This document shows positions 1-64,000 of a DNA stretch of 64,000 bases, piece after piece. The position numbers were made by a program, and so were the translations under genes. The notes under the pieces were generated by a model. It had not been told where the DNA came from. It saw only the letters and a program-made list of their open reading frames with translations, and did no database searches. Location: positions 1 through 64,000 of the forward strand of contig JALHOG010000002.1 in the NCBI GenBank assembly GCA_022843125.1, given 5' to 3'. The stretch's first letter is position 1. Each line of letters begins with the position of its first letter. This DNA comes from Ilumatobacteraceae bacterium (GTDB taxonomy: Bacteria; Actinomycetota; Acidimicrobiia; Acidimicrobiales; Ilumatobacteraceae).

Positions 1-323
1 CGGTGATGCGCATCGTGTTCCCGGCCGCAGTCTCCGGCATCGTCGCAGCCTTCATCATCGCGATGTCGCGGGCGATCGGCGAGACGATGGTGGCCACGAT
101 GGCGGGCGGGAGCGACGGTACGGGCTCACGAACCGTGAACCCGCTCGACCCCGGCCTCTCCATGACCGCTGCCATGACCAACGCCGCGGGTGGCACCGAT
201 CAGACCAAAGGCGGAGCAGCGTTCGATGCGCTGTTCATGGTGGGGCTCCTGCTGTTCATGATCACCCTCGGTCTCAACTTGATCGGTGACCGGTTCGTCC
301 GACGCGTTCGGCAGAAGTACTGA
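1..323 (+). CDS. pstC: Phosphate ABC transporter permease PstC, C-terminal part (5' end outside window)
   Basis: The last ~106 residues of an inner-membrane permease of the high-affinity phosphate ABC transporter. The reading frame is open to the window edge, so the real start lies upstream. The visible part holds an EAA-type cytoplasmic loop ([21 protein letters not shown]), which contacts the ATPase, followed by a loop and a final membrane helix ([17 protein letters not shown]) ending in a basic tail (RRVRQKY). Identity rests on this EAA loop together with the immediate downstream pstA-pstB-phoU order. pstS and any Pho box would lie upstream and are not visible. Confidence 0.93.
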
Positions 324-334
324 GGTCTCGCACC

Positions 335-1282
335 ATGTCCCTCGTCAGCCCCACCGCAATCTCGAGCGTCCACACCGACGTCCGCAAAGCCCTGACGCGC
401 CGCGAACGCAACGTCATGGGCCTGGTCGTCCAGATGTCGATGCTGATCGCTCTGCTGTTCACGCTGCTGATCCTGTTCACCCTGCTCGGCCGTGTGATCA
501 GCGACGCACTCCCGATGCTGGAGGTTCGCGGCACGACGTTCCTGACGTCGACGATCGGGTCCGATCCCGACACGATCGGGATCTGGCCCGGGTTGTACGG
601 ATCGTTCTTCATCGGTCTCGGCGTGCTCGTCCTCTCGGTTCCGCTCGGTGTCGCCGCTGCGATCTACCTCGAGGAGTACGCCGACCATCGCAAGTGGTAC
701 AACCGGCTGGTCATGGTGAACATCCGCAACCTGGCGGGTGTGCCTGCCGTGATCTACGGCGTGTTGGGCCTCGTGATCTTCGCCGGATGGCTCCAGCCGT
801 TGACCGCCGGCAAGACGGTGCTCGCAGCAGCCCTCACCCTGGCAGTGCTGGTGCTCCCGATCGTGATCATCACCTCCAGCGAGGCGATCCGAGCCGTACC
901 CCAGGGGCTGCGCGACGCCGGCTACGGCGTCGGAGCGTCGAAGTGGGAGGTCAACCGAGACCACGTCCTGCCGTACGCCGCGCCGGGCATCCTGACCGGG
1001 ACGATGCTGTCGCTCGCCCGCGCGCTCGGCGAGGCGTCGCCGTTGATCCTGCTCGGGGCGATCACCGGTCGGCTCCCCGAGACCGGGCTGACCGAGCGAT
1101 TCACGGCACTCCCGATGCTCATCTACCGGTGGTCGGCCAACGCGGACCCACAGGACGCGACTCTCAGCTTCTCGAACGCGGCGGCGAGCGCCGGCGTCGT
1201 GATGTTGGCGTTGGTCCTCCTCTTCAACATCACGGCGATCGTCATGCGGTCTCGATTCGAGAAGCAGCGGGTGGGACAATGA
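335..1282 (+). CDS. pstA: Phosphate ABC transporter permease PstA
   Basis: A 315-residue membrane protein, the second permease of the PstSCAB phosphate importer. A cytoplasmic N-terminus (first ~35 residues) is followed by about six membrane helices. The EAA loop ([21 protein letters not shown]) around residues 178-200 is the ATPase contact typical of PstA. It starts 11 bases after pstC. Its stop codon overlaps the pstB start by ATGA, so it is translationally coupled to pstB. Length fits the family. Confidence 0.96.
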
Positions 1283-2145
1283 ACCGACAGGAAACGACCC
1301 AGGTGAGGATGATGACCGAGGTGCACGAACAGACCAACCAGGTTGCAGCAGCGGCAGAGACCGAGCCGGTGTTCTCGGTGCGCGACCTCTCGGTCTACTA
1401 CGGCGAGTTCAGGGCGGTACGAAATGCCACGCTCGACGTCCGAGAGCACGAGATCACGGCATTCATCGGCCCGTCCGGTTGCGGCAAGACCACCCTCCTG
1501 CGCTGCTTCAACCGCATGAACGACTTCATCGAGTCAGCCCGCGTCGAGGGGGCGGTCCTGTACCACGGGGTCGACCTGTACGACCCCGCTGTCAACGCGA
1601 CCGAGGTCCGGCGGCGGATCGGGATGGTGTTCCAGAAGCCCAACCCGTTCCCGAAGTCGATCTACGACAACGTCGCGTACGGCCCCCGCCTGATGGGCAT
1701 GAAGAAGAAGGCCGACCTCGACGCCGTCGTCGAGAAGTCGCTGCGCGGCGCAGCCCTCTGGGACGAGGTCAAGGACCGGTTGAAGCAGTCCGGACTCGGG
1801 CTGTCGGGTGGGCAACAGCAGCGGCTCTGCATCGCTCGTGCAGTGGCGGTCGAGCCCGATGTCATCCTGATGGACGAGCCGTGCTCGGCCCTCGATCCGA
1901 TCGCCACGGCGCGCATCGAGGACCTGATGAAGGAGATCAAGAGCGACTACACCATCGTGATCGTGACCCACAACATGCAGCAGGCCGCGCGTGTGAGCGA
2001 TCGGACCGCCTTCTTCACCACCGAGATCAACGAGGAGAGCGACCGGCGAACCGGCGTGCTCGTGGAGTTCAACCCCACCGCCAAGATCTTCTCGAACCCC
2101 GACGATGAGCGAACCGAGCAATACGTCACGGGGCGGTTCGGCTGA
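1279..2145 (+). CDS. pstB: Phosphate ABC transporter ATP-binding protein PstB
   Basis: The 288-residue ATPase that powers phosphate import. Walker A is GPSGCGKTT (residues 64-72), the ABC signature is LSGGQQQR and Walker B is VILMDEP followed by CSALDP, all in PstB order. The frame is open far upstream into pstA, but the ATG inside the ATGA overlap with the pstA stop is the sensible start. A ~30-residue N-terminal extension precedes the ABC fold, a little longer than typical PstB. The stop overlaps the phoU start by one base. Confidence 0.97.
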
Positions 2146-2855
2146 TGAACGACCTGCGGCACGACTTCCACCACGAGCTCGAGGAGCTCCGCAACGGGAT
2201 CGCCCGGCTCGGAGCGACCGTCGTCGAGCTGATCCCCCGTGTCACCGACATCCTGCTCGAGCAGGACCTCGAGGGCGCCGAGTACGTGCTCCGCGGTGAC
2301 ATCGAGATCGACGTGCGCGCCACCGAGATCGAGGAGAAGGCGCTGACTCTGCTGGCGTTGCAGGCGCCGGTGGCACGCGATCTGCGCGAGCTCGCATCGG
2401 TGCTCAAGCTGTCCCCCGAGATCGAGCGCTCCGCCGATCTCTGCTGCAACATCTGCAAGGCTGCCCGGCGGATCTATGGTCACTCGCTCGACCCGAAGCT
2501 GCGCGGTCTGATCCAGAAGATGAGCGCCCAGGCGCAGCAGGAGTACAAGGAGGTCGTCGAGGCGTACGTCGCCCGGGACGGCCTCCGTGCCGCCGCGTTG
2601 CCCGACATGGACGGCTTCCTCGACGATCTGCACCGCCAGTTCATCGCCCAGATCTTCGAGAGTCACGCCTCTGGGTCGATCGACCTGCAGGTGGCGGTGC
2701 AGCTCGCTGTCGTGGCGCGCTTCTACGAACGCATCGGCGATCACGCCGTCAACATCAGCCAGCGGGTGACGTACATCACCACGGGTGAGCTGACCGACCA
2801 CGAGGCCGCAGCGCGGACCCGGGTCGAGACCCCACCGGGGGCAGAGGGCACCTGA
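2145..2855 (+). CDS. phoU: Phosphate signalling complex protein PhoU
   Basis: A 236-residue all-helical protein with two PhoU repeats (roughly residues 15-100 and 118-205), each carrying the acidic metal-binding helix pattern. PhoU links the Pst transporter to the histidine kinase and keeps phosphate-starvation genes off when phosphate is plentiful. It starts at the base where pstB ends and is followed after one base by the histidine kinase gene, giving the classic pst-phoU-kinase-regulator order. The C-terminus is a short unstructured tail (ARTRVETPPGAEGT). Confidence 0.95.
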   Translation: MNDLRHDFHHELEELRNGIARLGATVVELIPRVTDILLEQDLEGAEYVLRGDIEIDVRATEIEEKALTLLALQAPVARDLRELASVLKLSPEIERSADLCCNICKAARRIYGHSLDPKLRGLIQKMSAQAQQEYKEVVEAYVARDGLRAAALPDMDGFLDDLHRQFIAQIFESHASGSIDLQVAVQLAVVARFYERIGDHAVNISQRVTYITTGELTDHEAAARTRVETPPGAEGT

Positions 2856-2856
2856 C

Positions 2857-4038
2857 ATGACCACGCTCCTCGTCATCGCAGGGGCACTCATCATCGTGGC
2901 TGTTGGATGGGCGGTGGGTCGCTCACGTCGCCCGCTCGATGTGCAACGGGTCACTGTCCATGACGCGACGCAGGGCATGTCGGTCGGCGACATCGTCAAC
3001 GGCCATCCCACAGGGCTCGTCGTCGGGGACCAGTTCGGTCGGGTCGAGTTCCGCAATCGGGCTGCCCAGCGGTTGGAGGGCACCCACGCCGGTGTGCTGC
3101 TCGATGCAGCCATCGAGCGCCACCTCGCGATCGGGCGGACGGGTGTCGCCAGCGATCAGATCATCGAGTTCTACGGGCCGCCCAAGCAGGTGTTCGACGT
3201 CACCGGTCGCCCGCTCCCCGGCGGGGGGAGCGTCGTCTTCGTCGACGACATCTCCGAACGACGTCGGATCGACCAGGTCCGTACCGACTTCGTCGCCAAC
3301 ATCTCTCACGAACTGAAGACGCCGATCGGCGCGCTCTCGGTGCTGGCCGAGACGCTCGTCGGAGAGACCGATCCCGTCACGGTGAGCCGCATCGTCAACC
3401 GGATGCTCGCCGAGGCCGACCGAGCGAGCGAGACCATCGACGACCTCATGGAGCTGTCGCGGATCGAGGCCGGAGGCGATCAACTCGTCGAGTCGGTGCG
3501 GGTCTCGGAGGTCATCCGGGGCGCCGTCGATCGGGTCACCGAGTTGGCGAGCCAGCGCCAGATCTCGATCTCGACGTTGGAGCCCGTGGCCGGCGGTATG
3601 CAGCGATCGGAGGGCCTCCGCGTGTTCGGCGATCGCCGTCAACTGGTGTCGGCCGTGGGCAACCTGGTCGAGAACGCCGTCAAGTACAGCGATCCAGGGT
3701 CGTCCGTGCAGGTCCGTGCTCGCGAACAGGATGGCTGGATCGAGATCTCGGTGGCCGATCAGGGCGCCGGTATCCCGCAGCGCGATCTCGACCGGATCTT
3801 CGAGCGGTTCTACCGCGTCGACCGAGCCCGGAGCAGATCGACCGGAGGCACCGGCCTCGGCCTGTCGATCGTGCGGCACGTGGCCTCCAACCATCGCGGC
3901 GACGTCGTCGTCACCTCGACCGAAGGCGACGGCAGCACGTTCGTGCTGCGCCTTCCGACCAGTGCGCCCGCCAGCAGCAACGAACCCCCCGAGGCCGCCG
4001 GCGACGGCGTGCCCGACCACGACCAAGGAGTCGCGTGA
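2857..4038 (+). CDS. Membrane sensor histidine kinase of the phosphate response (SenX3/PhoR type)
   Basis: A 393-residue kinase with one N-terminal membrane helix (residues ~3-20) and no extracellular sensor domain, which fits SenX3/PhoR-type kinases that sense through PstSCAB-PhoU. A PAS-like region (about 45-135) precedes the dimerisation helix with phospho-acceptor His151 in NISHELKTP. The ATP lid region has NLVENAVKYS (N box), DQGAGIP (G1), FERFYRVD (F box) and GGTGLGLSIV (G2), all intact. The stop overlaps the regulator start by GTGA. It should phosphorylate the downstream response regulator when phosphate is scarce. Confidence 0.93.
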   Translation: MTTLLVIAGALIIVAVGWAVGRSRRPLDVQRVTVHDATQGMSVGDIVNGHPTGLVVGDQFGRVEFRNRAAQRLEGTHAGVLLDAAIERHLAIGRTGVASDQIIEFYGPPKQVFDVTGRPLPGGGSVVFVDDISERRRIDQVRTDFVANISHELKTPIGALSVLAETLVGETDPVTVSRIVNRMLAEADRASETIDDLMELSRIEAGGDQLVESVRVSEVIRGAVDRVTELASQRQISISTLEPVAGGMQRSEGLRVFGDRRQLVSAVGNLVENAVKYSDPGSSVQVRAREQDGWIEISVADQGAGIPQRDLDRIFERFYRVDRARSRSTGGTGLGLSIVRHVASNHRGDVVVTSTEGDGSTFVLRLPTSAPASSNEPPEAAGDGVPDHDQGVA

Positions 4039-4742
4039 GCCAACCCACGGTGTTTGTCGTCGAGGACGAAGAGAGTTTCGTCGAGGCGTTGCAGATCGGA
4101 CTCACCCGGGAGGGATTCCGGGTCGAGGTCGCGATGGATGGGATCGAGGCGATCGAGCGGTTCCCGATCGTGCGGCCCGACATCGTGCTGCTCGACGTGA
4201 TGCTGCCGCGCGCGTCCGGTGTCGACGTGTGTCGCCAGATCCGCGCCCAGAGTTCCGTCCCGATCATCATGGTGACCGCGAAGTCGAGCGAGATCGACAC
4301 GGTCGTCGGGCTCGAGGTCGGCGCGGATGACTACGTCACCAAGCCCTACCGCATCCGCGAGCTCGTCGCCCGGATCCGTGCCCAGCTGCGCCGGTCGGCG
4401 ATGGACACGACCGGCGAGATCGAACGGCCGAGCACCTCGACGATCCGGGTGGGTGAGGTCGCGCTCGATCCCGAGGAGCACCGCGTCGCCGTCAAGGGCG
4501 TCGAGATCTCCCTGCCGCTGAAGGAGTTCGAGGTGCTCCACCTGCTCCTCGCCAACGCCGGCCGGGTGCTCACCCGCGAGGTGTTGATCGACCGGGTGTG
4601 GGGCACTGACTACGTCGGTGACACCAAGACGCTCGACGTGCACATCAAGCGGTTGCGCGCCAAGATCGAGGACGATCCGGCGATGCCGATGCGGATCGTC
4701 ACGATCCGCGGTCTCGGCTACAAGTTCGAGCGCGCCGCCTGA
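4035..4742 (+). CDS. OmpR/PhoB-family response regulator (RegX3 type)
   Basis: A 235-residue transcription regulator. The receiver domain (1-118) has acidic residues E10-D11, phospho-acceptor Asp54 (LLDVMLP), Thr81 and Lys103 (TKP). A winged-helix domain follows from about 135 to 232 (LKEFEVLHLLLANAGRVLTRE..VDVHIKRLRAKIE-type pattern). The GTG start lies in the GTGA overlap with the kinase stop. It probably controls the pst genes and other phosphate-starvation genes. Its 3' end overlaps the convergent glycosyltransferase gene by 25 bases. Confidence 0.93.
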   Translation: MSQPTVFVVEDEESFVEALQIGLTREGFRVEVAMDGIEAIERFPIVRPDIVLLDVMLPRASGVDVCRQIRAQSSVPIIMVTAKSSEIDTVVGLEVGADDYVTKPYRIRELVARIRAQLRRSAMDTTGEIERPSTSTIRVGEVALDPEEHRVAVKGVEISLPLKEFEVLHLLLANAGRVLTREVLIDRVWGTDYVGDTKTLDVHIKRLRAKIEDDPAMPMRIVTIRGLGYKFERAA

Positions 4743-5854
4743 CGCTCGCCCCGGCCCGACCGGACGGCGAGCATCGTGTAGAGACTCATCAGGTCGTCGG
4801 CCGTGCGCCGCCACGTGAACGTGGCGGCGTGCGACCGTGCCCGAGCCCCCATCGGTGCGAGATCCGCCGACATGAGGACGAGGGCATCCGCGAACGCGAC
4901 GGGCGTGCGCGGTGCGACGACGCCACCGTTGCCGACGACCTCAGGGAGGGCGCCGGCAGCGGGGACGACCACGGGGGTGCCGCAGGCCATCATCTCGAGC
5001 GCCGCCAGGCCGAACGTCTCGGCCGGCCCCGGTGCGATCCCGAGGTCGGCGCACGCCATCGTGAGCGCGAGTTCGTTGCGGTCGGCCACGAACCCGGCGA
5101 ACGCGACGGGGAGTCCGGCGGAGCGCTGTTCGAGCTCGTCGCGCATCGGGCCGTGACCGAGGATCGTGAGCTTGTGGTCGACTCGCCGCCTGCTGAGTTC
5201 ACGGCTCGTCTCGACCAGGATGCCTGGCTGCTTGTCGGCGGTGAGTCGGACGGCGGACACGATCTCGAGCGGCCGCGGCGTGGGTCGCGAACTCGCCGTC
5301 GGTACGGGGCGGAACAGGTCGCTGTCGACCCCGAGTGGGATGTGGTGGATCGGACGCGCGGTCGCAGGGCCGAACTCGGCCGCAGCGAAACGGGAGGCGC
5401 ACACGATCGCGTCGACCGACGCTGCGAGGCGGCGGTTGTACCGCTCGATCGCGCCTGACGGGACCCGTCGGTCGGTCGCTGCATCCCACACTGCGTCGAG
5501 CCGCTCGTGCGAGATCAGCACGACCGGGATGCCCAGCCGCCGTGCGCGTCGACCGCACGCCACGAGCGTCGATTTGTCGGACAGCTCGATCACATCGGGC
5601 GGATCGCGTTCGATCAACCGGTCGACCTCGGCCCGCCGAGCGATCGCCCGGTACCCGCCGAGGCCGGGCACGAGCGGTGATCGCACACGCACCACGCACC
5701 CGGCGTGGTCGTGGATGATCTCGTCCACGTCGCCGGGCACGATCAGCGTCCGGCGGTGGCCGGCCGCGGCGTAACGGCGCCCGAGCTCGTCGAGCGCTGT
5801 CCGCAGCCCACCCGAGCGGTCGCCGTAGAAGTTGGCCAGCTGGACGATGTGCAT
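4718..5854 (-). CDS. GT4-family glycosyltransferase
   Basis: A 378-residue GT-B fold enzyme. The N-terminal half has the acceptor-side glycine loop (GDRSGGLRTAL). The C-terminal half has the GT4 E-x7-E motif (AETFGLAALEMMACGTPVVV) near residue 290, which binds the sugar nucleotide. GPXXXE-type sequences followed by a P-E-V-V turn (GALPEVVGNGG) support family 4. It is the last gene of a five-gene minus-strand operon for an unknown glycan, 15 bases after the mannosyltransferase-like gene. Donor and acceptor cannot be told from sequence. The 3' end overlaps the response regulator gene on the other strand. Confidence 0.9.
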   Translation of the reverse strand: MHIVQLANFYGDRSGGLRTALDELGRRYAAAGHRRTLIVPGDVDEIIHDHAGCVVRVRSPLVPGLGGYRAIARRAEVDRLIERDPPDVIELSDKSTLVACGRRARRLGIPVVLISHERLDAVWDAATDRRVPSGAIERYNRRLAASVDAIVCASRFAAAEFGPATARPIHHIPLGVDSDLFRPVPTASSRPTPRPLEIVSAVRLTADKQPGILVETSRELSRRRVDHKLTILGHGPMRDELEQRSAGLPVAFAGFVADRNELALTMACADLGIAPGPAETFGLAALEMMACGTPVVVPAAGALPEVVGNGGVVAPRTPVAFADALVLMSADLAPMGARARSHAATFTWRRTADDLMSLYTMLAVRSGRGERQAARSNL

Positions 5855-5869
5855 CGGTGCCGTCTCCGT

Positions 5870-7057
5870 TCAGGCGGCGTCGTGGCGTTCGGCACCGGAT
5901 GTGAGCGCCGCAGTCGCGACCGACCGGTAGTAGCCGACGAGCTCGTCGAGCACCGACCCCCACGGCCGCTGCTCGGCGTCGGCGCGTGCCGCCGCACCGA
6001 GCCGGCGGCGGAGCTCGGCGTCGCCGGCGAGCTCCGCCACCGCGCCGACGAGCGTCTCGGGTGCCTCAGGTGACCAGAAGAAGCCGGTGTGCCGATGGCG
6101 GACCAGGTCGAGCGGGCCTCCCGCACTCGGTGCGACGTTGGCGACGCCGGACGCCATCGCCTCCTGGAGAGCCTGGCAGAACGTCTCGTCGACGCCGGTG
6201 TGCACGAACACGTCGAGGGTGGCGAACAGACGGCTGAGGTCGTGGCCGGCCTGGAAGCCGAGGAACGCCGCTCCGGGGAGTGCCGCTTCGAGCGCGAGCT
6301 GCTCCGGGCCGTCGCCGCCGACGACGACGCGGACGCCGGGTATGTCGCACAGTGGTGCGAGCCGCTCTACCTGCTTCTCCTTTGCAAGCCGCCCGATGTA
6401 GCCGACGAGCACTTCGCGGTTCGGCGCCAGGATGCGGTGCAGTTCGTCGGAGCGGTGGGCGGGGTTGAAGCGTTCGAGGTCGACGCCGCGCGACCAGAGG
6501 TGGACTCGGTTGACGCCGCGCGCCTGGAGCGCCCACACCGATGCGGTCGAGGGGGCGAGGGTCACGTCGGCCTGCTCGTGTAGCCAGCGGATGTAGTTCC
6601 AGATGCCGTCGCCCATGCGCCCGAGGCCGTGCCGGCGCGCGAAGCCGGCGAGGTCGGTCTGGAACACGGCGACGGTCGGGATGCCCAGCTTTCCCGCCGC
6701 TCGCACGCCGGCCGCCCCCAGCACGGTGGGAGCCGCGAGGTGGACGACGTCCGGCGCGAAGTCGCGCAGGATCGCGCCCATCCGCAGCTTGGGGAGACCG
6801 ACCCGCAGGTCGACGTATCCCGGGAGGTCGAACGCCCGCACCCGCACGACCTCGACATCGCCGTACCGTGCCTCGCCCGGCCCGGGAGCGATCACGATCA
6901 CCTCGTGGCCGTGGCGTCGCAGGTGCTCGATCACGCGCAGGACCGAGTTCGTGACCCCGTTGACCGCCGGGAGGAACGACTCGGCGACGATCGCGACGCG
7001 CAGATGACCCTCGGCGAGTCGGCTGCGCTGCTGGGTACGCCGGCGCATCGGGATCAT
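5870..7057 (-). CDS. GT4-family alpha-mannosyltransferase-like protein (MgtA/PimB-like)
   Basis: A 395-residue GT4 enzyme. The N-terminal AESFLPAVNGVTNSVLR pattern and the FQTDLAGFARRHGLG segment resemble actinobacterial GDP-mannose-dependent alpha-mannosyltransferases such as MgtA. The E-x7-E motif is DETFCQALQEAMASGVANV. A longer open frame exists upstream, but the ATG at 7057 sits in an ATGA overlap with the MFS gene and is followed by a basic segment, so it is the preferred start. It acts at the inner face of the membrane on a lipid-linked or lipid acceptor by family analogy. The exact substrate is unknown. Confidence 0.87.
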   Translation of the reverse strand: MIPMRRRTQQRSRLAEGHLRVAIVAESFLPAVNGVTNSVLRVIEHLRRHGHEVIVIAPGPGEARYGDVEVVRVRAFDLPGYVDLRVGLPKLRMGAILRDFAPDVVHLAAPTVLGAAGVRAAGKLGIPTVAVFQTDLAGFARRHGLGRMGDGIWNYIRWLHEQADVTLAPSTASVWALQARGVNRVHLWSRGVDLERFNPAHRSDELHRILAPNREVLVGYIGRLAKEKQVERLAPLCDIPGVRVVVGGDGPEQLALEAALPGAAFLGFQAGHDLSRLFATLDVFVHTGVDETFCQALQEAMASGVANVAPSAGGPLDLVRHRHTGFFWSPEAPETLVGAVAELAGDAELRRRLGAAARADAEQRPWGSVLDELVGYYRSVATAALTSGAERHDAA

Positions 7058-8310
7058 GCGGCCACCGCAGGCCGTGAGACGACCACGCGATCGTGGACGG
7101 CGACGAATGCCGATCCGCACGTGTAGGCGAGCGCGACGATCACGAGCACGGTTCGCAGCTCGGTGGCCTGATCGACCATCAGCGCCATGGCAGCACCTCC
7201 GAAGTAGGACAGGTTGTAGGCGACGTCATACGCGGCGAACACGCGCCCGCGGGTGGCGTCGGGAATGCACGCCTGCACGGTGCTGTCGGCGACGACGCGC
7301 ATGATCTGGAAGACGAAGAAGCAGATCGCGACCGCCGGCACCGCGACGGCCAGGTTGGCCGCGAGCGCAGCGGCACCGAGCGCCGCCGCAGGGATGCCGA
7401 ACGCCGCCACGACGAGGAGTCTGGGCGGGGTCCGGTTCGCGACCGCCGGGGAGGCGCACGTCCCGGCGAACGTGGCGAGACCGGTGATGCCGGCGGTCAA
7501 CACGTACCCTGCCGCACCGTCGTCGAGAGCGTTCGCCGCAGTGACCACCATCGTCGCGAAGAGGGCACCGAGCAGTGCCCGGTTGCCGGCCGTGACCGCG
7601 ATCGCCCACCGCGACACATCTCCGGCGAGCACCCTCGCGACTGCTGCGGTCACCTCACCCAGCGGCACCCGACGGCCGAACCCGTGGCCGCCGAGATCGA
7701 CCTGGAGCCGGGCGAAGATCGCGGCGGCGCAGGTCGTCGTCACCAATGCGAGGGCGAGTGGCGCCAGCGGCGCGCTTCCGGCGAGCAGCGCCCCGGCGCC
7801 ACCGGCGCCGAGTGCGGTGACGGTGCCCACGTACAGCGACGCGGCGTCTGCGCTCACGATGTCGCCCCGCCGTGCGACCTCCGGGAGCGCCGCTGCTCTC
7901 ACCGTGTAGGCGATCCGTGCCGTCGAGATCAGCGCCGCGACGACCACGGTGGCGAACCAACGACTCTCGGTCACGACCGCGGCGGCGGCTCCGAGCACGC
8001 ACAGCATGCGGGCGAGGTTGACCACGATGAGCGAGCGGCGACGCTCCCAGTGGTCGGCGATCACGCCGGCGATCGGGCCGACGAGCGCGTAGGGCACCGT
8101 CGCCGCCGCGAGCGTCGGGAGCAAGGTGGCGGGCTCCACCGGTTCGTCTCGTCCGAGCAGCGTCATCACGAGCACCGCTCCGGTGAGCGCGTCGCCAGCC
8201 TGTCCGCACGACTGCCCGATGAGGAAGGCCCGCAACCTCGACGACCGCCACACGCCGAGTCGAGCTGTGGCGGCGCGGTCCGCGCCTGTGGCAGGTTCGA
8301 CGAGGATCAT
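7054..8310 (-). CDS. MFS-type membrane transporter
   Basis: A 418-residue polytopic membrane protein with about 12 hydrophobic helices. An MFS loop after helix 2 is visible (GVIADHWERRRSLIVVN), and the sequence resembles the enterobactin-exporter/macrolide-efflux branch (MFS_3-like). It overlaps both neighbours by ATGA (flippase upstream, mannosyltransferase downstream), so it belongs to the glycan operon. It may move a glycan precursor or a small molecule. The substrate cannot be inferred. Confidence 0.85.
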   Translation of the reverse strand: MILVEPATGADRAATARLGVWRSSRLRAFLIGQSCGQAGDALTGAVLVMTLLGRDEPVEPATLLPTLAAATVPYALVGPIAGVIADHWERRRSLIVVNLARMLCVLGAAAAVVTESRWFATVVVAALISTARIAYTVRAAALPEVARRGDIVSADAASLYVGTVTALGAGGAGALLAGSAPLAPLALALVTTTCAAAIFARLQVDLGGHGFGRRVPLGEVTAAVARVLAGDVSRWAIAVTAGNRALLGALFATMVVTAANALDDGAAGYVLTAGITGLATFAGTCASPAVANRTPPRLLVVAAFGIPAAALGAAALAANLAVAVPAVAICFFVFQIMRVVADSTVQACIPDATRGRVFAAYDVAYNLSYFGGAAMALMVDQATELRTVLVIVALAYTCGSAFVAVHDRVVVSRPAVAA

Positions 8311-9791
8311 CGGGCGTCTCCTGCGATCGCGGGCATGTGTGGATCGGCGACGTACCGGATCGCTGGGCCGACCGATCGGGGGTGCGCCCGCCAGCGTCGG
8401 GTCCCGATCGCGACGATTGCGACGAACACGGTGATCTCGACGATCACCCGGGCTGCCGTGCCGAGGCCGACGCGGGTGTCACCGAGGTCGGCGGCGATCT
8501 CGGCGATCGCCATCGCCACGAGCCCGAGCCCCACCTGCACGCCCCAGGCCAACCACGCGAACGAGTCGCGGATGCGGGCGTCGAACGTGGCTGCGATGTA
8601 CCGCATGGCGACGAACCAACCGATGGCTGTCGCCGCCGCGGTACCGAGCGACGCGCCGGTCATCCCGCCTGCGGCAGCACCCAGGCCCGCCAGCACGGCG
8701 TTCGCGACCAGCGTCACGATCGCCACGAGTACGACCTCACGAGTGCGGCCGGCCGCACGCAGCAGCATCCCGTACTCGGCAACCCGGTGGACCGTGACGA
8801 GCGCGAAGATCTGGAACGAGAGCGCGGCGGGCGCGAACGCCGGCGTGAAGGCGATCGTGAGCAGATCCGGACCGATCATCGCGACGCAGAAACCGATCGG
8901 CACGACGAACGTCGACATTCGCATCGTGAGATGGATCCAGTGACCTCGCGCCGTCGCCACGTCGTCAGCGTGGAACGCCTCGACGAGCGCCGACAGCAGC
9001 GCCGCACCACCCGCGTACGGGAGCACCGACAGTACCGGGATCTCCTGGGCGGCGACCGCGTAGATGCCGAAGTGGTCGGGGTCGAACCAGGCGATGTACC
9101 ACTTGTCGACGACTCGGTTCAGCATCGCCACCGTGATCGTCAGCGCCAGCGGGAGCCCGTACCGCACGAGACCGAGCACCACTGCTCGATCGACGTTGGC
9201 TCCTCCGGGCAACACCCGCCGGACGATCGCCAGCCCGATCGGCAGACGCAGCGCGCCGGCGGCGACGAGCCCCCATGCGATCCCATCGGGGCCGGCACCC
9301 ATCAGCGCCGGGACGATGCAGCCGACCACCACGCCGATCGTGCCGACCAGATCCCAGATCGCTGCACCGGCGAACCGGCGCAGCGCGATCAGGGTCGTGC
9401 CGACGCATGCCGACGGCAACTCGACGGCGACGGCTGCCATCACGACGACCAACCGGGTGTGACCGCTCCCTCCGGACAGCGTGCCCGTCGTCAGCGCGGT
9501 GGCTGCGATGCCGATCGCGCCGATACCGAGGACGAACGTCATCGTGCGCGTGACGAGCGAGCGGCGCCGGTCGAGCTCGACGCGCGGCAGGAAGTAGGCG
9601 ATTCCGTGGTGGGCGTTGAGCGTCCCGATGCTGACGCCGGTCACATAGATGGTCAGGAGGAACGCGGTCTCGTTCCACGTCGCGCCGTCGACGATGCGGA
9701 CCAGCGCGGCGGCGATGACGACCTGCGACAGCTTGACCACCGATTGCCCCAGGGCGACCCATGCGGTACTCCTGGCGAACGAGTCGGTCAT
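8307..9791 (-). CDS. Polysaccharide flippase (Wzx/MATE-like, MOP superfamily)
   Basis: A 494-residue protein with about 14 hydrophobic segments. The N-terminal part (STAWVALGQSVVKLSQVVIAAALVRI) matches the first helix of oligosaccharide flippases, as do the regularly spaced Ala/Gly/Val-rich helices. Such proteins turn lipid-linked oligosaccharides from the inner to the outer face of the membrane. The frame is open for another 194 codons upstream, but the ATG at 9791 lies in an ATGA overlap with the upstream glycosyltransferase stop and fits the family. It is the most direct sign that this operon exports a glycan. Confidence 0.87.
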   Translation of the reverse strand: MTDSFARSTAWVALGQSVVKLSQVVIAAALVRIVDGATWNETAFLLTIYVTGVSIGTLNAHHGIAYFLPRVELDRRRSLVTRTMTFVLGIGAIGIAATALTTGTLSGGSGHTRLVVVMAAVAVELPSACVGTTLIALRRFAGAAIWDLVGTIGVVVGCIVPALMGAGPDGIAWGLVAAGALRLPIGLAIVRRVLPGGANVDRAVVLGLVRYGLPLALTITVAMLNRVVDKWYIAWFDPDHFGIYAVAAQEIPVLSVLPYAGGAALLSALVEAFHADDVATARGHWIHLTMRMSTFVVPIGFCVAMIGPDLLTIAFTPAFAPAALSFQIFALVTVHRVAEYGMLLRAAGRTREVVLVAIVTLVANAVLAGLGAAAGGMTGASLGTAAATAIGWFVAMRYIAATFDARIRDSFAWLAWGVQVGLGLVAMAIAEIAADLGDTRVGLGTAARVIVEITVFVAIVAIGTRRWRAHPRSVGPAIRYVADPHMPAIAGDAR

Positions 9792-10792
9792 CGGCCCCCC
9801 ACCGCGACCGCCGTCCGCAACCGTCGCTGATGACCGGCCGCACGGACCCGACGTCCATGACGCCAGTACGGAGCGGCACTCCGTTCGAAGCGGGGATCGG
9901 TCTCGTCGAGCCGATCGAGCAGCCGGCGGTGATTGCTGGCGACCACGTGCAGGATCTGGGCGTCGCGCGGGAGCTCGAGCGTCTCGTCCTCGAAGTAGCG
10001 GAAGCTGTGCGCAGGCGGCACGGCGTAGAAGCGCGATGGCGGCAGCAGTTGCACGTCTCGTGGTGCGGCATGAGCGACGTCGTCGAGCAGCGTCGGGCCG
10101 AGTGCGAACCGCACGGTCGGGTCGACGTCGAGAGCGGCGTCGAGGGCCCGGGCGACGAACCGCGAGCCGGGTGGGGCGCCGATGACGGCGTTGTTCACCT
10201 GAAGCCGTGACCGCCGCGGATCGGGCGGACGCCCGGCGATCCCCCAGGCGCCGCGTGCCAGGCGGGAGTCGAGTCGCCGCAGGGCCCAGTCCGCCGCCCA
10301 GGTGGCGACGTCCATCCGATCGCCCGTGTCGCGTTCGCCTGCCACACGGCGCCGGTTCTGCTCCCAGACCCATTCGCGGCCCACGAACGCCCCGTGGTCA
10401 GCCGGGTCGTGAACTGGCCGGATCATCACGATGTCGGTGTCGAGGTAGACGCCGCCCTCCCGATGCAGGATGGCGAGGCGGAGCAGGTTGCTGATCGCCG
10501 CCGGACTGGTGAGCCGCTCGATCAGCCGGACGTACGGGTCGGCCCCGGCGGCGCACTGCTCGAACAGCTCGGGCACGCAGATCTCGTCGATCGCGACGGT
10601 CGTGGTGCGCTCGAGCCGCTCGATGTGGATGTTGCGGTTGACGCCACCGTGAACATGCAGGGTGATCTCGGCGTCGGGCATCACCGTCGCGGCCGACTCG
10701 ATCGCCAGGCGGGCGTAATAGGGGAGTCGGCCCATCCACACGAAGTGCAGGCGGGGCCGACGGGCGGTCACGGAGTACATGGTGGGGGACAT
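9788..10792 (-). CDS. DXD-motif glycosyltransferase (Gly_transf_sug/GT32-like)
   Basis: A 334-residue enzyme with the GT-A sugar-binding region. IPKxxHFVWxG-like PRLHFVWMG is at residues 13-21, and a helix (NLLRLAILHREGGVYLDTDIVM) carries the DXD motif D118-T-D120, which holds metal and nucleotide sugar. Relatives include capsular polysaccharide and OCH1/TcdA-type transferases. It is the first gene of the minus-strand glycan operon. Met1 (10792) and Met5 (10780) are both possible starts, and no clear ribosome site or TANNNT box helps. The 3' end overlaps the flippase start by ATGA. Confidence 0.85.
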   Translation of the reverse strand: MSPTMYSVTARRPRLHFVWMGRLPYYARLAIESAATVMPDAEITLHVHGGVNRNIHIERLERTTTVAIDEICVPELFEQCAAGADPYVRLIERLTSPAAISNLLRLAILHREGGVYLDTDIVMIRPVHDPADHGAFVGREWVWEQNRRRVAGERDTGDRMDVATWAADWALRRLDSRLARGAWGIAGRPPDPRRSRLQVNNAVIGAPPGSRFVARALDAALDVDPTVRFALGPTLLDDVAHAAPRDVQLLPPSRFYAVPPAHSFRYFEDETLELPRDAQILHVVASNHRRLLDRLDETDPRFERSAAPYWRHGRRVRAAGHQRRLRTAVAVGGR

Positions 10793-10956
10793 GTCTGAAC
10801 GAAGGAGGTCGAACGCGTGTCTGCCACATGCCGAATGAGCGCATCTTCGGTGACGGGCCGGTCGACAGCGGGCGAGCCGACGGTGACGGCCGACCCACCG
10901 CTCGGTGAACAGTGGATGACGCGTCCGGACGTCGGGTTCGAGAGGGCTCGGCCGTT

Positions 10957-10962
10957 TACGAT
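10957..10962 (+). promoter_or_regulatory. -10-like element TACGAT, leaderless start of MFS gene
   Basis: TACGAT lies six bases before the GTG at 10969. That spacing predicts a transcript beginning at or next to the start codon. It was used to choose the start of the downstream gene. Confidence 0.55.
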
Positions 10963-10968
10963 CGGGTC

Positions 10969-12183
10969 GTGGCCGCAGGGACGTCGTCGAAGTTCCAGCA
11001 GCTCGCCCTGACGCACGCGGCGATGATGGGTGGGGAGGCGGCGATGGTCGTCGCCCTCGCCGACTCGTTCTTCTTCGACGTCGACCCCAACGGTGCCCGG
11101 AGCAAGGTGCTCGGGTTCCTCCTGGTCAGCTTCGCCCCGTTCCTGCTCGTGGCACCGTTCATCGGACCGCTGATCGACCGGGTGCGCGGCGGGCGTCGCT
11201 TCATGGTGCAGGCGGTCGCAGCGGCGCGCATCGTCGTCCAGCTCCTGATGATCCGCTTCGCCGACGACATCGGGCTGTTCCTCCTCGTGTTCGTCGCGCT
11301 CGTGCTCCAGAAGACCTACGCCGTGTCGAAGTCGGCATTGGTGCCCGCCGTCGTCCGCAGCGATCGGGAACTGGTCGAGGCGAACGCGAAGCTCGGTGTG
11401 ATCGCCGGCCTGGCGGGGACGGTCGCTGTGCTCCCGGCCGCCGGTCTGCAGTTCATCGTGGGGACACCCGCGACGCTCGCCTACGGAGCTGCGCTGTTCG
11501 GTGTCGCGCTGTGGGCCGCGCTCAGCCTCCCTCGCGAGCTCGTCCTGCGACCCGACGAGCCGTCAGCGGCGAGCCCGGAGGCCCTCACGACGAGCCTCCA
11601 GCTCGGCTGGGTCGCGATGCTGGTGCTGCGCGGCGCCGTCGGGTTCATGCTGTTCCACCTCGCGTTCCTGTTCCGGAGCCAGCCCGACGGTGGCAAGGTC
11701 CTGCTCGGCGCCGCTGTCGGTCTGTCCTCGGTCGGGGTGCTCCTGGGCAACTCGCTGGCGCCATCCGCCAGGCGGTGGCTCCACGAGGAACGGATGATCA
11801 CGGTCGCGCTCGCGCTCCCGGCTGCAGCCGGTCTGGTTGCGGCGGCGGTCGGCGGCACCGTGGCGGGGATCGCCGTCGCCGTCGTCGTCAACTTCGCGGC
11901 GGCGATCTGCCGGTTGTCGTTCGAGAGCATCGTGCAACGCGACGGCCCGGCGGCGAACCGTGGGCAGGCATTCGCACGGTTCGAGATCCGCTTCCAATTC
12001 GGGTGGGTGGTCGCAGCAGTGATCCCGGTGGTACTCGAGATGCCGGCTGCGGTCGGCTATCTGATGGTCGGTGTCGTCACGCTCGCAGCGGTGGTCAACT
12101 ACGTCGCCGGTGTGCGCGCCGAGGCTGCAGACCGCGCTCGGGCAGGGCGCGCACCCCGGCGACCGGCCGACGGCTCGATCTGA
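10969..12183 (+). CDS. MFS-type membrane transporter
   Basis: A 404-residue polytopic protein with about 12 helices. MFS loop pieces are visible (GPLIDRVRGGRRFM), followed by alternating hydrophobic segments. The frame is open to an ATG at 10912, but those extra 19 residues are polar and unhelpful. The GTG at 10969, six bases after TACGAT, gives a protein starting VAAGTSSKFQQLALTHA. It stands alone, divergent from the glycan operon by 176 bases. The substrate is unknown. Confidence 0.8.
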   Translation: MAAGTSSKFQQLALTHAAMMGGEAAMVVALADSFFFDVDPNGARSKVLGFLLVSFAPFLLVAPFIGPLIDRVRGGRRFMVQAVAAARIVVQLLMIRFADDIGLFLLVFVALVLQKTYAVSKSALVPAVVRSDRELVEANAKLGVIAGLAGTVAVLPAAGLQFIVGTPATLAYGAALFGVALWAALSLPRELVLRPDEPSAASPEALTTSLQLGWVAMLVLRGAVGFMLFHLAFLFRSQPDGGKVLLGAAVGLSSVGVLLGNSLAPSARRWLHEERMITVALALPAAAGLVAAAVGGTVAGIAVAVVVNFAAAICRLSFESIVQRDGPAANRGQAFARFEIRFQFGWVVAAVIPVVLEMPAAVGYLMVGVVTLAAVVNYVAGVRAEAADRARAGRAPRRPADGSI

Positions 12184-12242
12184 GCAGCCCGACCACTCAA
12201 GCCCGGGGAGGGGTCGACCGATGCGGAGGGGTGGATCAAGGT

Positions 12243-14234
12243 GTGGCCGCGCTCGACGTGACGTCGCAGTTGGCGGCGCGGACGTTGATCGCCAGGCTCG
12301 TCGGGGTCCCCGCCATGCTCATCGCCGCCACGGTGCTGGCGGCGTGGCTGCTACACGAGGGTCTCGCACCCGATCGGGTCGTCACTTGGCTCGCCCTCCT
12401 GGTGGCCGCCGAGCTGGCCACCGGCGCCGCAGCGTGGCATGGGTTGCGACGACCGGTTGCCCAGCGGATGCGCTCGGTCGACGCGGTCGCGGTCTCGTCC
12501 GGAGTCGTGATGCTGGTGTGCGCAGTGGCATCGGTGTGGATGCCAGCGCCGGCTGATCGGCCCGACATCGAGCTGGTCTACCAGCTCTGGATCTGTGGCA
12601 CGGCGGCCGTGATGATGGCGATCGCCGGGGCGATGACCCGGGTGTTTCTCGCCGGGCCGGGCGTGATGAACATCGTCAACACCGTCCTCCTCGCATCGGG
12701 GCTCGCCGGGCCGCCCCGCGTATTGTCGGTTTTCTCGAGCCTGTACGTGGTGGTCCTCCTCCTGTGCCAACTCGAGCAGCGGAACGCGATGCGGAGCGCG
12801 GTCACCAACGAACACCGGGCGCACGGCCTCCTCGACGAACTGGCCGCCACCAACGAACTCCTCGCGTTCGAGGCGGGGCACGACCTCCTCACCGGCATCG
12901 CGAACCGCCGCCGGATCATCGGGGAGCTGGCCAACGAGCTGGCCGATCTAGGTGAAGAGCGCGAGCTGGACGTCCTCTTCCTCGACCTCGACGGCTTCAA
13001 GGACGTCAACGACACCTTCGGTCACGAGATCGGGGACGAGTTGCTCGTCGCTGCAGCCGGACGGATCACGGCGCTGGTCGGCGACCACGACCTCGTCGGA
13101 CGTCAGGGCGGGGATGAGTTCATCGTGCTCCTGCGCGGCCGGACCCACGACGATGCCCGGGCGCTCGCCGAACAGATCCGAGCGGCGCTCGAGACGTCGT
13201 TCCGTCTCGGAGAACACTTCGTCTCGGTCAGCGCGAGCATCGGGTTGGTGCGCTGCGACCGCGCCGGTCTGGAAGCCGACGACGTCCTGCGTGAGGCCGA
13301 CCTCGCGCTGTACCGCGCGAAGGACCTCGGACGGAACTGTGTCGTGACGCACCGGCGCGAGCAGTCGTTCCGTGTCGACGAATCGATCCGGTCCGCCGTC
13401 GATCTGCGCACAGCGCTCCAGACTCAGGCGATCAGGGCGCACTACCAGCCGATCGTCGACATGGAGACCGGTGAGATCGTCGGGGCCGAGGCGCTCGCTC
13501 GGTGGGTGCAGCCCGACGGCACCGTGCTGGCGCCGGCCGCGTTCCTCCGCGCCCTGACCGAGGCGGGCCTCGACACCGACCTCGGCATCCACATGGCGCT
13601 CCAGATCATGAGCTTCCGGTGCGGGATCGCGGAACTGGTCCCCGAATCGTTCCGCGTCGGCCTGAACGTCACCCTGCGCCGCACCCGGGCGAAGGACCTC
13701 GTCGACTCGCTGGCTGCGATGCAACCGATGCTGACGCCCACCGGTAGGTCGGTGCTCGAGGGCATGACGATCGAGCTCACCGAGAACGCGGCCGTGCGCG
13801 ACATCGACGAGATGGAGATCGAGCTCGCTCGGGCGCGCTCGCTGGGGATCGCCGTTGCGCTCGACGACTTCGGAACCGGGCACTCCTCGTTGACCCTCGT
13901 TCGCCGGCTGCCGTTCGACACGATCAAGATCGACCGCTGCTTCGTCGATGGCGTCGCCACCGACCGGGCGAGCCAGGCGGTGGTGTCGGCGGTCGTCGAG
14001 CTCGCAGCCGGTGTGGGTGCCTCCGCTGTGGCGGAAGGTGTCGAGCAGATCGATGACGCGATCCAGCTACGGTCGCTCGGATGCCGGTTCGCGCAGGGCT
14101 TCCTCTATTCGCCTGCGGTTCCAGCGGACGTGATGCTCGACTGGCTCGGGCACGGACCCCCGTGGCAGGAGCCCCGGTCGGAGCCCGCGGTGCCGCGCGT
14201 CGGCGGCCTGCGACTCGACGTCAGGCCCCACTGA
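12243..14234 (+). CDS. Membrane GGDEF-EAL protein (c-di-GMP synthesis and/or breakdown)
   Basis: About 663 residues. Six or so membrane helices (about 10-190) are followed by a linker helix, a GGDEF domain with intact GGDEF at 289-293, and an EAL domain with E416-AL, ELTE, DDFGTGHSSL, KIDR and EGVE motifs. Metal and catalytic residues of the EAL domain therefore look present. The GGDEF lacks the RxxD inhibitory site (GDHD at that position). The start is uncertain. A GGAGGGG run at 12225-12231 precedes the GTG at 12243, while another in-frame GTG sits at 12231. The 3' end overlaps the convergent zincin gene by 14 bases. Confidence 0.88.
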   Translation: MAALDVTSQLAARTLIARLVGVPAMLIAATVLAAWLLHEGLAPDRVVTWLALLVAAELATGAAAWHGLRRPVAQRMRSVDAVAVSSGVVMLVCAVASVWMPAPADRPDIELVYQLWICGTAAVMMAIAGAMTRVFLAGPGVMNIVNTVLLASGLAGPPRVLSVFSSLYVVVLLLCQLEQRNAMRSAVTNEHRAHGLLDELAATNELLAFEAGHDLLTGIANRRRIIGELANELADLGEERELDVLFLDLDGFKDVNDTFGHEIGDELLVAAAGRITALVGDHDLVGRQGGDEFIVLLRGRTHDDARALAEQIRAALETSFRLGEHFVSVSASIGLVRCDRAGLEADDVLREADLALYRAKDLGRNCVVTHRREQSFRVDESIRSAVDLRTALQTQAIRAHYQPIVDMETGEIVGAEALARWVQPDGTVLAPAAFLRALTEAGLDTDLGIHMALQIMSFRCGIAELVPESFRVGLNVTLRRTRAKDLVDSLAAMQPMLTPTGRSVLEGMTIELTENAAVRDIDEMEIELARARSLGIAVALDDFGTGHSSLTLVRRLPFDTIKIDRCFVDGVATDRASQAVVSAVVELAAGVGASAVAEGVEQIDDAIQLRSLGCRFAQGFLYSPAVPADVMLDWLGHGPPWQEPRSEPAVPRVGGLRLDVRPH

Positions 14235-15420
14235 CGCGTGCGATCCAGAGCCCTGGAGCCTCGATCTCGTTCGGCGTGGGCAGCGGATCGGCCAGGGTGA
14301 ACAGCCGGGTGAGCTCGTGCTCCCCGACGCGGTCGACGATGCCCTGCACGAAGTTCTTGCCGCGTCCGACCTGATCGTCACCGAGCCGGATGCCGAGCAG
14401 CCGCTCGACGAAGATGTCGTCGGCATCGGTCTCGCCTCTGCGCCGCCGGACGGCTTCGGCGATCCGCAGCGCCTCGCCGCCGATCACGCGCACGGCGACG
14501 GCGTCGACGACCCAGTCGGTGTACCCGACGACGGCCGCCACCGCCGCGTCGAGGCGGGGCTGCAGCGCGATCTGCTCAGGGCTCCGGACCGCGCCGAGCA
14601 GCAGCTCGGGATCGTTGAAGACCTGCTGGAACGCTTGCGTGGGGTCGTCGCCGGCGAACGGGTCGAACGACCCGAGCTTCTCGGCGATCGATGCCGGGTC
14701 GGGGCGGAACCCACCGACGTGGGCACGAACGAGGTCGGCGAGCCCCGAGCGCAGGTGCTCGATGGACAGGATCTGGTAGCCGGACAGCTCGTGCGCGAGC
14801 ACCCACAGGCGCATCTCGTCGACCGGGATCGACCAGTCGGCTGCGAACGCATCGATCGTGTCACCGATCAACACGACCTCTTGTCGCTCACGAGGGATCG
14901 GGAGGTCGTGGAGACCGAACACGCGCTGGGCGAGCGATCCGACCATCGAGCCGACGGCCATGCCCATCATCGCTGGTGCCATCATCCGGCTGATGCCTGA
15001 CATCATCTGGACGAAGGGGTCGCCGGCGGTCTCGGGGTCGGTGGTGGCGGGTTGCTGCCCGAGTGAGGTGGCGAGGTCGGTGAACAGCGGACGGTAGGCG
15101 TCGAGTGTCTCTGCGGTCCATTGGCCACGGGTGACGACGCGGGGTTCGGGGAACACGGTGTCGCGACCGGTCACATCGTTGACATGCATCGACGCGATCG
15201 GCGCGAGCGCCGTGTACGCGATCCGCTTGGCCGGATCGACGTTGGCCTCGGGCGCACCCTGGGTTGCGCTGAGCAGCGCGAACTGGCGGGCTGCGTCCCA
15301 GTTGAGCGGACCCTGCCCCTGCAGGAGGCGGGCGAGGTCGCCGAACATCGGGAAGGCGGCGAAGGGGTTGGGGACGGCGTCGCCGTCGTCGCCCGAGCCC
15401 GGAGCTGGTTCGTCGGCCAT
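14221..15420 (-). CDS. DUF2342-type zincin-like protein with degenerate HExxH
   Basis: A 399-residue protein resembling the actinobacterial zinc-dependent metalloprotease family once called coenzyme F420 biosynthesis associated (DUF2342). An acidic N-terminus is followed by a Met/Gly-rich hydrophobic stretch (SRMMAPAMMGMAVGSMVGSLAQ, about 144-165) and then the expected metal-binding helix WVLAHELSGYQIL. The family motif is HExxH, but here it reads H210-E-L-S-G214, so the second zinc ligand is missing. It may be inactive or use another ligand. The start is supported by TAGCCT six bases upstream of the ATG. Confidence 0.75.
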   Translation of the reverse strand: MADEPAPGSGDDGDAVPNPFAAFPMFGDLARLLQGQGPLNWDAARQFALLSATQGAPEANVDPAKRIAYTALAPIASMHVNDVTGRDTVFPEPRVVTRGQWTAETLDAYRPLFTDLATSLGQQPATTDPETAGDPFVQMMSGISRMMAPAMMGMAVGSMVGSLAQRVFGLHDLPIPRERQEVVLIGDTIDAFAADWSIPVDEMRLWVLAHELSGYQILSIEHLRSGLADLVRAHVGGFRPDPASIAEKLGSFDPFAGDDPTQAFQQVFNDPELLLGAVRSPEQIALQPRLDAAVAAVVGYTDWVVDAVAVRVIGGEALRIAEAVRRRRGETDADDIFVERLLGIRLGDDQVGRGKNFVQGIVDRVGEHELTRLFTLADPLPTPNEIEAPGLWIARVSGA

Positions 15421-15426
15421 GATGGA

Positions 15427-15432
15427 AGGCTA
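15427..15432 (-). promoter_or_regulatory. -10-like element TAGCCT, leaderless start of zincin gene
   Basis: Read on the minus strand, TAGCCT is followed by exactly six bases and then the ATG at 15420. This is the recurrent leaderless pattern of the window. Confidence 0.55.
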
Positions 15433-15512
15433 GGGGAGGCGACGGCGGGTGCGACCACGCCCGGAACGGTTGGTGTCCGACACCGACCGTCACGGGTGGC
15501 GACCGTCCGCGG

Positions 15513-15518
15513 TAGCGT
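15513..15518 (+). promoter_or_regulatory. -10-like element TAGCGT before SDR-like gene
   Basis: TAGCGT lies seven bases before the GTG at 15526. This favours that start over the ATG at 15556. Confidence 0.45.
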
Positions 15519-15525
15519 CGCCAGG

Positions 15526-16551
15526 GTGGTGACCGCGGCGGCTGCCGAACAGGCAATGACGCGACGTGTGTACCTACGCGGCGCCTCGACCGGTCTCGGC
15601 CATCGGGTCGCCGATCGCCTTCGTGCGCTCTCCGATCTCGAGGTGATCGTCGCTCCCGATCTCACAGCGGCGCACCCGTCGATCGGTACGTGCGACACGT
15701 TGGTCGATGTCGTGCTCGCCGATCACGACCTGCTCGGGCGCCGCAGCTCCAGTGTCACCGCGGCGGTCGCCGAGCTCCTCGCTGATGCCGCGGTGGTCGG
15801 CGTCCACGACGTGGTCGTGGTGTCGTCGGCGATGGTCTACGGCGCGCTCGCCAACAACCCCATCCCGCTCACCGAGGATGCGGTCCTGCGACCCGATCCG
15901 ACGTTCGTGTACGCGCGCCAGTTGGCATCGGCCGAGGCGATCGTGGAGGCGTGGCGCACCGCGGCGCCGGGCCGGCGAGTGGCGGTGTTGCGGCCGGCGA
16001 TCCCGGTGGCGGCAGACGGCACGTCGTCGCTGGCGATCGCCCTCACGACGGGGCTCGGACAACGGTTCGGCGAGGCCGATCCGGAAGCCCAGTTCGTCCA
16101 CCACGACGACGTCGCGTCCGCGGTCGCGGTCGCGGTGGCCCGCCGACTCGACGGCGTCTACAACGTCGCGCCCGACGGCAGCATCCCGGGCGAGCGTGTC
16201 CGCGCGCTCACCGGTCGCCGGTTCCGGGTGCCGCTGCCCGACCGGATGGCCGATGTGATCGCCGGCGTCCGGTGGCGATTCCAGCGCGGGCCGATCCCCC
16301 CCGGCCTGCGGTCATACACCCGCTACCCCTGGATCATCGCCAATGACAAGCTCCGCACCGAGGGATGGGCTCCGACGGTCACCAACGAGCAGGCGTACGT
16401 CGAGAGCACCGAGGCGAAGTGGTGGACGATGATCACGCCGAAGCGCCGTCAGGAACTCGCGCTCGGGGCGATGATCGGCGTGACCGTGATCGCGACCGCG
16501 GTCGCCGGTGTCACGGTGCGACGGTGGTTGCGACGACGCTCGCGTCGGTGA
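15526..16551 (+). CDS. SDR/NAD-dependent epimerase-like protein with C-terminal membrane anchor
   Basis: About 341 residues. A Rossmann glycine loop (RGASTGLGHRVADRL) near residue 20 and the SSAMVYGA strand mark an extended SDR (epimerase/dehydratase) fold. The usual catalytic YxxxK reads YARQL, so the Tyr is kept but the Lys is lost. A single hydrophobic helix near the C-terminus (LALGAMIGVTVIATAVAGV) ending in RRWLRRRSRR would anchor it in the membrane with the enzyme fold inside. The start could be the GTG at 15526 or the ATG at 15556. The 3' end overlaps the convergent gene by 41 bases. Substrate unknown. Confidence 0.75.
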   Translation: MVTAAAAEQAMTRRVYLRGASTGLGHRVADRLRALSDLEVIVAPDLTAAHPSIGTCDTLVDVVLADHDLLGRRSSSVTAAVAELLADAAVVGVHDVVVVSSAMVYGALANNPIPLTEDAVLRPDPTFVYARQLASAEAIVEAWRTAAPGRRVAVLRPAIPVAADGTSSLAIALTTGLGQRFGEADPEAQFVHHDDVASAVAVAVARRLDGVYNVAPDGSIPGERVRALTGRRFRVPLPDRMADVIAGVRWRFQRGPIPPGLRSYTRYPWIIANDKLRTEGWAPTVTNEQAYVESTEAKWWTMITPKRRQELALGAMIGVTVIATAVAGVTVRRWLRRRSRR

Positions 16552-17287
16552 CCGACGGCTTCTCGTCGTCGGCGCTCGGCGGCCGGTGGCCGGTGACGTC
16601 GAGCACGATCGATCCGTCACCAGTGCGGGTGCAGATGCCGACCAACGCCCCGTCGGAGTCGAGGATCGGGGTCCCCTCGGCGAGTTCCATCAGATCGATG
16701 CTGGCGAATGGCACGGTGACGGGCGGATCGGCGAGAACCGTCACGATCTCGTCCGGGCCGGGCGGTGCGATCGCGATCTCATGTGCCTGGTCGCTGGTCG
16801 CGATCGTCACGACCACGAGCCCCTCGTCGGAGGTGTCGACCACGGCTGCGCTCACGACCGCTCCCGACGTGAGACGGACGTCGAACGAGCCGTCACGGTG
16901 CCGCGCCGACTCCGAGGTCATGAGCGCGCTGCGACCGTCGCCCACCGGGGTCGCGAGCGCCGGGTGGATGCGCACCGGAGCGACGTCGGCGTCGGGGTGG
17001 GCGTCGCTCGAGAAGCGACCGATCGCCGCGACGCCGGTGAGCCGGGCGGGCGCCAGGGCACCAGGGGTCGTCGTCGCGCTGACGGTCACCGGCCCGCCGT
17101 TGCGGTCGGGAGCGACCCAGAGCACCAGGAGTCCGACGGCCAGCAGGCCGACGCTGCCGGTCACCATGGCGAACAACCGCGTGCCCGACGGCGCTTCGGC
17201 GGTGCGGAACGCTTCGCGCTCGGCTGCCGCGAGCTCGGACGGGTGACGCCAGATGCGCTCGTGCGGTGGAAGCGGTGCCTGGCTCAC
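16511..17287 (-). CDS. Membrane-anchored trypsin-like-fold protein lacking the catalytic serine (hypothetical)
   Basis: About 258 residues. A cytoplasmic N-terminus carries PLPPHERIWRHPSEL, a peptide I associate with actinobacterial membrane proteins of this kind. One membrane helix follows (about residues 41-60), then a beta-rich outer domain. The stretch AEGTPILDSDGALVGI resembles the GDSGGP-plus-VGI region of trypsin-like proteases, but the serine position is Glu and no clear His-Asp-Ser triad is visible. I infer a non-proteolytic sensor or scaffold. The GTG at 17287 lies nine bases after TACCAT (17297-17302). An in-frame ATG at 17317 is an alternative start. Confidence 0.6.
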   Translation of the reverse strand: MSQAPLPPHERIWRHPSELAAAEREAFRTAEAPSGTRLFAMVTGSVGLLAVGLLVLWVAPDRNGGPVTVSATTTPGALAPARLTGVAAIGRFSSDAHPDADVAPVRIHPALATPVGDGRSALMTSESARHRDGSFDVRLTSGAVVSAAVVDTSDEGLVVVTIATSDQAHEIAIAPPGPDEIVTVLADPPVTVPFASIDLMELAEGTPILDSDGALVGICTRTGDGSIVLDVTGHRPPSADDEKPSVTDASVVATTVAP

Positions 17288-17348
17288 GAAGTGGAGATGG
17301 TACAGAGCGCCGGACACGGGTGGGCGTCGCGCGTCGACGGCGCACGGC

Positions 17349-17354
17349 TACGAT
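17349..17354 (+). promoter_or_regulatory. -10-like element TACGAT, leaderless start of moaE
   Basis: TACGAT is followed by six bases and the GTG at 17361. It decides the moaE start. Confidence 0.55.
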
Positions 17355-17360
17355 GCGCAT

Positions 17361-17855
17361 GTGCAACCTCCTGACATCGGTGATGAGTGGCTCGGTCTCA
17401 CCGATGCCTCGTTGCCGATCGGTGCGATGTACGAGTGGTGCGTACGTCCTCACTGCGGTGCCGTCGTGCTCTTCAGTGGGACCGTCCGCGACCACGCCGA
17501 CGGTCGCGACGACGTCGAGCGGCTGGAGTACGAGGCGTACGACGAGATGGTCGTACCGAAGCTCAGCGAGATCGTCGACGAGACGCGTGCGCGGTGGCCC
17601 GACATCGGCCGCATCGTGTTGGTCCATCGGGTCGGCTCGCTCGAGCTGGGCGAGAGCTCGGTCGTCACGGCCGTCTCGGCCCCGCATCGCCCGGAGGCGT
17701 TCGCGGCCGCTCGATTCGCCATCGACGCGTTGAAGGTCTCGGTACCGGTGTGGAAGCGCGAAGTCTGGAGCGACGGAGCCGACTGGGGCACCAACGCTGC
17801 TCAGCTCGTGTCCGCCGCCGACGTGATGAGCGAACAGCCTGGCGAAGGGCGCTGA
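17361..17855 (+). CDS. moaE: Molybdopterin synthase catalytic subunit MoaE
   Basis: A 164-residue protein of the large subunit of molybdopterin synthase, which transfers sulfur from the MoaD thiocarboxylate to precursor Z. Family features are GAVVLFSGTVRDH near the N-terminus, LEYEAYDEM, HRVGSLELGESSV, SAPHRPEAF and the Lys-containing PVWKREVWSDG. The N-terminus (about 25 residues before GAMYEW) is slightly extended. No moaD or other molybdopterin gene is in the window. It heads a run moaE, small membrane protein, mreB, RNB ribonuclease. Confidence 0.92.
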   Translation: MQPPDIGDEWLGLTDASLPIGAMYEWCVRPHCGAVVLFSGTVRDHADGRDDVERLEYEAYDEMVVPKLSEIVDETRARWPDIGRIVLVHRVGSLELGESSVVTAVSAPHRPEAFAAARFAIDALKVSVPVWKREVWSDGADWGTNAAQLVSAADVMSEQPGEGR

Positions 17856-17856
17856 C

Positions 17857-18108
17857 ATGATCTGGGTCATCGTGGTGGCTGTGGCGGTGCTCGCCCTCGT
17901 CACGGTCGTGGTCGCGCGCCGCAACCGTTCACCGCAGAGCAGTGTCGACTCGTTCCGGCGCCAGATCGACGCACTCGGGCCGGCAGCGCGCCGCACCGTG
18001 GTCGATCAGGTCCAGACCGCTGCCGGGCGCGAGCCCGACCCGGACGTTCGCCAGGCCGACGAGCGGCGTGCCGAACCCGACGACGAGGACGGTCCCCGTG
18101 GCGCGTGA
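17857..18108 (+). CDS. Small single-pass membrane protein (hypothetical)
   Basis: An 83-residue protein. A strongly hydrophobic N-terminal helix (MIWVIVVAVAVLALVTVVVA) is followed by basic residues (RRNR), an amphipathic stretch (VDSFRRQIDALGPAARRTV) and an acidic, disordered tail. It starts one base after moaE ends and overlaps the mreB start by 11 bases. Tight linkage to mreB suggests a role near the membrane-bound MreB filament, but that is only context. I do not recognise a family. Confidence 0.75.
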   Translation: MIWVIVVAVAVLALVTVVVARRNRSPQSSVDSFRRQIDALGPAARRTVVDQVQTAAGREPDPDVRQADERRAEPDDEDGPRGA

Positions 18109-19102
18109 CCTCGCGATCGACCTCGGTACCGCCAACACCCTCGTGTACATGAAGGGTCGTGGGATCGTCCTCAACGAGCCCTCGGTCATCGCTCTCAACC
18201 GGCAGACGGGCGAGGTGCTCGCCACTGGTCGCGAGGCGTGGCAGATGATCGGCCGGACGCCTGGCTACATCGTCGCGGTCCGGCCGTTGCGCGGCGGTGC
18301 GATCACCGACTTCGAGATCACCGAGCGGATGATCCGGCTCCTCCTCCAGCGGGTCGGCGTCAGCCGCTTCACCCGGCCCAAGGTCGTCATCTGCGTGCCG
18401 TCGGCGATCACCGAGGTCGAACGACGTGCCGTGACCGACGCAGCGCGACGGGCCGGTGCCGCCGACGCCAACCTGATCGAGCAGCCGATGGCCGCTGCGA
18501 TCGGTGCCGACCTCCCGATCGACGAGCCGGTCGGCAACATGGTCATCGACATCGGCGGCGGCACGAGCGAGACCGCGGTCATCAGCCTCGGCGGGATCGT
18601 GGCGCTCGAAGCGGTCCGGGTCGGCTCGTTCGACATCGACGCCGCCATCCAGAACTACGTCCGCCGCGAACACGGCATCGCCATCGGCGAGCGCACAGCG
18701 GAGGAGATCAAGATGGCGATCGGTTCGGCCGACCCGACGCCGCAGGAGTCCCAGGCCGAGGTGCGCGGACGCGATCTCATGACCGGGCTCCCGAAGACGG
18801 TCATCCTCACGCCCGAGGAGATCCGCTACGCGATCGAGGACGTCGTGTCCTCGATCGTGTCGTCGGTCATCCGCTGCCTGGCGAAGGCGCCGCCCGAGCT
18901 CTCGCAGGACTTCCTCGTACGCGGCATGTACCTCGTCGGCGGCGGTGGCCTGCTGCGCGGGTTGGCGCAGCGAATCGAGCGTGAGACCAAGGTTCCGGTT
19001 CGCATGTCGAACGTGCCGCTCGAAGCCGTCGTGCTCGGTGCCGGTCACGTGATCGAGCACTACGACGCGCTCAAGGGCATGTTCATGGGCGCTCGCCGCT
19101 GA
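18098..19102 (+). CDS. mreB: Rod shape-determining actin homologue MreB
   Basis: A 334-residue actin-fold protein. The phosphate-1 loop (AIDLGTANTLVYMKGRGIV), the connect/phosphate-2 region (VIDIGGGTSETAVISLGGIV) and the adenosine motif (MYLVGGGGLLRGL) are all intact. Length is normal for MreB. The GTG start lies inside the end of the small membrane protein gene. No mreC, mreD, rodA or pbp2 follow, and the next gene, two bases downstream, is an RNB-domain ribonuclease. Most actinobacteria that grow at the poles lack MreB, so its presence fits a deep branch such as Acidimicrobiia. Confidence 0.95.
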   Translation: MARDLAIDLGTANTLVYMKGRGIVLNEPSVIALNRQTGEVLATGREAWQMIGRTPGYIVAVRPLRGGAITDFEITERMIRLLLQRVGVSRFTRPKVVICVPSAITEVERRAVTDAARRAGAADANLIEQPMAAAIGADLPIDEPVGNMVIDIGGGTSETAVISLGGIVALEAVRVGSFDIDAAIQNYVRREHGIAIGERTAEEIKMAIGSADPTPQESQAEVRGRDLMTGLPKTVILTPEEIRYAIEDVVSSIVSSVIRCLAKAPPELSQDFLVRGMYLVGGGGLLRGLAQRIERETKVPVRMSNVPLEAVVLGAGHVIEHYDALKGMFMGARR

Positions 19103-19104
19103 CG

Positions 19105-20493
19105 ATGAAGGTGAGCGGCGACGCGGCGTCCGCCATGAAGGCGGGGCTCGACCGGATCCGGTCCGACGTCGGTGTCCCCGGCGACTTCCCGGATGCGGTC
19201 GTCGCGGCCGCTGACGCGGCGGCGAGTCGACCCCTGGGTGTCGACCATGTCGACCGGACCGACCGGCCGTTCGTGACCATCGACCCGGCATCGTCGGTCG
19301 ACCTCGACCAGGCGCTCGCGATCGAGCGGTCGGGGAGCGACGTCGTGCTCCACTACGCGATCGCCGACGTGGGCTGGTTCGTGCGCCCTGGCGACCCGCT
19401 CGACGTCGAGGCATTCGAGCGCGGCGTCACGGTGTACCTGCCTGACCGGCGGGCGCCGCTGTACCCCACCCGGCTCTCGGAGGGAGCGGCCAGCCTGCTG
19501 CCCGATGTCGATCGGCCGGCGATCGTGTTCACGGTCCGGATCGCAGACGACGGATCCGTTCGACTCGACGGGGTCGAGCGGGCGCGTGTTCGCAGTCGCG
19601 CCAAGCTCGCCTACGACTCGGTGACGCGCGACGAGTTACCGGCCGGCTTCGACGAGATCCACCGACGCGTCACGGCCGCCGAGCTGGCGCGCGGATCGAC
19701 ACGGGTGGAGTTCCCCGAGCAGGAGATCGACCGGCTCGACGACGGCCGATACGCGCTGCGCTTCCGGCCCCGATCGCTCGTCGAGGAGCAGAACGCGACC
19801 TTGTCGCTCGCGACCAACCTGGCCGTGGGCGAGTTGCTCTACGCCGCCGGCACGGGCATGTTCCGTGTGATGCCCGAGGTCGACGGCCGACGGCACCGCA
19901 GCCTGCGCGCCAGTGCGCGGGCGTTCGGTCTCGACTGGCCCGCCGACATGGGATTGGACGCGTTCGAACGGTCGCTGCAGCGCGACGATCCGCGCTCCTC
20001 GGCGTTCCTGCTCGCGGTTCGCCGGGCCGCAGGCGGCGCCGAGTACGCGCCGTACGACCCCGACGTCCGGCCATGGCATGCGGCGATCGCGGCGACCTAT
20101 GCCCAGGCGACGGCGCCGTTGCGGCGCCTCCAGGATCGCTACGTGGTCGAAGCGGCGCTGGCGGTCGCGGGAGGGGCGCAGGTGCCCGTCGAGATCGACG
20201 CCGCGTTCGGCGAACTGCCACGCGCCATGGGGCGCGCAGAGCAGCGTGCCAACCGGGCCGACCGGCTGGCGCTCGACCTTGCAGAAGCGGTCGTGCTCGC
20301 CGGGCGCGACGGCGAGATCTTCGAGGCCGTGGTGGTCGATGAGGGCGAGTGGGGCGTCGAGGTCCAGATCGCCGACCCTGCCGTGCTCGTGCGCCTGCCT
20401 GCCCGACGCGTCGACCCGGGGGATCAGATCCGGGTCCGCCTCGTGAGCACCGACGTCGAGGCCGCGGAAGCGACCTTCGAACGCGTCAGCTGA
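19105..20493 (+). CDS. RNB-domain ribonuclease (RNase II/R-like)
   Basis: A 462-residue protein built on the RNB catalytic domain of 3'-5' exoribonucleases. The metal-binding acidic cluster is VTIDPASSVDLDQAL (around residues 57-71), and ATAPLRRLQDRYV matches the conserved Arg-containing motif near the end of RNB. It lacks the N-terminal cold-shock domains of full RNase II or R and has only a short beta-rich tail (IADPAVLVRLPARRV), so it is a compact version as seen in actinobacteria. It follows mreB by two bases. Confidence 0.88.
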   Translation: MKVSGDAASAMKAGLDRIRSDVGVPGDFPDAVVAAADAAASRPLGVDHVDRTDRPFVTIDPASSVDLDQALAIERSGSDVVLHYAIADVGWFVRPGDPLDVEAFERGVTVYLPDRRAPLYPTRLSEGAASLLPDVDRPAIVFTVRIADDGSVRLDGVERARVRSRAKLAYDSVTRDELPAGFDEIHRRVTAAELARGSTRVEFPEQEIDRLDDGRYALRFRPRSLVEEQNATLSLATNLAVGELLYAAGTGMFRVMPEVDGRRHRSLRASARAFGLDWPADMGLDAFERSLQRDDPRSSAFLLAVRRAAGGAEYAPYDPDVRPWHAAIAATYAQATAPLRRLQDRYVVEAALAVAGGAQVPVEIDAAFGELPRAMGRAEQRANRADRLALDLAEAVVLAGRDGEIFEAVVVDEGEWGVEVQIADPAVLVRLPARRVDPGDQIRVRLVSTDVEAAEATFERVS

Positions 20494-20514
20494 ACCACCC
20501 TCGACGCGCAGGCG

Positions 20515-20520
20515 TAACGT
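20515..20520 (+). promoter_or_regulatory. -10-like element TAACGT before 2OG-Fe oxygenase gene
   Basis: TAACGT is followed by seven bases and the ATG at 20528. It supports that ATG over the upstream GTG at 20519, which overlaps the hexamer. Confidence 0.45.
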
Positions 20521-20527
20521 GGTCGGG

Positions 20528-21592
20528 ATGGTGGTTCCCGCGACTGCGTTCCAGGAGATCCCGACGGTGTCGCTCGCCGGCTGGGCCGCGCCGGGGGCTG
20601 ATCGAGCGAGCTTCGCTACCGGCCTACGCGCGATCTGCCACGATGTCGGCTTCTTCCAACTGGTCGACCACGGGGTCGACCCCACGTTCGTCGACGAGTA
20701 CTTCGGGGCGATCGAGCGCTTCTTCGCCCTGCCCGACGATGTGAAGGCGACGATCGACAAGATCGACTCGCCGTGGTTTCGCGGTTGGGAGCGGATCGGT
20801 GCCGAGCTCACCGACAACAACATCGACCACCGCGAGCAGATCGACGTGTGGACCGAGCACGAGCCGCTCACCGGCGCCATCGATCCCCCGTACCTTCGAC
20901 TGGAGGGTCCGAACCAGTGGCCCGACGAGGCCGTGCTGCCGGGTTTCCGGGCGCTCGTCGAGCGGTTCCAGCGAGAGATGGGTGCGATCGCCGACGAGCT
21001 GATGGCGGCGATGTGCGTCGGGCTCGGGCTCGCCCCCGACCACCTCGACAAGGTCTTCGGTGAGCGGCGGATGTCGCTCGTGAAGCTGATCCACTACCCG
21101 GCGACGCCGCCCGGTGAGGCGGGGGTGAACGCACATCACGACGCCGGGTTCCTGACGCTGCTCTGGCAGCACGGTGTCCCGGGCCTGCAGGCGCAGAACC
21201 AGGACGGCGAGTGGATCGACGTGCCGCCCACCCCGGGCACGATCGTCGTCAACCTCGGAGAGATCCTCCAGTCGATGACCGGCAACTACTTCGTCGCCAC
21301 CAACCATCGGGTGATCACGCACGAGGAGCGCTACTCGTCGGGCTACTTCCACGGGCCCGACCTGCGGACGCCGCTCGACCCGTTGCCGCTCGACCACCGC
21401 TACGCGGAGGCTGTCGACGCGAGCCCGCACCACCGCTCTGCGGGGTTCATGGCCAAGCGCGACGAACTGCTCGCCGGGGTACGCGGCGCCACGTCGAGCG
21501 GAACCGGCACCTACGGCGAGCAGCTCTGGAACTACTTCTGCCGCAGCTATCCCGAACTCGTCGCCCGTCACCACGCCGACCTCGTCGGCTGA
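20528..21592 (+). CDS. 2-oxoglutarate/Fe(II) oxygenase, isopenicillin N synthase family
   Basis: A 354-residue non-haem iron oxygenase. An N-terminal DIOX_N region (FQEIPTVSLAGW..ATGLRAICHDVGFFQLVDHGVD) is followed by the jelly-roll core with the iron motif HxD (NAHHDAGFLTLLWQ), the distal His in TNHRVI and an R-x-S (RYSSGYF) that binds the 2-oxoglutarate carboxylate. These are the complete family residues. The substrate is unknown; bacterial relatives act on small acids or peptides. It is a single gene, convergent with the sugar dehydrogenase gene. Confidence 0.87.
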   Translation: MVVPATAFQEIPTVSLAGWAAPGADRASFATGLRAICHDVGFFQLVDHGVDPTFVDEYFGAIERFFALPDDVKATIDKIDSPWFRGWERIGAELTDNNIDHREQIDVWTEHEPLTGAIDPPYLRLEGPNQWPDEAVLPGFRALVERFQREMGAIADELMAAMCVGLGLAPDHLDKVFGERRMSLVKLIHYPATPPGEAGVNAHHDAGFLTLLWQHGVPGLQAQNQDGEWIDVPPTPGTIVVNLGEILQSMTGNYFVATNHRVITHEERYSSGYFHGPDLRTPLDPLPLDHRYAEAVDASPHHRSAGFMAKRDELLAGVRGATSSGTGTYGEQLWNYFCRSYPELVARHHADLVG

Positions 21593-21615
21593 CGGCCGCT
21601 GTTCGATCGAGCGGC

Positions 21616-22959
21616 TCAGCCGGGGATCAGCCGCCAGATGCCGCCCGAGCGCTCGATCACGTAGAGCTCGCCGTCGGGGCCACGATCGACCGACGCGGCC
21701 TCATCGAACTGGTCGAGCAACGTGAGGTTGCGCTGGCCCGTCAGGTCGAGCGCCCACAGCTTGCCCGAGCAGTAGTCGCTGTAGACGTAGGCCGGCGCCA
21801 GCTCGGCGATGGCCGAACCGCGGTACACGGCGCCGCCGGAGATGGAGCATCCGTCGTCGCCGTGCTCGTAGGTGAGCACCGGGAACGTGGTTCGACCGGT
21901 GTCGCTCACGTCGTTGTTGAAGCGGTCGGTGCCCTCGAACGCGCTCCAGCCGAAGTCGAGTCCACGCCCGGCCGGGTGCTCGGCCGTGGGTGACACCCGG
22001 TTGACCTCTTCGAGCCGGCTCTGACCGACGTCGGCGATCCAGAGGTCGCCCGTGACCGGGTCGATGTCGATCCGCCACGGGTTGCGCAACCCCCACGACC
22101 ACACCTCCGGGGCGCCGGCGACGCCGTCGAGTGGGCCTGCGACGAAGGGATTGTCGGCCGGGATCGTGTACGGCGCGTCGGCAGAGGGTGTCGGGTCGAT
22201 GCGAACCAGGCTGCCGAGCAGCGACGACGGGTCGCTCGCGTACCGTTCCGGGTCGCCGCCCGAGCCCCCGTCGCCGAGGGCGACGTACAGCGTGCCGTCA
22301 GGCCCGATGTGGAGGTCTCCTCCGTTGTGGTTGGCGTACGGTTGATCGACCTGGAGCAGGGTGCGGGGAGCGGCAGCGTCGAACGTCCCGTCAGCCGCGA
22401 CGGCGAACTCGACGATGTTCGTGTCGCCACCGCCGTCGGTGTAGTTCACGTAGGCGCGGGCGCCGTCGGCGGTGAACGCGAGGCCGAGCAGACCTTGCTC
22501 GCCGCCGAACGACACGCGGTCGGCGATGTCGACGACGGTGCGGCGGTCACCGGTGGTGGCATCGAAGCGCACGATGCGCCCCGGTTGCTCGACGACGTAG
22601 AGCGCGGCGTCGCCGGGCCGGACCGACACGGCGACCGGAGCGTCGAAGGAGCCGATCTCGGTCGCAGCCACCGTCGGGTTGCCGACGACGGGTGCCGGCG
22701 TCGTCGGCGGCGCGGTCGGGGGAGCGGTCGCTGGTTGCGTGGGCGGTGCGGTGGAGGCCGGCGTCGGCGAGCTCGTGACGCCGGTGGTGGCGGTCGGATC
22801 GGTGGCGACGGTGGTCGGCGCGAGGGTGGTCGGGGTCGCCGCTGTCGTCGTGGTGACGATCACGGCGGATCCGTCGTCGACCGGGTTGCCGTCTTCGGCG
22901 CACGCAACGAGCACGATGGCGAGCGTGGCAACCAGGAGAGGGGTGGTGTGCATCCTCAT
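21616..22959 (-). CDS. Secreted PQQ-dependent sugar dehydrogenase-like lipoprotein
   Basis: A 447-residue protein with a lipoprotein signal (LAIVLVAC, Cys ~20), a long Thr/Pro/Ala-rich linker (about 30-90) and a six-bladed GDH/sorbosone dehydrogenase propeller. Typical pieces are VVEQPGRIVRFD, FGGEQGLLGLAF, YANHNGGDLHIGPDGTLYVALGDGG, WSWGLRNPWRID and IADVGQ. These match soluble aldose sugar dehydrogenases that use PQQ, but no PQQ synthesis gene is in view. The start overlaps the tesB stop by ATGA, an odd pairing of an envelope oxidase with a thioesterase. Confidence 0.87.
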   Translation of the reverse strand: MRMHTTPLLVATLAIVLVACAEDGNPVDDGSAVIVTTTTAATPTTLAPTTVATDPTATTGVTSSPTPASTAPPTQPATAPPTAPPTTPAPVVGNPTVAATEIGSFDAPVAVSVRPGDAALYVVEQPGRIVRFDATTGDRRTVVDIADRVSFGGEQGLLGLAFTADGARAYVNYTDGGGDTNIVEFAVAADGTFDAAAPRTLLQVDQPYANHNGGDLHIGPDGTLYVALGDGGSGGDPERYASDPSSLLGSLVRIDPTPSADAPYTIPADNPFVAGPLDGVAGAPEVWSWGLRNPWRIDIDPVTGDLWIADVGQSRLEEVNRVSPTAEHPAGRGLDFGWSAFEGTDRFNNDVSDTGRTTFPVLTYEHGDDGCSISGGAVYRGSAIAELAPAYVYSDYCSGKLWALDLTGQRNLTLLDQFDEAASVDRGPDGELYVIERSGGIWRLIPG

Positions 22960-23810
22960 CGGAGTACCCGGATCAGCCCTTCCTGGACCACGCTCACGGC
23001 GAGTTTCCCGTCGAGCGTGAAGATCGCGCCGCCGGCGAGGCCGCGGGCCGAACCGCTCGCGATCGCGCGCTGCTGGTACAGCAGCCATTCGTCGGCCCGG
23101 AACGGTTGGTGGAACCACATCGCGTGATCGAGGCTCGCCATCATGATGTCGTCGGTGAGCGACGACTTGCCGAACGGGCGCAGCGTGCTGTCGAGCAGCG
23201 TCATGTCGCTCGCGTACGTGACGATGCACGCGTGCAGCACCGGGTCATCGGGCAACGGGCCGTCGGCGCGCATCCACACCGTCTGGCCGTCGGTGCAGAC
23301 GCGCGGGTCGGCTGCCGGGTCGGGTGGGGCGTAGCGCAGGTCGATCGGGCGCGGCCGGTCGTACCAGTCGCCGATCTGCTCGCGGTACGGCGCCAGTCGG
23401 GCGCGGTGATCGGGGAGGGACTCCGGGTGTGGCACATCCGCGGGCGGCTCCATCCCGTGCTCCAACCCCGACTCCGGGTCGTGGAAGCTGGCCTGCAGGT
23501 TGAAGATCGCACGGCCGTGCTGGATGGCGACGACGCGCCGGGTGGAGAAGCTCTTGCCGTCGCGGATGCGGTCGACCTCGTAGACGATCGGCACGTCGGG
23601 GTCGCCGGGTCGCAGGAAGTAGGCGTGGAGGGAGTGGACGAGCCGACCGGGTTCGTCGATCGTGCGTGACGCAGCGACGAGCGCCTGCCCGGCGACCTGC
23701 CCGCCGAACACCCGCTGGCGGCTTTCGTCGGGCTGCACCCCGCGGAACAGGTTGACCTCGATCGGTTCGAGGTCGAGGAGCGAGATCAGGTCCTCCAGTG
23801 CGGATGGCAT
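22956..23810 (-). CDS. tesB: Acyl-CoA thioesterase II (TesB family)
   Basis: A 284-residue double-hotdog thioesterase that cleaves acyl-CoA to free acid and CoA. Family marks are the FRGVQPDESRQRVFGGQVAGQALVAA region, HSLHAYFLRPGD, and ASLDHAMWFHQPFRADEWLLY with the conserved Asp. Length is normal for TesB. The ATG at 23810 gives the usual N-terminus (MPSALEDLISLLDLEPIE). A CAGCAT box seven bases upstream is a near match to the leaderless pattern. It is divergent from a GNAT gene across 43 bases. Confidence 0.92.
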   Translation of the reverse strand: MPSALEDLISLLDLEPIEVNLFRGVQPDESRQRVFGGQVAGQALVAASRTIDEPGRLVHSLHAYFLRPGDPDVPIVYEVDRIRDGKSFSTRRVVAIQHGRAIFNLQASFHDPESGLEHGMEPPADVPHPESLPDHRARLAPYREQIGDWYDRPRPIDLRYAPPDPAADPRVCTDGQTVWMRADGPLPDDPVLHACIVTYASDMTLLDSTLRPFGKSSLTDDIMMASLDHAMWFHQPFRADEWLLYQQRAIASGSARGLAGGAIFTLDGKLAVSVVQEGLIRVLR

Positions 23811-23841
23811 GCGGGCAATGCTGCCACGGCCGACCGCCGCG

Positions 23842-23847
23842 TACGCT
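23842..23847 (+). promoter_or_regulatory. -10-like element TACGCT, leaderless start of GNAT gene
   Basis: TACGCT is followed by six bases and the GTG at 23854. It decides this start against a much longer open frame. Confidence 0.55.
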
Positions 23848-23853
23848 GCGCAC

Positions 23854-24357
23854 GTGCCGGTGACCGTTCGCGACGCAACTCTTGCCGACCTGCCTGCGAT
23901 CGTCGACGTGCTCAACGTGGCCGTCGACACGACCACCGTCTACTCCGAGCGCGCCTACACCTTGGAGAACCGCCAGTCGTGGCTCGAGGCCCGCAGCGAA
24001 CGCGGTTTCCCGGTGCTCGTGGCCGATCGGGAGGGCGCGTTCGCCGGGTTCGGCACGTACGGCGACTTTCGCGATTCGGTTGCGCTCCCCGGCTATCGCA
24101 CGACCGTGGAGCACTCGGTGTACGTCGCCGGGGGGCACGAGGGTGGCGGTGTCGGCCGCATCATCGTCGAGGCGCTCGTCGATCGGGCGCGCGAGGCCAG
24201 CGTCCACGTCATGGTGGGCGCGATCGACGCAGAGAACAAGGCGTCGATCCGATTCCACGAGCGGCTCGGTTTCGTCGAGGTGGGGCGGATGCCGGAGATC
24301 GCGACCAAGTGGGATCGCTGGCTCACCCTCGTCCTCATGCAACGCATCATCGAGTGA
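23854..24357 (+). CDS. GNAT N-acetyltransferase (Pat/MddA-like)
   Basis: A 167-residue acetyl-CoA-dependent transferase. The start (VTVRDATLADLPAIVDVLNVAV), EHSVYVAGGHEGGGVGRIIVEALVDRA with the acetyl-CoA pyrophosphate loop, and ASIRFHERLGFVEVGRMPEI follow the phosphinothricin/methionine-sulfoximine acetyltransferase subfamily. The usual Q/RxxGxG/A loop reads GGGVGR. Likely substrates are small amino-acid analogues. The frame is open upstream to 23662 but overlaps tesB there. Confidence 0.85.
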   Translation: MPVTVRDATLADLPAIVDVLNVAVDTTTVYSERAYTLENRQSWLEARSERGFPVLVADREGAFAGFGTYGDFRDSVALPGYRTTVEHSVYVAGGHEGGGVGRIIVEALVDRAREASVHVMVGAIDAENKASIRFHERLGFVEVGRMPEIATKWDRWLTLVLMQRIIE

Positions 24358-24439
24358 ACCGGCCGGCTGGCCGCGACGATCGCGCGCACGGCGGCCCGTC
24401 GACGGTTGGGCGCCGGCGGGCCACCGCTGACTGGCTCAC

Positions 24440-25549
24440 TCACCGGGGTCGGCGGATTCTCACCGCTCCGGCGAGCGCCGTGCCGGTCATCAGCACGAGC
24501 ATGGCGAGCGGGGCGATCGTCCCGCTCGAGGTGCCGGCGCCCGTCGCAGCGAGCGTGCGGGGCGGGGTCACCGTGGTCGGGGTGGGGGTCGGGGTCGGGG
24601 TCGGGATCGTCGTCGGGATCGTCGTCGTGGTGGCGCCTTCGCTCTCGACTGCAGGATTCGTGACGACGACGCGCACCGTCTGCCCGTCGGTGCCGAGCAC
24701 CACCGGGTCGGGGGTGATGGTGGCGCCCGCCGGAGCGTTGCGCTCGGTGACGGTGTACGTGCCGAGCGGCAGCCATGCCGACGTCCACGTCTCACCGGTT
24801 GCGATCTGCGCGGTGAACGACACCGGGCCGGTCACGTCGATGGTCCACGGTCCTGCTGGGGTCGTCCCGCCACCGGCGACCACCTTCACGATCTCCAGCT
24901 TCGCCTGGGCGTCGCGGTAGGGGTTGGTGGCGGTGACGGTGGCGGTTTCGCCGTCGGTGTCGATGGTGACCGGGTTGGGGGTGATGGTGGCGCCGGCGGG
25001 GGCGTCGCGTTCGGTGATGGTGTAGGTGCCGAGCGGGAGCCAATCGCTGGTCCAGGTGGTGCCCGGGGTGACGGTGGCGCTGAGCTCGGCGGGTCCGGTG
25101 ATGTCGAACGTGTAGGGGCCGGAGGGGGCGGTGCTGCCGGTGGTGACCTTCGTGATCGCGAGGCGGCCGGCGAGGTACGGGTTCGTGGCGTACACGTCGA
25201 CCCGCTGGTCGTAGGACAGCGATTCGATGGTGATCGGGTTGGGGTCGATCGTGGCGCCGCTGGGGGCGCCGACCTCCTCGAACCAGTACTCGCCGGGCGG
25301 CACGCCGGCGATGACGGTCGATGCGCCCGCGTCGACGACGACCTCACGCCGGAAATCAGGGCCGGTCATCACGAACGTGTACGCAGCACCCGGTGCCGCT
25401 GCGCCGATCTCGGTCTTGTGGATGACCACGTCGGCGACGCAGGCGCTCGCGACGGTGCCGAGCGAGAAGAACGAGGCCACGAGGGCGGCGACGAAGACGA
25501 CGACCATCCAGACCGGATGCTGCTGCACTGACAATCTCGCGGTGCGCAT
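24440..25549 (-). CDS. Surface protein with three SpaA/DUF5979-like repeats and LAxTG-type sorting signal
   Basis: A 369-residue secreted protein. A signal peptide (about residues 14-37) is followed by three tandem ~85-residue beta repeats (about 38-125, 126-210, 211-295), each ending in an APSGATI or APAGATI element and a TNP sequence. A Thr/Pro linker follows, then LAATGAGTSSG, a hydrophobic helix and RIRRPR. LAxTG is the motif reported for class E sortases of high-G+C Gram-positives, so covalent wall attachment is likely. A GGGAG ribosome site lies before the ATG at 25549. No sortase gene is in the window. Confidence 0.82.
   Translation of the reverse strand: MRTARLSVQQHPVWMVVVFVAALVASFFSLGTVASACVADVVIHKTEIGAAAPGAAYTFVMTGPDFRREVVVDAGASTVIAGVPPGEYWFEEVGAPSGATIDPNPITIESLSYDQRVDVYATNPYLAGRLAITKVTTGSTAPSGPYTFDITGPAELSATVTPGTTWTSDWLPLGTYTITERDAPAGATITPNPVTIDTDGETATVTATNPYRDAQAKLEIVKVVAGGGTTPAGPWTIDVTGPVSFTAQIATGETWTSAWLPLGTYTVTERNAPAGATITPDPVVLGTDGQTVRVVVTNPAVESEGATTTTIPTTIPTPTPTPTPTTVTPPRTLAATGAGTSSGTIAPLAMLVLMTGTALAGAVRIRRPR
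24579..24605 (+). repeat. G-rich run with G-quadruplex potential
   Basis: Five runs of 3-5 G (24579-24582, 24584-24588, 24591-24594, 24597-24600, 24603-24605) are separated by 1-2 bases. The other strand encodes the TPTPTP linker of the surface protein, so the G strand is the template strand. The spacing suits a parallel quadruplex. Confidence 0.6.
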
Positions 25550-25720
25550 CACCGCTCCCTTCGGCAACCGAGCGTCTGGGTGCGCTCGGCACGGGGTCGG
25601 TCGACCTGTCGGGTAGCGGCTCGAGCACGATCGCTCGGCTCCGTTGTCTGCACCTCGATCGTACGCCCGCACCCGCCGATGGGGATAGGGGATGTGCCCG
25701 AAGAGACAGGGGCGCGCCGG

Positions 25721-28249
25721 TCAGCTGATGTCGATGACCGCGAGCGGCTGCAGCGTCGCGAGGTCGTGGGCGTGCAGCTCGCGGGTGCTCACGGTGTAGA
25801 GCGTGCGGTCGACGGCGACGCTGCGCATGATCGTGAGGTCCCATCCGACATCGGGCGGGTAGCACAGCTCGAGCCGGGCATCTGCACTGGCGCCGAGCGC
25901 CGTCAGCTCGCCGGCGACGCGCGTCGGGTCGCCGAACCACTGGTCGAGGGTGTCGAATGTCAGGAGCTGGCAGGGGGCGTCCCCGTAGCCGCCTCGGGCC
26001 TCCGCGTCGCACAGCTGGATCGTGGTCCACGGATCCTCGGTCATCCACGCCAGGTCGCCGTCGGGTGCGACGTCGTCGGGGGTGAGGATGCGGCAGTCGG
26101 TCGTCGGTTCGACCACCGGGCCGACATGGCTGATGGTGCCCAGCTCCGTGATCGTCTCGCCGATGTCGAACAGCACCGCGCCGTTGAACCCGGTGCCGTC
26201 GAGTCCGGTGCCGTTCGTGCCCCAGGTGCGGATCGGCAACACGGCGGTCGAGCCGATCATCTGGAACGCACGGTGGTCGTACTCGGCTGCGCTCTCGGCG
26301 CCGTCCATGGTCCAGGTATCGGTCTCGATCGGGTTGGTGGGGTCGGTGACGTCGAAGAGGCTCAGCTTGAAGCCGGTGACCTGGCCGTCGTCGGTGGCCT
26401 CCTTGCCGACGCCGAGCACGCGGTGTTCGCCGACCGGATGGAGATACGTCGAGAAGCCGGGGATCTTCAGTTCGCCGGTGACCGCAGGTGCGGTCGGGTC
26501 GGAGAGGTCGAGCACGTAGAACGGGTCGATCTGGCGGAACGTGACGGCGAAGCCGCGGTCGCCGATCATGCGGGCCGAGTACAGCGTTTCCCCTCGGCCC
26601 AGCCCGCCGACCGCTCCAACCTGTTCCAGTCGTCCGTCGCCCTCACCGAGGACGACGAGCTGGGTCTCCGAATCGGTCTGGGCCCACGGCGACCCGGTCG
26701 TCGTGAAGATGCGCAGGAAGCCCTCGTGCTCACTCATCGAGAACTGGTTGCGCAGCGAACCGTCGACGGCTCCGGATGCGATGTACTCGACCGGTGCGCC
26801 CGCCGTGATCGAGAACGCGTGGACGTCGGTCGTGTAGGTCTCGTTCCAGGAGGCGTCGTCGACGCTCGCCGCCATGACGTCGGCCGGGAACCACCGCGAG
26901 GTCGCCACGTAGAACCGGTCGAGCGAGGCGTACACGGTCTGCCCGGACGCAAGGACGCCGACGGCCGATGCCGGTGTGAGCTCGTCGGGAATCCCGGCGG
27001 AGATGTCGACGTCGACCAGGGAGATCAGCTCGAAGCCGGCGAAGTCAGCGGGGTGTTGGATGCGGTCGCACGAGAGCAGATCACCGGCTGTCGTGCCGGC
27101 TGGCGTGGACAGCTCGAACTGTGGTGTCCATGCGTCGAGTCCGGTGCCGGCGATCAACTGCCGGTTCGCCGCGAGTGCGGCGTCGTCGCCCTTGCCCGTG
27201 CCGTCGGAGGACCACGGCAGCCACTGAGGTGGTGTCGTCGTCGCGATGAGGAGCCGCTCGCTGACCAGTCGGGCGCTCAGCAGCCAGCCCTCGACGCGGA
27301 GCGTCGACACGACGGACGGCCCGTCGGGGGCGGCCAGGTCGATCTCCAGCACGGCGATGCCCTGCGCGGTGGCCCAGCCCGGCTCGGTGATCGGTGGCTC
27401 GGTGATCGGCGGCTCGGTGATCGGTGGCTCGGTGATCGACGGCTCGGTTGTCGGTGGCTCGGTGATCGGCGGCTCGGTTGTCGGTGGCTCGGTGATCGGT
27501 GCAGTCGTGGGCGACGTCGCCGATGGCGCAGTCGCTGGCGGTGCGGTGGTGGCCGGCGCAGTCGCCGCGGTGGGCTCGATCGGTACGGACATCGAGGTCG
27601 TGGTGATCACGTAGGCGCGGTCGCCCTGCAGGAAGAGTTGGGCACCCCATGACTCGGCGAGCGGCAAAGACCCGGTCTCGACCGGCCGTCCCGACGAGAT
27701 GTCGATGTTCGTCAGGACCCCGTTGGAGATGGTGACGATGCGGGTGCCGTCGGTCTTGACGATGTCCGCCTCGTCGACGCCCTGCTCCTGGATGTTGGTT
27801 CCGACGACCGTGCTGCCCTCCCCGTCGGAGTCGGCGGCTGCACCCGCAGCGAGCGGCGTCGACGGCGCCATCGTCGCTGCCGGCATCTCACCGCCCCCGG
27901 CCGCCGCGGTCTCCTCGGCAGCCTGCTCGACGCTCAGCATGGCCCACCCACCCTGGTTGCCGGTGGTGTCGAGCCCCCACGGCTGCACCCGAGCCGTGGC
28001 TTCCCCCTGGACATGATCGAGGAATGCTTCGCACCCGTCGAACGGCGCCAGCCGGAACCCGCTCCGGCTCCGGCCCCGCCCACCGTCGCGTGACTCGGCG
28101 GGGATCTCGCGATCGGCGTCGGCGGTCGTGGCATCGGACGTGTCCGCTGCCGCACCGGTGGCCGCAGGGCCTGGCGTAGCCGAGCCCTCGCTACAGCTCG
28201 CCGCAGCGAGGACGGCGGCCAGGACGAGAGCGATCGAGCGCGTTTGCAT
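25721..28249 (-). CDS. Beta-propeller domain lipoprotein (COG4880-like)
   Basis: An 842-residue exported protein with a lipobox (LAAVLAAASC). A low-complexity Ala/Asp region is followed by the marker sequence VVGTNIQEQGVDEADIVKTDG, typical of secreted C-terminal beta-propeller proteins (COG4880). Blade-like units follow across the rest (for example ITISNGVLTNIDIS, RIFTTTGSPW, PFYVLDLSDPTAPAVTGELKIPG, HRVLGVGKE). A Pro/Thr/Ala insertion near residue 240-290 contains eight five-residue ITEPP/TTEPP repeats. Function is not established for the family. The 171 bases between this gene and the next hold TACGAT on the minus strand, a possible promoter for the surface protein. Confidence 0.8.
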   Translation of the reverse strand: MQTRSIALVLAAVLAAASCSEGSATPGPAATGAAADTSDATTADADREIPAESRDGGRGRSRSGFRLAPFDGCEAFLDHVQGEATARVQPWGLDTTGNQGGWAMLSVEQAAEETAAAGGGEMPAATMAPSTPLAAGAAADSDGEGSTVVGTNIQEQGVDEADIVKTDGTRIVTISNGVLTNIDISSGRPVETGSLPLAESWGAQLFLQGDRAYVITTTSMSVPIEPTAATAPATTAPPATAPSATSPTTAPITEPPTTEPPITEPPTTEPSITEPPITEPPITEPPITEPGWATAQGIAVLEIDLAAPDGPSVVSTLRVEGWLLSARLVSERLLIATTTPPQWLPWSSDGTGKGDDAALAANRQLIAGTGLDAWTPQFELSTPAGTTAGDLLSCDRIQHPADFAGFELISLVDVDISAGIPDELTPASAVGVLASGQTVYASLDRFYVATSRWFPADVMAASVDDASWNETYTTDVHAFSITAGAPVEYIASGAVDGSLRNQFSMSEHEGFLRIFTTTGSPWAQTDSETQLVVLGEGDGRLEQVGAVGGLGRGETLYSARMIGDRGFAVTFRQIDPFYVLDLSDPTAPAVTGELKIPGFSTYLHPVGEHRVLGVGKEATDDGQVTGFKLSLFDVTDPTNPIETDTWTMDGAESAAEYDHRAFQMIGSTAVLPIRTWGTNGTGLDGTGFNGAVLFDIGETITELGTISHVGPVVEPTTDCRILTPDDVAPDGDLAWMTEDPWTTIQLCDAEARGGYGDAPCQLLTFDTLDQWFGDPTRVAGELTALGASADARLELCYPPDVGWDLTIMRSVAVDRTLYTVSTRELHAHDLATLQPLAVIDIS
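27381..27500 (-). repeat. Eight 15-bp tandem repeats encoding ITEPP/TTEPP
   Basis: Eight in-frame 15-bp units (core GGCTCGGTGATCGGT on the plus strand) encode Ile/Thr-Thr-Glu-Pro-Pro/Ser/Gly. Units differ by only a few bases, so the array is likely to vary in copy number. It forms a rigid acidic proline-rich spacer in the beta-propeller lipoprotein. Confidence 0.85.
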
Positions 28250-28309
28250 GGCGCTTGGACGCCGCTCACCCGATCGTGGTTCCCCACGGATCCGCCGCGT
28301 GGCGATCCG

Positions 28310-28315
28310 TAGCAT
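28310..28315 (+). promoter_or_regulatory. -10-like element TAGCAT, leaderless start of methyltransferase gene
   Basis: TAGCAT is followed by six bases and the GTG at 28322. Confidence 0.55.
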
Positions 28316-28321
28316 GGTTCG

Positions 28322-28957
28322 GTGCTCGCCGAACCGCTCCGCTCGCTCGCCCTGTCGACCAAGGGGTTCATGCCGGGCGACGAGGGCGATGCCCTCCACG
28401 CGGCCGCGCTGCGGGCGGCCGACGCGGTGCCGGATGCGCCGTTCGTCGAGATCGGCTCGTACTGCGGGCGGTCGACGATCTGGCTCGGCGATGCGGCTCG
28501 CACTGCCGGCACCGTCCTGTTCGCCGTCGACCACCACCGTGGCTCCGAGGAGAACCAGGCGGGGTGGGAACACCACGACGATGAGGTCGTCGACCCTGCC
28601 GTCGGCCGGATGGACACGTTGCCCTTCTTCCGCCGTGCGATCCATGACGCGGGGTTGGAGGGCCACGTGATCGCCGTGGTGGGGCTCTCACCGCTCGTCG
28701 CGGCGCACTGGTCGACACCGGCCGCGTTCGTGTTCATCGACGGTGGTCATGGGGTCGAACCGGCTCGCGCTGACTCTGCCGGGTGGACGCCACACGTCGC
28801 CCTCGGTGGGACGCTCGCGATCCACGACGTCTTCCCGGATCCGGCCGACGGTGGTCGCCCGCCGTACGACGACATCTACCTCCCGGCGATCGAGAGCGGC
28901 CGGTTCCGGCTCGACACGGTCACCGGGTCGTTGCGCACACTGGTGCGTGTGGCCTAG
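28322..28957 (+). CDS. Class I SAM-dependent methyltransferase-like protein
   Basis: A 211-residue Rossmann-fold protein. FVEIGSYCGRSTIWLGDAA is the SAM-binding loop (motif I), LFAVDHHRGSEEN matches the acidic end of strand 2, and FVFIDGGHGVEPARAD and LAIHDVFPDP resemble the family-24/class I O-methyltransferase core (the IDGxHxxxxxxxD pattern). Substrate unknown. It is a single gene, divergent from the propeller lipoprotein and convergent with the MFS gene. Confidence 0.8.
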   Translation: MLAEPLRSLALSTKGFMPGDEGDALHAAALRAADAVPDAPFVEIGSYCGRSTIWLGDAARTAGTVLFAVDHHRGSEENQAGWEHHDDEVVDPAVGRMDTLPFFRRAIHDAGLEGHVIAVVGLSPLVAAHWSTPAAFVFIDGGHGVEPARADSAGWTPHVALGGTLAIHDVFPDPADGGRPPYDDIYLPAIESGRFRLDTVTGSLRTLVRVA

Positions 28958-28967
28958 CCGGCCCGGA

Positions 28968-30110
28968 TCAGGGTTGGGCAGCGATGATGCCCTGCAGCAC
29001 GTACGGTCGGATCCGCCATTCGATGTAGAGCAGGAACACCGACGCCGCGATCATGACCCCACCGGCGACCAGGCCCAGCAGCGCCGGGTCGACCTCGTAC
29101 AGGATCCCGCCGATCAACGGTCCGAACACGCGCCCGAGCGCCATGATCGACTGGGCGTCACCGGCGCGTTCCTCCGGGTAGGCGGAGCGTTCGGCGAGGA
29201 GTGAGAACGCGCCGGGGATCCCCATCCAGAACGCGAAGCCCCACAGCGGCATCGCGATCACGTACACGGGGACGACGTGCACCGCGCCGACGAGCAGTGC
29301 GCACACGCCGGTGACGCCCATCCAGACACCGGGGAGTCTCCGGAAGCCCCGGAACCGGGCCGACGGCACCCCAGCCAACGCGTTGGCGGCGAAGATCAAC
29401 GACATGACGAGCGGGGAGAGACCGACGAGTTCGGTGCCGATCGCCCCGGCGAACACGAACGCTGCTGATCCGCCGAACGTCAGCAGGAACAGACACGCGA
29501 GGATCGCTGCCGCGCTGCGGATCGGCCAGTGGCGCGGTTGGCGTTCTCGCCGGCTCGACTCGAGCCGCATCGACCGGATGTACAACGCGGGCGCGAGGTG
29601 ACTGATGCCGAGCGCGATGTACAACCAGTCGGGCCCGGCCGCGTCGAGGAACATCGCGAGCGCCGGCGACGCGACGGTCCCCACGATCGGACCGATCACC
29701 GCGACGTCGCCGACGCGTTCGTTGTCGCCGAACACCTCGGTCCATGCGATCCACGAGATCAAGCCGAGCGAGATGCCGCTCACGAAGCGCATGCCGACGA
29801 GCATCGAGAACCAGGGCGAGAACGCCGAGAGCAGGTTCGAGACGAAGCCGATCGCGATCGCGGTCGCCATCATCCGCCGTCGCGGGTTGAACCAGCGCGG
29901 TACGAGCCACGAGGCGAGCACGAAGCCACCGAGCTGCGCGGTCGAGATGATCCCGACCGAGCCGACCGACACGTTGCGGTCGTCTGCGATGACCGGGATG
30001 AGGAACGGAGTCGCCGTGAAGACGATCGTGCTGACCGCAGTTGCCAGCAGGATGCCGGCCGGGATGTTGGGGCGGAGCGTCTGGACGAGCTTGAGGGGTG
30101 GCTGCAGCAT
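28968..30110 (-). CDS. MFS-type membrane transporter
   Basis: A 380-residue protein with about 12 helices. The N-terminus (GILLATAVSTIVFTATPFLIPVIADD) and the loop RWFNPRRRMM after helix 2 are MFS-like, with pseudo-repeat symmetry around the basic centre (LESSRRERQPRHW). It follows plsC by three bases and is probably co-transcribed with it. Substrate unknown. Confidence 0.8.
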   Translation of the reverse strand: MLQPPLKLVQTLRPNIPAGILLATAVSTIVFTATPFLIPVIADDRNVSVGSVGIISTAQLGGFVLASWLVPRWFNPRRRMMATAIAIGFVSNLLSAFSPWFSMLVGMRFVSGISLGLISWIAWTEVFGDNERVGDVAVIGPIVGTVASPALAMFLDAAGPDWLYIALGISHLAPALYIRSMRLESSRRERQPRHWPIRSAAAILACLFLLTFGGSAAFVFAGAIGTELVGLSPLVMSLIFAANALAGVPSARFRGFRRLPGVWMGVTGVCALLVGAVHVVPVYVIAMPLWGFAFWMGIPGAFSLLAERSAYPEERAGDAQSIMALGRVFGPLIGGILYEVDPALLGLVAGGVMIAASVFLLYIEWRIRPYVLQGIIAAQP

Positions 30111-30113
30111 CCG

Positions 30114-30899
30114 CTAGCCGCCGGTACCCGCCGCCGCGACGCGCTCGGCCCGCATGGCGGCGAGCGTGTCGGCGATCGCGGTGCGGGTGCGGTCGCGAAG
30201 CGCCACCACGTCGCCCCGCTCGAGGCCGTCGGTCGAGATCGGATCGAGTATCCGCACCTCGGCGTGGCTGCTCCCGAACCGCCAGTCGTGCTTGATCAGC
30301 GCGTCGCGGGTGCCGAGCACCGCGAGCGGGAGGATCGGCACACCCGAGTCGATCGCGAGCCGGAACGCACCGTCTTTGAACTCGCCGAGCTCACCGCTCT
30401 GTGAACGGGTGCCCTCCGGGAAGATCATCACCGACACGCGCTTGTCGAGGCGATCGCGGCAGTCGAGCAGTGCCTGGACACCCGACTTCTTGTCGCCCCG
30501 TTCGAGGCGGATGTCGCCCGCCAACCGCATGCCCCAGCCGAGCAGCGGGATCTTGAAGAACTCGCTCTTGCTCATCCACTTCATCTCCATCGGGACGTGG
30601 CAGATGAGCAGGATGTCGACGAAGCTCTCGTGGTTGGCGACGACGACGTACGGCCGGCGCGGGTCGGCCGGGACCGAGCCGCTCACCGTGAAGCGCCACA
30701 GCGGATTGAGCTTCTCGATGAACACACCGATCATCCGGAACGTCCGGCCGGCGCGGTAGCGACCAGGGTCGAACGGTGCCGTCACGATCCGGACGATCGC
30801 GACCGCCGGGATCGTCAGGAGGATCACCGTCCCGAGCGCGAACCAGGCCCAGATCGACATCACGGTGCGGACGGCGTTCGAGCGGGTGCGCGCAGACAT
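30114..30899 (-). CDS. 1-acyl-sn-glycerol-3-phosphate acyltransferase-like (PlsC family)
   Basis: A 261-residue membrane acyltransferase of phospholipid synthesis. One N-terminal membrane helix (about 12-36) is followed by the catalytic motif NHESFVD (H-x4-D), a GDIRLERGDKKSG glycerol-phosphate motif, and FPEGTRSQSGELGEFKDGAF (block III). It would add an acyl chain to lysophosphatidic acid or a relative. A longer upstream frame exists, but TATGCT at 30908-30913 lies eight bases before the ATG at 30899. The last bases sit three bases from an MFS gene. Confidence 0.88.
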   Translation of the reverse strand: MSARTRSNAVRTVMSIWAWFALGTVILLTIPAVAIVRIVTAPFDPGRYRAGRTFRMIGVFIEKLNPLWRFTVSGSVPADPRRPYVVVANHESFVDILLICHVPMEMKWMSKSEFFKIPLLGWGMRLAGDIRLERGDKKSGVQALLDCRDRLDKRVSVMIFPEGTRSQSGELGEFKDGAFRLAIDSGVPILPLAVLGTRDALIKHDWRFGSSHAEVRILDPISTDGLERGDVVALRDRTRTAIADTLAAMRAERVAAAGTGG

Positions 30900-31000
30900 C
30901 GGCATCGAGCATACGGGTGCGGCTCCTCCCGCCTCGGGTTGGCTCGGGCACAGCGCACCTACGCCCGCCGCGAATCGTGCGCTCTGACACACTCGGGCTC

Positions 31001-31561
31001 GTGATGGGTGACGATCCAGGCGACCGGTTGGCCGTGCGGGCGCGTCTCGTCGCCGAGTTCCCGCTGGTGAACGACCATCCTGATGTCGCCGGGGTGCTGC
31101 GTGATCCAGAGCTGCTGGCGTTGCTCGGCCCGGCACTCGTGGCGCCGTTCCGTTCGATGGGGGTGACGAAGGTGTGTGCGCCCGAGGCGCGCGGCCCGAT
31201 CCTGGGTGCCCTCGCCGCTACTGCCCTCGGGGTTGGCCTCGTGCTCGCCCGCAAGGACGAGCGCAACCACCCGGGCGCGGACCAAAAGACGGTGTCGGAC
31301 CCGACGTGGCGCGGCGCACCCGAGGTCTTCCTCACCCGATCGTTCGACTTCACGCCGGCCGACCGGGTCCTGGTGATCGACGACTGGGTCACGTCCGGGA
31401 GCTCGATCCGCGCCGTCGCATCGGCGATCGTCGGCCTCGGCGCCGGCTACGTCGGTGCTGCGGTGCTGGTCGACAAGGCGGATCCGGGCGTGCTGGCCGA
31501 GCTCGGCATCGAGGCGCTGGTGCGCTACGAGGCGCTGATGGCGCGCCCGCAGATCCCGTGA
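31001..31561 (+). CDS. Phosphoribosyltransferase family protein
   Basis: A 186-residue type I PRTase. The PRPP loop is VLVIDDWVTSGSSIRA, and the N-terminal region (PRNHPDVAGVLRDP-like, here PLVNDHPDVAGVLRDPELL) and KVCAPEARGPILGALAAT resemble adenine phosphoribosyltransferase. It may salvage a purine base, but APRT assignment is not certain: the flexible-loop region (ARKDERNHPGADQKT) is unusual. The start is GTG 31001 or ATG 31004. No TANNNT box was found here. Confidence 0.75.
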   Translation: MMGDDPGDRLAVRARLVAEFPLVNDHPDVAGVLRDPELLALLGPALVAPFRSMGVTKVCAPEARGPILGALAATALGVGLVLARKDERNHPGADQKTVSDPTWRGAPEVFLTRSFDFTPADRVLVIDDWVTSGSSIRAVASAIVGLGAGYVGAAVLVDKADPGVLAELGIEALVRYEALMARPQIP

Positions 31562-31595
31562 TGAAAGCCATGTGACGGCGTGGTCATGCGGTCCG

Positions 31596-31601
31596 TACCG
31601 T
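31596..31601 (+). promoter_or_regulatory. -10-like element TACCGT before tandem GNAT gene
   Basis: TACCGT is followed by seven bases and the ATG at 31609. It prefers this ATG to the GTG at 31600, which overlaps the hexamer. Confidence 0.45.
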
Positions 31602-31608
31602 GTCGGGC

Positions 31609-32592
31609 ATGAGCGATGTCAGCGGTTGGTCCATGCGTGCCCCGACGGTCGACGACCGCCCGGAGATCCACGCGATGGTGCTGGCGGCCAACGAGTTCGA
31701 CGGCCTCCCGATCGTGGTGACGCTCGACGAGATCGAGGAGGACCTCGACGACGAGTCGGTCGTACTCGCCGACGATGCCCGAATCGCGGTCGAGGACGAA
31801 ACCGGCAGCGTGATCGGCTACGTGTTCGCGTACCACATGCCGAGCGACGTGGACCTCGAGCGGTGCTACGTGTTCGGCGACGTGCACCCGGCGTGGCGTC
31901 GCCGCGGCATCGGTGGCGCGCTCCTCGCCTGGGGGACGCAGCGCGCCGGCGAACTGCTCCGCAGCTCCGGGTCCGACCTCCCCAAGTTCATCCGCGTCGA
32001 CGCGTACGACTACTGCGAGGCCGACCACCGGCTCTACGCCCGCCACGGGTACACGGCTGTGCGCTACTTCGAGGAGTTGCTCCGACCGCTCACCGATCTG
32101 CCGCCGGAGCCGGACGTGTCGACGATCCCGGGGCTGCGGATCGTGCCGTGGATCGCCGATCGCAGCGAGGAGGTCCGCCTGGTGCGCAACGCCACGTTCG
32201 CCGACCACTGGGGCTCGACCCCTGTCGCTCCCGACCGGTGGCGCGACCAGACCACCGGGCACGGGGCGTTCCCCGAGTGCTCGTTCGTCGCGATCGACGA
32301 CGACGACCGGGTGGTCGGGTTCAGCTGGAACGCCCGCTACGCCGAGGACGACGAGTTGCTCGGTCGGCGCGACGGATGGATCGAGACGCTCGGTGTGCTC
32401 GCCGACTGGCGGGGGAGAGGGGTGGCGTCGGCGTTGATCACGGCGTCGATGCACGCGTTCGCGCAGCACGGCCTGACGCACGCGTCGATCGGTGTCGACA
32501 GCGACAGCCCGACCGGGGCGGCGCGGCTCTACCGGGCGCTCGGCTTCGAGCCGCGCCAGCGGTCGATCACCCACCAGATCGAAGTCGAATGA
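31609..32592 (+). CDS. Tandem-GNAT acetyltransferase (mycothiol synthase-like architecture)
   Basis: A 327-residue protein with two GNAT domains. The first has VFGDVHPAWRRRGIGGALLAWG (about residues 84-105), the second TLGVLADWRGRGVASALITASMHAF (about 257-281) and a closing DSPTGAARLYRALGFE. Both carry the acetyl-CoA loop R-R-x-G-x-G/A. The layout and the C-terminal domain resemble MshD, which acetylates Cys-GlcN-Ins, but members of this fold have other substrates. It overlaps the MFS gene by ATGA. Confidence 0.78.
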   Translation: MSDVSGWSMRAPTVDDRPEIHAMVLAANEFDGLPIVVTLDEIEEDLDDESVVLADDARIAVEDETGSVIGYVFAYHMPSDVDLERCYVFGDVHPAWRRRGIGGALLAWGTQRAGELLRSSGSDLPKFIRVDAYDYCEADHRLYARHGYTAVRYFEELLRPLTDLPPEPDVSTIPGLRIVPWIADRSEEVRLVRNATFADHWGSTPVAPDRWRDQTTGHGAFPECSFVAIDDDDRVVGFSWNARYAEDDELLGRRDGWIETLGVLADWRGRGVASALITASMHAFAQHGLTHASIGVDSDSPTGAARLYRALGFEPRQRSITHQIEVE

Positions 32593-33806
32593 CCACAGGC
32601 GACACCGCGTACTCGGGTCCTGCGTACCCCGCTCCGCACGAAGTCGAGCACTGGCCGGTCGGGGATCGCCGCGCGCTGGCTGCGGTCGCGCTGCAGTTCG
32701 CCGTCAACGGGGCGCTGTTCGCATCGTTCGTCCCGCGGTTGCCCGAGATCCGCGACCAGATCGACATCGGCACCGACGCGCTCGGTGTGTTGCTGTCGGT
32801 GTCGAGCGCAGCCGGGCTGATCGGGAGCGCGACGGTGTCGAGGTTGATCCGGCGTCTCGGGACCAGGCTCACGATCGTCGCTTGTGCGTCGGCGATCTCG
32901 GGGTTCCTGGCGCTCGTCGGCGTCGCGACCGTGTGGCCACTCGTGCTGCTCGGGCTGGCTGGCATGGCGATGTTCGACGTGTACGTCGACGTGGCGATGA
33001 ACATGCAGGGTTCGTGGCTGAGCGCCCGGCGGCACCGGCCCGTGATGAACCGATTGCACGGACTCTGGAGTCTCGGTGCCGCCGTGGGCGGCGTCGCCGC
33101 GTCATGGGTCGCCGAGGCAGGCGTCGACCTCCGCACCCACCTGGTGGTCGCCGCAGTTGTTCTCCTGGCGATGGCGGCAGTGCTCTCCGCCTCGCTGCTG
33201 CCGGTCGACGAGCATCCCGAACCGCCGGGCGATGCAGGGCCGGAGCGGGCCGCCCGGGCCCGACCTGGCATGGGGCGGCCGGAGTTCTTCATGGCGGGAT
33301 TCTTCGCCGTCGTGGTCGAGGCGGCGGCCGTCGGATGGGCGGCGTTCCGACTCACCGACGACTTCGAGACCCGTGCCGGGTTCGCCGCAGTGGCCTACGT
33401 GGCCGTCACCGCAGGCATGACCGTGGGACGGTTCGCCGGTGACTCGATCGCGTATCGCATCGGCGCCGGCCGCTTGCTCCGGTCGTCGACCCTGCTGGCC
33501 GGTGCCGGGCTGGCCGCCGCAACGCTGGTGCCGTCGAGATCCGTGGTGATCGCGGGGTTCGCCGCGGCCGGTCTCGGTGTGGCGACGATGATCCCGAAGC
33601 TCTACGACGACGCCGCGAAGATGCCGGGTCGGGCCGGCAGCGGGCTCGGCGCGCTCACGGCCGGTGTCCGAGCGGCAGCACTTGCCGTGCCGGTGTTCGT
33701 CGGCGTGCTGGCGGAGACGGCACTGTCGGTCGGTGTGGCGATCGCCCTCGTCGCCCTACCCGCCGCTGCCGGCTTCCTGTGGGTGACCCGTCACCTGCCG
33801 GCGTGA
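32589..33806 (+). CDS. MFS-type membrane transporter
   Basis: A 405-residue polytopic protein. About 12 helices follow a polar ~30-residue N-terminus. Landmarks are QFAVNGALFASFVPRLPEIRDQ, IRRLGTRLT after helix 2 and MNMQGSWLSARRHRPVMNRLHGLWSLGAAVGG, a pattern of the fucose/YbjJ-like MFS group. It overlaps the tandem GNAT gene by ATGA, so the acetyltransferase and exporter/importer are coupled. The frame is open further upstream but overlaps the GNAT gene. Confidence 0.82.
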   Translation: MTTGDTAYSGPAYPAPHEVEHWPVGDRRALAAVALQFAVNGALFASFVPRLPEIRDQIDIGTDALGVLLSVSSAAGLIGSATVSRLIRRLGTRLTIVACASAISGFLALVGVATVWPLVLLGLAGMAMFDVYVDVAMNMQGSWLSARRHRPVMNRLHGLWSLGAAVGGVAASWVAEAGVDLRTHLVVAAVVLLAMAAVLSASLLPVDEHPEPPGDAGPERAARARPGMGRPEFFMAGFFAVVVEAAAVGWAAFRLTDDFETRAGFAAVAYVAVTAGMTVGRFAGDSIAYRIGAGRLLRSSTLLAGAGLAAATLVPSRSVVIAGFAAAGLGVATMIPKLYDDAAKMPGRAGSGLGALTAGVRAAALAVPVFVGVLAETALSVGVAIALVALPAAAGFLWVTRHLPA

Positions 33807-33813
33807 GCCGGGT

Positions 33814-34872
33814 TCAGTCGTCGACGGACTGTGAGGCGCGGATGTGCGCCGGCACGAAGAGATCGGACGCCGGGCTGGCACCGGTGATCGCGTCGGCGGC
33901 GAGGATCACCGCGGCTGCCGTGTACGAGGTGTGCTCGTCGTCGGGAAAGACGATCCGGTCGGGGTGGACGAGGCCGGTGACGTAGGCGCCGCTGTCGAGA
34001 CGATGGATGCGGGTCCAGGCCAGGAGATCGGTCGCAGTCGCGAAGTCGCCGATGGCCGCGTACGACAGTGACGCCTCCGCGGTCTCCGAAGCGGTGACCC
34101 ACGGTTCGTCCGAGACACAGCGGACGCCGAGGCCCTCCATCGCGAAGGTCGGCCAGCCCTCGGCCATCCGGCTCTTCGCGGCGATGCCCGTGATGGCGTG
34201 GGTGAGCACCGGGTAGTACCAGTCCATCGCCCAGCGTTCCTTCGGCTCGAACGCGAGCGGGTCGTGGGCGATCACGGAGCACATCACGTCGGCGGCCTCG
34301 ACCCAGTCGGGGCGGGGCGATCCGGTGGCGGCGCCCACTGCGGCACCGCAGCGCAGCGCGTGCTGGATCGACGACGAGCCGGTGAGGAGCGCGTAGTCCC
34401 AGGGGTGTGCGTCGGGTTCGACGGCCCACAGCGCCAAGCCGTCGGCGCGGCGCAGCGACAGGACCCAGTCGAGCGCCCGTTCGACAGTGGGCCACAGGTT
34501 GTCGACGAAGCCACGGTCGCTGGTGCAGCGCCAGTGGTGCCATACGCCGGTGGCGATGTACGCGCACACGTTCGTGTCGAGCTTGGGCTCCTCGACGACC
34601 ATGTCGCGGTCGCCGTCGCCGAGGTAGTAGTTGTGCCATGCGCCGTCGGGGCGCTGGATGTCGGCCAGCCACTCGTATGCCCGCTCGGCCTCGGCGTGGA
34701 AACCGGCGACGTCGAGCGCCATCGCCGACTCGACGTGGTTCCACGGATCGCAATGCCAACCGTCGAACCACGGGATCATGCCGCTCGCGGTCTGGAGGCC
34801 GGCGAGGTGCTCGGCGGAGGCGATGACCTCGTCGCTCGTCAGCACGCCGGGGATGTCGGGGATCGTGCTCAC
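33814..34872 (-). CDS. Alpha/alpha-toroid protein (prenyltransferase/squalene-cyclase-like fold)
   Basis: A 352-residue helical protein. Repeated aromatic segments (WFDGWHCDPWNHVESAMAL, AYEWLADIQRPDGAWHNYYLGDG, WALSLRRADGL-like, AMDWYYPVLTHAI) with QRPDGAW-type turns indicate an alpha/alpha toroid as in terpene cyclases and some glycosidases. No DxDD cyclase motif is visible. The start is GTG 34872, which overlaps the methyltransferase stop by GTGA. The longer open frame upstream lies in the methyltransferase gene. Its place at the end of a GT4-methyltransferase operon suggests action on a glycan or glycolipid. Confidence 0.75.
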   Translation of the reverse strand: MSTIPDIPGVLTSDEVIASAEHLAGLQTASGMIPWFDGWHCDPWNHVESAMALDVAGFHAEAERAYEWLADIQRPDGAWHNYYLGDGDRDMVVEEPKLDTNVCAYIATGVWHHWRCTSDRGFVDNLWPTVERALDWVLSLRRADGLALWAVEPDAHPWDYALLTGSSSIQHALRCGAAVGAATGSPRPDWVEAADVMCSVIAHDPLAFEPKERWAMDWYYPVLTHAITGIAAKSRMAEGWPTFAMEGLGVRCVSDEPWVTASETAEASLSYAAIGDFATATDLLAWTRIHRLDSGAYVTGLVHPDRIVFPDDEHTSYTAAAVILAADAITGASPASDLFVPAHIRASQSVDD

Positions 34873-35672
34873 GATCGGTCGGTTCCGTTCGTCGGGCCCG
34901 ACGTGGCGGCGTGGGGATGGGCGGCTCCGGGTCGGGTGGATCCGGTCGGTGTGCTTCGCGGTTTGGTGGCGTAGTGGACGGAGCTCTTGCCGAGCACGGG
35001 CGACAGGACCCGCTCGGCGACACGGGTCGAGCGGGGCTGCTCGATGATGTCCCACTCGAGGAACTCGCGGTACTTCACGACCGCCGGGTGGTCGTCTCGG
35101 CGCGGGCCGACCGCGCACTTCAGCCACCAGTACGGCGAGTGCAGGGCGTGGGCGCGGTGGTAGCCGTCGACGTCGAGCCCGGCGGAACGCAGCTTCGCCC
35201 GCAGCTCGGTGCGGGTGTAGATGCGGACGTGTCCGCCGACGCTCTTCGGTGCGTGGTACTCGTCGCTGAGCTTCCAGTTGACGACCTCGGGCATCCACGC
35301 CGGCACGGTGGCGGCGAAGCGGCCGCCCGGCTTGAGGACGCGGACCATCTCGGAGATCGCGGCCACGTCGTCCTGGATGTGTTCGAGCACCTCGGAGGTG
35401 ATCACGACGTCGAACGTGGCGTCGGGGAAGGGCAGGTGCCTGGCGTCGGCGCGCAGGACGCCGATCAGCTTGTCGGCGGTGATCTCGCCCGCCTCGACCA
35501 TCGCGGCCAGCGTGTTGCGGGTCTCGACGACCTCGTCGGCGGCGTAGTCGAGGGCGACCACGTGGGCGCCGCGGCGGGCGCACTCGTAGACGTGGCGGCC
35601 GAAGCCGGACCCGACGTCGAGGACGCGGTCGCCGGCCCGGAGGCCGAGTTCTTCGAATCGGATGGTCAGCAT
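34869..35672 (-). CDS. Class I SAM-dependent methyltransferase (Methyltransf_11 type)
   Basis: A 267-residue enzyme. VLDVGSGFGRHVYECAR is SAM motif I, VVALDYAADEV motif post-I, FDVVITSEVLEHIQDD motif II, and EMVRVLKPGGRF motif III, all typical. The C-terminal ~40 residues are low complexity and may be disordered. It starts nine bases after the upstream GT4 gene and overlaps the toroid gene by GTGA. A sugar or lipid substrate is likely from context. Confidence 0.86.
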   Translation of the reverse strand: MLTIRFEELGLRAGDRVLDVGSGFGRHVYECARRGAHVVALDYAADEVVETRNTLAAMVEAGEITADKLIGVLRADARHLPFPDATFDVVITSEVLEHIQDDVAAISEMVRVLKPGGRFAATVPAWMPEVVNWKLSDEYHAPKSVGGHVRIYTRTELRAKLRSAGLDVDGYHRAHALHSPYWWLKCAVGPRRDDHPAVVKYREFLEWDIIEQPRSTRVAERVLSPVLGKSSVHYATKPRSTPTGSTRPGAAHPHAATSGPTNGTDRS

Positions 35673-35681
35673 GTGACCGCG

Positions 35682-36983
35682 TCAGATCCTGCCGTTGCGG
35701 CGCAGCTTGGCGACGTTCTGGGGCATGGCGAGCACCTCGCGGTACTGCTCGACGGTGAGCTCGGCGCAGCGGCGCCACGTCCACCGTTCGAGCACCCGCC
35801 GGCGGCCGGCCTCGCCGACCTGCGCCCGTAGCTCGGGATTCGCCAGCGCATCACGGATGGCGCGGGCGAGGTCGTCGGCGTCACCCTTGCGGCAGCGGAA
35901 CACGGTCTCGCCGTCGACGCCGGTGACCTCGGGGAGGGCCCCGCCGTCGGTGGCGACGAGTGGCGTGCCCGAGCACATCGCCTCGATCGCCGGAAGGCTG
36001 AAGCCTTCGTACAGGCTCGGGACGACCGCCAGCTCGGCCTCGGAGTAGAGCTCGACGATCCGCTCGTCGGTGACGCCGGTGATGAACTGGATGTGCGGCA
36101 TCAGGCCGAACTGCTCGATGAGGTCGAGCGACTTGCCGGGCTTGGGGCGGCCGATGATGGTGAGGGAAATGTCGTGGCCGTCGGCGCGGAGCTTGGCCAT
36201 CGCCTCGATGAGGAAGGCCTGGCCCTTGAGCGCCACGTCGGCCGACGCCGTGGTGATCAGGCGCCCCGGGATGCGCTGGACGCCGGGCACCGGCCGGAAC
36301 AGGTCGGGGTCGACGCCCACCGGCACGAGGCGCATGTTCTCGAGCGGCACGCCCATGTCGGTGTGGATGTCCTGGATCGAGTTCTCGCTCACCACGACGA
36401 CGCGCGGCATCTTCGACGCGACCGTGCCCTGCATCTTCACGAAGCTGTACCAGCGGCCGATCGACCAGCGCTTGAAGCGGTTGGGGGCGGCCTCCATCTC
36501 GAGCATCCGGTCGCGGGTGATCGGGTGGTGGAGGGTGACGACGAGTGGGATCTTCTCCTCCAGCTTGGCGATGCCGTAGCCGAGGCACTGGTTGTCGTGG
36601 ACCAGGTCGAACTCGCGGAGGCGCTTGCCGAGGTGGGCGTTGACCCTGGCGCTGAAGGCGAGCGGCTCGGGGAACACGCCGGTCGAGAACACGGCGACCT
36701 CGAGGAAGTCGTAGCGCGACTTGAACTCCCAATAGGCGGGGAACCGGCCCGGGTAGTGGTCGTTGAACAGGTCGAGGCTGGGGAGCTTGGTGAGCGTCAC
36801 CCGGTCGTCGAGCACGGGGTACGGCTGGCCGCCGAACACCTCGATCGAGTGCCCGAGATCGACCAGCGCCTTGGTGAGGTGACGGGTGTAGATGCCCTGC
36901 CCGCCGACGTGGGGCTTCCCCCGATACGTGAGGTACGCGAGCGAGAGCGGCGCATCGGGGTCGAGGGGTCCCGGTTTGGGCAT
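35682..36983 (-). CDS. GT4-family glycosyltransferase
   Basis: A 433-residue GT-B enzyme. The N-terminus holds the acceptor glycine loop (GKPHVGGQGIYTRHLTKAL), and VTLHHPITRDR, SENSIQDIHTDMGVP and RLVPVGVDPDLFRP follow the usual GT4 order. The E-x7-E motif is YEGFSLPAIEAMCSGTPLV. It is the first gene of the minus-strand operon. TAGCCT six bases before the ATG at 36983 supports the start. It resembles actinobacterial enzymes found next to a methyltransferase and a toroid protein. Confidence 0.9.
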   Translation of the reverse strand: MPKPGPLDPDAPLSLAYLTYRGKPHVGGQGIYTRHLTKALVDLGHSIEVFGGQPYPVLDDRVTLTKLPSLDLFNDHYPGRFPAYWEFKSRYDFLEVAVFSTGVFPEPLAFSARVNAHLGKRLREFDLVHDNQCLGYGIAKLEEKIPLVVTLHHPITRDRMLEMEAAPNRFKRWSIGRWYSFVKMQGTVASKMPRVVVVSENSIQDIHTDMGVPLENMRLVPVGVDPDLFRPVPGVQRIPGRLITTASADVALKGQAFLIEAMAKLRADGHDISLTIIGRPKPGKSLDLIEQFGLMPHIQFITGVTDERIVELYSEAELAVVPSLYEGFSLPAIEAMCSGTPLVATDGGALPEVTGVDGETVFRCRKGDADDLARAIRDALANPELRAQVGEAGRRRVLERWTWRRCAELTVEQYREVLAMPQNVAKLRRNGRI

Positions 36984-36989
36984 CCGGAC

Positions 36990-36995
36990 AGGCTA
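36990..36995 (-). promoter_or_regulatory. -10-like element TAGCCT, leaderless start of GT4 operon
   Basis: On the minus strand TAGCCT is followed by six bases and the ATG at 36983. Confidence 0.55.
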
Positions 36996-37047
36996 GCGAT
37001 GGCCCATTACCGTTGGGTAACGAACCGCCGGTGTACGTTCGGCACGC

Positions 37048-37401
37048 ATGATCCGACGGGTCGTCGTGCTGCTGGCGATAGGTGCGCTGTCGGGGTGCCG
37101 AGCCGACGCGGAGGTCGCCGAGATCCTCGCGACGGATCGACCCGAGGCGTTCGACGTGATCGTCAACACCTGCAACGCCGACCTCGACGTGTCGGTGGAC
37201 GAGTCGGCCACGGAGGTCGTGATCGAGGTCCGCAACAACGACCGCACGGTGTTCCCCGCGGGTGGCGACGACTGCCAGGATGCGGTGCGCATCGAGCTCG
37301 ACGCGCCCCTCGGCGACCGCCCCATCCGGCTCGCCGACGGCCGCGACATCACGATCACCACCTTCCCGCTCGACCCCGACGAGCCTGAACCGGACGGCTG
37401 A
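37048..37401 (+). CDS. Small predicted lipoprotein (hypothetical)
   Basis: A 117-residue protein. A short signal sequence ends in the lipobox LSGC (Cys17). The rest is an acidic beta-rich domain with two further Cys (in NTCNAD and DDCQDA) that could form a disulfide, and it ends in an acidic tail. TACGTT (37034-37039) lies eight bases before the ATG. I do not recognise a family. Confidence 0.72.
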   Translation: MIRRVVVLLAIGALSGCRADAEVAEILATDRPEAFDVIVNTCNADLDVSVDESATEVVIEVRNNDRTVFPAGGDDCQDAVRIELDAPLGDRPIRLADGRDITITTFPLDPDEPEPDG

Positions 37402-37492
37402 TCGGAACCGGCGCCCGATCCCCTCGCATGTTCGTGGCGAGTCGGCGGCCGACGCCCCACCAGGAGCAGGCTCTCGTTGCGACTGCGGTCGA

Positions 37493-37517
37493 GAACCGAA
37501 ACGATCTGCCCGACGTC
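37493..37517 (+). promoter_or_regulatory. Possible ECF-type promoter of the sigma gene (GAACC-16-CGTC)
   Basis: GAACC (37493-37497), a 16-base spacer and CGTC (37514-37517) match the general shape of ECF sigma promoters. It lies 26 bases before the sigma start at 37543, so autoregulation is plausible. The match is short and could be chance. Confidence 0.35.
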
Positions 37518-37542
37518 AGGTCGGGATGTGGAGGTTGACCCG

Positions 37543-38061
37543 ATGATCGAGCAGGCAGCGCAGGATCCACTCCTCATGCGCAGTGCTCCTCGGGATGGTG
37601 GGTGCCAGGCGCCGATGATCGACGTCGGTGCCCTCTATGCCGAGCACGCCGACCGCTTGCGCCAACTTGCTGCAGCGATCACCCTCGACCGGTGGCTCGC
37701 CGAAGAGGTCGTCAATGATGCGTTCGCCGGCCTCTACGCAGCGCTCGCGGACGAGGTCGTGTCCAGCCCGGAGGCATACCTCCAGCGCGCGGTCGTCAAT
37801 CGATCCGTTTCGGTGCTTCGTCGCCGAGGCACCGTCAAGCGCCACCCGGACCCGGTGGCTCGACCGGTGATCGATCCGGAGATCGATGAGACGTGGGATG
37901 TCGTGGCCGCGCTGCCTCCGGTCGAGCGCGCGGCTGTCGTCCTGCGCTACTGGCTCGACCTCTCGGAACGTGACATCGCCGACCGTCTCGAGTGTCCTCG
38001 TGGGACGGTCAAGTCGACCCTTCACCGCGCCCTCGGACGCCTGAGGGAGGAGCTCTCATGA
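37543..38061 (+). CDS. ECF-family RNA polymerase sigma factor
   Basis: A 172-residue sigma-70 family protein. Region 2 (ALYAEHADRLRQLAAAITLDRWLAEEVVNDAFAGLY, about 29-65) and region 4 (LPPVERAAVVLRYWLDLSERDIADRLECPRGTVKSTLHRALGRL, about 125-168) are clear, as in SigE/SigM-like ECFs. GGAGG eight bases before the ATG at 37543 is a good ribosome site. The stop overlaps the next gene by ATGA. That gene encodes its presumed anti-sigma partner. Confidence 0.9.
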   Translation: MIEQAAQDPLLMRSAPRDGGCQAPMIDVGALYAEHADRLRQLAAAITLDRWLAEEVVNDAFAGLYAALADEVVSSPEAYLQRAVVNRSVSVLRRRGTVKRHPDPVARPVIDPEIDETWDVVAALPPVERAAVVLRYWLDLSERDIADRLECPRGTVKSTLHRALGRLREELS

Positions 38062-39788
38062 ACATGCTCGACGAGCACAACGATCTAGACGACATGGAGC
38101 GACGCCTCCGAGTTGCGTGCCGTGCGGTGATCCCGGTTCTGCTCGACGCGGCACACGCGTCGGTATCTGACGCCGGCGGCTGCAGGGACGCAACCGCGTC
38201 CGAGCTGTCGTTGCGTCCGACGCACCGTCGGCCACGCGTGTCTCGCAGCCGGCACCCGGGTGCTTCAGTTGCTGCACTGGTTCTGGTCATCGGCCTTCTC
38301 GGCGCGCTCATTGCGACAGCTCTCGTTCGCGCTGGAGGTCCTGGAGCGAGGATCGACGCTCCGCAGGCGTCTGCCCCTGTGTTCGTCCCGACTGCCCCAG
38401 GAGCGCTCGACCCGACCGAGAGCGCTCGTGACGTGGTCCAGTCGGTTGACGTGCCCTGGGATTCGTCGACATCGCCGTGGGACGACGTCGCCGTCGCGCC
38501 TGGCACGTTCGGCTGGTACGAACTGGAGGTCGAGTCGGTCGCGGCGGAGCTGCGTGACCGGCTGGGTTCGCCGAACTCCTGGGAACCCGGATATGCAGCG
38601 CGATTCCTCCGGTGCACGAGCTGGCAGGCAGGTACTGGCTCTGTGACGGATGGGACGTTGACCGCTGCCGACGTGCTGTGCGATGGCCTATCAGGCGGGT
38701 ACAGCGAGATGGTCGAGTTCGGTGACGTGTTGGCCATCGGCAGCGGTACAGGGCCCTCGGTGTGGTCCGGAGGCGCGACGCCGACGATCGAGTCGCTGCT
38801 GTGGGGGCTCGCCGACGGTTCGCTCTGGGGCTACGAGACGTACTCGACGCCACCCGAGCCGACCCGTCACGACGTGGGCGAGGCGACGGCGGTGTCGTAC
38901 CGATCCGGCGATCACGCCTACATGGTGCTCGAGCCCGTACCTGGCACCTTCGCATGGCTGCACGGACGTGGGCTCAGCGATGCCGATCTGGAGACCCTTG
39001 CCGTTCACCTACGACCGGCCGAGCTGCCACCTGCGCTCCCTGTGCCGCTCGTGCTCGGCGCGGACATCGACCAGGGGGCGGTCGGTGCGGCCCAACTGAA
39101 GCTCGTGTGGTTCGAGGGCAGACCGTGCGTCGGTCTCCAGCTGTTCGAATCATGCACGCCCGTTGACGAAGGCCCGGCGCTGGTTCGAGGTGCACTCGGA
39201 TCGACGGGTCAGCATCCATCGGTAGCTGCGGTCTTTCCGGCGGGTGCCGGCCTCGAGCTCACCGTCGAGCTGTTCGGGCTCGACGAGCCACAGCACCTGG
39301 TGAGGGAGTTCGTCGGCGTCGGCATCAGCACCGAGGTCTACGTGCCTGGAAGCGAACGGCTCCTCGCTGCCCACCTCACCGACCGCGACGGCGGGGTGAT
39401 CGCGACCACGGTGTGGGGACTCGACTCGATGATCAACGGGTTCGCCCCCGATCTCATCGCCGAGGGCCGGACCGACGGCGAGGCGTGGGTCGTCATTCGC
39501 CAGGATCCGGCGTGGACCGGCGCAACCCCGTCCACGAGCTACGGCGAAGGTGACTACTGCTGGCTCCTGTTCGAGGCCGATGGCGGGTCAGCACCGCTGT
39601 GCCCACCGGACCATCCGCCGGCCACGGCCTTCGGTGCTCGCGCCGATCGTCACGACGACCTCGACCTGATCGAGGTCGCAGCGGATGTCACGTCACTGGC
39701 GTGCGGCGACATCGCGCTCGAGATCATCGTCGACGCCCAGCTCGACGGACGCCGGTTCGTCGTCACCCCGTGCGATGACCCGAGCTAG
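38058..39788 (+). CDS. Large single-pass membrane protein, candidate anti-sigma factor
   Basis: A 576-residue protein. A ~70-residue cytoplasmic N-terminus (MERRLRVACRAVIPVLLDAA) is followed by one membrane helix (ASVAALVLVIGLLGALIATAL, about 71-92) and a ~480-residue outer domain with several Cys (LRCTSW, VLCDGL, ESCTPV, CGDI). Coupling to an ECF sigma gene by ATGA suggests an anti-sigma role, but I see no HxxxCxxC zinc motif, and the outer domain is far larger than in RskA-type proteins. It may sense an envelope ligand or stress. No family is recognised. Confidence 0.65.
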   Translation: MNMLDEHNDLDDMERRLRVACRAVIPVLLDAAHASVSDAGGCRDATASELSLRPTHRRPRVSRSRHPGASVAALVLVIGLLGALIATALVRAGGPGARIDAPQASAPVFVPTAPGALDPTESARDVVQSVDVPWDSSTSPWDDVAVAPGTFGWYELEVESVAAELRDRLGSPNSWEPGYAARFLRCTSWQAGTGSVTDGTLTAADVLCDGLSGGYSEMVEFGDVLAIGSGTGPSVWSGGATPTIESLLWGLADGSLWGYETYSTPPEPTRHDVGEATAVSYRSGDHAYMVLEPVPGTFAWLHGRGLSDADLETLAVHLRPAELPPALPVPLVLGADIDQGAVGAAQLKLVWFEGRPCVGLQLFESCTPVDEGPALVRGALGSTGQHPSVAAVFPAGAGLELTVELFGLDEPQHLVREFVGVGISTEVYVPGSERLLAAHLTDRDGGVIATTVWGLDSMINGFAPDLIAEGRTDGEAWVVIRQDPAWTGATPSTSYGEGDYCWLLFEADGGSAPLCPPDHPPATAFGARADRHDDLDLIEVAADVTSLACGDIALEIIVDAQLDGRRFVVTPCDDPS

Positions 39789-39804
39789 CGGTTCGCGGTC
39801 GACC

Positions 39805-39825
39805 GGCCTCGTTCGAGGGGAGGCC
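39805..39825. terminator. Possible bidirectional hairpin terminator
   Basis: GGCCTC (39805-39810) and GAGGCC (39820-39825) form a 6-bp stem with a 9-base loop in the 106-base gap between two convergent genes. There is no T run, so this is weak. Confidence 0.3.
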
Positions 39826-39894
39826 TGGATGGCTTGACCCTCCACTCTCGAGGCTGATCACGATCGCTTGTCGGCCACCGGCTGAGCAGCAGGC

Positions 39895-41166
39895 TCAGGC
39901 TGCGTCTGACACAGCGTGCACGATGGTGATGGTGAAGTGGGCGGTGAGGGTGTCGCCGGGGTCGAGGCGGTTGGGGCGGATGTTGAACGAGTCGGGCGGG
40001 GCGGTCTGGGGTTCGACGCAGGTGCCGTTCGGGCGCATCGTGAACACAACCCAGTCGGTGCACTCCGAGGTGAGTACGAGGTCGACCGAGCCGCCGTCGT
40101 CGCCCTCGATCGTGAGCCGGACCGGGTCGCCGTTGACGAAGCAGTCGTCGAACGGCGGGTCGGGTACCGGCACCAGCTCGTCGACCGTGATCCACTCGTC
40201 GTCGCGCCGGTACATGGCGGACGGACGGAAGTCGAAGCTGGTCGGCTTGCGGAACCACGGGTGCCAGCCGATCGACGCCGGCATCGCATGGTCGAGCGCC
40301 GTCACCGACAGCTCCAGTTGCACGCTCGCGTCCGACACGGTGATCGTCTGGCGGGCGATGCCGCCGAACGGCCAGGTCTCGTCGGTGGGCAGGCGCAGCT
40401 CGAGCCGCACCTGATCGGCCCGCCGGTCGACCACCGTCCACGCCGACCGGCACCCGACGCCGTGGATCGTGTGGGTCTCGAAGTTGATCGGTAGCTGGTG
40501 GTCGACCCCGTCGAACGTGAACCGGCCCCGCCGGATCCGGCCGCACCACGGCACCATCGGGTACGAGCCCCACGCGAGCACGTCGGTGGGGTCGGGCAGG
40601 CCTTCGCCCGGCCCGACCAGCACGGCGATGCCGTCGGCGGTGATCTGGGCCACCCGACCACCCTCGCCCGGGCGGACGGCGACGGTGAGCCGGTCGTTCC
40701 CGATCAGGAGCTCCTGCGGTCCGGACGGCGTCGCTCGGGCCGACGGGTCGAGCTCGCGGAACCACGCGGGCAGGCGCGTCGGGCGGCCGTCGGCGGTGAT
40801 GCAGCCGTGCGCGGTGACGGCGGTGGCCCGCACCTCGCCGTCGACGGTGAGGACGTACGCCATCTGGAATGTCGCCCGCGTGATCTCGCTGACGGACACG
40901 TGCACGTCGACGACCTCGTCGAACTTCAACGGGAGCCGGTACTGGACGAACACCTCGATCACGGTCATCTCGATCCCCTCGTCGCGGATCGACTGGTACG
41001 GGTGATCGATGTGACGCAGGTAGGCGACGCGGGCCTCCTCCAGCAGCGGGAGATAGCGGCTGTGGTGCACGATCCCCATCGCGTCGGTCTCGGCGAACCG
41101 CACCCGCACCGGATGGCGGAACTGGTAGTCGGCGGGATCGGTGGACGGGTCGGCGGAGATGCGCAC
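39895..41166 (-). CDS. Fusion of acyl-CoA thioesterase (4HBT/YbgC-like) and aldose 1-epimerase (GalM-like)
   Basis: A 423-residue single frame. Residues ~8-130 are a hotdog thioesterase: FRHPVRVRFAETDAMGIVHHSRYLPLLEEARVAYL with the catalytic Asp (ETDAMGIVHH) as in YbgC. From ~140 to 420 lies an aldose 1-epimerase/mutarotase domain: GEGGRVAQI, WGSYPMVPWCGRIRRGRFTF (conserved Arg) and HTIHGVGCR with catalytic-type His. No frameshift or stop separates them. The start is GTG 41166, six bases after TACGTT. I know no characterised enzyme that joins acyl-CoA hydrolysis to sugar mutarotation. An alternative is a gene merger with two unrelated functions. Confidence 0.82.
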   Translation of the reverse strand: MRISADPSTDPADYQFRHPVRVRFAETDAMGIVHHSRYLPLLEEARVAYLRHIDHPYQSIRDEGIEMTVIEVFVQYRLPLKFDEVVDVHVSVSEITRATFQMAYVLTVDGEVRATAVTAHGCITADGRPTRLPAWFRELDPSARATPSGPQELLIGNDRLTVAVRPGEGGRVAQITADGIAVLVGPGEGLPDPTDVLAWGSYPMVPWCGRIRRGRFTFDGVDHQLPINFETHTIHGVGCRSAWTVVDRRADQVRLELRLPTDETWPFGGIARQTITVSDASVQLELSVTALDHAMPASIGWHPWFRKPTSFDFRPSAMYRRDDEWITVDELVPVPDPPFDDCFVNGDPVRLTIEGDDGGSVDLVLTSECTDWVVFTMRPNGTCVEPQTAPPDSFNIRPNRLDPGDTLTAHFTITIVHAVSDAA

Positions 41167-41172
41167 GCCGCA

Positions 41173-41178
41173 AACGTA
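41173..41178 (-). promoter_or_regulatory. -10-like element TACGTT, leaderless start of thioesterase-epimerase gene
   Basis: On the minus strand TACGTT is followed by six bases and the GTG at 41166. Confidence 0.55.
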
Positions 41179-41218
41179 CGCGCTCGCCCGCACCACGGAG
41201 GGGCCAGACTGTGCGGCC

Positions 41219-41686
41219 GTGACCCCGGCGATCCGCGAGCTCGAAGCGGCAGGCGTGCCGTTCACCGTGCACGAGTACGAGCGCGGTGACTCGCTGCACG
41301 ACTTCGGCAAGGAAGCGGCCGAGAAGCTCGGGTTCGACCCCGACCAGGTGTTCAAGACCCTGCTCGTCACCGCCGACGGTAAGCAGGCGGTGGCGATCGT
41401 CCCGGTGAGCACCAAGGTCGGCCTGAAGGCCGTCGGCCGGGCACTCGGAGCCAAGCACGTCGAGATGTGCGACCCGGCGGTGGCCGAGCGGATCACGGGA
41501 TACGTGCGTGGCGGCATCAGCCCGTTCGGGCAGAAGAAGCGGCTCGTCACCGTGCTCGACGAGATGGCGACCGTGTTCGACACGATCTACGTGAGCGGCG
41601 GCAAGCGCGGCCTCGACATCGGCGTCAGCCCCGACGATCTCGTCCGCATCCTCGACGCCACCGTCGCCGACATCGCCGCCACCTGA
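41219..41686 (+). CDS. ybaK: Cys-tRNA(Pro) deacylase-like protein (YbaK/EbsC family)
   Basis: A 155-residue editing domain that clears mischarged Cys-tRNA(Pro) by family analogy. Marks are VPFTVHEYERGDSLHDFGKEAA, FDPDQVFKTLLV with the conserved Lys, VSTKVGLKAVGRALGAKHVEM, and GYVRGGISPFGQKKRL, where GGxxPFG-type residues line the active site. The GTG at 41219 is the best start. The longer open frame runs into the divergent gene. It is divergent from the thioesterase-epimerase by 52 bases. Confidence 0.9.
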   Translation: MTPAIRELEAAGVPFTVHEYERGDSLHDFGKEAAEKLGFDPDQVFKTLLVTADGKQAVAIVPVSTKVGLKAVGRALGAKHVEMCDPAVAERITGYVRGGISPFGQKKRLVTVLDEMATVFDTIYVSGGKRGLDIGVSPDDLVRILDATVADIAAT

Positions 41687-41738
41687 CGAACGGGAAACCG
41701 TGCGTCCCGCGTCGGTCCGGGGGCGCGAGGCTGGCGGG

Positions 41739-42470
41739 ATGACGGCGAGCGAGCTCTGGGGTGAGCGCGAGGCAGCGGGCTACGACGACGACGTCGAGAT
41801 GTTCTCGGCCGAGGTGCTCGGGCCGACGGTCGACGTACTGGCAGAGCTCGCCGGCGGGCGTCCGGCGCTCGAGTTCGCGGTCGGGACCGGACGGGTGGCG
41901 CTCCCGCTCGTCGAACGCGGGGTCGCGGTCACCGGGATCGAGCTGTCGCCGGCGATGGTCGCCGTGCTGCAGGCCAAGCCCGGTGGTGACGCGCTCCCGG
42001 TCGTGATCGGCGACATGGCGACCACGAGGGTCGAGGGCAGCTTCGGGCTGGTGTACCTGGTGTTCAACACGATCACGAACCTCCTCACGCAGGACGCGCA
42101 GGTGGCCTGCTTCGAGAACGCCGTCGCGCATCTCGCTCCGGGCGGGAGCTTCGTCGTCGAGTGCTTCGTGCCGGCGCTGCGCCGTCTGCCGCCCGGCGAG
42201 ACGTTCGTCGCGTTCGACGTGTCACCGACCCACATCGGTGTCGACGAGTACGACGTCGTCGGCCAGCACCTGGTGTCGCACCACACGACGATCCGCGACG
42301 GCGTCGCCGACGTCAGCAGCGGCCGGTTCCGCTACGTCTGGCCGTCCGAGCTCGACCTGATGGCGCGCATCGCCGGGCTTCGCCTCGCCCACCGCTGGGC
42401 CGACTGGGACCGTTCGGACTTCACCGCCGACAGCCCGTCGCACGTCTCGGTCTGGACCAAGCCCGGGTGA
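41739..42470 (+). CDS. Class I SAM-dependent methyltransferase
   Basis: A 243-residue enzyme. PALEFAVGTGRVALPLVERGVAVTGIELSPAM holds SAM motifs I and post-I. FGLVYLVFNTITNLLTQDAQVACFENAVAHLAPGGSFVVECF holds motifs II and III. The C-terminal part (FRYVWPSELDLMARIAGLRLAHRW) is as in the Methyltransf_25 group. The ATG at 41739 gives a natural start; the upstream in-frame ATG adds 13 polar residues. Substrate unknown. Confidence 0.82.
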   Translation: MTASELWGEREAAGYDDDVEMFSAEVLGPTVDVLAELAGGRPALEFAVGTGRVALPLVERGVAVTGIELSPAMVAVLQAKPGGDALPVVIGDMATTRVEGSFGLVYLVFNTITNLLTQDAQVACFENAVAHLAPGGSFVVECFVPALRRLPPGETFVAFDVSPTHIGVDEYDVVGQHLVSHHTTIRDGVADVSSGRFRYVWPSELDLMARIAGLRLAHRWADWDRSDFTADSPSHVSVWTKPG

Positions 42471-42487
42471 CCGTGCCGGTGAGCGCG

Positions 42488-42521
42488 GGCTGACTGCTCC
42501 GCAGCCGGCAGGCGGTCAGCC
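42488..42521. terminator. Possible bidirectional hairpin terminator
   Basis: GGCTGAC (42488-42494) pairs with GTCAGCC (42515-42521) between the convergent methyltransferase and M48 genes. The loop is 20 bases and can form an inner short stem. Confidence 0.35.
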
Positions 42522-43415
42522 GCTCGGGTGGCGGAGCATCGCCTCGATGCGGGCGACGCGGGTGCGCGCCGGCGGGTGGCTGGAGGACAGACGCGCCCGC
42601 CATCCGACCGGTCGATACCCGCCGCCGAGGCGGATGACCGCCCGCAGGGCGTCGGCGAGCGCCTGGCCGTACCCCATCCGGACGGCGCGCCGATCGGCCT
42701 CGAACTCGGCCCCTCGCCCCACCACGTTCGACAGGGCGTCGGACGCGTACAGCGCGGCGAGGAACACCCACGACACCGCCGTCAGCGCAGCGGCCAGCAC
42801 CCTGCCGATCGCCGTGAGCGCCGCAGAGTGCCGCACGAACGAGTCGGTCGCCGCGCGGGCCACGTTCTGCAGGAAGAAGCCGACCCGGGCGAGGAGCACC
42901 ACCGGGAGGGACAGCCAGTGCCCGACGGTGAGCGCCGCCGTGTGCAAACCGAGGTGATGACTGAGCTCGTGTGCCAGCACGCCCGACAGCTCGCGCGACG
43001 TCAACTCCTGCAGCGCGAACGACGTCACCACGAGCAGCCGCCCACCACAGGCGTAGGCGTTGAGTTCCTCGCTGTCGATCACCCGCACGCTGTAGCGGTG
43101 CTGCGGGAGGTTGGCCGCGGCCGCCAGGTCGCGCCAGATCGGGGCGATCACCGCCACCTCCTCCGGCGCGGGGGCGCGTGCGCCGAGGAAGGCGCTCAGG
43201 AGACCGACCTGGACGACAGGGAGGAGCAGGACGAGCCCGACGAGCAGCCACGCCCCGGGCACCATCCAATACGGGATGCCGAACGCCCAGCGGAACGGGA
43301 GCCAGACGACGACCATCGCCAGCAGCCAGAACGGCACGAGCGCGGCCACGGGGACGAGCGCGGTCACGGCTGACCGTTCGACCGAGTGGGTTCGCCTGGC
43401 CGCCGGATGGCCCAT
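42516..43415 (-). CDS. M48-family (HtpX/Oma1-like) membrane metalloprotease
   Basis: A 299-residue protein. Two N-terminal membrane helices (about 18-40 and 52-76) precede the zinc motif H149-E-L-S-H153 (VLAHELSHHLG) and a further ligand Glu in EFEAD (about 236). Residues between hold two more hydrophobic stretches. By family it degrades damaged membrane proteins. The ATG at 43415 is supported by TATCCT six bases upstream. The frame extends further but has no such signal. Confidence 0.88.
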   Translation of the reverse strand: MGHPAARRTHSVERSAVTALVPVAALVPFWLLAMVVVWLPFRWAFGIPYWMVPGAWLLVGLVLLLPVVQVGLLSAFLGARAPAPEEVAVIAPIWRDLAAAANLPQHRYSVRVIDSEELNAYACGGRLLVVTSFALQELTSRELSGVLAHELSHHLGLHTAALTVGHWLSLPVVLLARVGFFLQNVARAATDSFVRHSAALTAIGRVLAAALTAVSWVFLAALYASDALSNVVGRGAEFEADRRAVRMGYGQALADALRAVIRLGGGYRPVGWRARLSSSHPPARTRVARIEAMLRHPSG

Positions 43416-43421
43416 CCGGTG

Positions 43422-43427
43422 AGGATA
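43422..43427 (-). promoter_or_regulatory. -10-like element TATCCT, leaderless start of M48 gene
   Basis: On the minus strand TATCCT is followed by six bases and the ATG at 43415. Confidence 0.55.
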
Positions 43428-43492
43428 GGCGCCGGTCGGGGTCGCGCCCGTCACCCGTTCCATCGGCCGGTCGCAGCCGCTGACCAGGGCGA

Positions 43493-45310
43493 ATGCTCGG
43501 CAGATTCCCCTCAAGAACGCTTCAAGTCGGCGCCCTCACCTGCCGAAAAGCGTGCGTGGAGCCGAACGCTGCGACCGACGCTGACCCTGTCGCGTCCCCG
43601 GCCGTCCGTGAACTGCTCCAGCGCGCCGCCGACCTGCAGCCGTCGAATGCCAACGGCGCTCGCCAGCACGCGCTGCAGGCGCGAGTGCTCGCTCGGGCCG
43701 ACAACGACGTCGTCGGGGAGGCCGAGGCGCTCTACCGGCTCGCCAGCATCGCCCACTTCACGAGCGACCCCGAGTCGGCGTTCGGGCTGGCAATCGAGGC
43801 CGGACAGATCGCGGAGGGCTGCGGTGCCCGGCTCGTGCAGTCGTGGGCGATCCACCTGCTCGGGATCGTGCACTACCAGGCGTCGAACTTCCCCGACGCG
43901 CTCGATCACTGCGTGCGCGCCCTCGACATCTACCAATCGACCGGCGAAGACATCGACACCGGCAACATCTTGAACACGATCGCCGCGATCTACCACTCGA
44001 TGGGCGACACCGATCGGGCGATCGTCACCTACGAGCAGGCGCTGGCCGCGAGCGAGCCGTTCGGGCGCCAGTCGATGGTGGCCCTCATCCTCGGCAACAT
44101 CGCCCGGATCCGGTCGTCCCGCTCCGAGTATCTGCCGGCCGTGTCGATGGGCCGTCGCGCCGTCGAGATCGCTCGCGATCACAACCCGGCGATCGTGACC
44201 AACCTGCTCGCCGACCTCGCCGAGTCGTACATGGGTCTCGCCGACCGGCAGCAGGCGGCGGCGTGCTTCGCCGAGGCGCGAGCGATCTTCTCCCGCGAGG
44301 CCGATCGCGGGGGCAGCCCGACCACGGCCTCCCAACTCGGCGTCATGGTCGCCGAAGGACGGGTCGCGCTGCGCAGCGGCGCACTCGACGATGCGATCGC
44401 CGTGCTCCAGGCAGCGCTCGACATGTCGCAGCGCACCGAGGCGCGCGAGTACGAACTCGAGATCAACGACCTGCTCGCGACTGCGTTCAAACGCAGTGGT
44501 CGGTTCGAGGAGGCGCTCGACCGGCGCGAGCATCACGACGCCCAGTACCGGGCGATGTTCATGCAGTCCGCCGATCTTCGCCTGCGCACCCTGTCGGTCG
44601 CACACGAGACGGAATCGGCGCGTCAGCAGGCCGAGATCTACCGGCTGAGCTCCCATGAGCCAGGGCCCACCCTGCCCGCCCCCGGGCCCGTCACGCACGA
44701 TGGATCGACGATCGCTGCCGCGCACCACCTCGAGGCGTTCGAGCAGTTGGCCGTCCTCACCGAGTTCCGTGACGCGGAGACCGGCGAGCACACGAATCGG
44801 GTGGGCGACATGGCCGCCGAGATCGCCCACGCGATGGGCCACGCACCGGAGTGGTGCGAACAACTCCGTCTCGCCGCCCGCCTCCACGACGTCGGCAAGG
44901 TCGCCGTGCCCGATTCGGTGCTGCGCAAGACCGGTCCGCTGACGGTCGAGGAATACGAGATGATGAAGGCCCACACCTCGATGGGTCACCGCATCCTCGC
45001 CGGCAACTCGGCCCCGATGTTCCAGATGGCGGCCGAGATCGCACAGTCGCACCATGAGTGGTGGGACGGGTCGGGTTACCCGCTCGGCATCCAGCGCACG
45101 TCGATCGCACTCGTCGGCCGGATCGTGAGCGTCGCCGACGTCTATGACGCGCTGTGCAGCAGGCGCCCGTACAAGCGGGCCTGGCCCAAGGCCGAGGCGG
45201 CCCGCTTCGTCGTGTCGGGCCACGGTGCCCAGTTCGACCCGGAGATCGTCGACGCCTTCGTCGCGGTGTTCGTCGCTCGTCACCCGGATCTGGCCGACGA
45301 GATTCGCTGA
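43493..45310 (+). CDS. TPR-repeat HD-GYP protein (c-di-GMP phosphodiesterase-like)
   Basis: About 605 residues. The N-terminal half (about 45-360) is a helical TPR-like array (ALYRLASIAHFTSDPESAF, LGIVHYQASNFPDALDH, TIAAIYHSMGDTDRAI). A linker helix follows, then an HD-GYP domain with H465-D466 (RLHDVGK), HHEWWDGSGYP (G528-Y-P530) and VADVYDAL. HD and GYP residues are intact, so c-di-GMP hydrolysis is likely, with the TPR part probably binding a partner protein. The start is uncertain: ATG 43493 or GTG 43556. No membrane segment was seen. Confidence 0.85.
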   Translation: MLGRFPSRTLQVGALTCRKACVEPNAATDADPVASPAVRELLQRAADLQPSNANGARQHALQARVLARADNDVVGEAEALYRLASIAHFTSDPESAFGLAIEAGQIAEGCGARLVQSWAIHLLGIVHYQASNFPDALDHCVRALDIYQSTGEDIDTGNILNTIAAIYHSMGDTDRAIVTYEQALAASEPFGRQSMVALILGNIARIRSSRSEYLPAVSMGRRAVEIARDHNPAIVTNLLADLAESYMGLADRQQAAACFAEARAIFSREADRGGSPTTASQLGVMVAEGRVALRSGALDDAIAVLQAALDMSQRTEAREYELEINDLLATAFKRSGRFEEALDRREHHDAQYRAMFMQSADLRLRTLSVAHETESARQQAEIYRLSSHEPGPTLPAPGPVTHDGSTIAAAHHLEAFEQLAVLTEFRDAETGEHTNRVGDMAAEIAHAMGHAPEWCEQLRLAARLHDVGKVAVPDSVLRKTGPLTVEEYEMMKAHTSMGHRILAGNSAPMFQMAAEIAQSHHEWWDGSGYPLGIQRTSIALVGRIVSVADVYDALCSRRPYKRAWPKAEAARFVVSGHGAQFDPEIVDAFVAVFVARHPDLADEIR

Positions 45311-45341
45311 CGATCCGCTGACGACGCGCTCACGCTGGCGT

Positions 45342-46049
45342 TCAGCGCAGCGCGCGCACGACCCAGTCGGCCACGAAGTCGGCCAGTTCCTCGGGGGTGC
45401 AGTCGAGCCGGCCGGCACGCCACGCGTTGCTGTATGACGACACCGCGCCCAGCAGGCCGTAGGCGAGCATCGTCGGGTCGGCGTCGAGCACCTCGCCGCC
45501 GCGTTGCGCCTCGCGGATCAGCACGAGGACATCGTCGAGGTACACCTGGCTGCCGGCGCGGAGCGTGTCGGCGATCGTCGGGTCGGCGCGTTCGACGTCG
45601 ACGAGCGAGAAGTAGGCAGCGTGCTCGGCCATGAACACCACGCTCGCGACCGTCGCCTGCCGGAGTCGGGTGAGCGCATCGCTGTTCGGGTCCATTGCTG
45701 CCGCCTGCGCCCGGCGGAGCCCGCGGCGCATGGTGCGCACGAGCTCGGCGAACAGGTCGAGCTTGGTGGGGAAGTACCAGTAGAAGAGACCCTTCGCGAC
45801 ACCGGCGCGATCGCAGATGTCACGGATCCGGGTCGCCGCGTAACCGTGCTCGGAGAACAACGCCATCGCAGCCTCGACGAGTTGCTGCTGCCGCTCGCGG
45901 CCCTGCTCGGTGAGCTGGCGGGACGGCAGCGCCCCGGCCGCACGTACACCGCCGTCGTTGCCGTCGTTGCCGTCGTTGCCCTCGTTGTCGTCGTTGGTGT
46001 TGCGGTCGGCGGTGGGGTGACCGTCGACAGGAACGCTTGCCTCGGTCAT
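45342..46049 (-). CDS. TetR-family transcriptional regulator
   Basis: A 235-residue regulator. A low-complexity N-terminus (GNDGNDGNDGG) precedes the TetR helix-turn-helix (FSEHGYAATRIRDICDRAGVAKGLFYWYFPTKLDLFAELV, about 65-105) and a helical ligand domain. It is divergent from an alpha/beta hydrolase gene. The gap holds an inverted repeat at 46069-46086 and three 21-bp repeats, likely its own operators. The N-terminal Asn/Asp/Gly tract comes from five 9-bp repeats. Confidence 0.86.
   Translation of the reverse strand: MTEASVPVDGHPTADRNTNDDNEGNDGNDGNDGGVRAAGALPSRQLTEQGRERQQQLVEAAMALFSEHGYAATRIRDICDRAGVAKGLFYWYFPTKLDLFAELVRTMRRGLRRAQAAAMDPNSDALTRLRQATVASVVFMAEHAAYFSLVDVERADPTIADTLRAGSQVYLDDVLVLIREAQRGGEVLDADPTMLAYGLLGAVSSYSNAWRAGRLDCTPEELADFVADWVVRALR
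45952..45996 (-). repeat. Five 9-bp tandem repeats in the tetR-like N-terminus
   Basis: CCGTCGTTG occurs three times in a row (45952-45978), followed by two variants (CCCTCGTTG, TCGTCGTTG). In the gene this encodes Asn-Asp/Glu-Gly units before the helix-turn-helix. Confidence 0.85.
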
Positions 46050-46068
46050 CGTCCCAGTTCAGCCGCAC

Positions 46069-46086
46069 CTTGACCGTCGGGTCAAG
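46069..46086. promoter_or_regulatory. Inverted repeat, candidate TetR operator
   Basis: CTTGACC (46069-46075) and GGTCAAG (46080-46086) are perfect 7-bp arms around GTCG. They sit 19 bases upstream of the tetR-like start, between divergent genes. Size and position suit a TetR dimer site. Confidence 0.5.
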
Positions 46087-46133
46087 ACAGGGGCCCGTCG
46101 GGTCGAGCGAGGCGACCGTCGGCTCACGACAGG
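46071..46133 (+). repeat. Three 21-bp tandem imperfect repeats in the tetR/hydrolase gap
   Basis: The core CCGTCGGSTC recurs at 46074, 46095 and 46116, exactly 21 bases apart, with flanks ending in AGG (46071-46091, 46092-46112, 46113-46133). Two helical turns separate the cores, so a protein could bind all three on one face. The first unit overlaps the inverted repeat. Confidence 0.7.
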
Positions 46134-46153
46134 GCCGCTGGTAGAAACGTGGC

Positions 46154-46927
46154 ATGCACCACGACGAAGCGGCAGCGCTCATCCCCGGCTGCGAGCCGTG
46201 GACGCATCGCGCAGGGGCGGGAACGGGCGCGCTCGTGTTGCACGGCTTCACCGGGAGCCCGGTCTCGGTCCGCAACGTCGCCGAGGCGGTCGCAGCTGCC
46301 GGCCACGACGTCGAGCTCCCGCGGCTCCCCGGTCACGGCACCACCGTCGACGACATGTTGCGCACCGGATGGCACGACTGGATCTCGGCGGCGCAGGCGG
46401 CCTTCGATGCGCTGGTCGAGCGCGTCGAGCGGGTCGTCGTCATCGGCCAGAGCATGGGGGGCACGCTCGCACTGCGCACGGCGCTCGACCGGCCCGATGC
46501 GACCGTGGCGGTCGTGTGCATCAACCCGCTCACGCGCAGCCGGGGCGACGATGTCATCGAGATGATCGACGACTACCTGGAGGACGGCATCGCCGTGGTC
46601 CCGGGGGAGGGTTCCGACATCGCCGATCCCGAGGGCATCGACGTGTCCTATCCGGCGACGCCGCTGGCGCCGCTGCGGTCACTACTCGTCGACGGTGTGG
46701 CACCGATCAGCGACCGCTTCGGCGAGCTCATCGTGCCACTGCGCCTCTTCACGTCTCGGCAGGACCACGTGGTCGAGCCCGCAGACAGCGAACACCTCGC
46801 CGCCGCCTACGGTGGGCACGTGGAACACACCTGGCTGGAACGCAGCTATCACGTCGCGACCTGCGACCTCGACCGCGACATCGTCGTCTCCGAGACCGTT
46901 GCCTTCGTCGCTCGGGTCGCGCGATGA
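46154..46927 (+). CDS. Alpha/beta hydrolase, carboxylesterase/monoacylglycerol lipase-like
   Basis: A 257-residue serine hydrolase. The oxyanion loop LHGFTGSP (about 29-36), nucleophile elbow GQSMGG, acid SRQDHVV and His in RSYHVATCD form the triad of the Est30/YvaK carboxylesterase group. A cap insertion lies between. TAGAAA sits six bases before the ATG, close to the leaderless box. Its 3' end overlaps lgt by ATGA. The divergent TetR protein probably represses it. Confidence 0.87.
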   Translation: MHHDEAAALIPGCEPWTHRAGAGTGALVLHGFTGSPVSVRNVAEAVAAAGHDVELPRLPGHGTTVDDMLRTGWHDWISAAQAAFDALVERVERVVVIGQSMGGTLALRTALDRPDATVAVVCINPLTRSRGDDVIEMIDDYLEDGIAVVPGEGSDIADPEGIDVSYPATPLAPLRSLLVDGVAPISDRFGELIVPLRLFTSRQDHVVEPADSEHLAAAYGGHVEHTWLERSYHVATCDLDRDIVVSETVAFVARVAR

Positions 46928-47895
46928 GCGGCCTGCTCGCATCGATCCCGAGCCCGCCGTGGAACAGCATCTCGCTCGGCCCGCTCGATCTGCGCTTCTA
47001 CGGCCTGATGATCGCGCTCGGCGTCATCGCCGCGGTGTGGCTCATGGGCAGGCAGCTCGAGTCGCATCGACTCGGCACCACCGACGACGCCGGTTCCATC
47101 GCTGTGTGGGGTGTCGTGGCAGGTGTGATCGGCGCCCGGCTCTATCACGTGATCACCGACTGGTCGCGCTTCTCGGACGATCTGGGATCGATCCCGAAGC
47201 TGTGGGAGGGCGGGCTCGGCATCCCCGGTGGGCTCGTCGTCGGCCTCGCTGTCGGCTCCTACCAGGCGAAGCGGCGGGGCATCGCTCCGGCGGTCGCGTT
47301 GACGTTCGCCGCCCCGGCCATCGCGCTGGCGCAGGCGATCGGTCGGTGGGGCAACTGGTTCAACCAGGAGCTGTTCGGTCGGGCCACCGATCTGCCGTGG
47401 GCCCTCGAGATCGACGACGAGCACCTGCCTGCCGGGTTCGAGTCGGGCACCACGTTCCACCCCACGTTCCTGTACGAATCGCTCTGGAATCTGGCGCTGT
47501 GCGTGGTGCTGCTGCGGATCCACCGCCAGCTGCGCCTCGGCCCGGGTCGGCTGATCGCCGTGTACGCGATCGGTTACGGCCTCGGACGGTTCTGGATCGA
47601 GGGTCTGCGGATCGACCCGACGAGCGAGGCAGGCGGGCTGCGGTTGAATCAGTGGGTCGCCCTCGGAGCCATCGTGATCGGCGTCATCGCGCTCGTACTG
47701 ACGCGCGGCCGGCGGTGGGACGTGCCGCCGCGCAGCGATCTCGGTGGCGACACGCCACCGCCCGCCGTGCTCGACGACCGCGCCGATGACGATCACGAAT
47801 CGCCGCATGCCGACGCCGACGCCGATGCCGGCGTGAGCGGTGACGGCGGTGGTGATGGTGGCGGTGGTGATGGTGGCGGTGGCGGCGGTGACTGA
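46924..47895 (+). CDS. lgt: Prolipoprotein diacylglyceryl transferase Lgt with acidic Gly-rich tail
   Basis: A 323-residue membrane enzyme that adds diacylglycerol to the lipobox Cys of preprolipoproteins. About seven helices are visible, and the Lgt signature GRWGNWFNQELFG (about 140-152) is intact, as are IPGGL and HPTFLYESLWNL. From ~265 onwards comes a hydrophilic tail with repeated Asp-Ala and Gly-Gly-Asp (DGGGDGGGGDGGGGGGD). The tail ends three bases before the next convergent gene. It is probably needed for the lipoproteins in this window. Confidence 0.92.
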   Translation: MSGLLASIPSPPWNSISLGPLDLRFYGLMIALGVIAAVWLMGRQLESHRLGTTDDAGSIAVWGVVAGVIGARLYHVITDWSRFSDDLGSIPKLWEGGLGIPGGLVVGLAVGSYQAKRRGIAPAVALTFAAPAIALAQAIGRWGNWFNQELFGRATDLPWALEIDDEHLPAGFESGTTFHPTFLYESLWNLALCVVLLRIHRQLRLGPGRLIAVYAIGYGLGRFWIEGLRIDPTSEAGGLRLNQWVALGAIVIGVIALVLTRGRRWDVPPRSDLGGDTPPPAVLDDRADDDHESPHADADADAGVSGDGGGDGGGGDGGGGGGD

Positions 47896-47898
47896 CCG

Positions 47899-49062
47899 TC
47901 ACTGCGGCGGTCGCGTCAGCCCTCGGTAGCGGACCGGGCGCTCGGACCGCTCCTCGTCATCGTGGGCGGCCCAGCCGGCGAGGCGCGCCAGCGCGAACAA
48001 CGGCGCGTCGTCGGGGAGCCTGCCGACGTACTGGAGTGCGCCCAACCCGACGTCGACGTTCGGCACCGTGCCGATCGTCCGGCCGGCCTCGGCGAGCAGG
48101 GCCTCGACGGCATCGTGGCGCTCGGTGGGTGCTGGGATCGCCCGCACCGCGTCGAGGAGCGGTGCGAGACGAGGGTCGGCGGTGCGGTAGACGGCGTGTC
48201 CGAAGCCGGGGAGGCGCCCGCCTGCGCGCAACACGGCGGCAACGGCATCGCGAGCGCCGCGGCGCTCGACGTCAGCGAGCATGCCGGCGACGGCCCGGCT
48301 GGCACCACCGTGGAGCGGGCCGGCGACCACGTGGAGGCCCGCTGCGAGTGCGTCGGCCGGATCGGACCGCACCGAGGCCGCGACGCGGACCGCGAGCGTG
48401 CTGGTGGCCAGCTCATGGTCGGCGAGCAGCACGAGTGCCCGATCGACCGCTGCCACGAGCGCCGGCGACGGCATCCGGCTCCATGCCGACGCAAGTCGTG
48501 GAGCGAGCGGCCCGCGCTGCGGTCCGCCGAGGAGGCTCGGGGCGATCGACAGCAGCCTGCGGGCTGTCGCCGGAGCGTCGGCAGGGTCGCCCGCAGGCCC
48601 GTCGAGCGTCATCGCTGCGATCGCCAGGCGCCGTATCGGAGTGATCTCGCCGGCCGCTGTGATCGAGGCCCGCGCCCGGGCCAGGTCGCTCCGGCTGATC
48701 GGCCAGATGACCGGTGCCGCCGCCAACCCGTTGCCCCACAGCAGCTCGGCGACCGCTTCGAACGAATGGGTGCGCGCGAGTTCGGCGGCGTCGTGGCCCC
48801 GGTAGCGCACGGCGCTGTCGTCGATCCGGGTGATCGACGACCGGATGGTGATGTCGATCGTCGGCTCGACCGGCACCGACCGGCGGCGGGAGCGCTCGAC
48901 CAGCTGCTCGAGGTCGTCGCGCGCGTACAGCGAGGTGCGCCCGTCCGGAGCGGAACGGCGGGTGACGAAGCCGCGACTGACGTATGCGTAGAGCGTGGGG
49001 ACCGCGACGCCGAGGAGCTGAGCCGCTTCGCCGGCGCGGAGGTACGTCGTCACGGTCTCCAT
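47899..49062 (-). CDS. Citrate synthase-like protein with N-terminal MerR/excisionase-type HTH
   Basis: A 387-residue fusion. Residues ~5-60 form a helix-turn-helix (YLRAGEAAQLLGVAVPTLY, then SRGFVTRRSAPDGRTSLY) of the MerR/excisionase type. The rest is a citrate synthase fold with catalytic-type His251 (GPLHGG), His289 (GFGHAVYR) and Asp337 (NVDVGLGAL), so the enzyme residues look kept. It is divergent from a second citrate synthase gene, with a perfect 31-bp palindrome between. A role as a metabolite-responsive repressor of its neighbour is inferred. The start could be moved a few residues; a longer in-frame ORF reaches 49104. Confidence 0.85.
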   Translation of the reverse strand: METVTTYLRAGEAAQLLGVAVPTLYAYVSRGFVTRRSAPDGRTSLYARDDLEQLVERSRRRSVPVEPTIDITIRSSITRIDDSAVRYRGHDAAELARTHSFEAVAELLWGNGLAAAPVIWPISRSDLARARASITAAGEITPIRRLAIAAMTLDGPAGDPADAPATARRLLSIAPSLLGGPQRGPLAPRLASAWSRMPSPALVAAVDRALVLLADHELATSTLAVRVAASVRSDPADALAAGLHVVAGPLHGGASRAVAGMLADVERRGARDAVAAVLRAGGRLPGFGHAVYRTADPRLAPLLDAVRAIPAPTERHDAVEALLAEAGRTIGTVPNVDVGLGALQYVGRLPDDAPLFALARLAGWAAHDDEERSERPVRYRGLTRPPQ

Positions 49063-49082
49063 CGTGGCCCGTTGCGTTGTCC

Positions 49083-49113
49083 TGATCAACATTGATGCAA
49101 TCAATGTTGATCA
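49083..49113. promoter_or_regulatory. Perfect 31-bp palindrome between divergent citrate synthase genes
   Basis: Arms of 14 bases (TGATCAACATTGAT at 49083-49096 and its reverse complement at 49100-49113) surround GCA. It is about 32% G+C in a ~70% G+C setting. It lies 20 bases upstream of one start (49062) and 28 bases upstream of the other (49142), where a -35 region would be. The obvious binder is the HTH of the adjacent gene. Confidence 0.85.
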
Positions 49114-49141
49114 TCGAGAAACACGGGTCGACACTCGCGGC

Positions 49142-50296
49142 ATGGATCACCTCATCGACGTCCCCGCCGGCTTGAACGGCGTCGCCGTGACCTCGACCGA
49201 GATCGGCGACGTCCACGGCGACGAGGGCTTCTACCACTACCGCGAGCACGACGCGACCGGGCTCGCTCGCACTGTCGGCATCGAAGCTGTCTGGTACCTC
49301 CTCGAACGCGGCGAGCTGCCGGACGCAACCGAGACCGAGCGCTTCCGCTCCGACGTCGCAGCGCACCGCAGGGTGCCGGATGCAGTGGTGCCCGTGATCG
49401 ACGCCGTCGCCCGCACGGGTGCGGCACCGCTCGCGCAGCTGCGCTCGGTGCTCTCGGTCTCGAGCGAGTCGCTCGGCCTCGCGCCGGTGCTCGACATCGA
49501 CGGCCCGGCCCGCGTCGATCAGGCGCGCCGCCTCGCCGCCGCGGTCCCGGCGGTCCTGGCAGCGCTCCACCGTCGAGCGCACGACCTCGCCCCGATCGTC
49601 CCCGACCCGACGCTGGGGCATGCCGCTGCGTACCTGCACGAGGTCACCGGGCGCGTCCCGACAGCAGCGCACGCGAGGGCCCTCGAGCAGTACCTCGTCC
49701 TCACGATCGACCACGGCTTCAACGCGTCGACGTTCACCGGTCGCGTCGTCGCATCGACCGGGGCGAGCCTGGCCGACGTGGTCTGCTCGGCGATCGGTGC
49801 GCTGGCGGGACCGCTCCACGGGGGCGCACCCAGCCGCGCCCTCGATGCGCTCGACGCGATCGGCACGCCCGAACGCGCCGCGGCGTGGGTGCGCGACGAG
49901 GTCGTCGCCGGACGCCGGATCATGGGCTTCGGCCACGCCGTGTACCGCGCGCCCGATCCGCGCTCGGGGCTGTTGCGGGAGGTCGCGGCGTCGCTCGGCG
50001 GTGAGTTGGTCGAACGGGCACTCGCGATCGAGGCCGAGATCCTCGCCACGCTCGCCGAGCTGAAGCCCGACCGGCCGCTCCCCAGCAACGTCGAGTTCTA
50101 CGCAGGCGTGATCATGGAGTCGGTGGGGTTGCCCCGGACGCTGTTCACCCCAACCTTCGCCGTGAGCCGGACGATCGGGTGGTGCGCACACGCCGTCGAG
50201 CAGGCGGCGGCAGGGAAGCTGATCCGCCCGAGCGCGCGCTACGTCGGCCCGCCCCCCGTCCGCCGGTCCGGACAGCCGCTGGTGAGCCACGGCTGA
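49142..50296 (+). CDS. Citrate/2-methylcitrate synthase-like protein
   Basis: A 384-residue citrate synthase-fold protein. His226 (GPLHGG) and His265 (GFGHAVYR) are conserved, and FAVSRTIGWCAHAVEQ matches the closing Arg motif. The usual catalytic Asp in NVDFY is Glu318 here (NVEFY). The start at ATG 49142 gives a normal N-terminus; the longer frame would cover the palindrome. Whether it makes citrate, methylcitrate or another product cannot be told. It is divergent from the HTH-fused paralogue. Confidence 0.88.
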   Translation: MDHLIDVPAGLNGVAVTSTEIGDVHGDEGFYHYREHDATGLARTVGIEAVWYLLERGELPDATETERFRSDVAAHRRVPDAVVPVIDAVARTGAAPLAQLRSVLSVSSESLGLAPVLDIDGPARVDQARRLAAAVPAVLAALHRRAHDLAPIVPDPTLGHAAAYLHEVTGRVPTAAHARALEQYLVLTIDHGFNASTFTGRVVASTGASLADVVCSAIGALAGPLHGGAPSRALDALDAIGTPERAAAWVRDEVVAGRRIMGFGHAVYRAPDPRSGLLREVAASLGGELVERALAIEAEILATLAELKPDRPLPSNVEFYAGVIMESVGLPRTLFTPTFAVSRTIGWCAHAVEQAAAGKLIRPSARYVGPPPVRRSGQPLVSHG

Positions 50297-50340
50297 CGCC
50301 GCCGTCGGGAACGGGCGTCGTCGGGCGGCTGGTTCACCAC

Positions 50341-50346
50341 TAGCCT
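50341..50346 (+). promoter_or_regulatory. -10-like element TAGCCT before gatC
   Basis: TAGCCT lies eight bases before the GTG at 50355, the start of the gatCAB operon. Confidence 0.4.
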
Positions 50347-50354
50347 CGCCATTC

Positions 50355-50657
50355 GTGTCCGATCGCCTCACGAGCGATGTCGTCGCCAAGGTTGCCCGCC
50401 TCGCACGGCTCGATCTCACCCCCGCCGAACTCGAGCAGGCGACCGCTCAGCTCGGCGACATGCTCGACCACTTCGCCGACATCGACGCGCTCGATCTCGC
50501 CGACGTCGCACCCATGACGCAGCCCTATCCGCTGGTCAACGTGATGCGGCCCGATGTCGTGCGGCCGTGCCTCGACCGGGACGAGGTGCTCGGCGCGGCA
50601 CCCGCCCCGCAGGACGGCCGCTTCCGCGTGCCCCCGGTGCTCGCCGGGGAGGGCTGA
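50355..50657 (+). CDS. gatC: Aspartyl/glutamyl-tRNA amidotransferase subunit C
   Basis: A 100-residue GatC, which stabilises GatA and joins it to GatB. SDRLTSDVVAKVARLARLDLTPAELE is the N-terminal helix pair, and DALDLADVAPMTQPYPLVNVMRPD and LGAAPAPQDGRFRVPPVL are the family C-terminal features. It starts with GTG and is followed after two bases by gatA, so one operon makes the whole amidotransferase. Confidence 0.95.
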   Translation: MSDRLTSDVVAKVARLARLDLTPAELEQATAQLGDMLDHFADIDALDLADVAPMTQPYPLVNVMRPDVVRPCLDRDEVLGAAPAPQDGRFRVPPVLAGEG

Positions 50658-50659
50658 CC

Positions 50660-52096
50660 ATGGCCGTCCCCTCCACCGCCACCGAGATCGCCGCCGCCGT
50701 CCGCTCCGGTGGCACCACCGCGGTCGAGGTGCTCGAGCAGCATCTCGTTTCGATCGGCGAACGCGAATCCGAGATCCACGCCTTCAACCTGGTCACCGTC
50801 GACGCCGCACGCGAGCGGGCGGCGGCCATCGACGCCGCGGTCGCCGCCGGCCACGACCCGGGGCCGCTCGCCGGCGTCCCGGTCGCGCTGAAGGACAACA
50901 TGTGCACCCGCGGTGTGCCCACGACGTGCTCGTCGAAGATCCTCGAGGGGTGGGCCCCGCCCTACGACGGCACCGCCGTGTCGCTGCTCGCTTCGGCCGG
51001 TGCGGTCATGATCGGCAAGACCAACCTCGACGAGTTCGCGATGGGGTCGAGCACCGAGAACTCGGCGTTCGGGCCCACCCGCAACCCGCTCGACCCCACG
51101 CGTGTGCCGGGCGGGTCGTCCGGCGGGTCGGCGGCGGCGGTAGCGGCCGGATTCGCGGCGATGTCGTTCGGTTCCGACACCGGTGGCTCGATCCGGCAAC
51201 CGGCTGCTCTGTGCGGCGTCGTCGGCGTCAAGCCCACGTACGGTCGCGTCAGCCGCTACGGCCTGGTGGCGTTCGCGAGCAGCCTCGACCAGATCGGCCC
51301 GTTCACCCACACCGTCGCCGACGCGGCGCTGGCGCTGCAGGTGGTGTGCGGTCACGACCCGCTCGATTCGACCTCGATCCCCGAACCGCTGCCCGACTTC
51401 TCGGCCGTCCTCGATCGGGGCGTCGACGGTGTCCGCGTCGGCCGCATCACCGACCTGCCTGCCGGCGCCGACCCCGACGTCGCGGAGCGCGTCGAGCTCG
51501 CCTTCGACGTGTTGCGGGCGGCCGGCGCCACGATCGTCGACGTCGAGGTGCCGGCGTTCACGTACGGCCTCACCGCCTACTACCTGATCGCACCGGCCGA
51601 GGCGTCGTCGAACCTCGCCCGCTACGACGGTGTGCGCTACGGGCTGCGGGTCGACGCCGACGACACCAATGCGATGTACAGCGCCACCCGCACCGCTGGG
51701 TTCGGGGCCGAGGTCAAACGGCGCATCCTGCTCGGCACATACGCCCTGTCGGCCGGCTACTACGACGCCTACTACGGCAAGGCGCTGCGGATCCGCCGCC
51801 TGATGGCGAACGACTTCGCAGCCGCCTACGAGCGCTGCGACGTGCTGCTCACGCCCACCTCGCCGAGCGTGGCGTTCCCGTTCGGCTCCAAGACCGACAA
51901 CCCGCTCGCGATGTACCTCTGCGACACGTACACGATCCCGTCGAACCTCACCGGCGACCCGGCGATGAGCGTCCCGTTCGGCACCGGTGCCGACGGGCTG
52001 CCGGTTGGCGTGCAGATCCTCGCCCACGCGCTCGATGAGCCGGTGATGCTGCAGGTGGCGGCCGAGTTGGAGCGAGCGGCGGGAGGTTCGACATGA
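50660..52096 (+). CDS. gatA: Glutamyl-tRNA(Gln)/aspartyl-tRNA(Asn) amidotransferase subunit A
   Basis: A 478-residue amidase that releases ammonia from glutamine for GatB. The Ser-cisSer-Lys triad is present at Lys78 (ALKDN), Ser153 (GGSSGGS) and Ser177 (GSDTGGS). Length is normal. The ATG at 50660 is the natural start after gatC. It overlaps gatB by ATGA. Confidence 0.97.
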   Translation: MAVPSTATEIAAAVRSGGTTAVEVLEQHLVSIGERESEIHAFNLVTVDAARERAAAIDAAVAAGHDPGPLAGVPVALKDNMCTRGVPTTCSSKILEGWAPPYDGTAVSLLASAGAVMIGKTNLDEFAMGSSTENSAFGPTRNPLDPTRVPGGSSGGSAAAVAAGFAAMSFGSDTGGSIRQPAALCGVVGVKPTYGRVSRYGLVAFASSLDQIGPFTHTVADAALALQVVCGHDPLDSTSIPEPLPDFSAVLDRGVDGVRVGRITDLPAGADPDVAERVELAFDVLRAAGATIVDVEVPAFTYGLTAYYLIAPAEASSNLARYDGVRYGLRVDADDTNAMYSATRTAGFGAEVKRRILLGTYALSAGYYDAYYGKALRIRRLMANDFAAAYERCDVLLTPTSPSVAFPFGSKTDNPLAMYLCDTYTIPSNLTGDPAMSVPFGTGADGLPVGVQILAHALDEPVMLQVAAELERAAGGST

Positions 52097-53523
52097 CGGA
52101 GATCTGGACCCACGACGGCTGGGAGATGGTGGTCGGGCTCGAGACCCACGTCGAACTCGCGACGGCGACGAAGCTCTTCTCGGCGTCGCCGAACCGCTTC
52201 GGTGACGAGCCCAACACCAACATCGACCCCGTCACACTCGGGCTCCCGGGCGCGCTGCCGGTGCTCAACGAACGGGCCGTCGAGTTTGCGATGCGGATCG
52301 GCCTGGCGCTCAACTGCACCGTCCAGCCCTGCACGTTCGCGAGGAAGAACTACTTCTATCCCGACATGCCGAAGGCGTACCAGATCAGCCAGTACGACCA
52401 GCCGCTCAACGTCGACGGCTGGCTCGATCTGCCCGACGGTTCGCGGGTGGGCATCGAGCGGGCGCACATGGAGGAGGACGCCGGCAAGTCGGTGCACGCA
52501 GGCGGTGGCGGTCGCGTCCACGAGGCCGACTACTCCCTGATCGACCTCAACCGCGCCGGGGTGCCCCTCGTCGAGATCGTGAGCCGCCCCGACATCCGCT
52601 CCCCCGAGCAGGCCCGCGCCTATGTCTCGGAGCTACGGGCGATCCTCGTCGCGATCGGGGCCTCCGATGCGCGGATGGAGGAGGGGTCGATGCGCGTCGA
52701 CGCCAACGTGTCGGTCCGCCGACCCGGCGATCCGTTGGGCACGCGGTGCGAGATCAAGAACGTCAACTCGGTGCGCTCGGTCGGCCGGGCGATCGAGTAC
52801 GAGGCGAAGCGCCAGATCCAGATGATCGAGGCGGGCGAGTCGGTGCGCCAGCAGACCCGCCACTGGGACGAGGGTGACGGTCGCACCCACACCCTGCGCG
52901 ACAAGGAAGACGCCGACGACTACCGCTACTTCCTCGAACCCGATCTGGTGCCGCTCGCACCGAGCGCCGAGTGGGTCGAGCAGGTGCGTGCGTCGCTGCC
53001 GATGTTGCCCGGGGCGCGCCGTGCACGCCTCGCCGAGGTCACCGGACACCCGGCTGACAGCGAGCCGATCGCGGTCGTCGTCGAGCGTGGCCACGACGAG
53101 TACGTGCTCGCCGCGGCAGCCGCCGGTGCCGACCCGAAGCGGGCGCTCACCCACGTCCAGCAGAACCTCGACGACGACGGTGTCGCCGCCGTGTCGGCCA
53201 CAGCGCTGGCCGCGCTCGTGGCGATGGAGACCGGGGGTGCGGTCACGGCGACCCAGGCCAAGACGGTGCTGGCCGAGATGGCCGGATCGGGCGAGCAGGA
53301 CCCCGCGGCGATCGCCGCCCGCCTCGGGTTCGAGGCGATGGACACGAGCGAGCTCGAAGCGATGGTCGACGCTGCGATCGCCGCGCAGCCCGATGCCTGG
53401 GCGAAGTTCTGCAACGGTGAGCAGAAGGCGCTGGGCGCGATCGTCGGCCACATCATGAAGGCCAGCAAGGGTCAGGCCGACGGCAAGCTCGTCAACCAGA
53501 TCGTCAACCAGCGCAAGGGCTGA
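52093..53523 (+). CDS. gatB: Aspartyl/glutamyl-tRNA amidotransferase subunit B
   Basis: A 476-residue kinase/transamidase subunit that binds mischarged Glu-tRNA(Gln) or Asp-tRNA(Asn). VGLETHVELATATKLF at the N-terminus, YPDMPKAYQISQYDQPL, DYSLIDLNRAGVPLVEIVSRPD and the RCEIKNVNSVRSV motif are typical. The C-terminal YqeY/tail domain is complete (QKALGAIVGHIMKASKGQADGKLVNQIV). The window thus makes amide aminoacyl-tRNAs by the indirect route. Confidence 0.97.
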   Translation: MTEIWTHDGWEMVVGLETHVELATATKLFSASPNRFGDEPNTNIDPVTLGLPGALPVLNERAVEFAMRIGLALNCTVQPCTFARKNYFYPDMPKAYQISQYDQPLNVDGWLDLPDGSRVGIERAHMEEDAGKSVHAGGGGRVHEADYSLIDLNRAGVPLVEIVSRPDIRSPEQARAYVSELRAILVAIGASDARMEEGSMRVDANVSVRRPGDPLGTRCEIKNVNSVRSVGRAIEYEAKRQIQMIEAGESVRQQTRHWDEGDGRTHTLRDKEDADDYRYFLEPDLVPLAPSAEWVEQVRASLPMLPGARRARLAEVTGHPADSEPIAVVVERGHDEYVLAAAAAGADPKRALTHVQQNLDDDGVAAVSATALAALVAMETGGAVTATQAKTVLAEMAGSGEQDPAAIAARLGFEAMDTSELEAMVDAAIAAQPDAWAKFCNGEQKALGAIVGHIMKASKGQADGKLVNQIVNQRKG

Positions 53524-53535
53524 CGCGCTCGGCGT

Positions 53536-55212
53536 TCAGCCCCGAACGGCAACCGTCGAGGCGAGCATCACGCGGTTGCGGCCGGTGCGCTTCGCCTCGT
53601 AGAGGGCGGCGTCGGCGTGGGCGAACACCTGGGTGCCGTCGCGGCCGGAGGCCACCCCGAGCGACGCCGTCGCCCGGTGTTCGATCCGGGTCGGGCCGAG
53701 CAGGAACGGCGTGGCCTCCAGCGCGATGCGGACGCGCTCGGCGACCTCGGCGGCCGTCGCCTCGGCGGTGTCGGGCATCACGATCGAGAACTCCTCGCCG
53801 CCGTAGCGGTACACCTGGTCGCCCGGCCGGACGTTCGCCACGAGCCGGGCGGCCACCGCACGGAGCAGTTCGTCGCCGGTCTGGTGCCCGTGGGTGTCGT
53901 TGACCGACTTGAAGTGATCGAGGTCGACCATGACGGCGGCGAAGACGCCGTCGCCGAGCTCGGCGACGGTGAGGTCGAGCGCACGCCGGTTCCTGACGCC
54001 GGTGAGCCCGTCGGCCAGGGCTTCGGCGCGCACGTTCTGGGTGTGGTGCACCTGCTCGAGTGCGGCCCCGACGATCGGCTTGAGATCGGTGATCATCCGC
54101 AGGTCGTGGTCGCCGAACGGATCGGCGGCGTCCCGGATCAGCACGACCGCCCCGACCACGGAGCCCGCGAGGTAGACGGGAGCGGCGAGCAGGCTCGCCG
54201 GGAGGTTGCGGATCGACGGCTCGGTGCTCGACACCTGCATCAGTTCGTTGCCGGTGCCGACCACCCGATCGAGCGCTCCGTCGCGGAGGCGGTCGCCGAC
54301 GAGCATGTTCGCCTCGGTCTCGAAGCCGATGCTGAGACGGCGGTCGCGGTGGCGGATGAAGGCGCCGGCGGCGGCGCCGGTGAGTCGCATCGCCTGGCGC
54401 ACGGCCATCTCCTCGACCTCGTCGGTGGAACCCGCTCCGGCGAGCCGCCGGCTGACGTCGAGCAGGTCGTGGAAGCCGGGCCGGCCGGTGGGCTTGGGGA
54501 GCCGGTGGCGGTGCCACCGCTCGGCGGTGTAGAGCACGATGCTGAGCAGCGCCGCGCCGGCGATGACGACGAGCAACCAGGTCTGGAACGACCACCCTGA
54601 CCCGTCCGACGCGGGACCGGTGGGGCCGGGTTGGGCGGTCGGCGCGATCGTCGACGGCGTGACGGCGGGCGCAGCGAGCGGAGCGACCTCGGCCGGTGCT
54701 GTCACCGGCGCCGTCGCCGGCGCGGTCGTCGCCGGCGCGGTCGCCACCTGAGTCGTCGGCGGGACGGTCGGCGGGACGGTCGGCAGCGGCACCGGTGTGA
54801 TGTTGCTCAGCGTCACGGCGTTGACCAGCTCGACGGTCGCCGGGTCGGCACCGGGCCGGGTCGCCAGTTCGATGAGCAGGAACCTGAACTCGTCCATGAG
54901 TGGGAACAGATCGAGTTCGGTGAGCGAGCCGTCCCGGCCTTCGAGGTCGGCGAGCCGGCGATCGAGGTCGTCGAAGCGTTCACGGTCACCGTCGATCGGC
55001 ACGCCGAACTTGCCGGCGTCGAGCGCGTCACGGAACGTGTTCACGTCGTTGCGCACCGCTGATGCCATCATCACCAGATCGGGCTCCGGGAACGGCATGC
55101 CGTGCACGCTCGACGGCGCCGTCGTGGCGAGGTGGGCATTCGCCGGCGCGGCCGGGATGAGCACACCGGCGAGCACCACGGACAGGACGGTGCACCAGCG
55201 ACGCATGGTCAT
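53536..55212 (-). CDS. Secreted/membrane GGDEF diguanylate cyclase with GAF-like domain
   Basis: About 558 residues. A signal peptide (LSVVLAGVLIPAAPANA) is followed by an extracytoplasmic helical domain, a Thr/Pro/Ala-rich linker, one membrane helix (WLLVVIAGAALLSIVLYTAERW), a GAF-like domain and a GGDEF domain with GGEEF (about 471-475). An RxxD inhibitory site (RPGD) lies five residues upstream. It should make c-di-GMP with product inhibition. The start is ATG 55212 or ATG 55206; a longer frame overlaps the divergent acyl-CoA dehydrogenase gene. Confidence 0.87.
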   Translation of the reverse strand: MTMRRWCTVLSVVLAGVLIPAAPANAHLATTAPSSVHGMPFPEPDLVMMASAVRNDVNTFRDALDAGKFGVPIDGDRERFDDLDRRLADLEGRDGSLTELDLFPLMDEFRFLLIELATRPGADPATVELVNAVTLSNITPVPLPTVPPTVPPTTQVATAPATTAPATAPVTAPAEVAPLAAPAVTPSTIAPTAQPGPTGPASDGSGWSFQTWLLVVIAGAALLSIVLYTAERWHRHRLPKPTGRPGFHDLLDVSRRLAGAGSTDEVEEMAVRQAMRLTGAAAGAFIRHRDRRLSIGFETEANMLVGDRLRDGALDRVVGTGNELMQVSSTEPSIRNLPASLLAAPVYLAGSVVGAVVLIRDAADPFGDHDLRMITDLKPIVGAALEQVHHTQNVRAEALADGLTGVRNRRALDLTVAELGDGVFAAVMVDLDHFKSVNDTHGHQTGDELLRAVAARLVANVRPGDQVYRYGGEEFSIVMPDTAEATAAEVAERVRIALEATPFLLGPTRIEHRATASLGVASGRDGTQVFAHADAALYEAKRTGRNRVMLASTVAVRG

Positions 55213-55303
55213 CCCATCGGCTGAGGAGGCCCGGCGCTTGAGCCGTTCTTGACGATCCGGCGTTCCGGAGCCGACCGATCCGAGCCGGGCCCCGGCGGTT
55301 GCG

Positions 55304-55309
55304 TACCGT
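55304..55309 (+). promoter_or_regulatory. -10-like element TACCGT, leaderless start of acyl-CoA dehydrogenase
   Basis: TACCGT is followed by six bases and the ATG at 55316. Confidence 0.55.
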
Positions 55310-55315
55310 CGCCGG

Positions 55316-56572
55316 ATGGACTTCTCGATCCCGGCCGACATCCAGGCGACACTCGACGCGCTCGACGAGTTCATCGAGCGCGAGATCATCCCGCTGCAGA
55401 TGCAGGACGACAACATGCGCTTCTTCGATCATCGCCGCGAGTGGGCGCGCACCGACTGGGAGCACGACGGCGTGCCCCGCGCCGAGTGGGAGGACCTGTT
55501 GCGCCAGATGCGGCGCCGCGCTGACACCGCCGGCTGGTTGCGGTGGGCACTGCCCGCCGAGCTCGGCGGCCACGACGCGTCGAACCTCGAGATGGCGATC
55601 ATCCGCGAGCACCTCGCGCACAAGGGTCTCGGGTTGCACAACGACCTGCAGAACGAGTCGTCGATCGTCGGCAACTTCCCGACGGTGCTGATGATGCGCG
55701 ACTTCGGCACCCCCGAGCAGATCGCCGAGTGGATGCCCGGCTTCCTCGACGGGTCACGGCGGCTCGCGTTCGGTCTCACCGAGCCGAATCACGGGAGCGA
55801 CGCCACCTATCTGGAGACGACGGCCGTGCGCGACGGCGAGGAGTGGGTGATCAACGGTCAGAAGCGCTGGAACACCGGCGTCCACATCGCGACGCACGAC
55901 ATCATCTTCGCCCGCACGTCCGGCGAGCCAGGGAGCCCGGTGGGCATCACGGCGTTCCTCGTGCCGTGCGACGACCCCGGTTTCAGCGTCGACTTCTACT
56001 GGTGGACGCTGAACATGCCGAGCGACCACGCCGAGGTCAGCCTGACCGATGTGCGCGTCCGCGACGACGCCGTGTTCGGCCGTGTCGATCACGGGCTCGA
56101 ACTCGCCCAGCACTTCGTGCACGAGAACCGGATCCGTCAGGCGGCGTCGTCGCTCGGCGCCGCGCAGTACTGCATCGATGAAGCCGTCGCGTACGCCAAC
56201 CAGCGAGTCACGTGGGGCAAGCCACTCTCGGTCAACCAGGGCATCCAGTTCCCGCTGGTCGAGCTCCACACCGAGGCAGCGATGCTGCGCCAGTTGATCC
56301 GCGAGACCGCGTGGCGGCTCGACCAGGAGCACCACATGGAGGTCACGCACCAGGTGGCGATGTGCAACTACCGCGCCAATCGACTCGCGTGTGATGCCGC
56401 CGACCGGGCGATGCAGACCTGCGGCGGCGTCGGCTACTCGCGTCACATGCCCTTCGAGCACATCTACCGGCACCACCGTCGATATCGGATCACCGAGGGC
56501 AGCGAGGAGATCCAGATGCGCAAGGTCGCCCAGCACCTCTTCGGTTTCGGTTCGTCACGAATCACTCGATGA
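55316..56572 (+). CDS. Acyl-CoA dehydrogenase family protein
   Basis: A 418-residue FAD enzyme that introduces a 2,3 double bond into an acyl-CoA. RLAFGLTEPNHGSDATYLETTAVRDGEEWVINGQKRWNTG (FAD/substrate strand) and the C-terminal four-helix bundle with QTCGGVGYSRHMPFEHIYRHHRRYRITEGSEEIQMR are diagnostic. The ~75-residue N-terminal part resembles the fadE/caiA-type long form. The substrate is unknown. It has its own promoter signal and stands as a single gene. Confidence 0.9.
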   Translation: MDFSIPADIQATLDALDEFIEREIIPLQMQDDNMRFFDHRREWARTDWEHDGVPRAEWEDLLRQMRRRADTAGWLRWALPAELGGHDASNLEMAIIREHLAHKGLGLHNDLQNESSIVGNFPTVLMMRDFGTPEQIAEWMPGFLDGSRRLAFGLTEPNHGSDATYLETTAVRDGEEWVINGQKRWNTGVHIATHDIIFARTSGEPGSPVGITAFLVPCDDPGFSVDFYWWTLNMPSDHAEVSLTDVRVRDDAVFGRVDHGLELAQHFVHENRIRQAASSLGAAQYCIDEAVAYANQRVTWGKPLSVNQGIQFPLVELHTEAAMLRQLIRETAWRLDQEHHMEVTHQVAMCNYRANRLACDAADRAMQTCGGVGYSRHMPFEHIYRHHRRYRITEGSEEIQMRKVAQHLFGFGSSRITR

Positions 56573-56617
56573 ACGGCGATGTCCGAATCCCGCTGACGGG
56601 TCGTCGCTCCGGCGGGC

Positions 56618-58093
56618 ATGATGAGGATCATGTTCGACCAGGTGCTCGACCCCGAGCGGTGCTACCGAGCGGCGCAGAGCCGCGACGCACGCTTCGACGG
56701 CTGGTTCTACACAGCGGTCCGGACCACCGGCATCTACTGTCGACCGAGCTGCCCGGCGGTCACCCCGAAACGCACCAACGTCGAGTTCTTCCGGTCGGCT
56801 GCAGCAGCCCAGCAGCGAGGCTTCCGCGCCTGCAAACGGTGCCGCCCCGACGCCTCCCCCGGCTCGCCCGAGTGGGACGCACGCGGCGATCTGGTGGCCC
56901 GCGCGATGCGCCTCATCGCCGACGGGGTGGTCGATCGTGAAGGGGTCGCCGGACTGTCGTCACGGCTCGGTTACAGCGTCCGGCACCTCAACCGCCTGCT
57001 GACCGAGGAGCTCGGTGCCGGCCCGCTCGCGTTGGCGCGAGCTCAGCGGGCCCAGACCGCCCGCGTCCTGATCGAGACGACCGAGCTCACGATGACCGAC
57101 ATCGCGTACGCCGCCGGCTTCGGAAGCGTTCGCCAGTTCAACGACACCGTGCGAGAGGTGTACGCCGCGGCCCCGAACGTGCTGCGCCTCGGAGCCGAGC
57201 GCCACCGGCCCGCCGGTGAGTCCGGCACCGTCACGGTTCGGCTCCCGGTTCGCCGGCCGTTCGGCGGCCCCGAGCTGATGGCGTTCCTCGCGGCGCGTGC
57301 GGTGCCGGGGGTTGAGCACTGGGATGGTGAGCGCTACCGGCGCTCACTGCGCCTCCCGCACGGCCACGGCACGGTTGCGCTCCAGGTGGCCGACGATCAT
57401 GTCGGCGCGACGTTCCGGCTCGCCGACTGGCGCGACCTCGCTCCGGCCGTCGGTCGGATCCGCCAGCTCCTCGACCTCGACGCCGACCCGCTGTCGGTCA
57501 GCGCCGTGCTCTCGCTCGACCCGGCGATGGCTCCGCTCGTGGCGTCCGCCCCGGGCCGGCGTGCCGCGGGATCGGTCGACCCGCACGAGACGCTCGTCCG
57601 CGCGATCGTCGGACAGCAGGTCTCGGTCGCCGGTGCCCGGACCGTGCTCGGGCGCATCGCCGAAGCGATCGACGAGCGCCTTGCGATCCCCGACCCCGAT
57701 CTCGGGGTGCTGTTCCCCTCGATGGAACAGCTCGCCGTCGCCCTGCCCGACGCCCTGCCGATGCCGGCCGCTCGGGCGGCCACGGTGCGCCGGGTTGCCA
57801 CCCTCGTCGCAGCGGGCGAACTCGCGCTCGACCCAGGAATCGATCGGCGGTCGGTCGTCGACCGGCTCGTCGCGATCCCGGGCATCGGCCCGTGGACCGC
57901 CCGCTACGTCGTCATGCGTGGGCTCGGCGATCCCGACATCTTCCTCGAGACCGACCTCGTCGTGCGGCACGCACTCGCCGCGCTCGGCCTCACCGCTGCG
58001 GCCGCCGACGAATGGCGACCATGGCGGACCTACGCCATGCACCACCTGTGGGCGCTCGGCGCGCCCGCCCCGAGCCGGAGGCTTCGATCATGA
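56618..58093 (+). CDS. Ada-type regulator fused to AlkA-type DNA glycosylase
   Basis: A 491-residue bifunctional repair protein. The N-terminal Ada zinc domain has C41-x3-C45 and C72-x2-C75 (FRACKRCRPDA), where one Cys takes up methyl groups. An AraC-type HTH (about 88-190, LSSRLGYSVRHLNRLLTEELG..AGFGSVRQFNDTVREVY) follows. From ~200 the AlkA fold ends with the helix-hairpin-helix (LVAIPGIGPWTARYVVMRGLGD) and catalytic-type Asp446 (FLETDL). It should sense and excise alkylated bases. The start is ATG 56618, 56621 or 56630. The stop overlaps ogt by ATGA. Confidence 0.92.
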   Translation: MMRIMFDQVLDPERCYRAAQSRDARFDGWFYTAVRTTGIYCRPSCPAVTPKRTNVEFFRSAAAAQQRGFRACKRCRPDASPGSPEWDARGDLVARAMRLIADGVVDREGVAGLSSRLGYSVRHLNRLLTEELGAGPLALARAQRAQTARVLIETTELTMTDIAYAAGFGSVRQFNDTVREVYAAAPNVLRLGAERHRPAGESGTVTVRLPVRRPFGGPELMAFLAARAVPGVEHWDGERYRRSLRLPHGHGTVALQVADDHVGATFRLADWRDLAPAVGRIRQLLDLDADPLSVSAVLSLDPAMAPLVASAPGRRAAGSVDPHETLVRAIVGQQVSVAGARTVLGRIAEAIDERLAIPDPDLGVLFPSMEQLAVALPDALPMPAARAATVRRVATLVAAGELALDPGIDRRSVVDRLVAIPGIGPWTARYVVMRGLGDPDIFLETDLVVRHALAALGLTAAAADEWRPWRTYAMHHLWALGAPAPSRRLRS

Positions 58094-58596
58094 CCAACCG
58101 CACACTGCATCGAACGACGATCGAGTCTCCGATCGGCGACCTCACGGTCGTCGCCGACGACACGGCGATCGTGGCGATCCGATTCGACACCGAACGCGAT
58201 CGTCGCCAACCCGACGTGCTCGCCGCGTGCGAGCTCCCCGACCACCCGGTGCTGCGAGCGGCAGTCGATCAGCTGGCCGAATACTTCGCCGGGGAACGGA
58301 CCGAGTTCGACCTGCCGCTCGCACCGACGGGCACAGCGTTCCAGATCGACGCGTGGCGTGCGTTGCGCACCATCCCGTACGGCTCCACCGTGTCGTACGG
58401 CGAACAGGCGGCGGCGATGGGTGACCGGCGCAAGGCCCGCGCGGTCGGCGCTGCGAACGGTCGCAACCCGATCCCGATCGTGGTCCCGTGCCATCGCGTG
58501 GTCGGGTCGAACGGGCACCTCACCGGATTCGCCGGTGGCATCGCCGCCAAGGCGTGGCTGCTCGACCACGAGCTACGGGCGGGTGCCCGGAGCTGA
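58090..58596 (+). CDS. ogt: Methylated-DNA-protein cysteine methyltransferase
   Basis: A 168-residue suicide enzyme that removes O6-methyl from guanine. The acceptor Cys134 lies in IPIVVPCHRVVG. The helix-turn-helix PYGSTVSYGEQAAAMG and the RKARAVGAANGRNP motif are intact. Overlap with ada-alkA by ATGA makes a two-gene alkylation-response operon. Confidence 0.95.
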   Translation: MTNRTLHRTTIESPIGDLTVVADDTAIVAIRFDTERDRRQPDVLAACELPDHPVLRAAVDQLAEYFAGERTEFDLPLAPTGTAFQIDAWRALRTIPYGSTVSYGEQAAAMGDRRKARAVGAANGRNPIPIVVPCHRVVGSNGHLTGFAGGIAAKAWLLDHELRAGARS

Positions 58597-58634
58597 GCGC
58601 CCGACGCGGGAACGCCCGGCGCAGTAGTGCGGTG

Positions 58635-59234
58635 TCAGACGCGGCCGCGGTCGCGAGCTGACTGCTCACGTGCGGAGCGGGCGTCGGCCTGCTTGCGGGC
58701 CTTGATCTCCTTGCGCTTCGCCTTGAGCGCGGCGCGCTCGGCGGCGTCGACTACAGCCTCCTGGCGGATCGGCGGCATTGGCTTGGGCTCGGCCGGCGGG
58801 AGCTTGACCAGCTCGTCGTGCTTGAGCAGATCGCGGATGATCGCGGAGGCAGGTGCCTCGCCGGCCACGGTCGATGCGAGCATCATCCGGGCCATCGCGA
58901 CCCCGTGCCGCTCGACGACTCCCGGGATCACCTCGCGCAGCTGATCGGAGGTCGGGTTGTCGGCGTGATCGCCGAGTTCCTTGATGCAGTCGGCGAGGCA
59001 TGCGTCGGTCACGACCAGAGCGATGCTCTCCATCGTGCCGTCGAGGCGGCCGCGCACGATCGCCTCTCGAATGGCGGTCGCATCGACCTCGTCGCCGCCC
59101 ACGAGTTGCTGCAACGCCTCCCGATGGTCGTCGTCGAGCGCGTCGACCGCTGCCGTCAGCTCGTCGTCGGTCGTGCTCTGGAAGCTGCGATCGAGCAGGC
59201 CGAGGGACTGGAGTCGGGTCTTCACCTGGTTCAC
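58635..59234 (-). CDS. Helical hypothetical protein with basic C-terminal tail
   Basis: About 199 residues, no hydrophobic segment. The N-terminal part is helical and acidic (DDELTAAVDALDDDHREALQQLVGGDEVDATAIREAI). The C-terminal 60 residues are Lys/Arg/Ala-rich (AERAALKAKRKEIKARKQADARSAREQ) and likely a coiled coil or nucleic-acid-binding tail. The start is GTG 59234, eight bases after TAGCGT (59243-59248); an upstream ATG at 59303 is also open. I do not recognise a family. Confidence 0.7.
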   Translation of the reverse strand: MNQVKTRLQSLGLLDRSFQSTTDDELTAAVDALDDDHREALQQLVGGDEVDATAIREAIVRGRLDGTMESIALVVTDACLADCIKELGDHADNPTSDQLREVIPGVVERHGVAMARMMLASTVAGEAPASAIIRDLLKHDELVKLPPAEPKPMPPIRQEAVVDAAERAALKAKRKEIKARKQADARSAREQSARDRGRV

Positions 59235-59319
59235 GGGCCTCGACGCTATCGCCGAACGGGTCCGAGCCGGGCCGGCGGCGCTGCGACCCGACCCGTGGCG
59301 CACGACCCTGGCGGTGGTC

Positions 59320-59325
59320 TAGCAT
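59320..59325 (+). promoter_or_regulatory. -10-like element TAGCAT of the MsmX-like gene
   Basis: TAGCAT is followed six bases later by a LacI-type operator that would cover the transcription start, 46 bases before the start codon. This gene is therefore probably not leaderless. Confidence 0.4.
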
Positions 59326-59330
59326 CGTCG

Positions 59331-59344
59331 TGCAATCGCTTACA
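59331..59344 (+). promoter_or_regulatory. LacI-type operator upstream of the ABC ATPase gene
   Basis: TGCAATCGCTTACA is an imperfect palindrome TG[CT]AA-N4-TT[AG]CA of the LacI/GalR type. It overlaps the predicted transcription start of the ATPase gene. The same element, with two base changes, lies before the lacI-like gene at 61627-61640. Confidence 0.65.
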
Positions 59345-59390
59345 TCGGCACGGCAACCCGCCGTGCCTTGCTGACGAGGGGGCTCGCACG

Positions 59391-60552
<1,162 letters not shown>

Positions 60553-60557
<5 letters not shown>

Positions 60558-60578
60558 GCGGGCCGGGGGTGGCTCAGC
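60553..60578. terminator. Inverted repeat across both stop codons, possible bidirectional terminator
   Basis: GCTGAGC (60553-60559) and GCTCAGC (60572-60578) are perfect 7-bp arms with a 12-base loop, and each contains one stop codon of the convergent ATPase and LacI genes. There is no T tract. Confidence 0.4.
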
Positions 60579-61614
60579 GGCGCGGCGCGGCTGTGGTGCC
60601 GCGCTCGATGAGCCGGACCTCGGTGTTCTGACGCCCCGACGGGACCTCACGCCCGGCGAGCAACTCGATCATCGTTCTCGCGGCGAGCGCGCCCTGCTCA
60701 GCGACGTCCTGGTGGACGGTGGTCAGATCGAGCAGCACCGACAGGTCGTGATCGTCGACACCGATGATCGAGAGGTCGTGTGGCACCTGCACGCCGCGGT
60801 CACGTGCGGCCCACAACGCGCCGAACGCCATCTCGTCGGAGAACGACAGCACGGCGGTCGGCGGATCGGGGAGGTCGAGCAGCCGGCTCAAGGCCTGGTA
60901 ACCACCCTCGATCGTGAAGTAGCCCGGCATCTGCGAGGACGGGTCGGGTGTCAGCCCGGCGCCGTGGTGGGCAGACTCGTAGCCCTGCTGGCGCTTGTGG
61001 GGCACGACGAACCCGAGCACGTCGTCGGGCTGGCCGTTGATGAGCGCGATCCGGCGGTGCCCGAGATCGATCAGGTGCTGGGTCGCAAGCCGGCCGACCT
61101 CGACGTCGTCGATCCCCATGCACGGGATCGCGTCGCTGTCGTGGCCGACATACACGACTTCCATCCGCTCGTTCTGGAGGCGGCCGAGCTCGTCGTCGGT
61201 CAGCGATACGTCGACGCAGATCAGGCCGTCGACCCGGCGATAGATCGGCCCGGCGATCTCGAGGACGTGGCGGCCTTCCCCCTGTGCGCCGATGCCGACG
61301 ATGATCGTGTCGTACCCGGCTTCGGCGAAGACCGCCTCGGCGCCTGCGACCACGTGGGCGAAGTACCAACCATCGAGCAGTGGCACCGCGACCGCGACCG
61401 AGCGTGACCGGCCGGCGGCGAGCCGCGATGCGGCCGGGTCGGCTCGGTAGTTCAGTTCGGCGGCGATCCGCTCGATCCGCTCGCGAGTCGGTTCGGCGAC
61501 GTTCGGCAGGCCGCGCAGCGCCCGGCTGACGGTGGCGACCGAGACGCCGGCGGCGGCGGCGACATCTTCGATCGTGGCGCGGTCTCGGCGCGTCGAGGTG
61601 GGGTTCGGAGGCAT
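60574..61614 (-). CDS. LacI-family transcriptional regulator
   Basis: A 346-residue repressor. The N-terminal HTH and hinge (IEDVAAAAGVSVATVSRALRG..RIERIAAELNYRADPAASRLAAGRS, residues 15-68) are typical. The periplasmic-binding-like core (about 69-340) has ALINGQPDD and SIIGVDDHDLSVLLDLTTVHQD. Its own promoter region and that of the MsmX-like ATPase share an operator, so autoregulation and control of sugar uptake are likely. The inducer is unknown. It is divergent from deoC. Confidence 0.92.
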   Translation of the reverse strand: MPPNPTSTRRDRATIEDVAAAAGVSVATVSRALRGLPNVAEPTRERIERIAAELNYRADPAASRLAAGRSRSVAVAVPLLDGWYFAHVVAGAEAVFAEAGYDTIIVGIGAQGEGRHVLEIAGPIYRRVDGLICVDVSLTDDELGRLQNERMEVVYVGHDSDAIPCMGIDDVEVGRLATQHLIDLGHRRIALINGQPDDVLGFVVPHKRQQGYESAHHGAGLTPDPSSQMPGYFTIEGGYQALSRLLDLPDPPTAVLSFSDEMAFGALWAARDRGVQVPHDLSIIGVDDHDLSVLLDLTTVHQDVAEQGALAARTMIELLAGREVPSGRQNTEVRLIERGTTAAPRR

Positions 61615-61626
61615 GGTGGGACGCGA

Positions 61627-61640
61627 TGTAAGCGGTTGCG
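61627..61640 (-). promoter_or_regulatory. LacI-type operator upstream of the lacI-like gene
   Basis: Read on the minus strand, CGCAACCGCTTACA lies 12 bases before the start at 61614. Sixteen bases around it match the ATPase operator with one mismatch, including the flanking TCG. Confidence 0.65.
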
Positions 61641-61727
61641 GGCAGTCTTGTCGATCGGGGCAGCCCGTCGTGCATCGGGTCGGTCGCAGTACGCTCGACG
61701 GGAGTCAGCACAAGGAGGTGCCGCCCC

Positions 61728-62486
61728 ATGGATGTCGCACTGGCACGGTTGGCGATCTCGCTCGTCGACCTCACCGACCTCACCGACGATTGCAGCGACG
61801 ACGACGTCGAGGCGTTGTGCGAACGGGCAACGCGCGCCGGAACAGCCGCTGTGTGCATCTGGCCCGACTTCGTCGCCCGGTCGAGTGGGTTGCTCGCCGG
61901 TACGGGGGTCCGCGTCGCGACCGTCGTGAACTTCCCCACCGGTGACGAACGGCCGTTCGCCGTCGGTGTGGTCACCGCTCGGGCTCTCGACGACGGGGCC
62001 GACGAGATTGACGTCGTCGTGCCGTACAGGGCGTTCGCCGCCGACCGGCTCGACCGACCTGCTGCGGTGCTCGAGCGTGTGCGCACGCTCACCGATGGCC
62101 GGGCGCTCATGAAGGTGATCCTGGAGACGGGCGAGCTGCCCGACCTCGACGCCGTCGAGCGAGCCGCCCGGTTCGCGATCGATCACGGTGCCGACTTCAT
62201 CAAGACATCCACCGGCAAGTCGCCCGTCTCGGCGACCCTGCCGGCTGCTGAGACCATGCTGAGGGTCATCGCCGCCGCCGGCAGGCCCGTCGGGATCAAG
62301 CCATCGGGCGGCATCAGCTCGGCCGAGGCCGCTGGCGAGTACATCGCAGCAGCGGAGCGGGCGATGGGCCCGGGATGGGTGTCGCCCACCACGTTCCGCT
62401 TCGGTGCCAGCGGGCTCCTCAACGCGCTGCTCGCGGTGGTCGGCGGGGCCAGCGATACTGCTACGGGCGCAGCATCGAGCTACTGA
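61728..62486 (+). CDS. deoC: Deoxyribose-phosphate aldolase
   Basis: A 252-residue class I aldolase that splits 2-deoxyribose 5-phosphate into glyceraldehyde 3-phosphate and acetaldehyde. Schiff-base Lys159 lies in FIKTSTGKSP, Asp95 in EIDVVVPY, and the second Lys in GIKPSGGIS; the pattern is the E. coli-like class. A strong AAGGAGG site (61712-61718) sits nine bases before the ATG, and TACGCT (61690-61695) could be its -10. It is divergent from the LacI regulator. Confidence 0.94.
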   Translation: MDVALARLAISLVDLTDLTDDCSDDDVEALCERATRAGTAAVCIWPDFVARSSGLLAGTGVRVATVVNFPTGDERPFAVGVVTARALDDGADEIDVVVPYRAFAADRLDRPAAVLERVRTLTDGRALMKVILETGELPDLDAVERAARFAIDHGADFIKTSTGKSPVSATLPAAETMLRVIAAAGRPVGIKPSGGISSAEAAGEYIAAAERAMGPGWVSPTTFRFGASGLLNALLAVVGGASDTATGAASSY

Positions 62487-62499
62487 ACGCTCGGCGCCG

Positions 62500-63147
62500 T
62501 CACGGTGCGGGCAGCTCGTAGTCGCCGCGGAGCACCACCCGACCCGATGAGTTGTTGTCTCCGTCGATCGGCTCGATCGTCACGGTGATGATGGTGAACG
62601 ACGGGTCGGCGGTCCCCGCCCACAGCTCGATCGGCGGATCGCCGCCGCGCAGGTGGAAGCTCCCGGCACTGACCCGTACCTCGCCGTCGCTGATCCACGC
62701 CTGGTACATCTCGCCGTCGGGAGCGCCGGACAAACCGTCGACGTCGAGCACGATCTTCAGTCCGGCGGGCGTGGACGTGAGCTCGGCCGTGGCGCTCGCG
62801 CCCGCTGCCAGATCGGTGGCGGCGAGGGCGACCGCGAGGCCGGCCGGGTCGTCACCGGATCGCCCGATCATCACTGCGCCGGCGACGACCACGACCCCGG
62901 CGGCGGCCGCCGTGAGCCACCACGGCCAGGTGGCGCGGGCCTCGCGCCTGGAACGCGCAGCATCGAGTTGGGTGACGTTGTGTCGGGTGACGTTCCCAGA
63001 CGCCTGTTCGGCGGCGATCGCGCCGACGATCGCGTCCTCGAGCCCGGGCGGCACGTCGTCCCAGGTGCTCTGGCGCGTCAGCAGGGCGATGATCTCCACC
63101 GGGAGATCGCCGCTCACGTCGAGAGCGTCGTCGGAGTCGTCGGTCAT
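62500..63147 (-). CDS. RskA-family anti-sigma factor
   Basis: A 215-residue single-pass membrane protein. The cytoplasmic part (1-88) starts with an acidic helix-rich region. The membrane helix WPWWLTAAAAGVVVVAGAVMIG is followed by an outer domain with MYQAWISDGEVRVSAGSFHL and ITVTIEPIDGD, as in RskA C-terminal domains. It overlaps the upstream sigma gene by ATGA. Proteolysis would free the sigma factor. The much longer upstream frame is spurious. Confidence 0.9.
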   Translation of the reverse strand: MTDDSDDALDVSGDLPVEIIALLTRQSTWDDVPPGLEDAIVGAIAAEQASGNVTRHNVTQLDAARSRREARATWPWWLTAAAAGVVVVAGAVMIGRSGDDPAGLAVALAATDLAAGASATAELTSTPAGLKIVLDVDGLSGAPDGEMYQAWISDGEVRVSAGSFHLRGGDPPIELWAGTADPSFTIITVTIEPIDGDNNSSGRVVLRGDYELPAP

Positions 63148-63716
63148 GGTCGGTCCTCGTGCACCTGTACGGCGGGTGCGCTCGTTCGGTTCGGGGCGAG
63201 GTGAGCGAGGTCGGCCGCCAACCGGCGGTGTGCTCGCGACGACCGCGATTTCACGGTGCCGACCGGGACGCCCAACGCGCTCGCGATGTGTTCGTGCGTC
63301 TCGCCGAGCAGATGTGAACGGCGCATGACCTCGCGTTCGTCTGCCGGGAGCCGGTCGAGGGCGCGCCGGATCTCGTGGCGCTCCCAGGTCTCCTCGAGCG
63401 TCGGGCCGTCGACGGCCCGATCCGTCTCGGGCTCGTGGCCGCCGCGGGTGGGTCGGGACTCGGATCGGATCGCGTCGATCGCAGTGTTGCGGGCGATCGA
63501 GTACAGCCAGGGAGCGAACGCTCTGGTGCCGTCGAACGTGCCGATCGATCGCCACGCCTTGACGAACGTCTGCTGGACGATGTCGGCGACCAGCTCGGGG
63601 TCTCGCACCATCGACCTCGCGACCGTGGTGACGGCGCCGCCGTACTCGCGATAGACGGCTCGGACCGCGTCGGCGTCGCCGGCGCGAAAGCGCTCGATCA
63701 CGTCGTCGCCATCCAT
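63144..63716 (-). CDS. ECF-family RNA polymerase sigma factor (SigK/SigL-like)
   Basis: A 190-residue sigma factor. Region 2 is YREYGGAVTTVARSMVRDPELVADIVQQTFVKAWRSIGTFDGTRAFAPWLYSIARNTAIDAIR, and region 4 is LPADEREVMRRSHLLGETHEHIASALGVPVGTVKSRSSRAHRRL. Its partner is the adjacent RskA. The ATG at 63716 was chosen because it gives MDGDDVIERFRAGD, a common ECF start; an ATG at 63785 is also open. Confidence 0.92.
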   Translation of the reverse strand: MDGDDVIERFRAGDADAVRAVYREYGGAVTTVARSMVRDPELVADIVQQTFVKAWRSIGTFDGTRAFAPWLYSIARNTAIDAIRSESRPTRGGHEPETDRAVDGPTLEETWERHEIRRALDRLPADEREVMRRSHLLGETHEHIASALGVPVGTVKSRSSRAHRRLAADLAHLAPNRTSAPAVQVHEDRP

Positions 63717-63787
63717 GGTGACGCCATGTTGCCATCCCGCCGACCCCCTGGGTGACGCATTCCCGACGCGTCGCACCGGGGACATGA

Positions 63788-64000
63788 TCAGTCCGTGTCG
63801 GCCGTCCGGAAGTACTTGGGGTCGGGGTGCACCGGTTCGACCGCGCCGCCGGCTGCGGCCCAGCCGTTGAAGCCCACCGTGAGGTGGGCGATGTTGGTGT
63901 AGCCGAGGTCTTGGAGCACGTCGGCGGCCAGCGCGGACCGGCCGCCACCGGCGCAGTACACGACGTAGCGCGTGTCGAACGACAGGCCGCCCCGGTAGTA
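63788..64000 (-). CDS. Rhodanese-like domain protein, C-terminal part (5' end outside window)
   Basis: Seventy C-terminal residues, open to the window edge. The active-site loop is VVYCAGGGRSALAADVL with Cys, followed by LGYTNIAHLTVGFNGWAAAGGAVEPV, typical of single-domain rhodaneses that move sulfane sulfur. The C-terminus ends PKYFRTADTD. The start lies outside, so neighbours and promoter are not visible. Confidence 0.88.
   Translation of the reverse strand, partial: YYRGGLSFDTRYVVYCAGGGRSALAADVLQDLGYTNIAHLTVGFNGWAAAGGAVEPVHPDPKYFRTADTD

Follow-up and report, generated by a model that had tools for sequence, protein, structure and literature searches.

By sequence comparison, a palindrome is tied across several phyla to a gene whose product joins a winged helix-turn-helix to a citrate synthase fold (HTH-CS) and to the gene of a plain citrate synthase. 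We consider it likely that HTH-CS is a transcription factor that would repress this citA-type gene as well as its own, and in which the citrate synthase fold would act as a sensor of oxaloacetate or citrate. The pair described here lies in a stretch of 64,000 nucleotides of Ilumatobacteraceae DNA, hereafter the window; its features are collected in Table 1.

Table 1. Features of the HTH-CS/citrate synthase gene pair. Coordinates are those of the window; promoter boxes are inferred.
Feature	Position	Strand	Remarks and basis
HTH-CS fusion gene	47899..49062	minus	387 aa (product P0001) from ATG 49062; coding part 49062-47902; stop 47899-47901
Winged helix-turn-helix (HTH_17), residues 7-58	48889..49044	minus	Pfam, alignment, model
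Citrate synthase fold of HTH-CS, residues 73-376	47935..48846	minus	Pfam, alignments, structure match
Candidate operator, 31-bp near-perfect palindrome	49083..49113		Two TCAAYRTTGA sites 15 bp apart; no strand
Partner citrate synthase, CitA type	49142..50296	plus	384 aa (product P0002), NVE with Glu318; Pfam, alignments
Inferred -35 box TTGATC, citA-type gene	49107..49112	plus	In outer operator arm; family-conserved position
Inferred -10 box GACACT, citA-type gene	49130..49135	plus	17 bp after -35 box, 6 nt before ATG
Inferred -35 box TTGATC, HTH-CS gene	49084..49089	minus	Inside the other outer operator arm
Inferred -10 box CACGAT, HTH-CS gene	49061..49066	minus	17 bp after -35 box, 7 nt before GTG 49053

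The fusion protein and its partner

An earlier note on this DNA had described a helix-turn-helix joined in frame to a citrate synthase fold that keeps His251, His289 and Asp337, divergent from a second citrate synthase gene across a gap of 79 bases. These observations are borne out. In the fusion protein, residues 7-58 match the Pfam family HTH_17 (E 9.5e-7; 29.4 bits, cut-off 27) and residues 73-376 match Citrate_synt (PF00285; E 1.7e-52; 179.1 bits, cut-off 27), the two domains being in one reading frame; the Pfam families MerR and MerR_1 stay under their cut-offs on this protein (19.5 vs 28.2 bits and 16.7 vs 21.6 bits, respectively). The AlphaFold model (pLDDT 93.7) consists of a winged helix-turn-helix, with helices at residues 10-17 and 21-29, strands at 35-37 and 44-47 and a further helix at 48-60, and of a citrate synthase body. 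The best PDB matches to the model are citrate and methylcitrate synthases, and the fold comparison yielded nothing beyond the citrate synthase fold for the body. In alignments with citrate synthases of solved structure, His251, His289 and Asp337 fall on their His, His and Asp counterparts. The LYAYVSRG segment of the helix-turn-helix is invariant in all 16 sequences of an alignment (A1) whose relatives were not selected by this motif. Translation may begin at codon 4, a GTG (49053-49051), rather than at ATG 49062, since several relatives start there and the inferred promoter points to it.

The partner is a full-length citrate synthase (Pfam, E 2.9e-101) whose ATG is separated from that of HTH-CS by the 79 bases from 49063 to 49141. 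It departs from the textbook citrate synthase in having Glu in place of the catalytic Asp (NVE motif). The same replacement is found in 66 out of 66 readable partner rows (69 rows were aligned, the window's and 68 from the 80-locus set described below, three being gapped at the Asp/Glu column). The NVE motif is also present in PDB 2c6x, which we take to be Bacillus subtilis CitA, and in M. tuberculosis CitA entries. Elsewhere in the same genome there are two matches to the citrate synthase family, a strong one on contig C40 and a weak one on contig C24. The flanking genes examined are of the HD/TPR, TetR and alpha/beta-hydrolase types on one side, and gatC, an amidase gene and gatB on the other. 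On the HTH-CS side, the closest reading frame ends at 47895.

The palindrome in the gap and in related loci

The gap between the two genes contains the candidate operator, whose TCAAYRTTGA copies lie at positions 49086-49095 and 49101-49110. The earlier note makes no mention of this palindrome. Its 14-base arm, with up to two mismatches allowed, is matched twice in the window against an expectation of 0.05. TCAACRTTGA occurs at four places in the organism's own genome, two being within the candidate operator. The two remaining places, on contigs C4 and C52, were weighed as signs of a wider regulon and judged to be chance; by eye, the C4 copy lies in a stretch resembling rRNA and the C52 copy adjoins a LacI-type-looking frame, with transporter-like frames. 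The possibility that the palindrome is a terminator was also discarded, as the terminator scan found no terminator-like site.

Among the matches listed for 61 genomes, the complete tandem site with zero mismatches was found in at least 10 genomes, adjoining an HTH-CS gene each time. When up to three mismatches were allowed, the pattern appeared in 39 of the 61 genomes and was taken as chance; among the matches listed, most of these lie away from HTH-CS, and some are in genomes without it. In the class as a whole, 6 of 296 genomes have the exact tandem site, one per genome, and the HTH-CS gene adjoins it in 6 out of 6 (G667 was counted as HTH-CS from the motif of the helix-turn-helix in a 406-residue frame). 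The control with the reversed pattern gave 0.

To these genomes we can add a set of 80 loci, which share a conserved helix-turn-helix by choice, because they were retrieved with LYAYVSRG- and ADHELA-like patterns. Judged by record titles, the set spans the Actinomycetota, Chloroflexota, Pseudomonadota, Gemmatimonadota, Myxococcota, Bacteroidota, Acidobacteriota and Deinococcota; many members are metagenome-assembled genomes and some are close kin. In 73 of the 80 loci, the 250 bp upstream of HTH-CS contain TCAAYRTTGA with 0-1 mismatch (the best upstream match is exact in 50 loci, has one mismatch in 23 and has two or more in 7). As a control, downstream regions gave a site with one mismatch in 1 of 79 cases and no exact site, and a site with 0-1 mismatch arose in 32 of 1600 shuffles. 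Exact sites numbered 56 in the 300 bp preceding HTH-CS, compared with 6 elsewhere in 660,089 bases; 11 permuted palindromes gave 0 near HTH-CS and 3 elsewhere. When 19 near relatives are included, the site with 0-1 mismatch is found in 90 of 99 upstream regions, and 81 of these 90 have a second [AG]TCAA 15-19 bp downstream (expected, 0.09 per region). Twenty-five further loci of the phylum were looked at as well. The motif of the helix-turn-helix was readable in 23 of them and a loose form of the site was present in 19 of these 23; the site is absent at L074, L081, L083 and L085.

Seven loci of the 80-locus set lack a site upstream of HTH-CS. In five (L129, L131, L143, L175 and L180) the two genes are further apart and the site is found directly upstream of the citrate synthase gene, with one mismatch in L131. 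The reading frames as called in L143 and L180 overlap the site, and translation probably begins further inside these frames. That leaves L173, which has no partner, and L181, where only 51 bases precede the gene; no site was found in the stretch examined at either. In L127 the genes are in tandem and one site precedes each of them. Altogether, in this comparison across loci, the presumed target promoters carry the conserved candidate operator.

Putative promoter layout, proposed sensor pocket and neighbouring genes

A sigma-70 consensus scan of the gap returned no promoter and the boxes in Table 1 are weak, so that these were assigned by conserved position only. The pattern scored consisted of an outer-arm TTGANN, 17 bp, a NANNNT hexamer, 6-7 nt and a start codon. 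In the family set (the window and nine relatives) it is present in 9 of 10 loci for the partner, which the tenth lacks, and in all 10 for HTH-CS, against 0.08 and 0.10 expected by tail shuffling, a contrast that is overstated because tail shuffling also destroys the start codon. Across 87 loci the pattern is found in 41 on the partner side and in 17 on the HTH-CS side, with about 1 expected (44 and 17 of 98 in a looser count). Repression may not operate everywhere. The arrangement suggests leaderless promoters with -35 boxes lying within the operator. Since the inferred -35 boxes of both genes are in the outer arms, a bound protein should block both promoters, and the layout of the family set suggests that HTH-CS would be a self-repressing repressor.

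We thus envisage that the winged helix-turn-helix would bind, presumably as a dimer, the intergenic tandem palindrome R-TCAAYRTTGA-T. Given the layout in the family set, bound HTH-CS would cover both divergent promoters at their inferred -35 boxes, and both the CitA-type citrate synthase gene and the HTH-CS gene would be repressed. The citrate synthase fold would be the sensor: a di- or tricarboxylic acid, with oxaloacetate or citrate as first choice, would alter DNA binding. The earlier note had proposed that the fusion protein controls its paralogue and itself, as a self-contained switch. Control of the two genes is very probable by comparison, since the conserved candidate operator lies between them and overlaps both inferred promoters in the family set, and since, in the five loci where the genes are further apart, it is the citrate synthase gene that the site accompanies. 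The self-contained character of the switch, considered below, did not stand.

HTH-CS could instead be an activator that, from the same operator, recruits RNA polymerase when its ligand is bound. Weak -10 and -35 boxes would need such help and the site ends at the -35 box; however, the 17-bp spacing, the back-to-back symmetry and the inclusion of both -35 boxes within the site suit a repressor better, making activation unlikely.

The residues of the pocket bear on what the repressor would sense. His251, His289 and Asp337 are presumably the catalytic residues, and we take His216, Arg298, Arg360 and Arg380 to be the oxaloacetate ligands. Ninety-six HTH-CS rows were compared (the window's protein, the 80-locus set and 15 further relatives; two contigs seem to be represented twice, L018/L116 and L021/L148, the members of each pair being equal in length). 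An alignment designated A2 holds 68 of the 80 proteins of the 80-locus set. His251, His216, Arg298, Arg360 and Arg380 are invariant (96/96), Asp337 is present in 95 rows and His289 in 92, the remaining 4 having Gln, two of them from the same contig. We assume that the basic residues at His+4 and before the NVD/NVE motif bind CoA. Lys or Arg occupies the His+4 position in 38 of 96 HTH-CS, including the window's (Arg), vs 66 of 69 partners; eight residues before NVD/NVE, it is found in 21 of 90 HTH-CS vs 63 of 64 partners. This contrast is weakened by the Arg of the window's own protein and by positions -7 and -6, where HTH-CS proteins have Lys or Arg in 39 and 35 of 90 rows, respectively, some of the HTH-CS rows counted here being misplaced. 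Since the oxaloacetate/citrate pocket is kept and the presumed CoA-binding residues vary, the ligand would probably be a small acid; we regard this as weak evidence that the signal is more likely oxaloacetate or citrate than an acyl-CoA. On this point the earlier note, which had named oxaloacetate, acetyl-CoA or a product, is tentatively corrected.

With its catalytic triad kept, HTH-CS may have enzyme activity. It might then be a trigger enzyme, which would combine citrate (or methylcitrate) synthase activity with regulation and whose DNA binding would depend on turnover or on substrate occupancy. The nearly invariant His251, Asp337 and oxaloacetate ligands, the His289 of 92 rows, the Asp that HTH-CS retains while the partner has Glu, and the Arg at His+4 in the window's protein are all in line with this idea. 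Against it stand the presence of a basic His+4 residue in just 38 of 96 HTH-CS, the Gln for His289 in the 4 rows mentioned above and, in the available text of PMC7083601, the lack of complementation of an Escherichia coli gltA deletion by Caulobacter CitC, which we infer to be an HTH-CS. On balance, a trigger enzyme seems quite improbable.

Returning to the repressor reading, full-length HTH-CS is found in 18 of 60 relatives, including 7 of 9 of the same genus, and the distribution of the fusion is patchy. A divergent citrate synthase lies beside it in 16 of these 18 relatives (L022, among the 16, is visible only in part), L014 and L016 having none there. In the 80-locus set, an opposite-strand citrate synthase is found upstream of HTH-CS in 66 loci (52 divergent within 400 bp and 14 further upstream, some beyond other genes). 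The pair is thus conserved in relatives, a point on which the earlier note had made its reading depend. The note had also asked whether such fusions are always beside a plain citrate synthase, and they are not: in the rest of the 80 loci the citrate synthase gene is co-directional in 1, on the other side in 1, and missing from the stretch examined in 12. Nor is the switch self-contained, as the partner can be absent, replaced by other enzymes, or elsewhere.

The site is retained in 10 of the 12 loci with no citrate synthase gene in the stretch. In seven of these it faces HMGL-like genes, of the homocitrate/isopropylmalate-synthase family (L146, L156, L157, L158, L160 and L166 by Pfam, L185 by similarity), in two (L125 and L159) a CoA-transferase family III gene, and in L163 another gene. 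The plasmid-borne pair of Agrobacterium fabrum C58 has the usual layout; plasmid HTH-CS genes of Comamonas and Thioclava have other metabolic genes opposite them, and sites that look similar by eye.

Citrate synthases are dimers and the two genes adjoin in many loci, as would suit a switch made of mixed HTH-CS/partner dimers in which the amount of partner controls DNA binding; such a switch is nonetheless very improbable, HTH-CS and operator persisting in loci without the partner or with other enzymes in its place. Finally, we give almost no credence to the idea that the site is the operator of another regulator and HTH-CS a mere neighbour with a relic helix-turn-helix: although MtrA and RspA1 have been reported to bind at Streptomyces gaps of this kind and the site remains next to the citrate synthase gene when the two genes are separated, it is tied to HTH-CS across several phyla, adjoins HTH-CS in 6 of 6 genomes with the exact tandem site, and is kept in front of other genes in loci lacking a citrate synthase gene; moreover, LYAYVSRG does not vary among the 16 relatives, which were chosen without it.

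The repressor reading can be extended to a multi-phylum family, for which we see the chances as evenly balanced. In such a family a citrate synthase would have turned into an oxaloacetate/citrate sensor, with one nearly unchanged operator and swapped targets. With the same even chance, these targets would comprise the NVE citrate synthase, CBS-citrate synthase fusions, homocitrate/isopropylmalate-synthase-like enzymes, CoA transferases, and a LeuB-like gene together with a citrate synthase. If true, bacteria of several phyla would possess a sensor that directly reports the acid feeding into the TCA cycle and is built from the enzyme consuming it. Genes annotated as citrate synthase would need correction, and an operator/regulator pair would be ready for use in a TCA-metabolite biosensor.

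Published relatives and known systems

Caulobacter crescentus carries a pair of accessory citrate-synthase-like genes, those of CitB and CitC, whose locus tags are adjacent (CCNA_03757/CCNA_03758). According to the available text of PMC7083601, CitB, but not CitC, complements an E. coli gltA deletion, and the two proteins are 37% and 32% identical to B. subtilis CitA, respectively; CitC is presented there as a putative citrate synthase only, and the term "helix-turn-helix" is absent from the main text. In five pairs from Caulobacter's family, the plain NVE partner shows 35-38% identity to B. subtilis CitA, and HTH-CS shows 32% over about 190 residues in three pairs and 26% over about 350-370 residues in the other two. 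As these identities fit, CitB would be the plain partner and CitC the HTH-CS protein, and CitB/CitC are probably a pair of the type described here. One HTH-CS protein is matched in 118 of 149 genomes of the same family, and another in 64 of 75 genomes of one genus, presumably Caulobacter; both figures count protein matches, the helix-turn-helix not being read row by row. If correct, our reading may explain the Caulobacter data (CitC inactive, CitB active). The failure of CitC to complement may reflect expression.

In Streptomyces, SCO5831/SCO5832 (citA3/citA4) and slnwt_1427/1428 of S. albus are gene pairs that share an intergenic region and that MtrA and RspA1 target; both genes of each pair are called citrate synthases in the available text of the reports (PMC12323332, PMC7411085). 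Saccharopolyspora SACE_0632-0633 are described as cotranscribed citrate synthase genes in the available text of PMC8546615. The Streptomyces loci of the 80-locus set have HTH-CS with the operator, as do 7 of 9 further Streptomyces-like loci. The literature searched for citrate synthase together with a helix-turn-helix or a regulator nowhere describes the fusion as a regulator.

Several known systems resemble the one proposed here in part. B. subtilis CitA presumably has a divergent regulator, the LysR-type CitR. Like the partner described here, CitA is of the NVE type with a regulator encoded divergently; in contrast, CitR belongs to the LysR type whereas the present regulator has a citrate synthase fold. 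MerR proteins bind an operator between the -35 and -10 boxes, with a spacer of 19-20 bp. HTH-CS shares with them a winged helix-turn-helix of the MerR/excisionase type and a palindromic site; unlike them, it has an inferred spacing of 17 bp and a site placed over the -35 box, and we do not count it as a MerR-type regulator. The broader kind, the enzyme-fold transcription factor, is known, and the HTH-CS family and its operator appear to be undescribed. ROK repressors, MocR/GabR, BirA and PutA are of this kind; to our knowledge, none uses citrate synthase. HTH-CS, with a DNA-binding-type domain on an enzyme fold, belongs with this broad kind: as in ROK, MocR/GabR, BirA and PutA, a DNA-binding domain is attached to the fold of a metabolic enzyme or to one that resembles it, the fold differing from case to case.

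Partners fused to CBS domains

At three of the loci compared, the partner citrate synthase, usually encoded divergently from the winged-HTH/citrate-synthase fusion protein (HTH-CS), carries two CBS domains joined to its N-terminus. Thus, some of the presumed targets of HTH-CS have a regulatory domain of their own.

Partner citrate synthases fused to CBS domains
Locus	Positions	Feature
L015	1824-3233	CBS-citrate synthase fusion partner
L021	1281-2717	CBS-citrate synthase fusion partner
L131	2-1249	CBS-citrate synthase fusion partner

Operator-like sites in relation to HTH-CS genes

Six exact copies of the candidate operator, TCAAYRTTGA, lie outside the 300 bp upstream of HTH-CS in 660,089 bases; all are immediately upstream of a citrate synthase gene except the one at L163:6227, approximately 2.3 kb away from the HTH-CS start. 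At locus L173, the HTH-CS gene has no partner and no operator-like site was found within the locus at zero or one mismatch. This gene is possibly a decayed copy, or a copy with another operator.

Neighboring genes, and other loci of the window's own genome

In L141, a LeuB-like gene (isopropylmalate dehydrogenase family; 2710-3786) separates the candidate operator from the citrate synthase gene. In L175, a fumarase/aspartase-family gene (2540-3937) is found opposite an HTH-CS gene without candidate operator, and an exact operator-like site is present at the distant citrate synthase gene.

Elsewhere in the window's own genome (G000), a weak citrate-synthase-family match adjoins a frame resembling, by eye, a CoA-transferase family III protein (L004, contig C24:9344-12952). 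The frames in L065 (contig C4:1-6000) resemble antisense rRNA, also by eye, and an extended N tract comes after this stretch.
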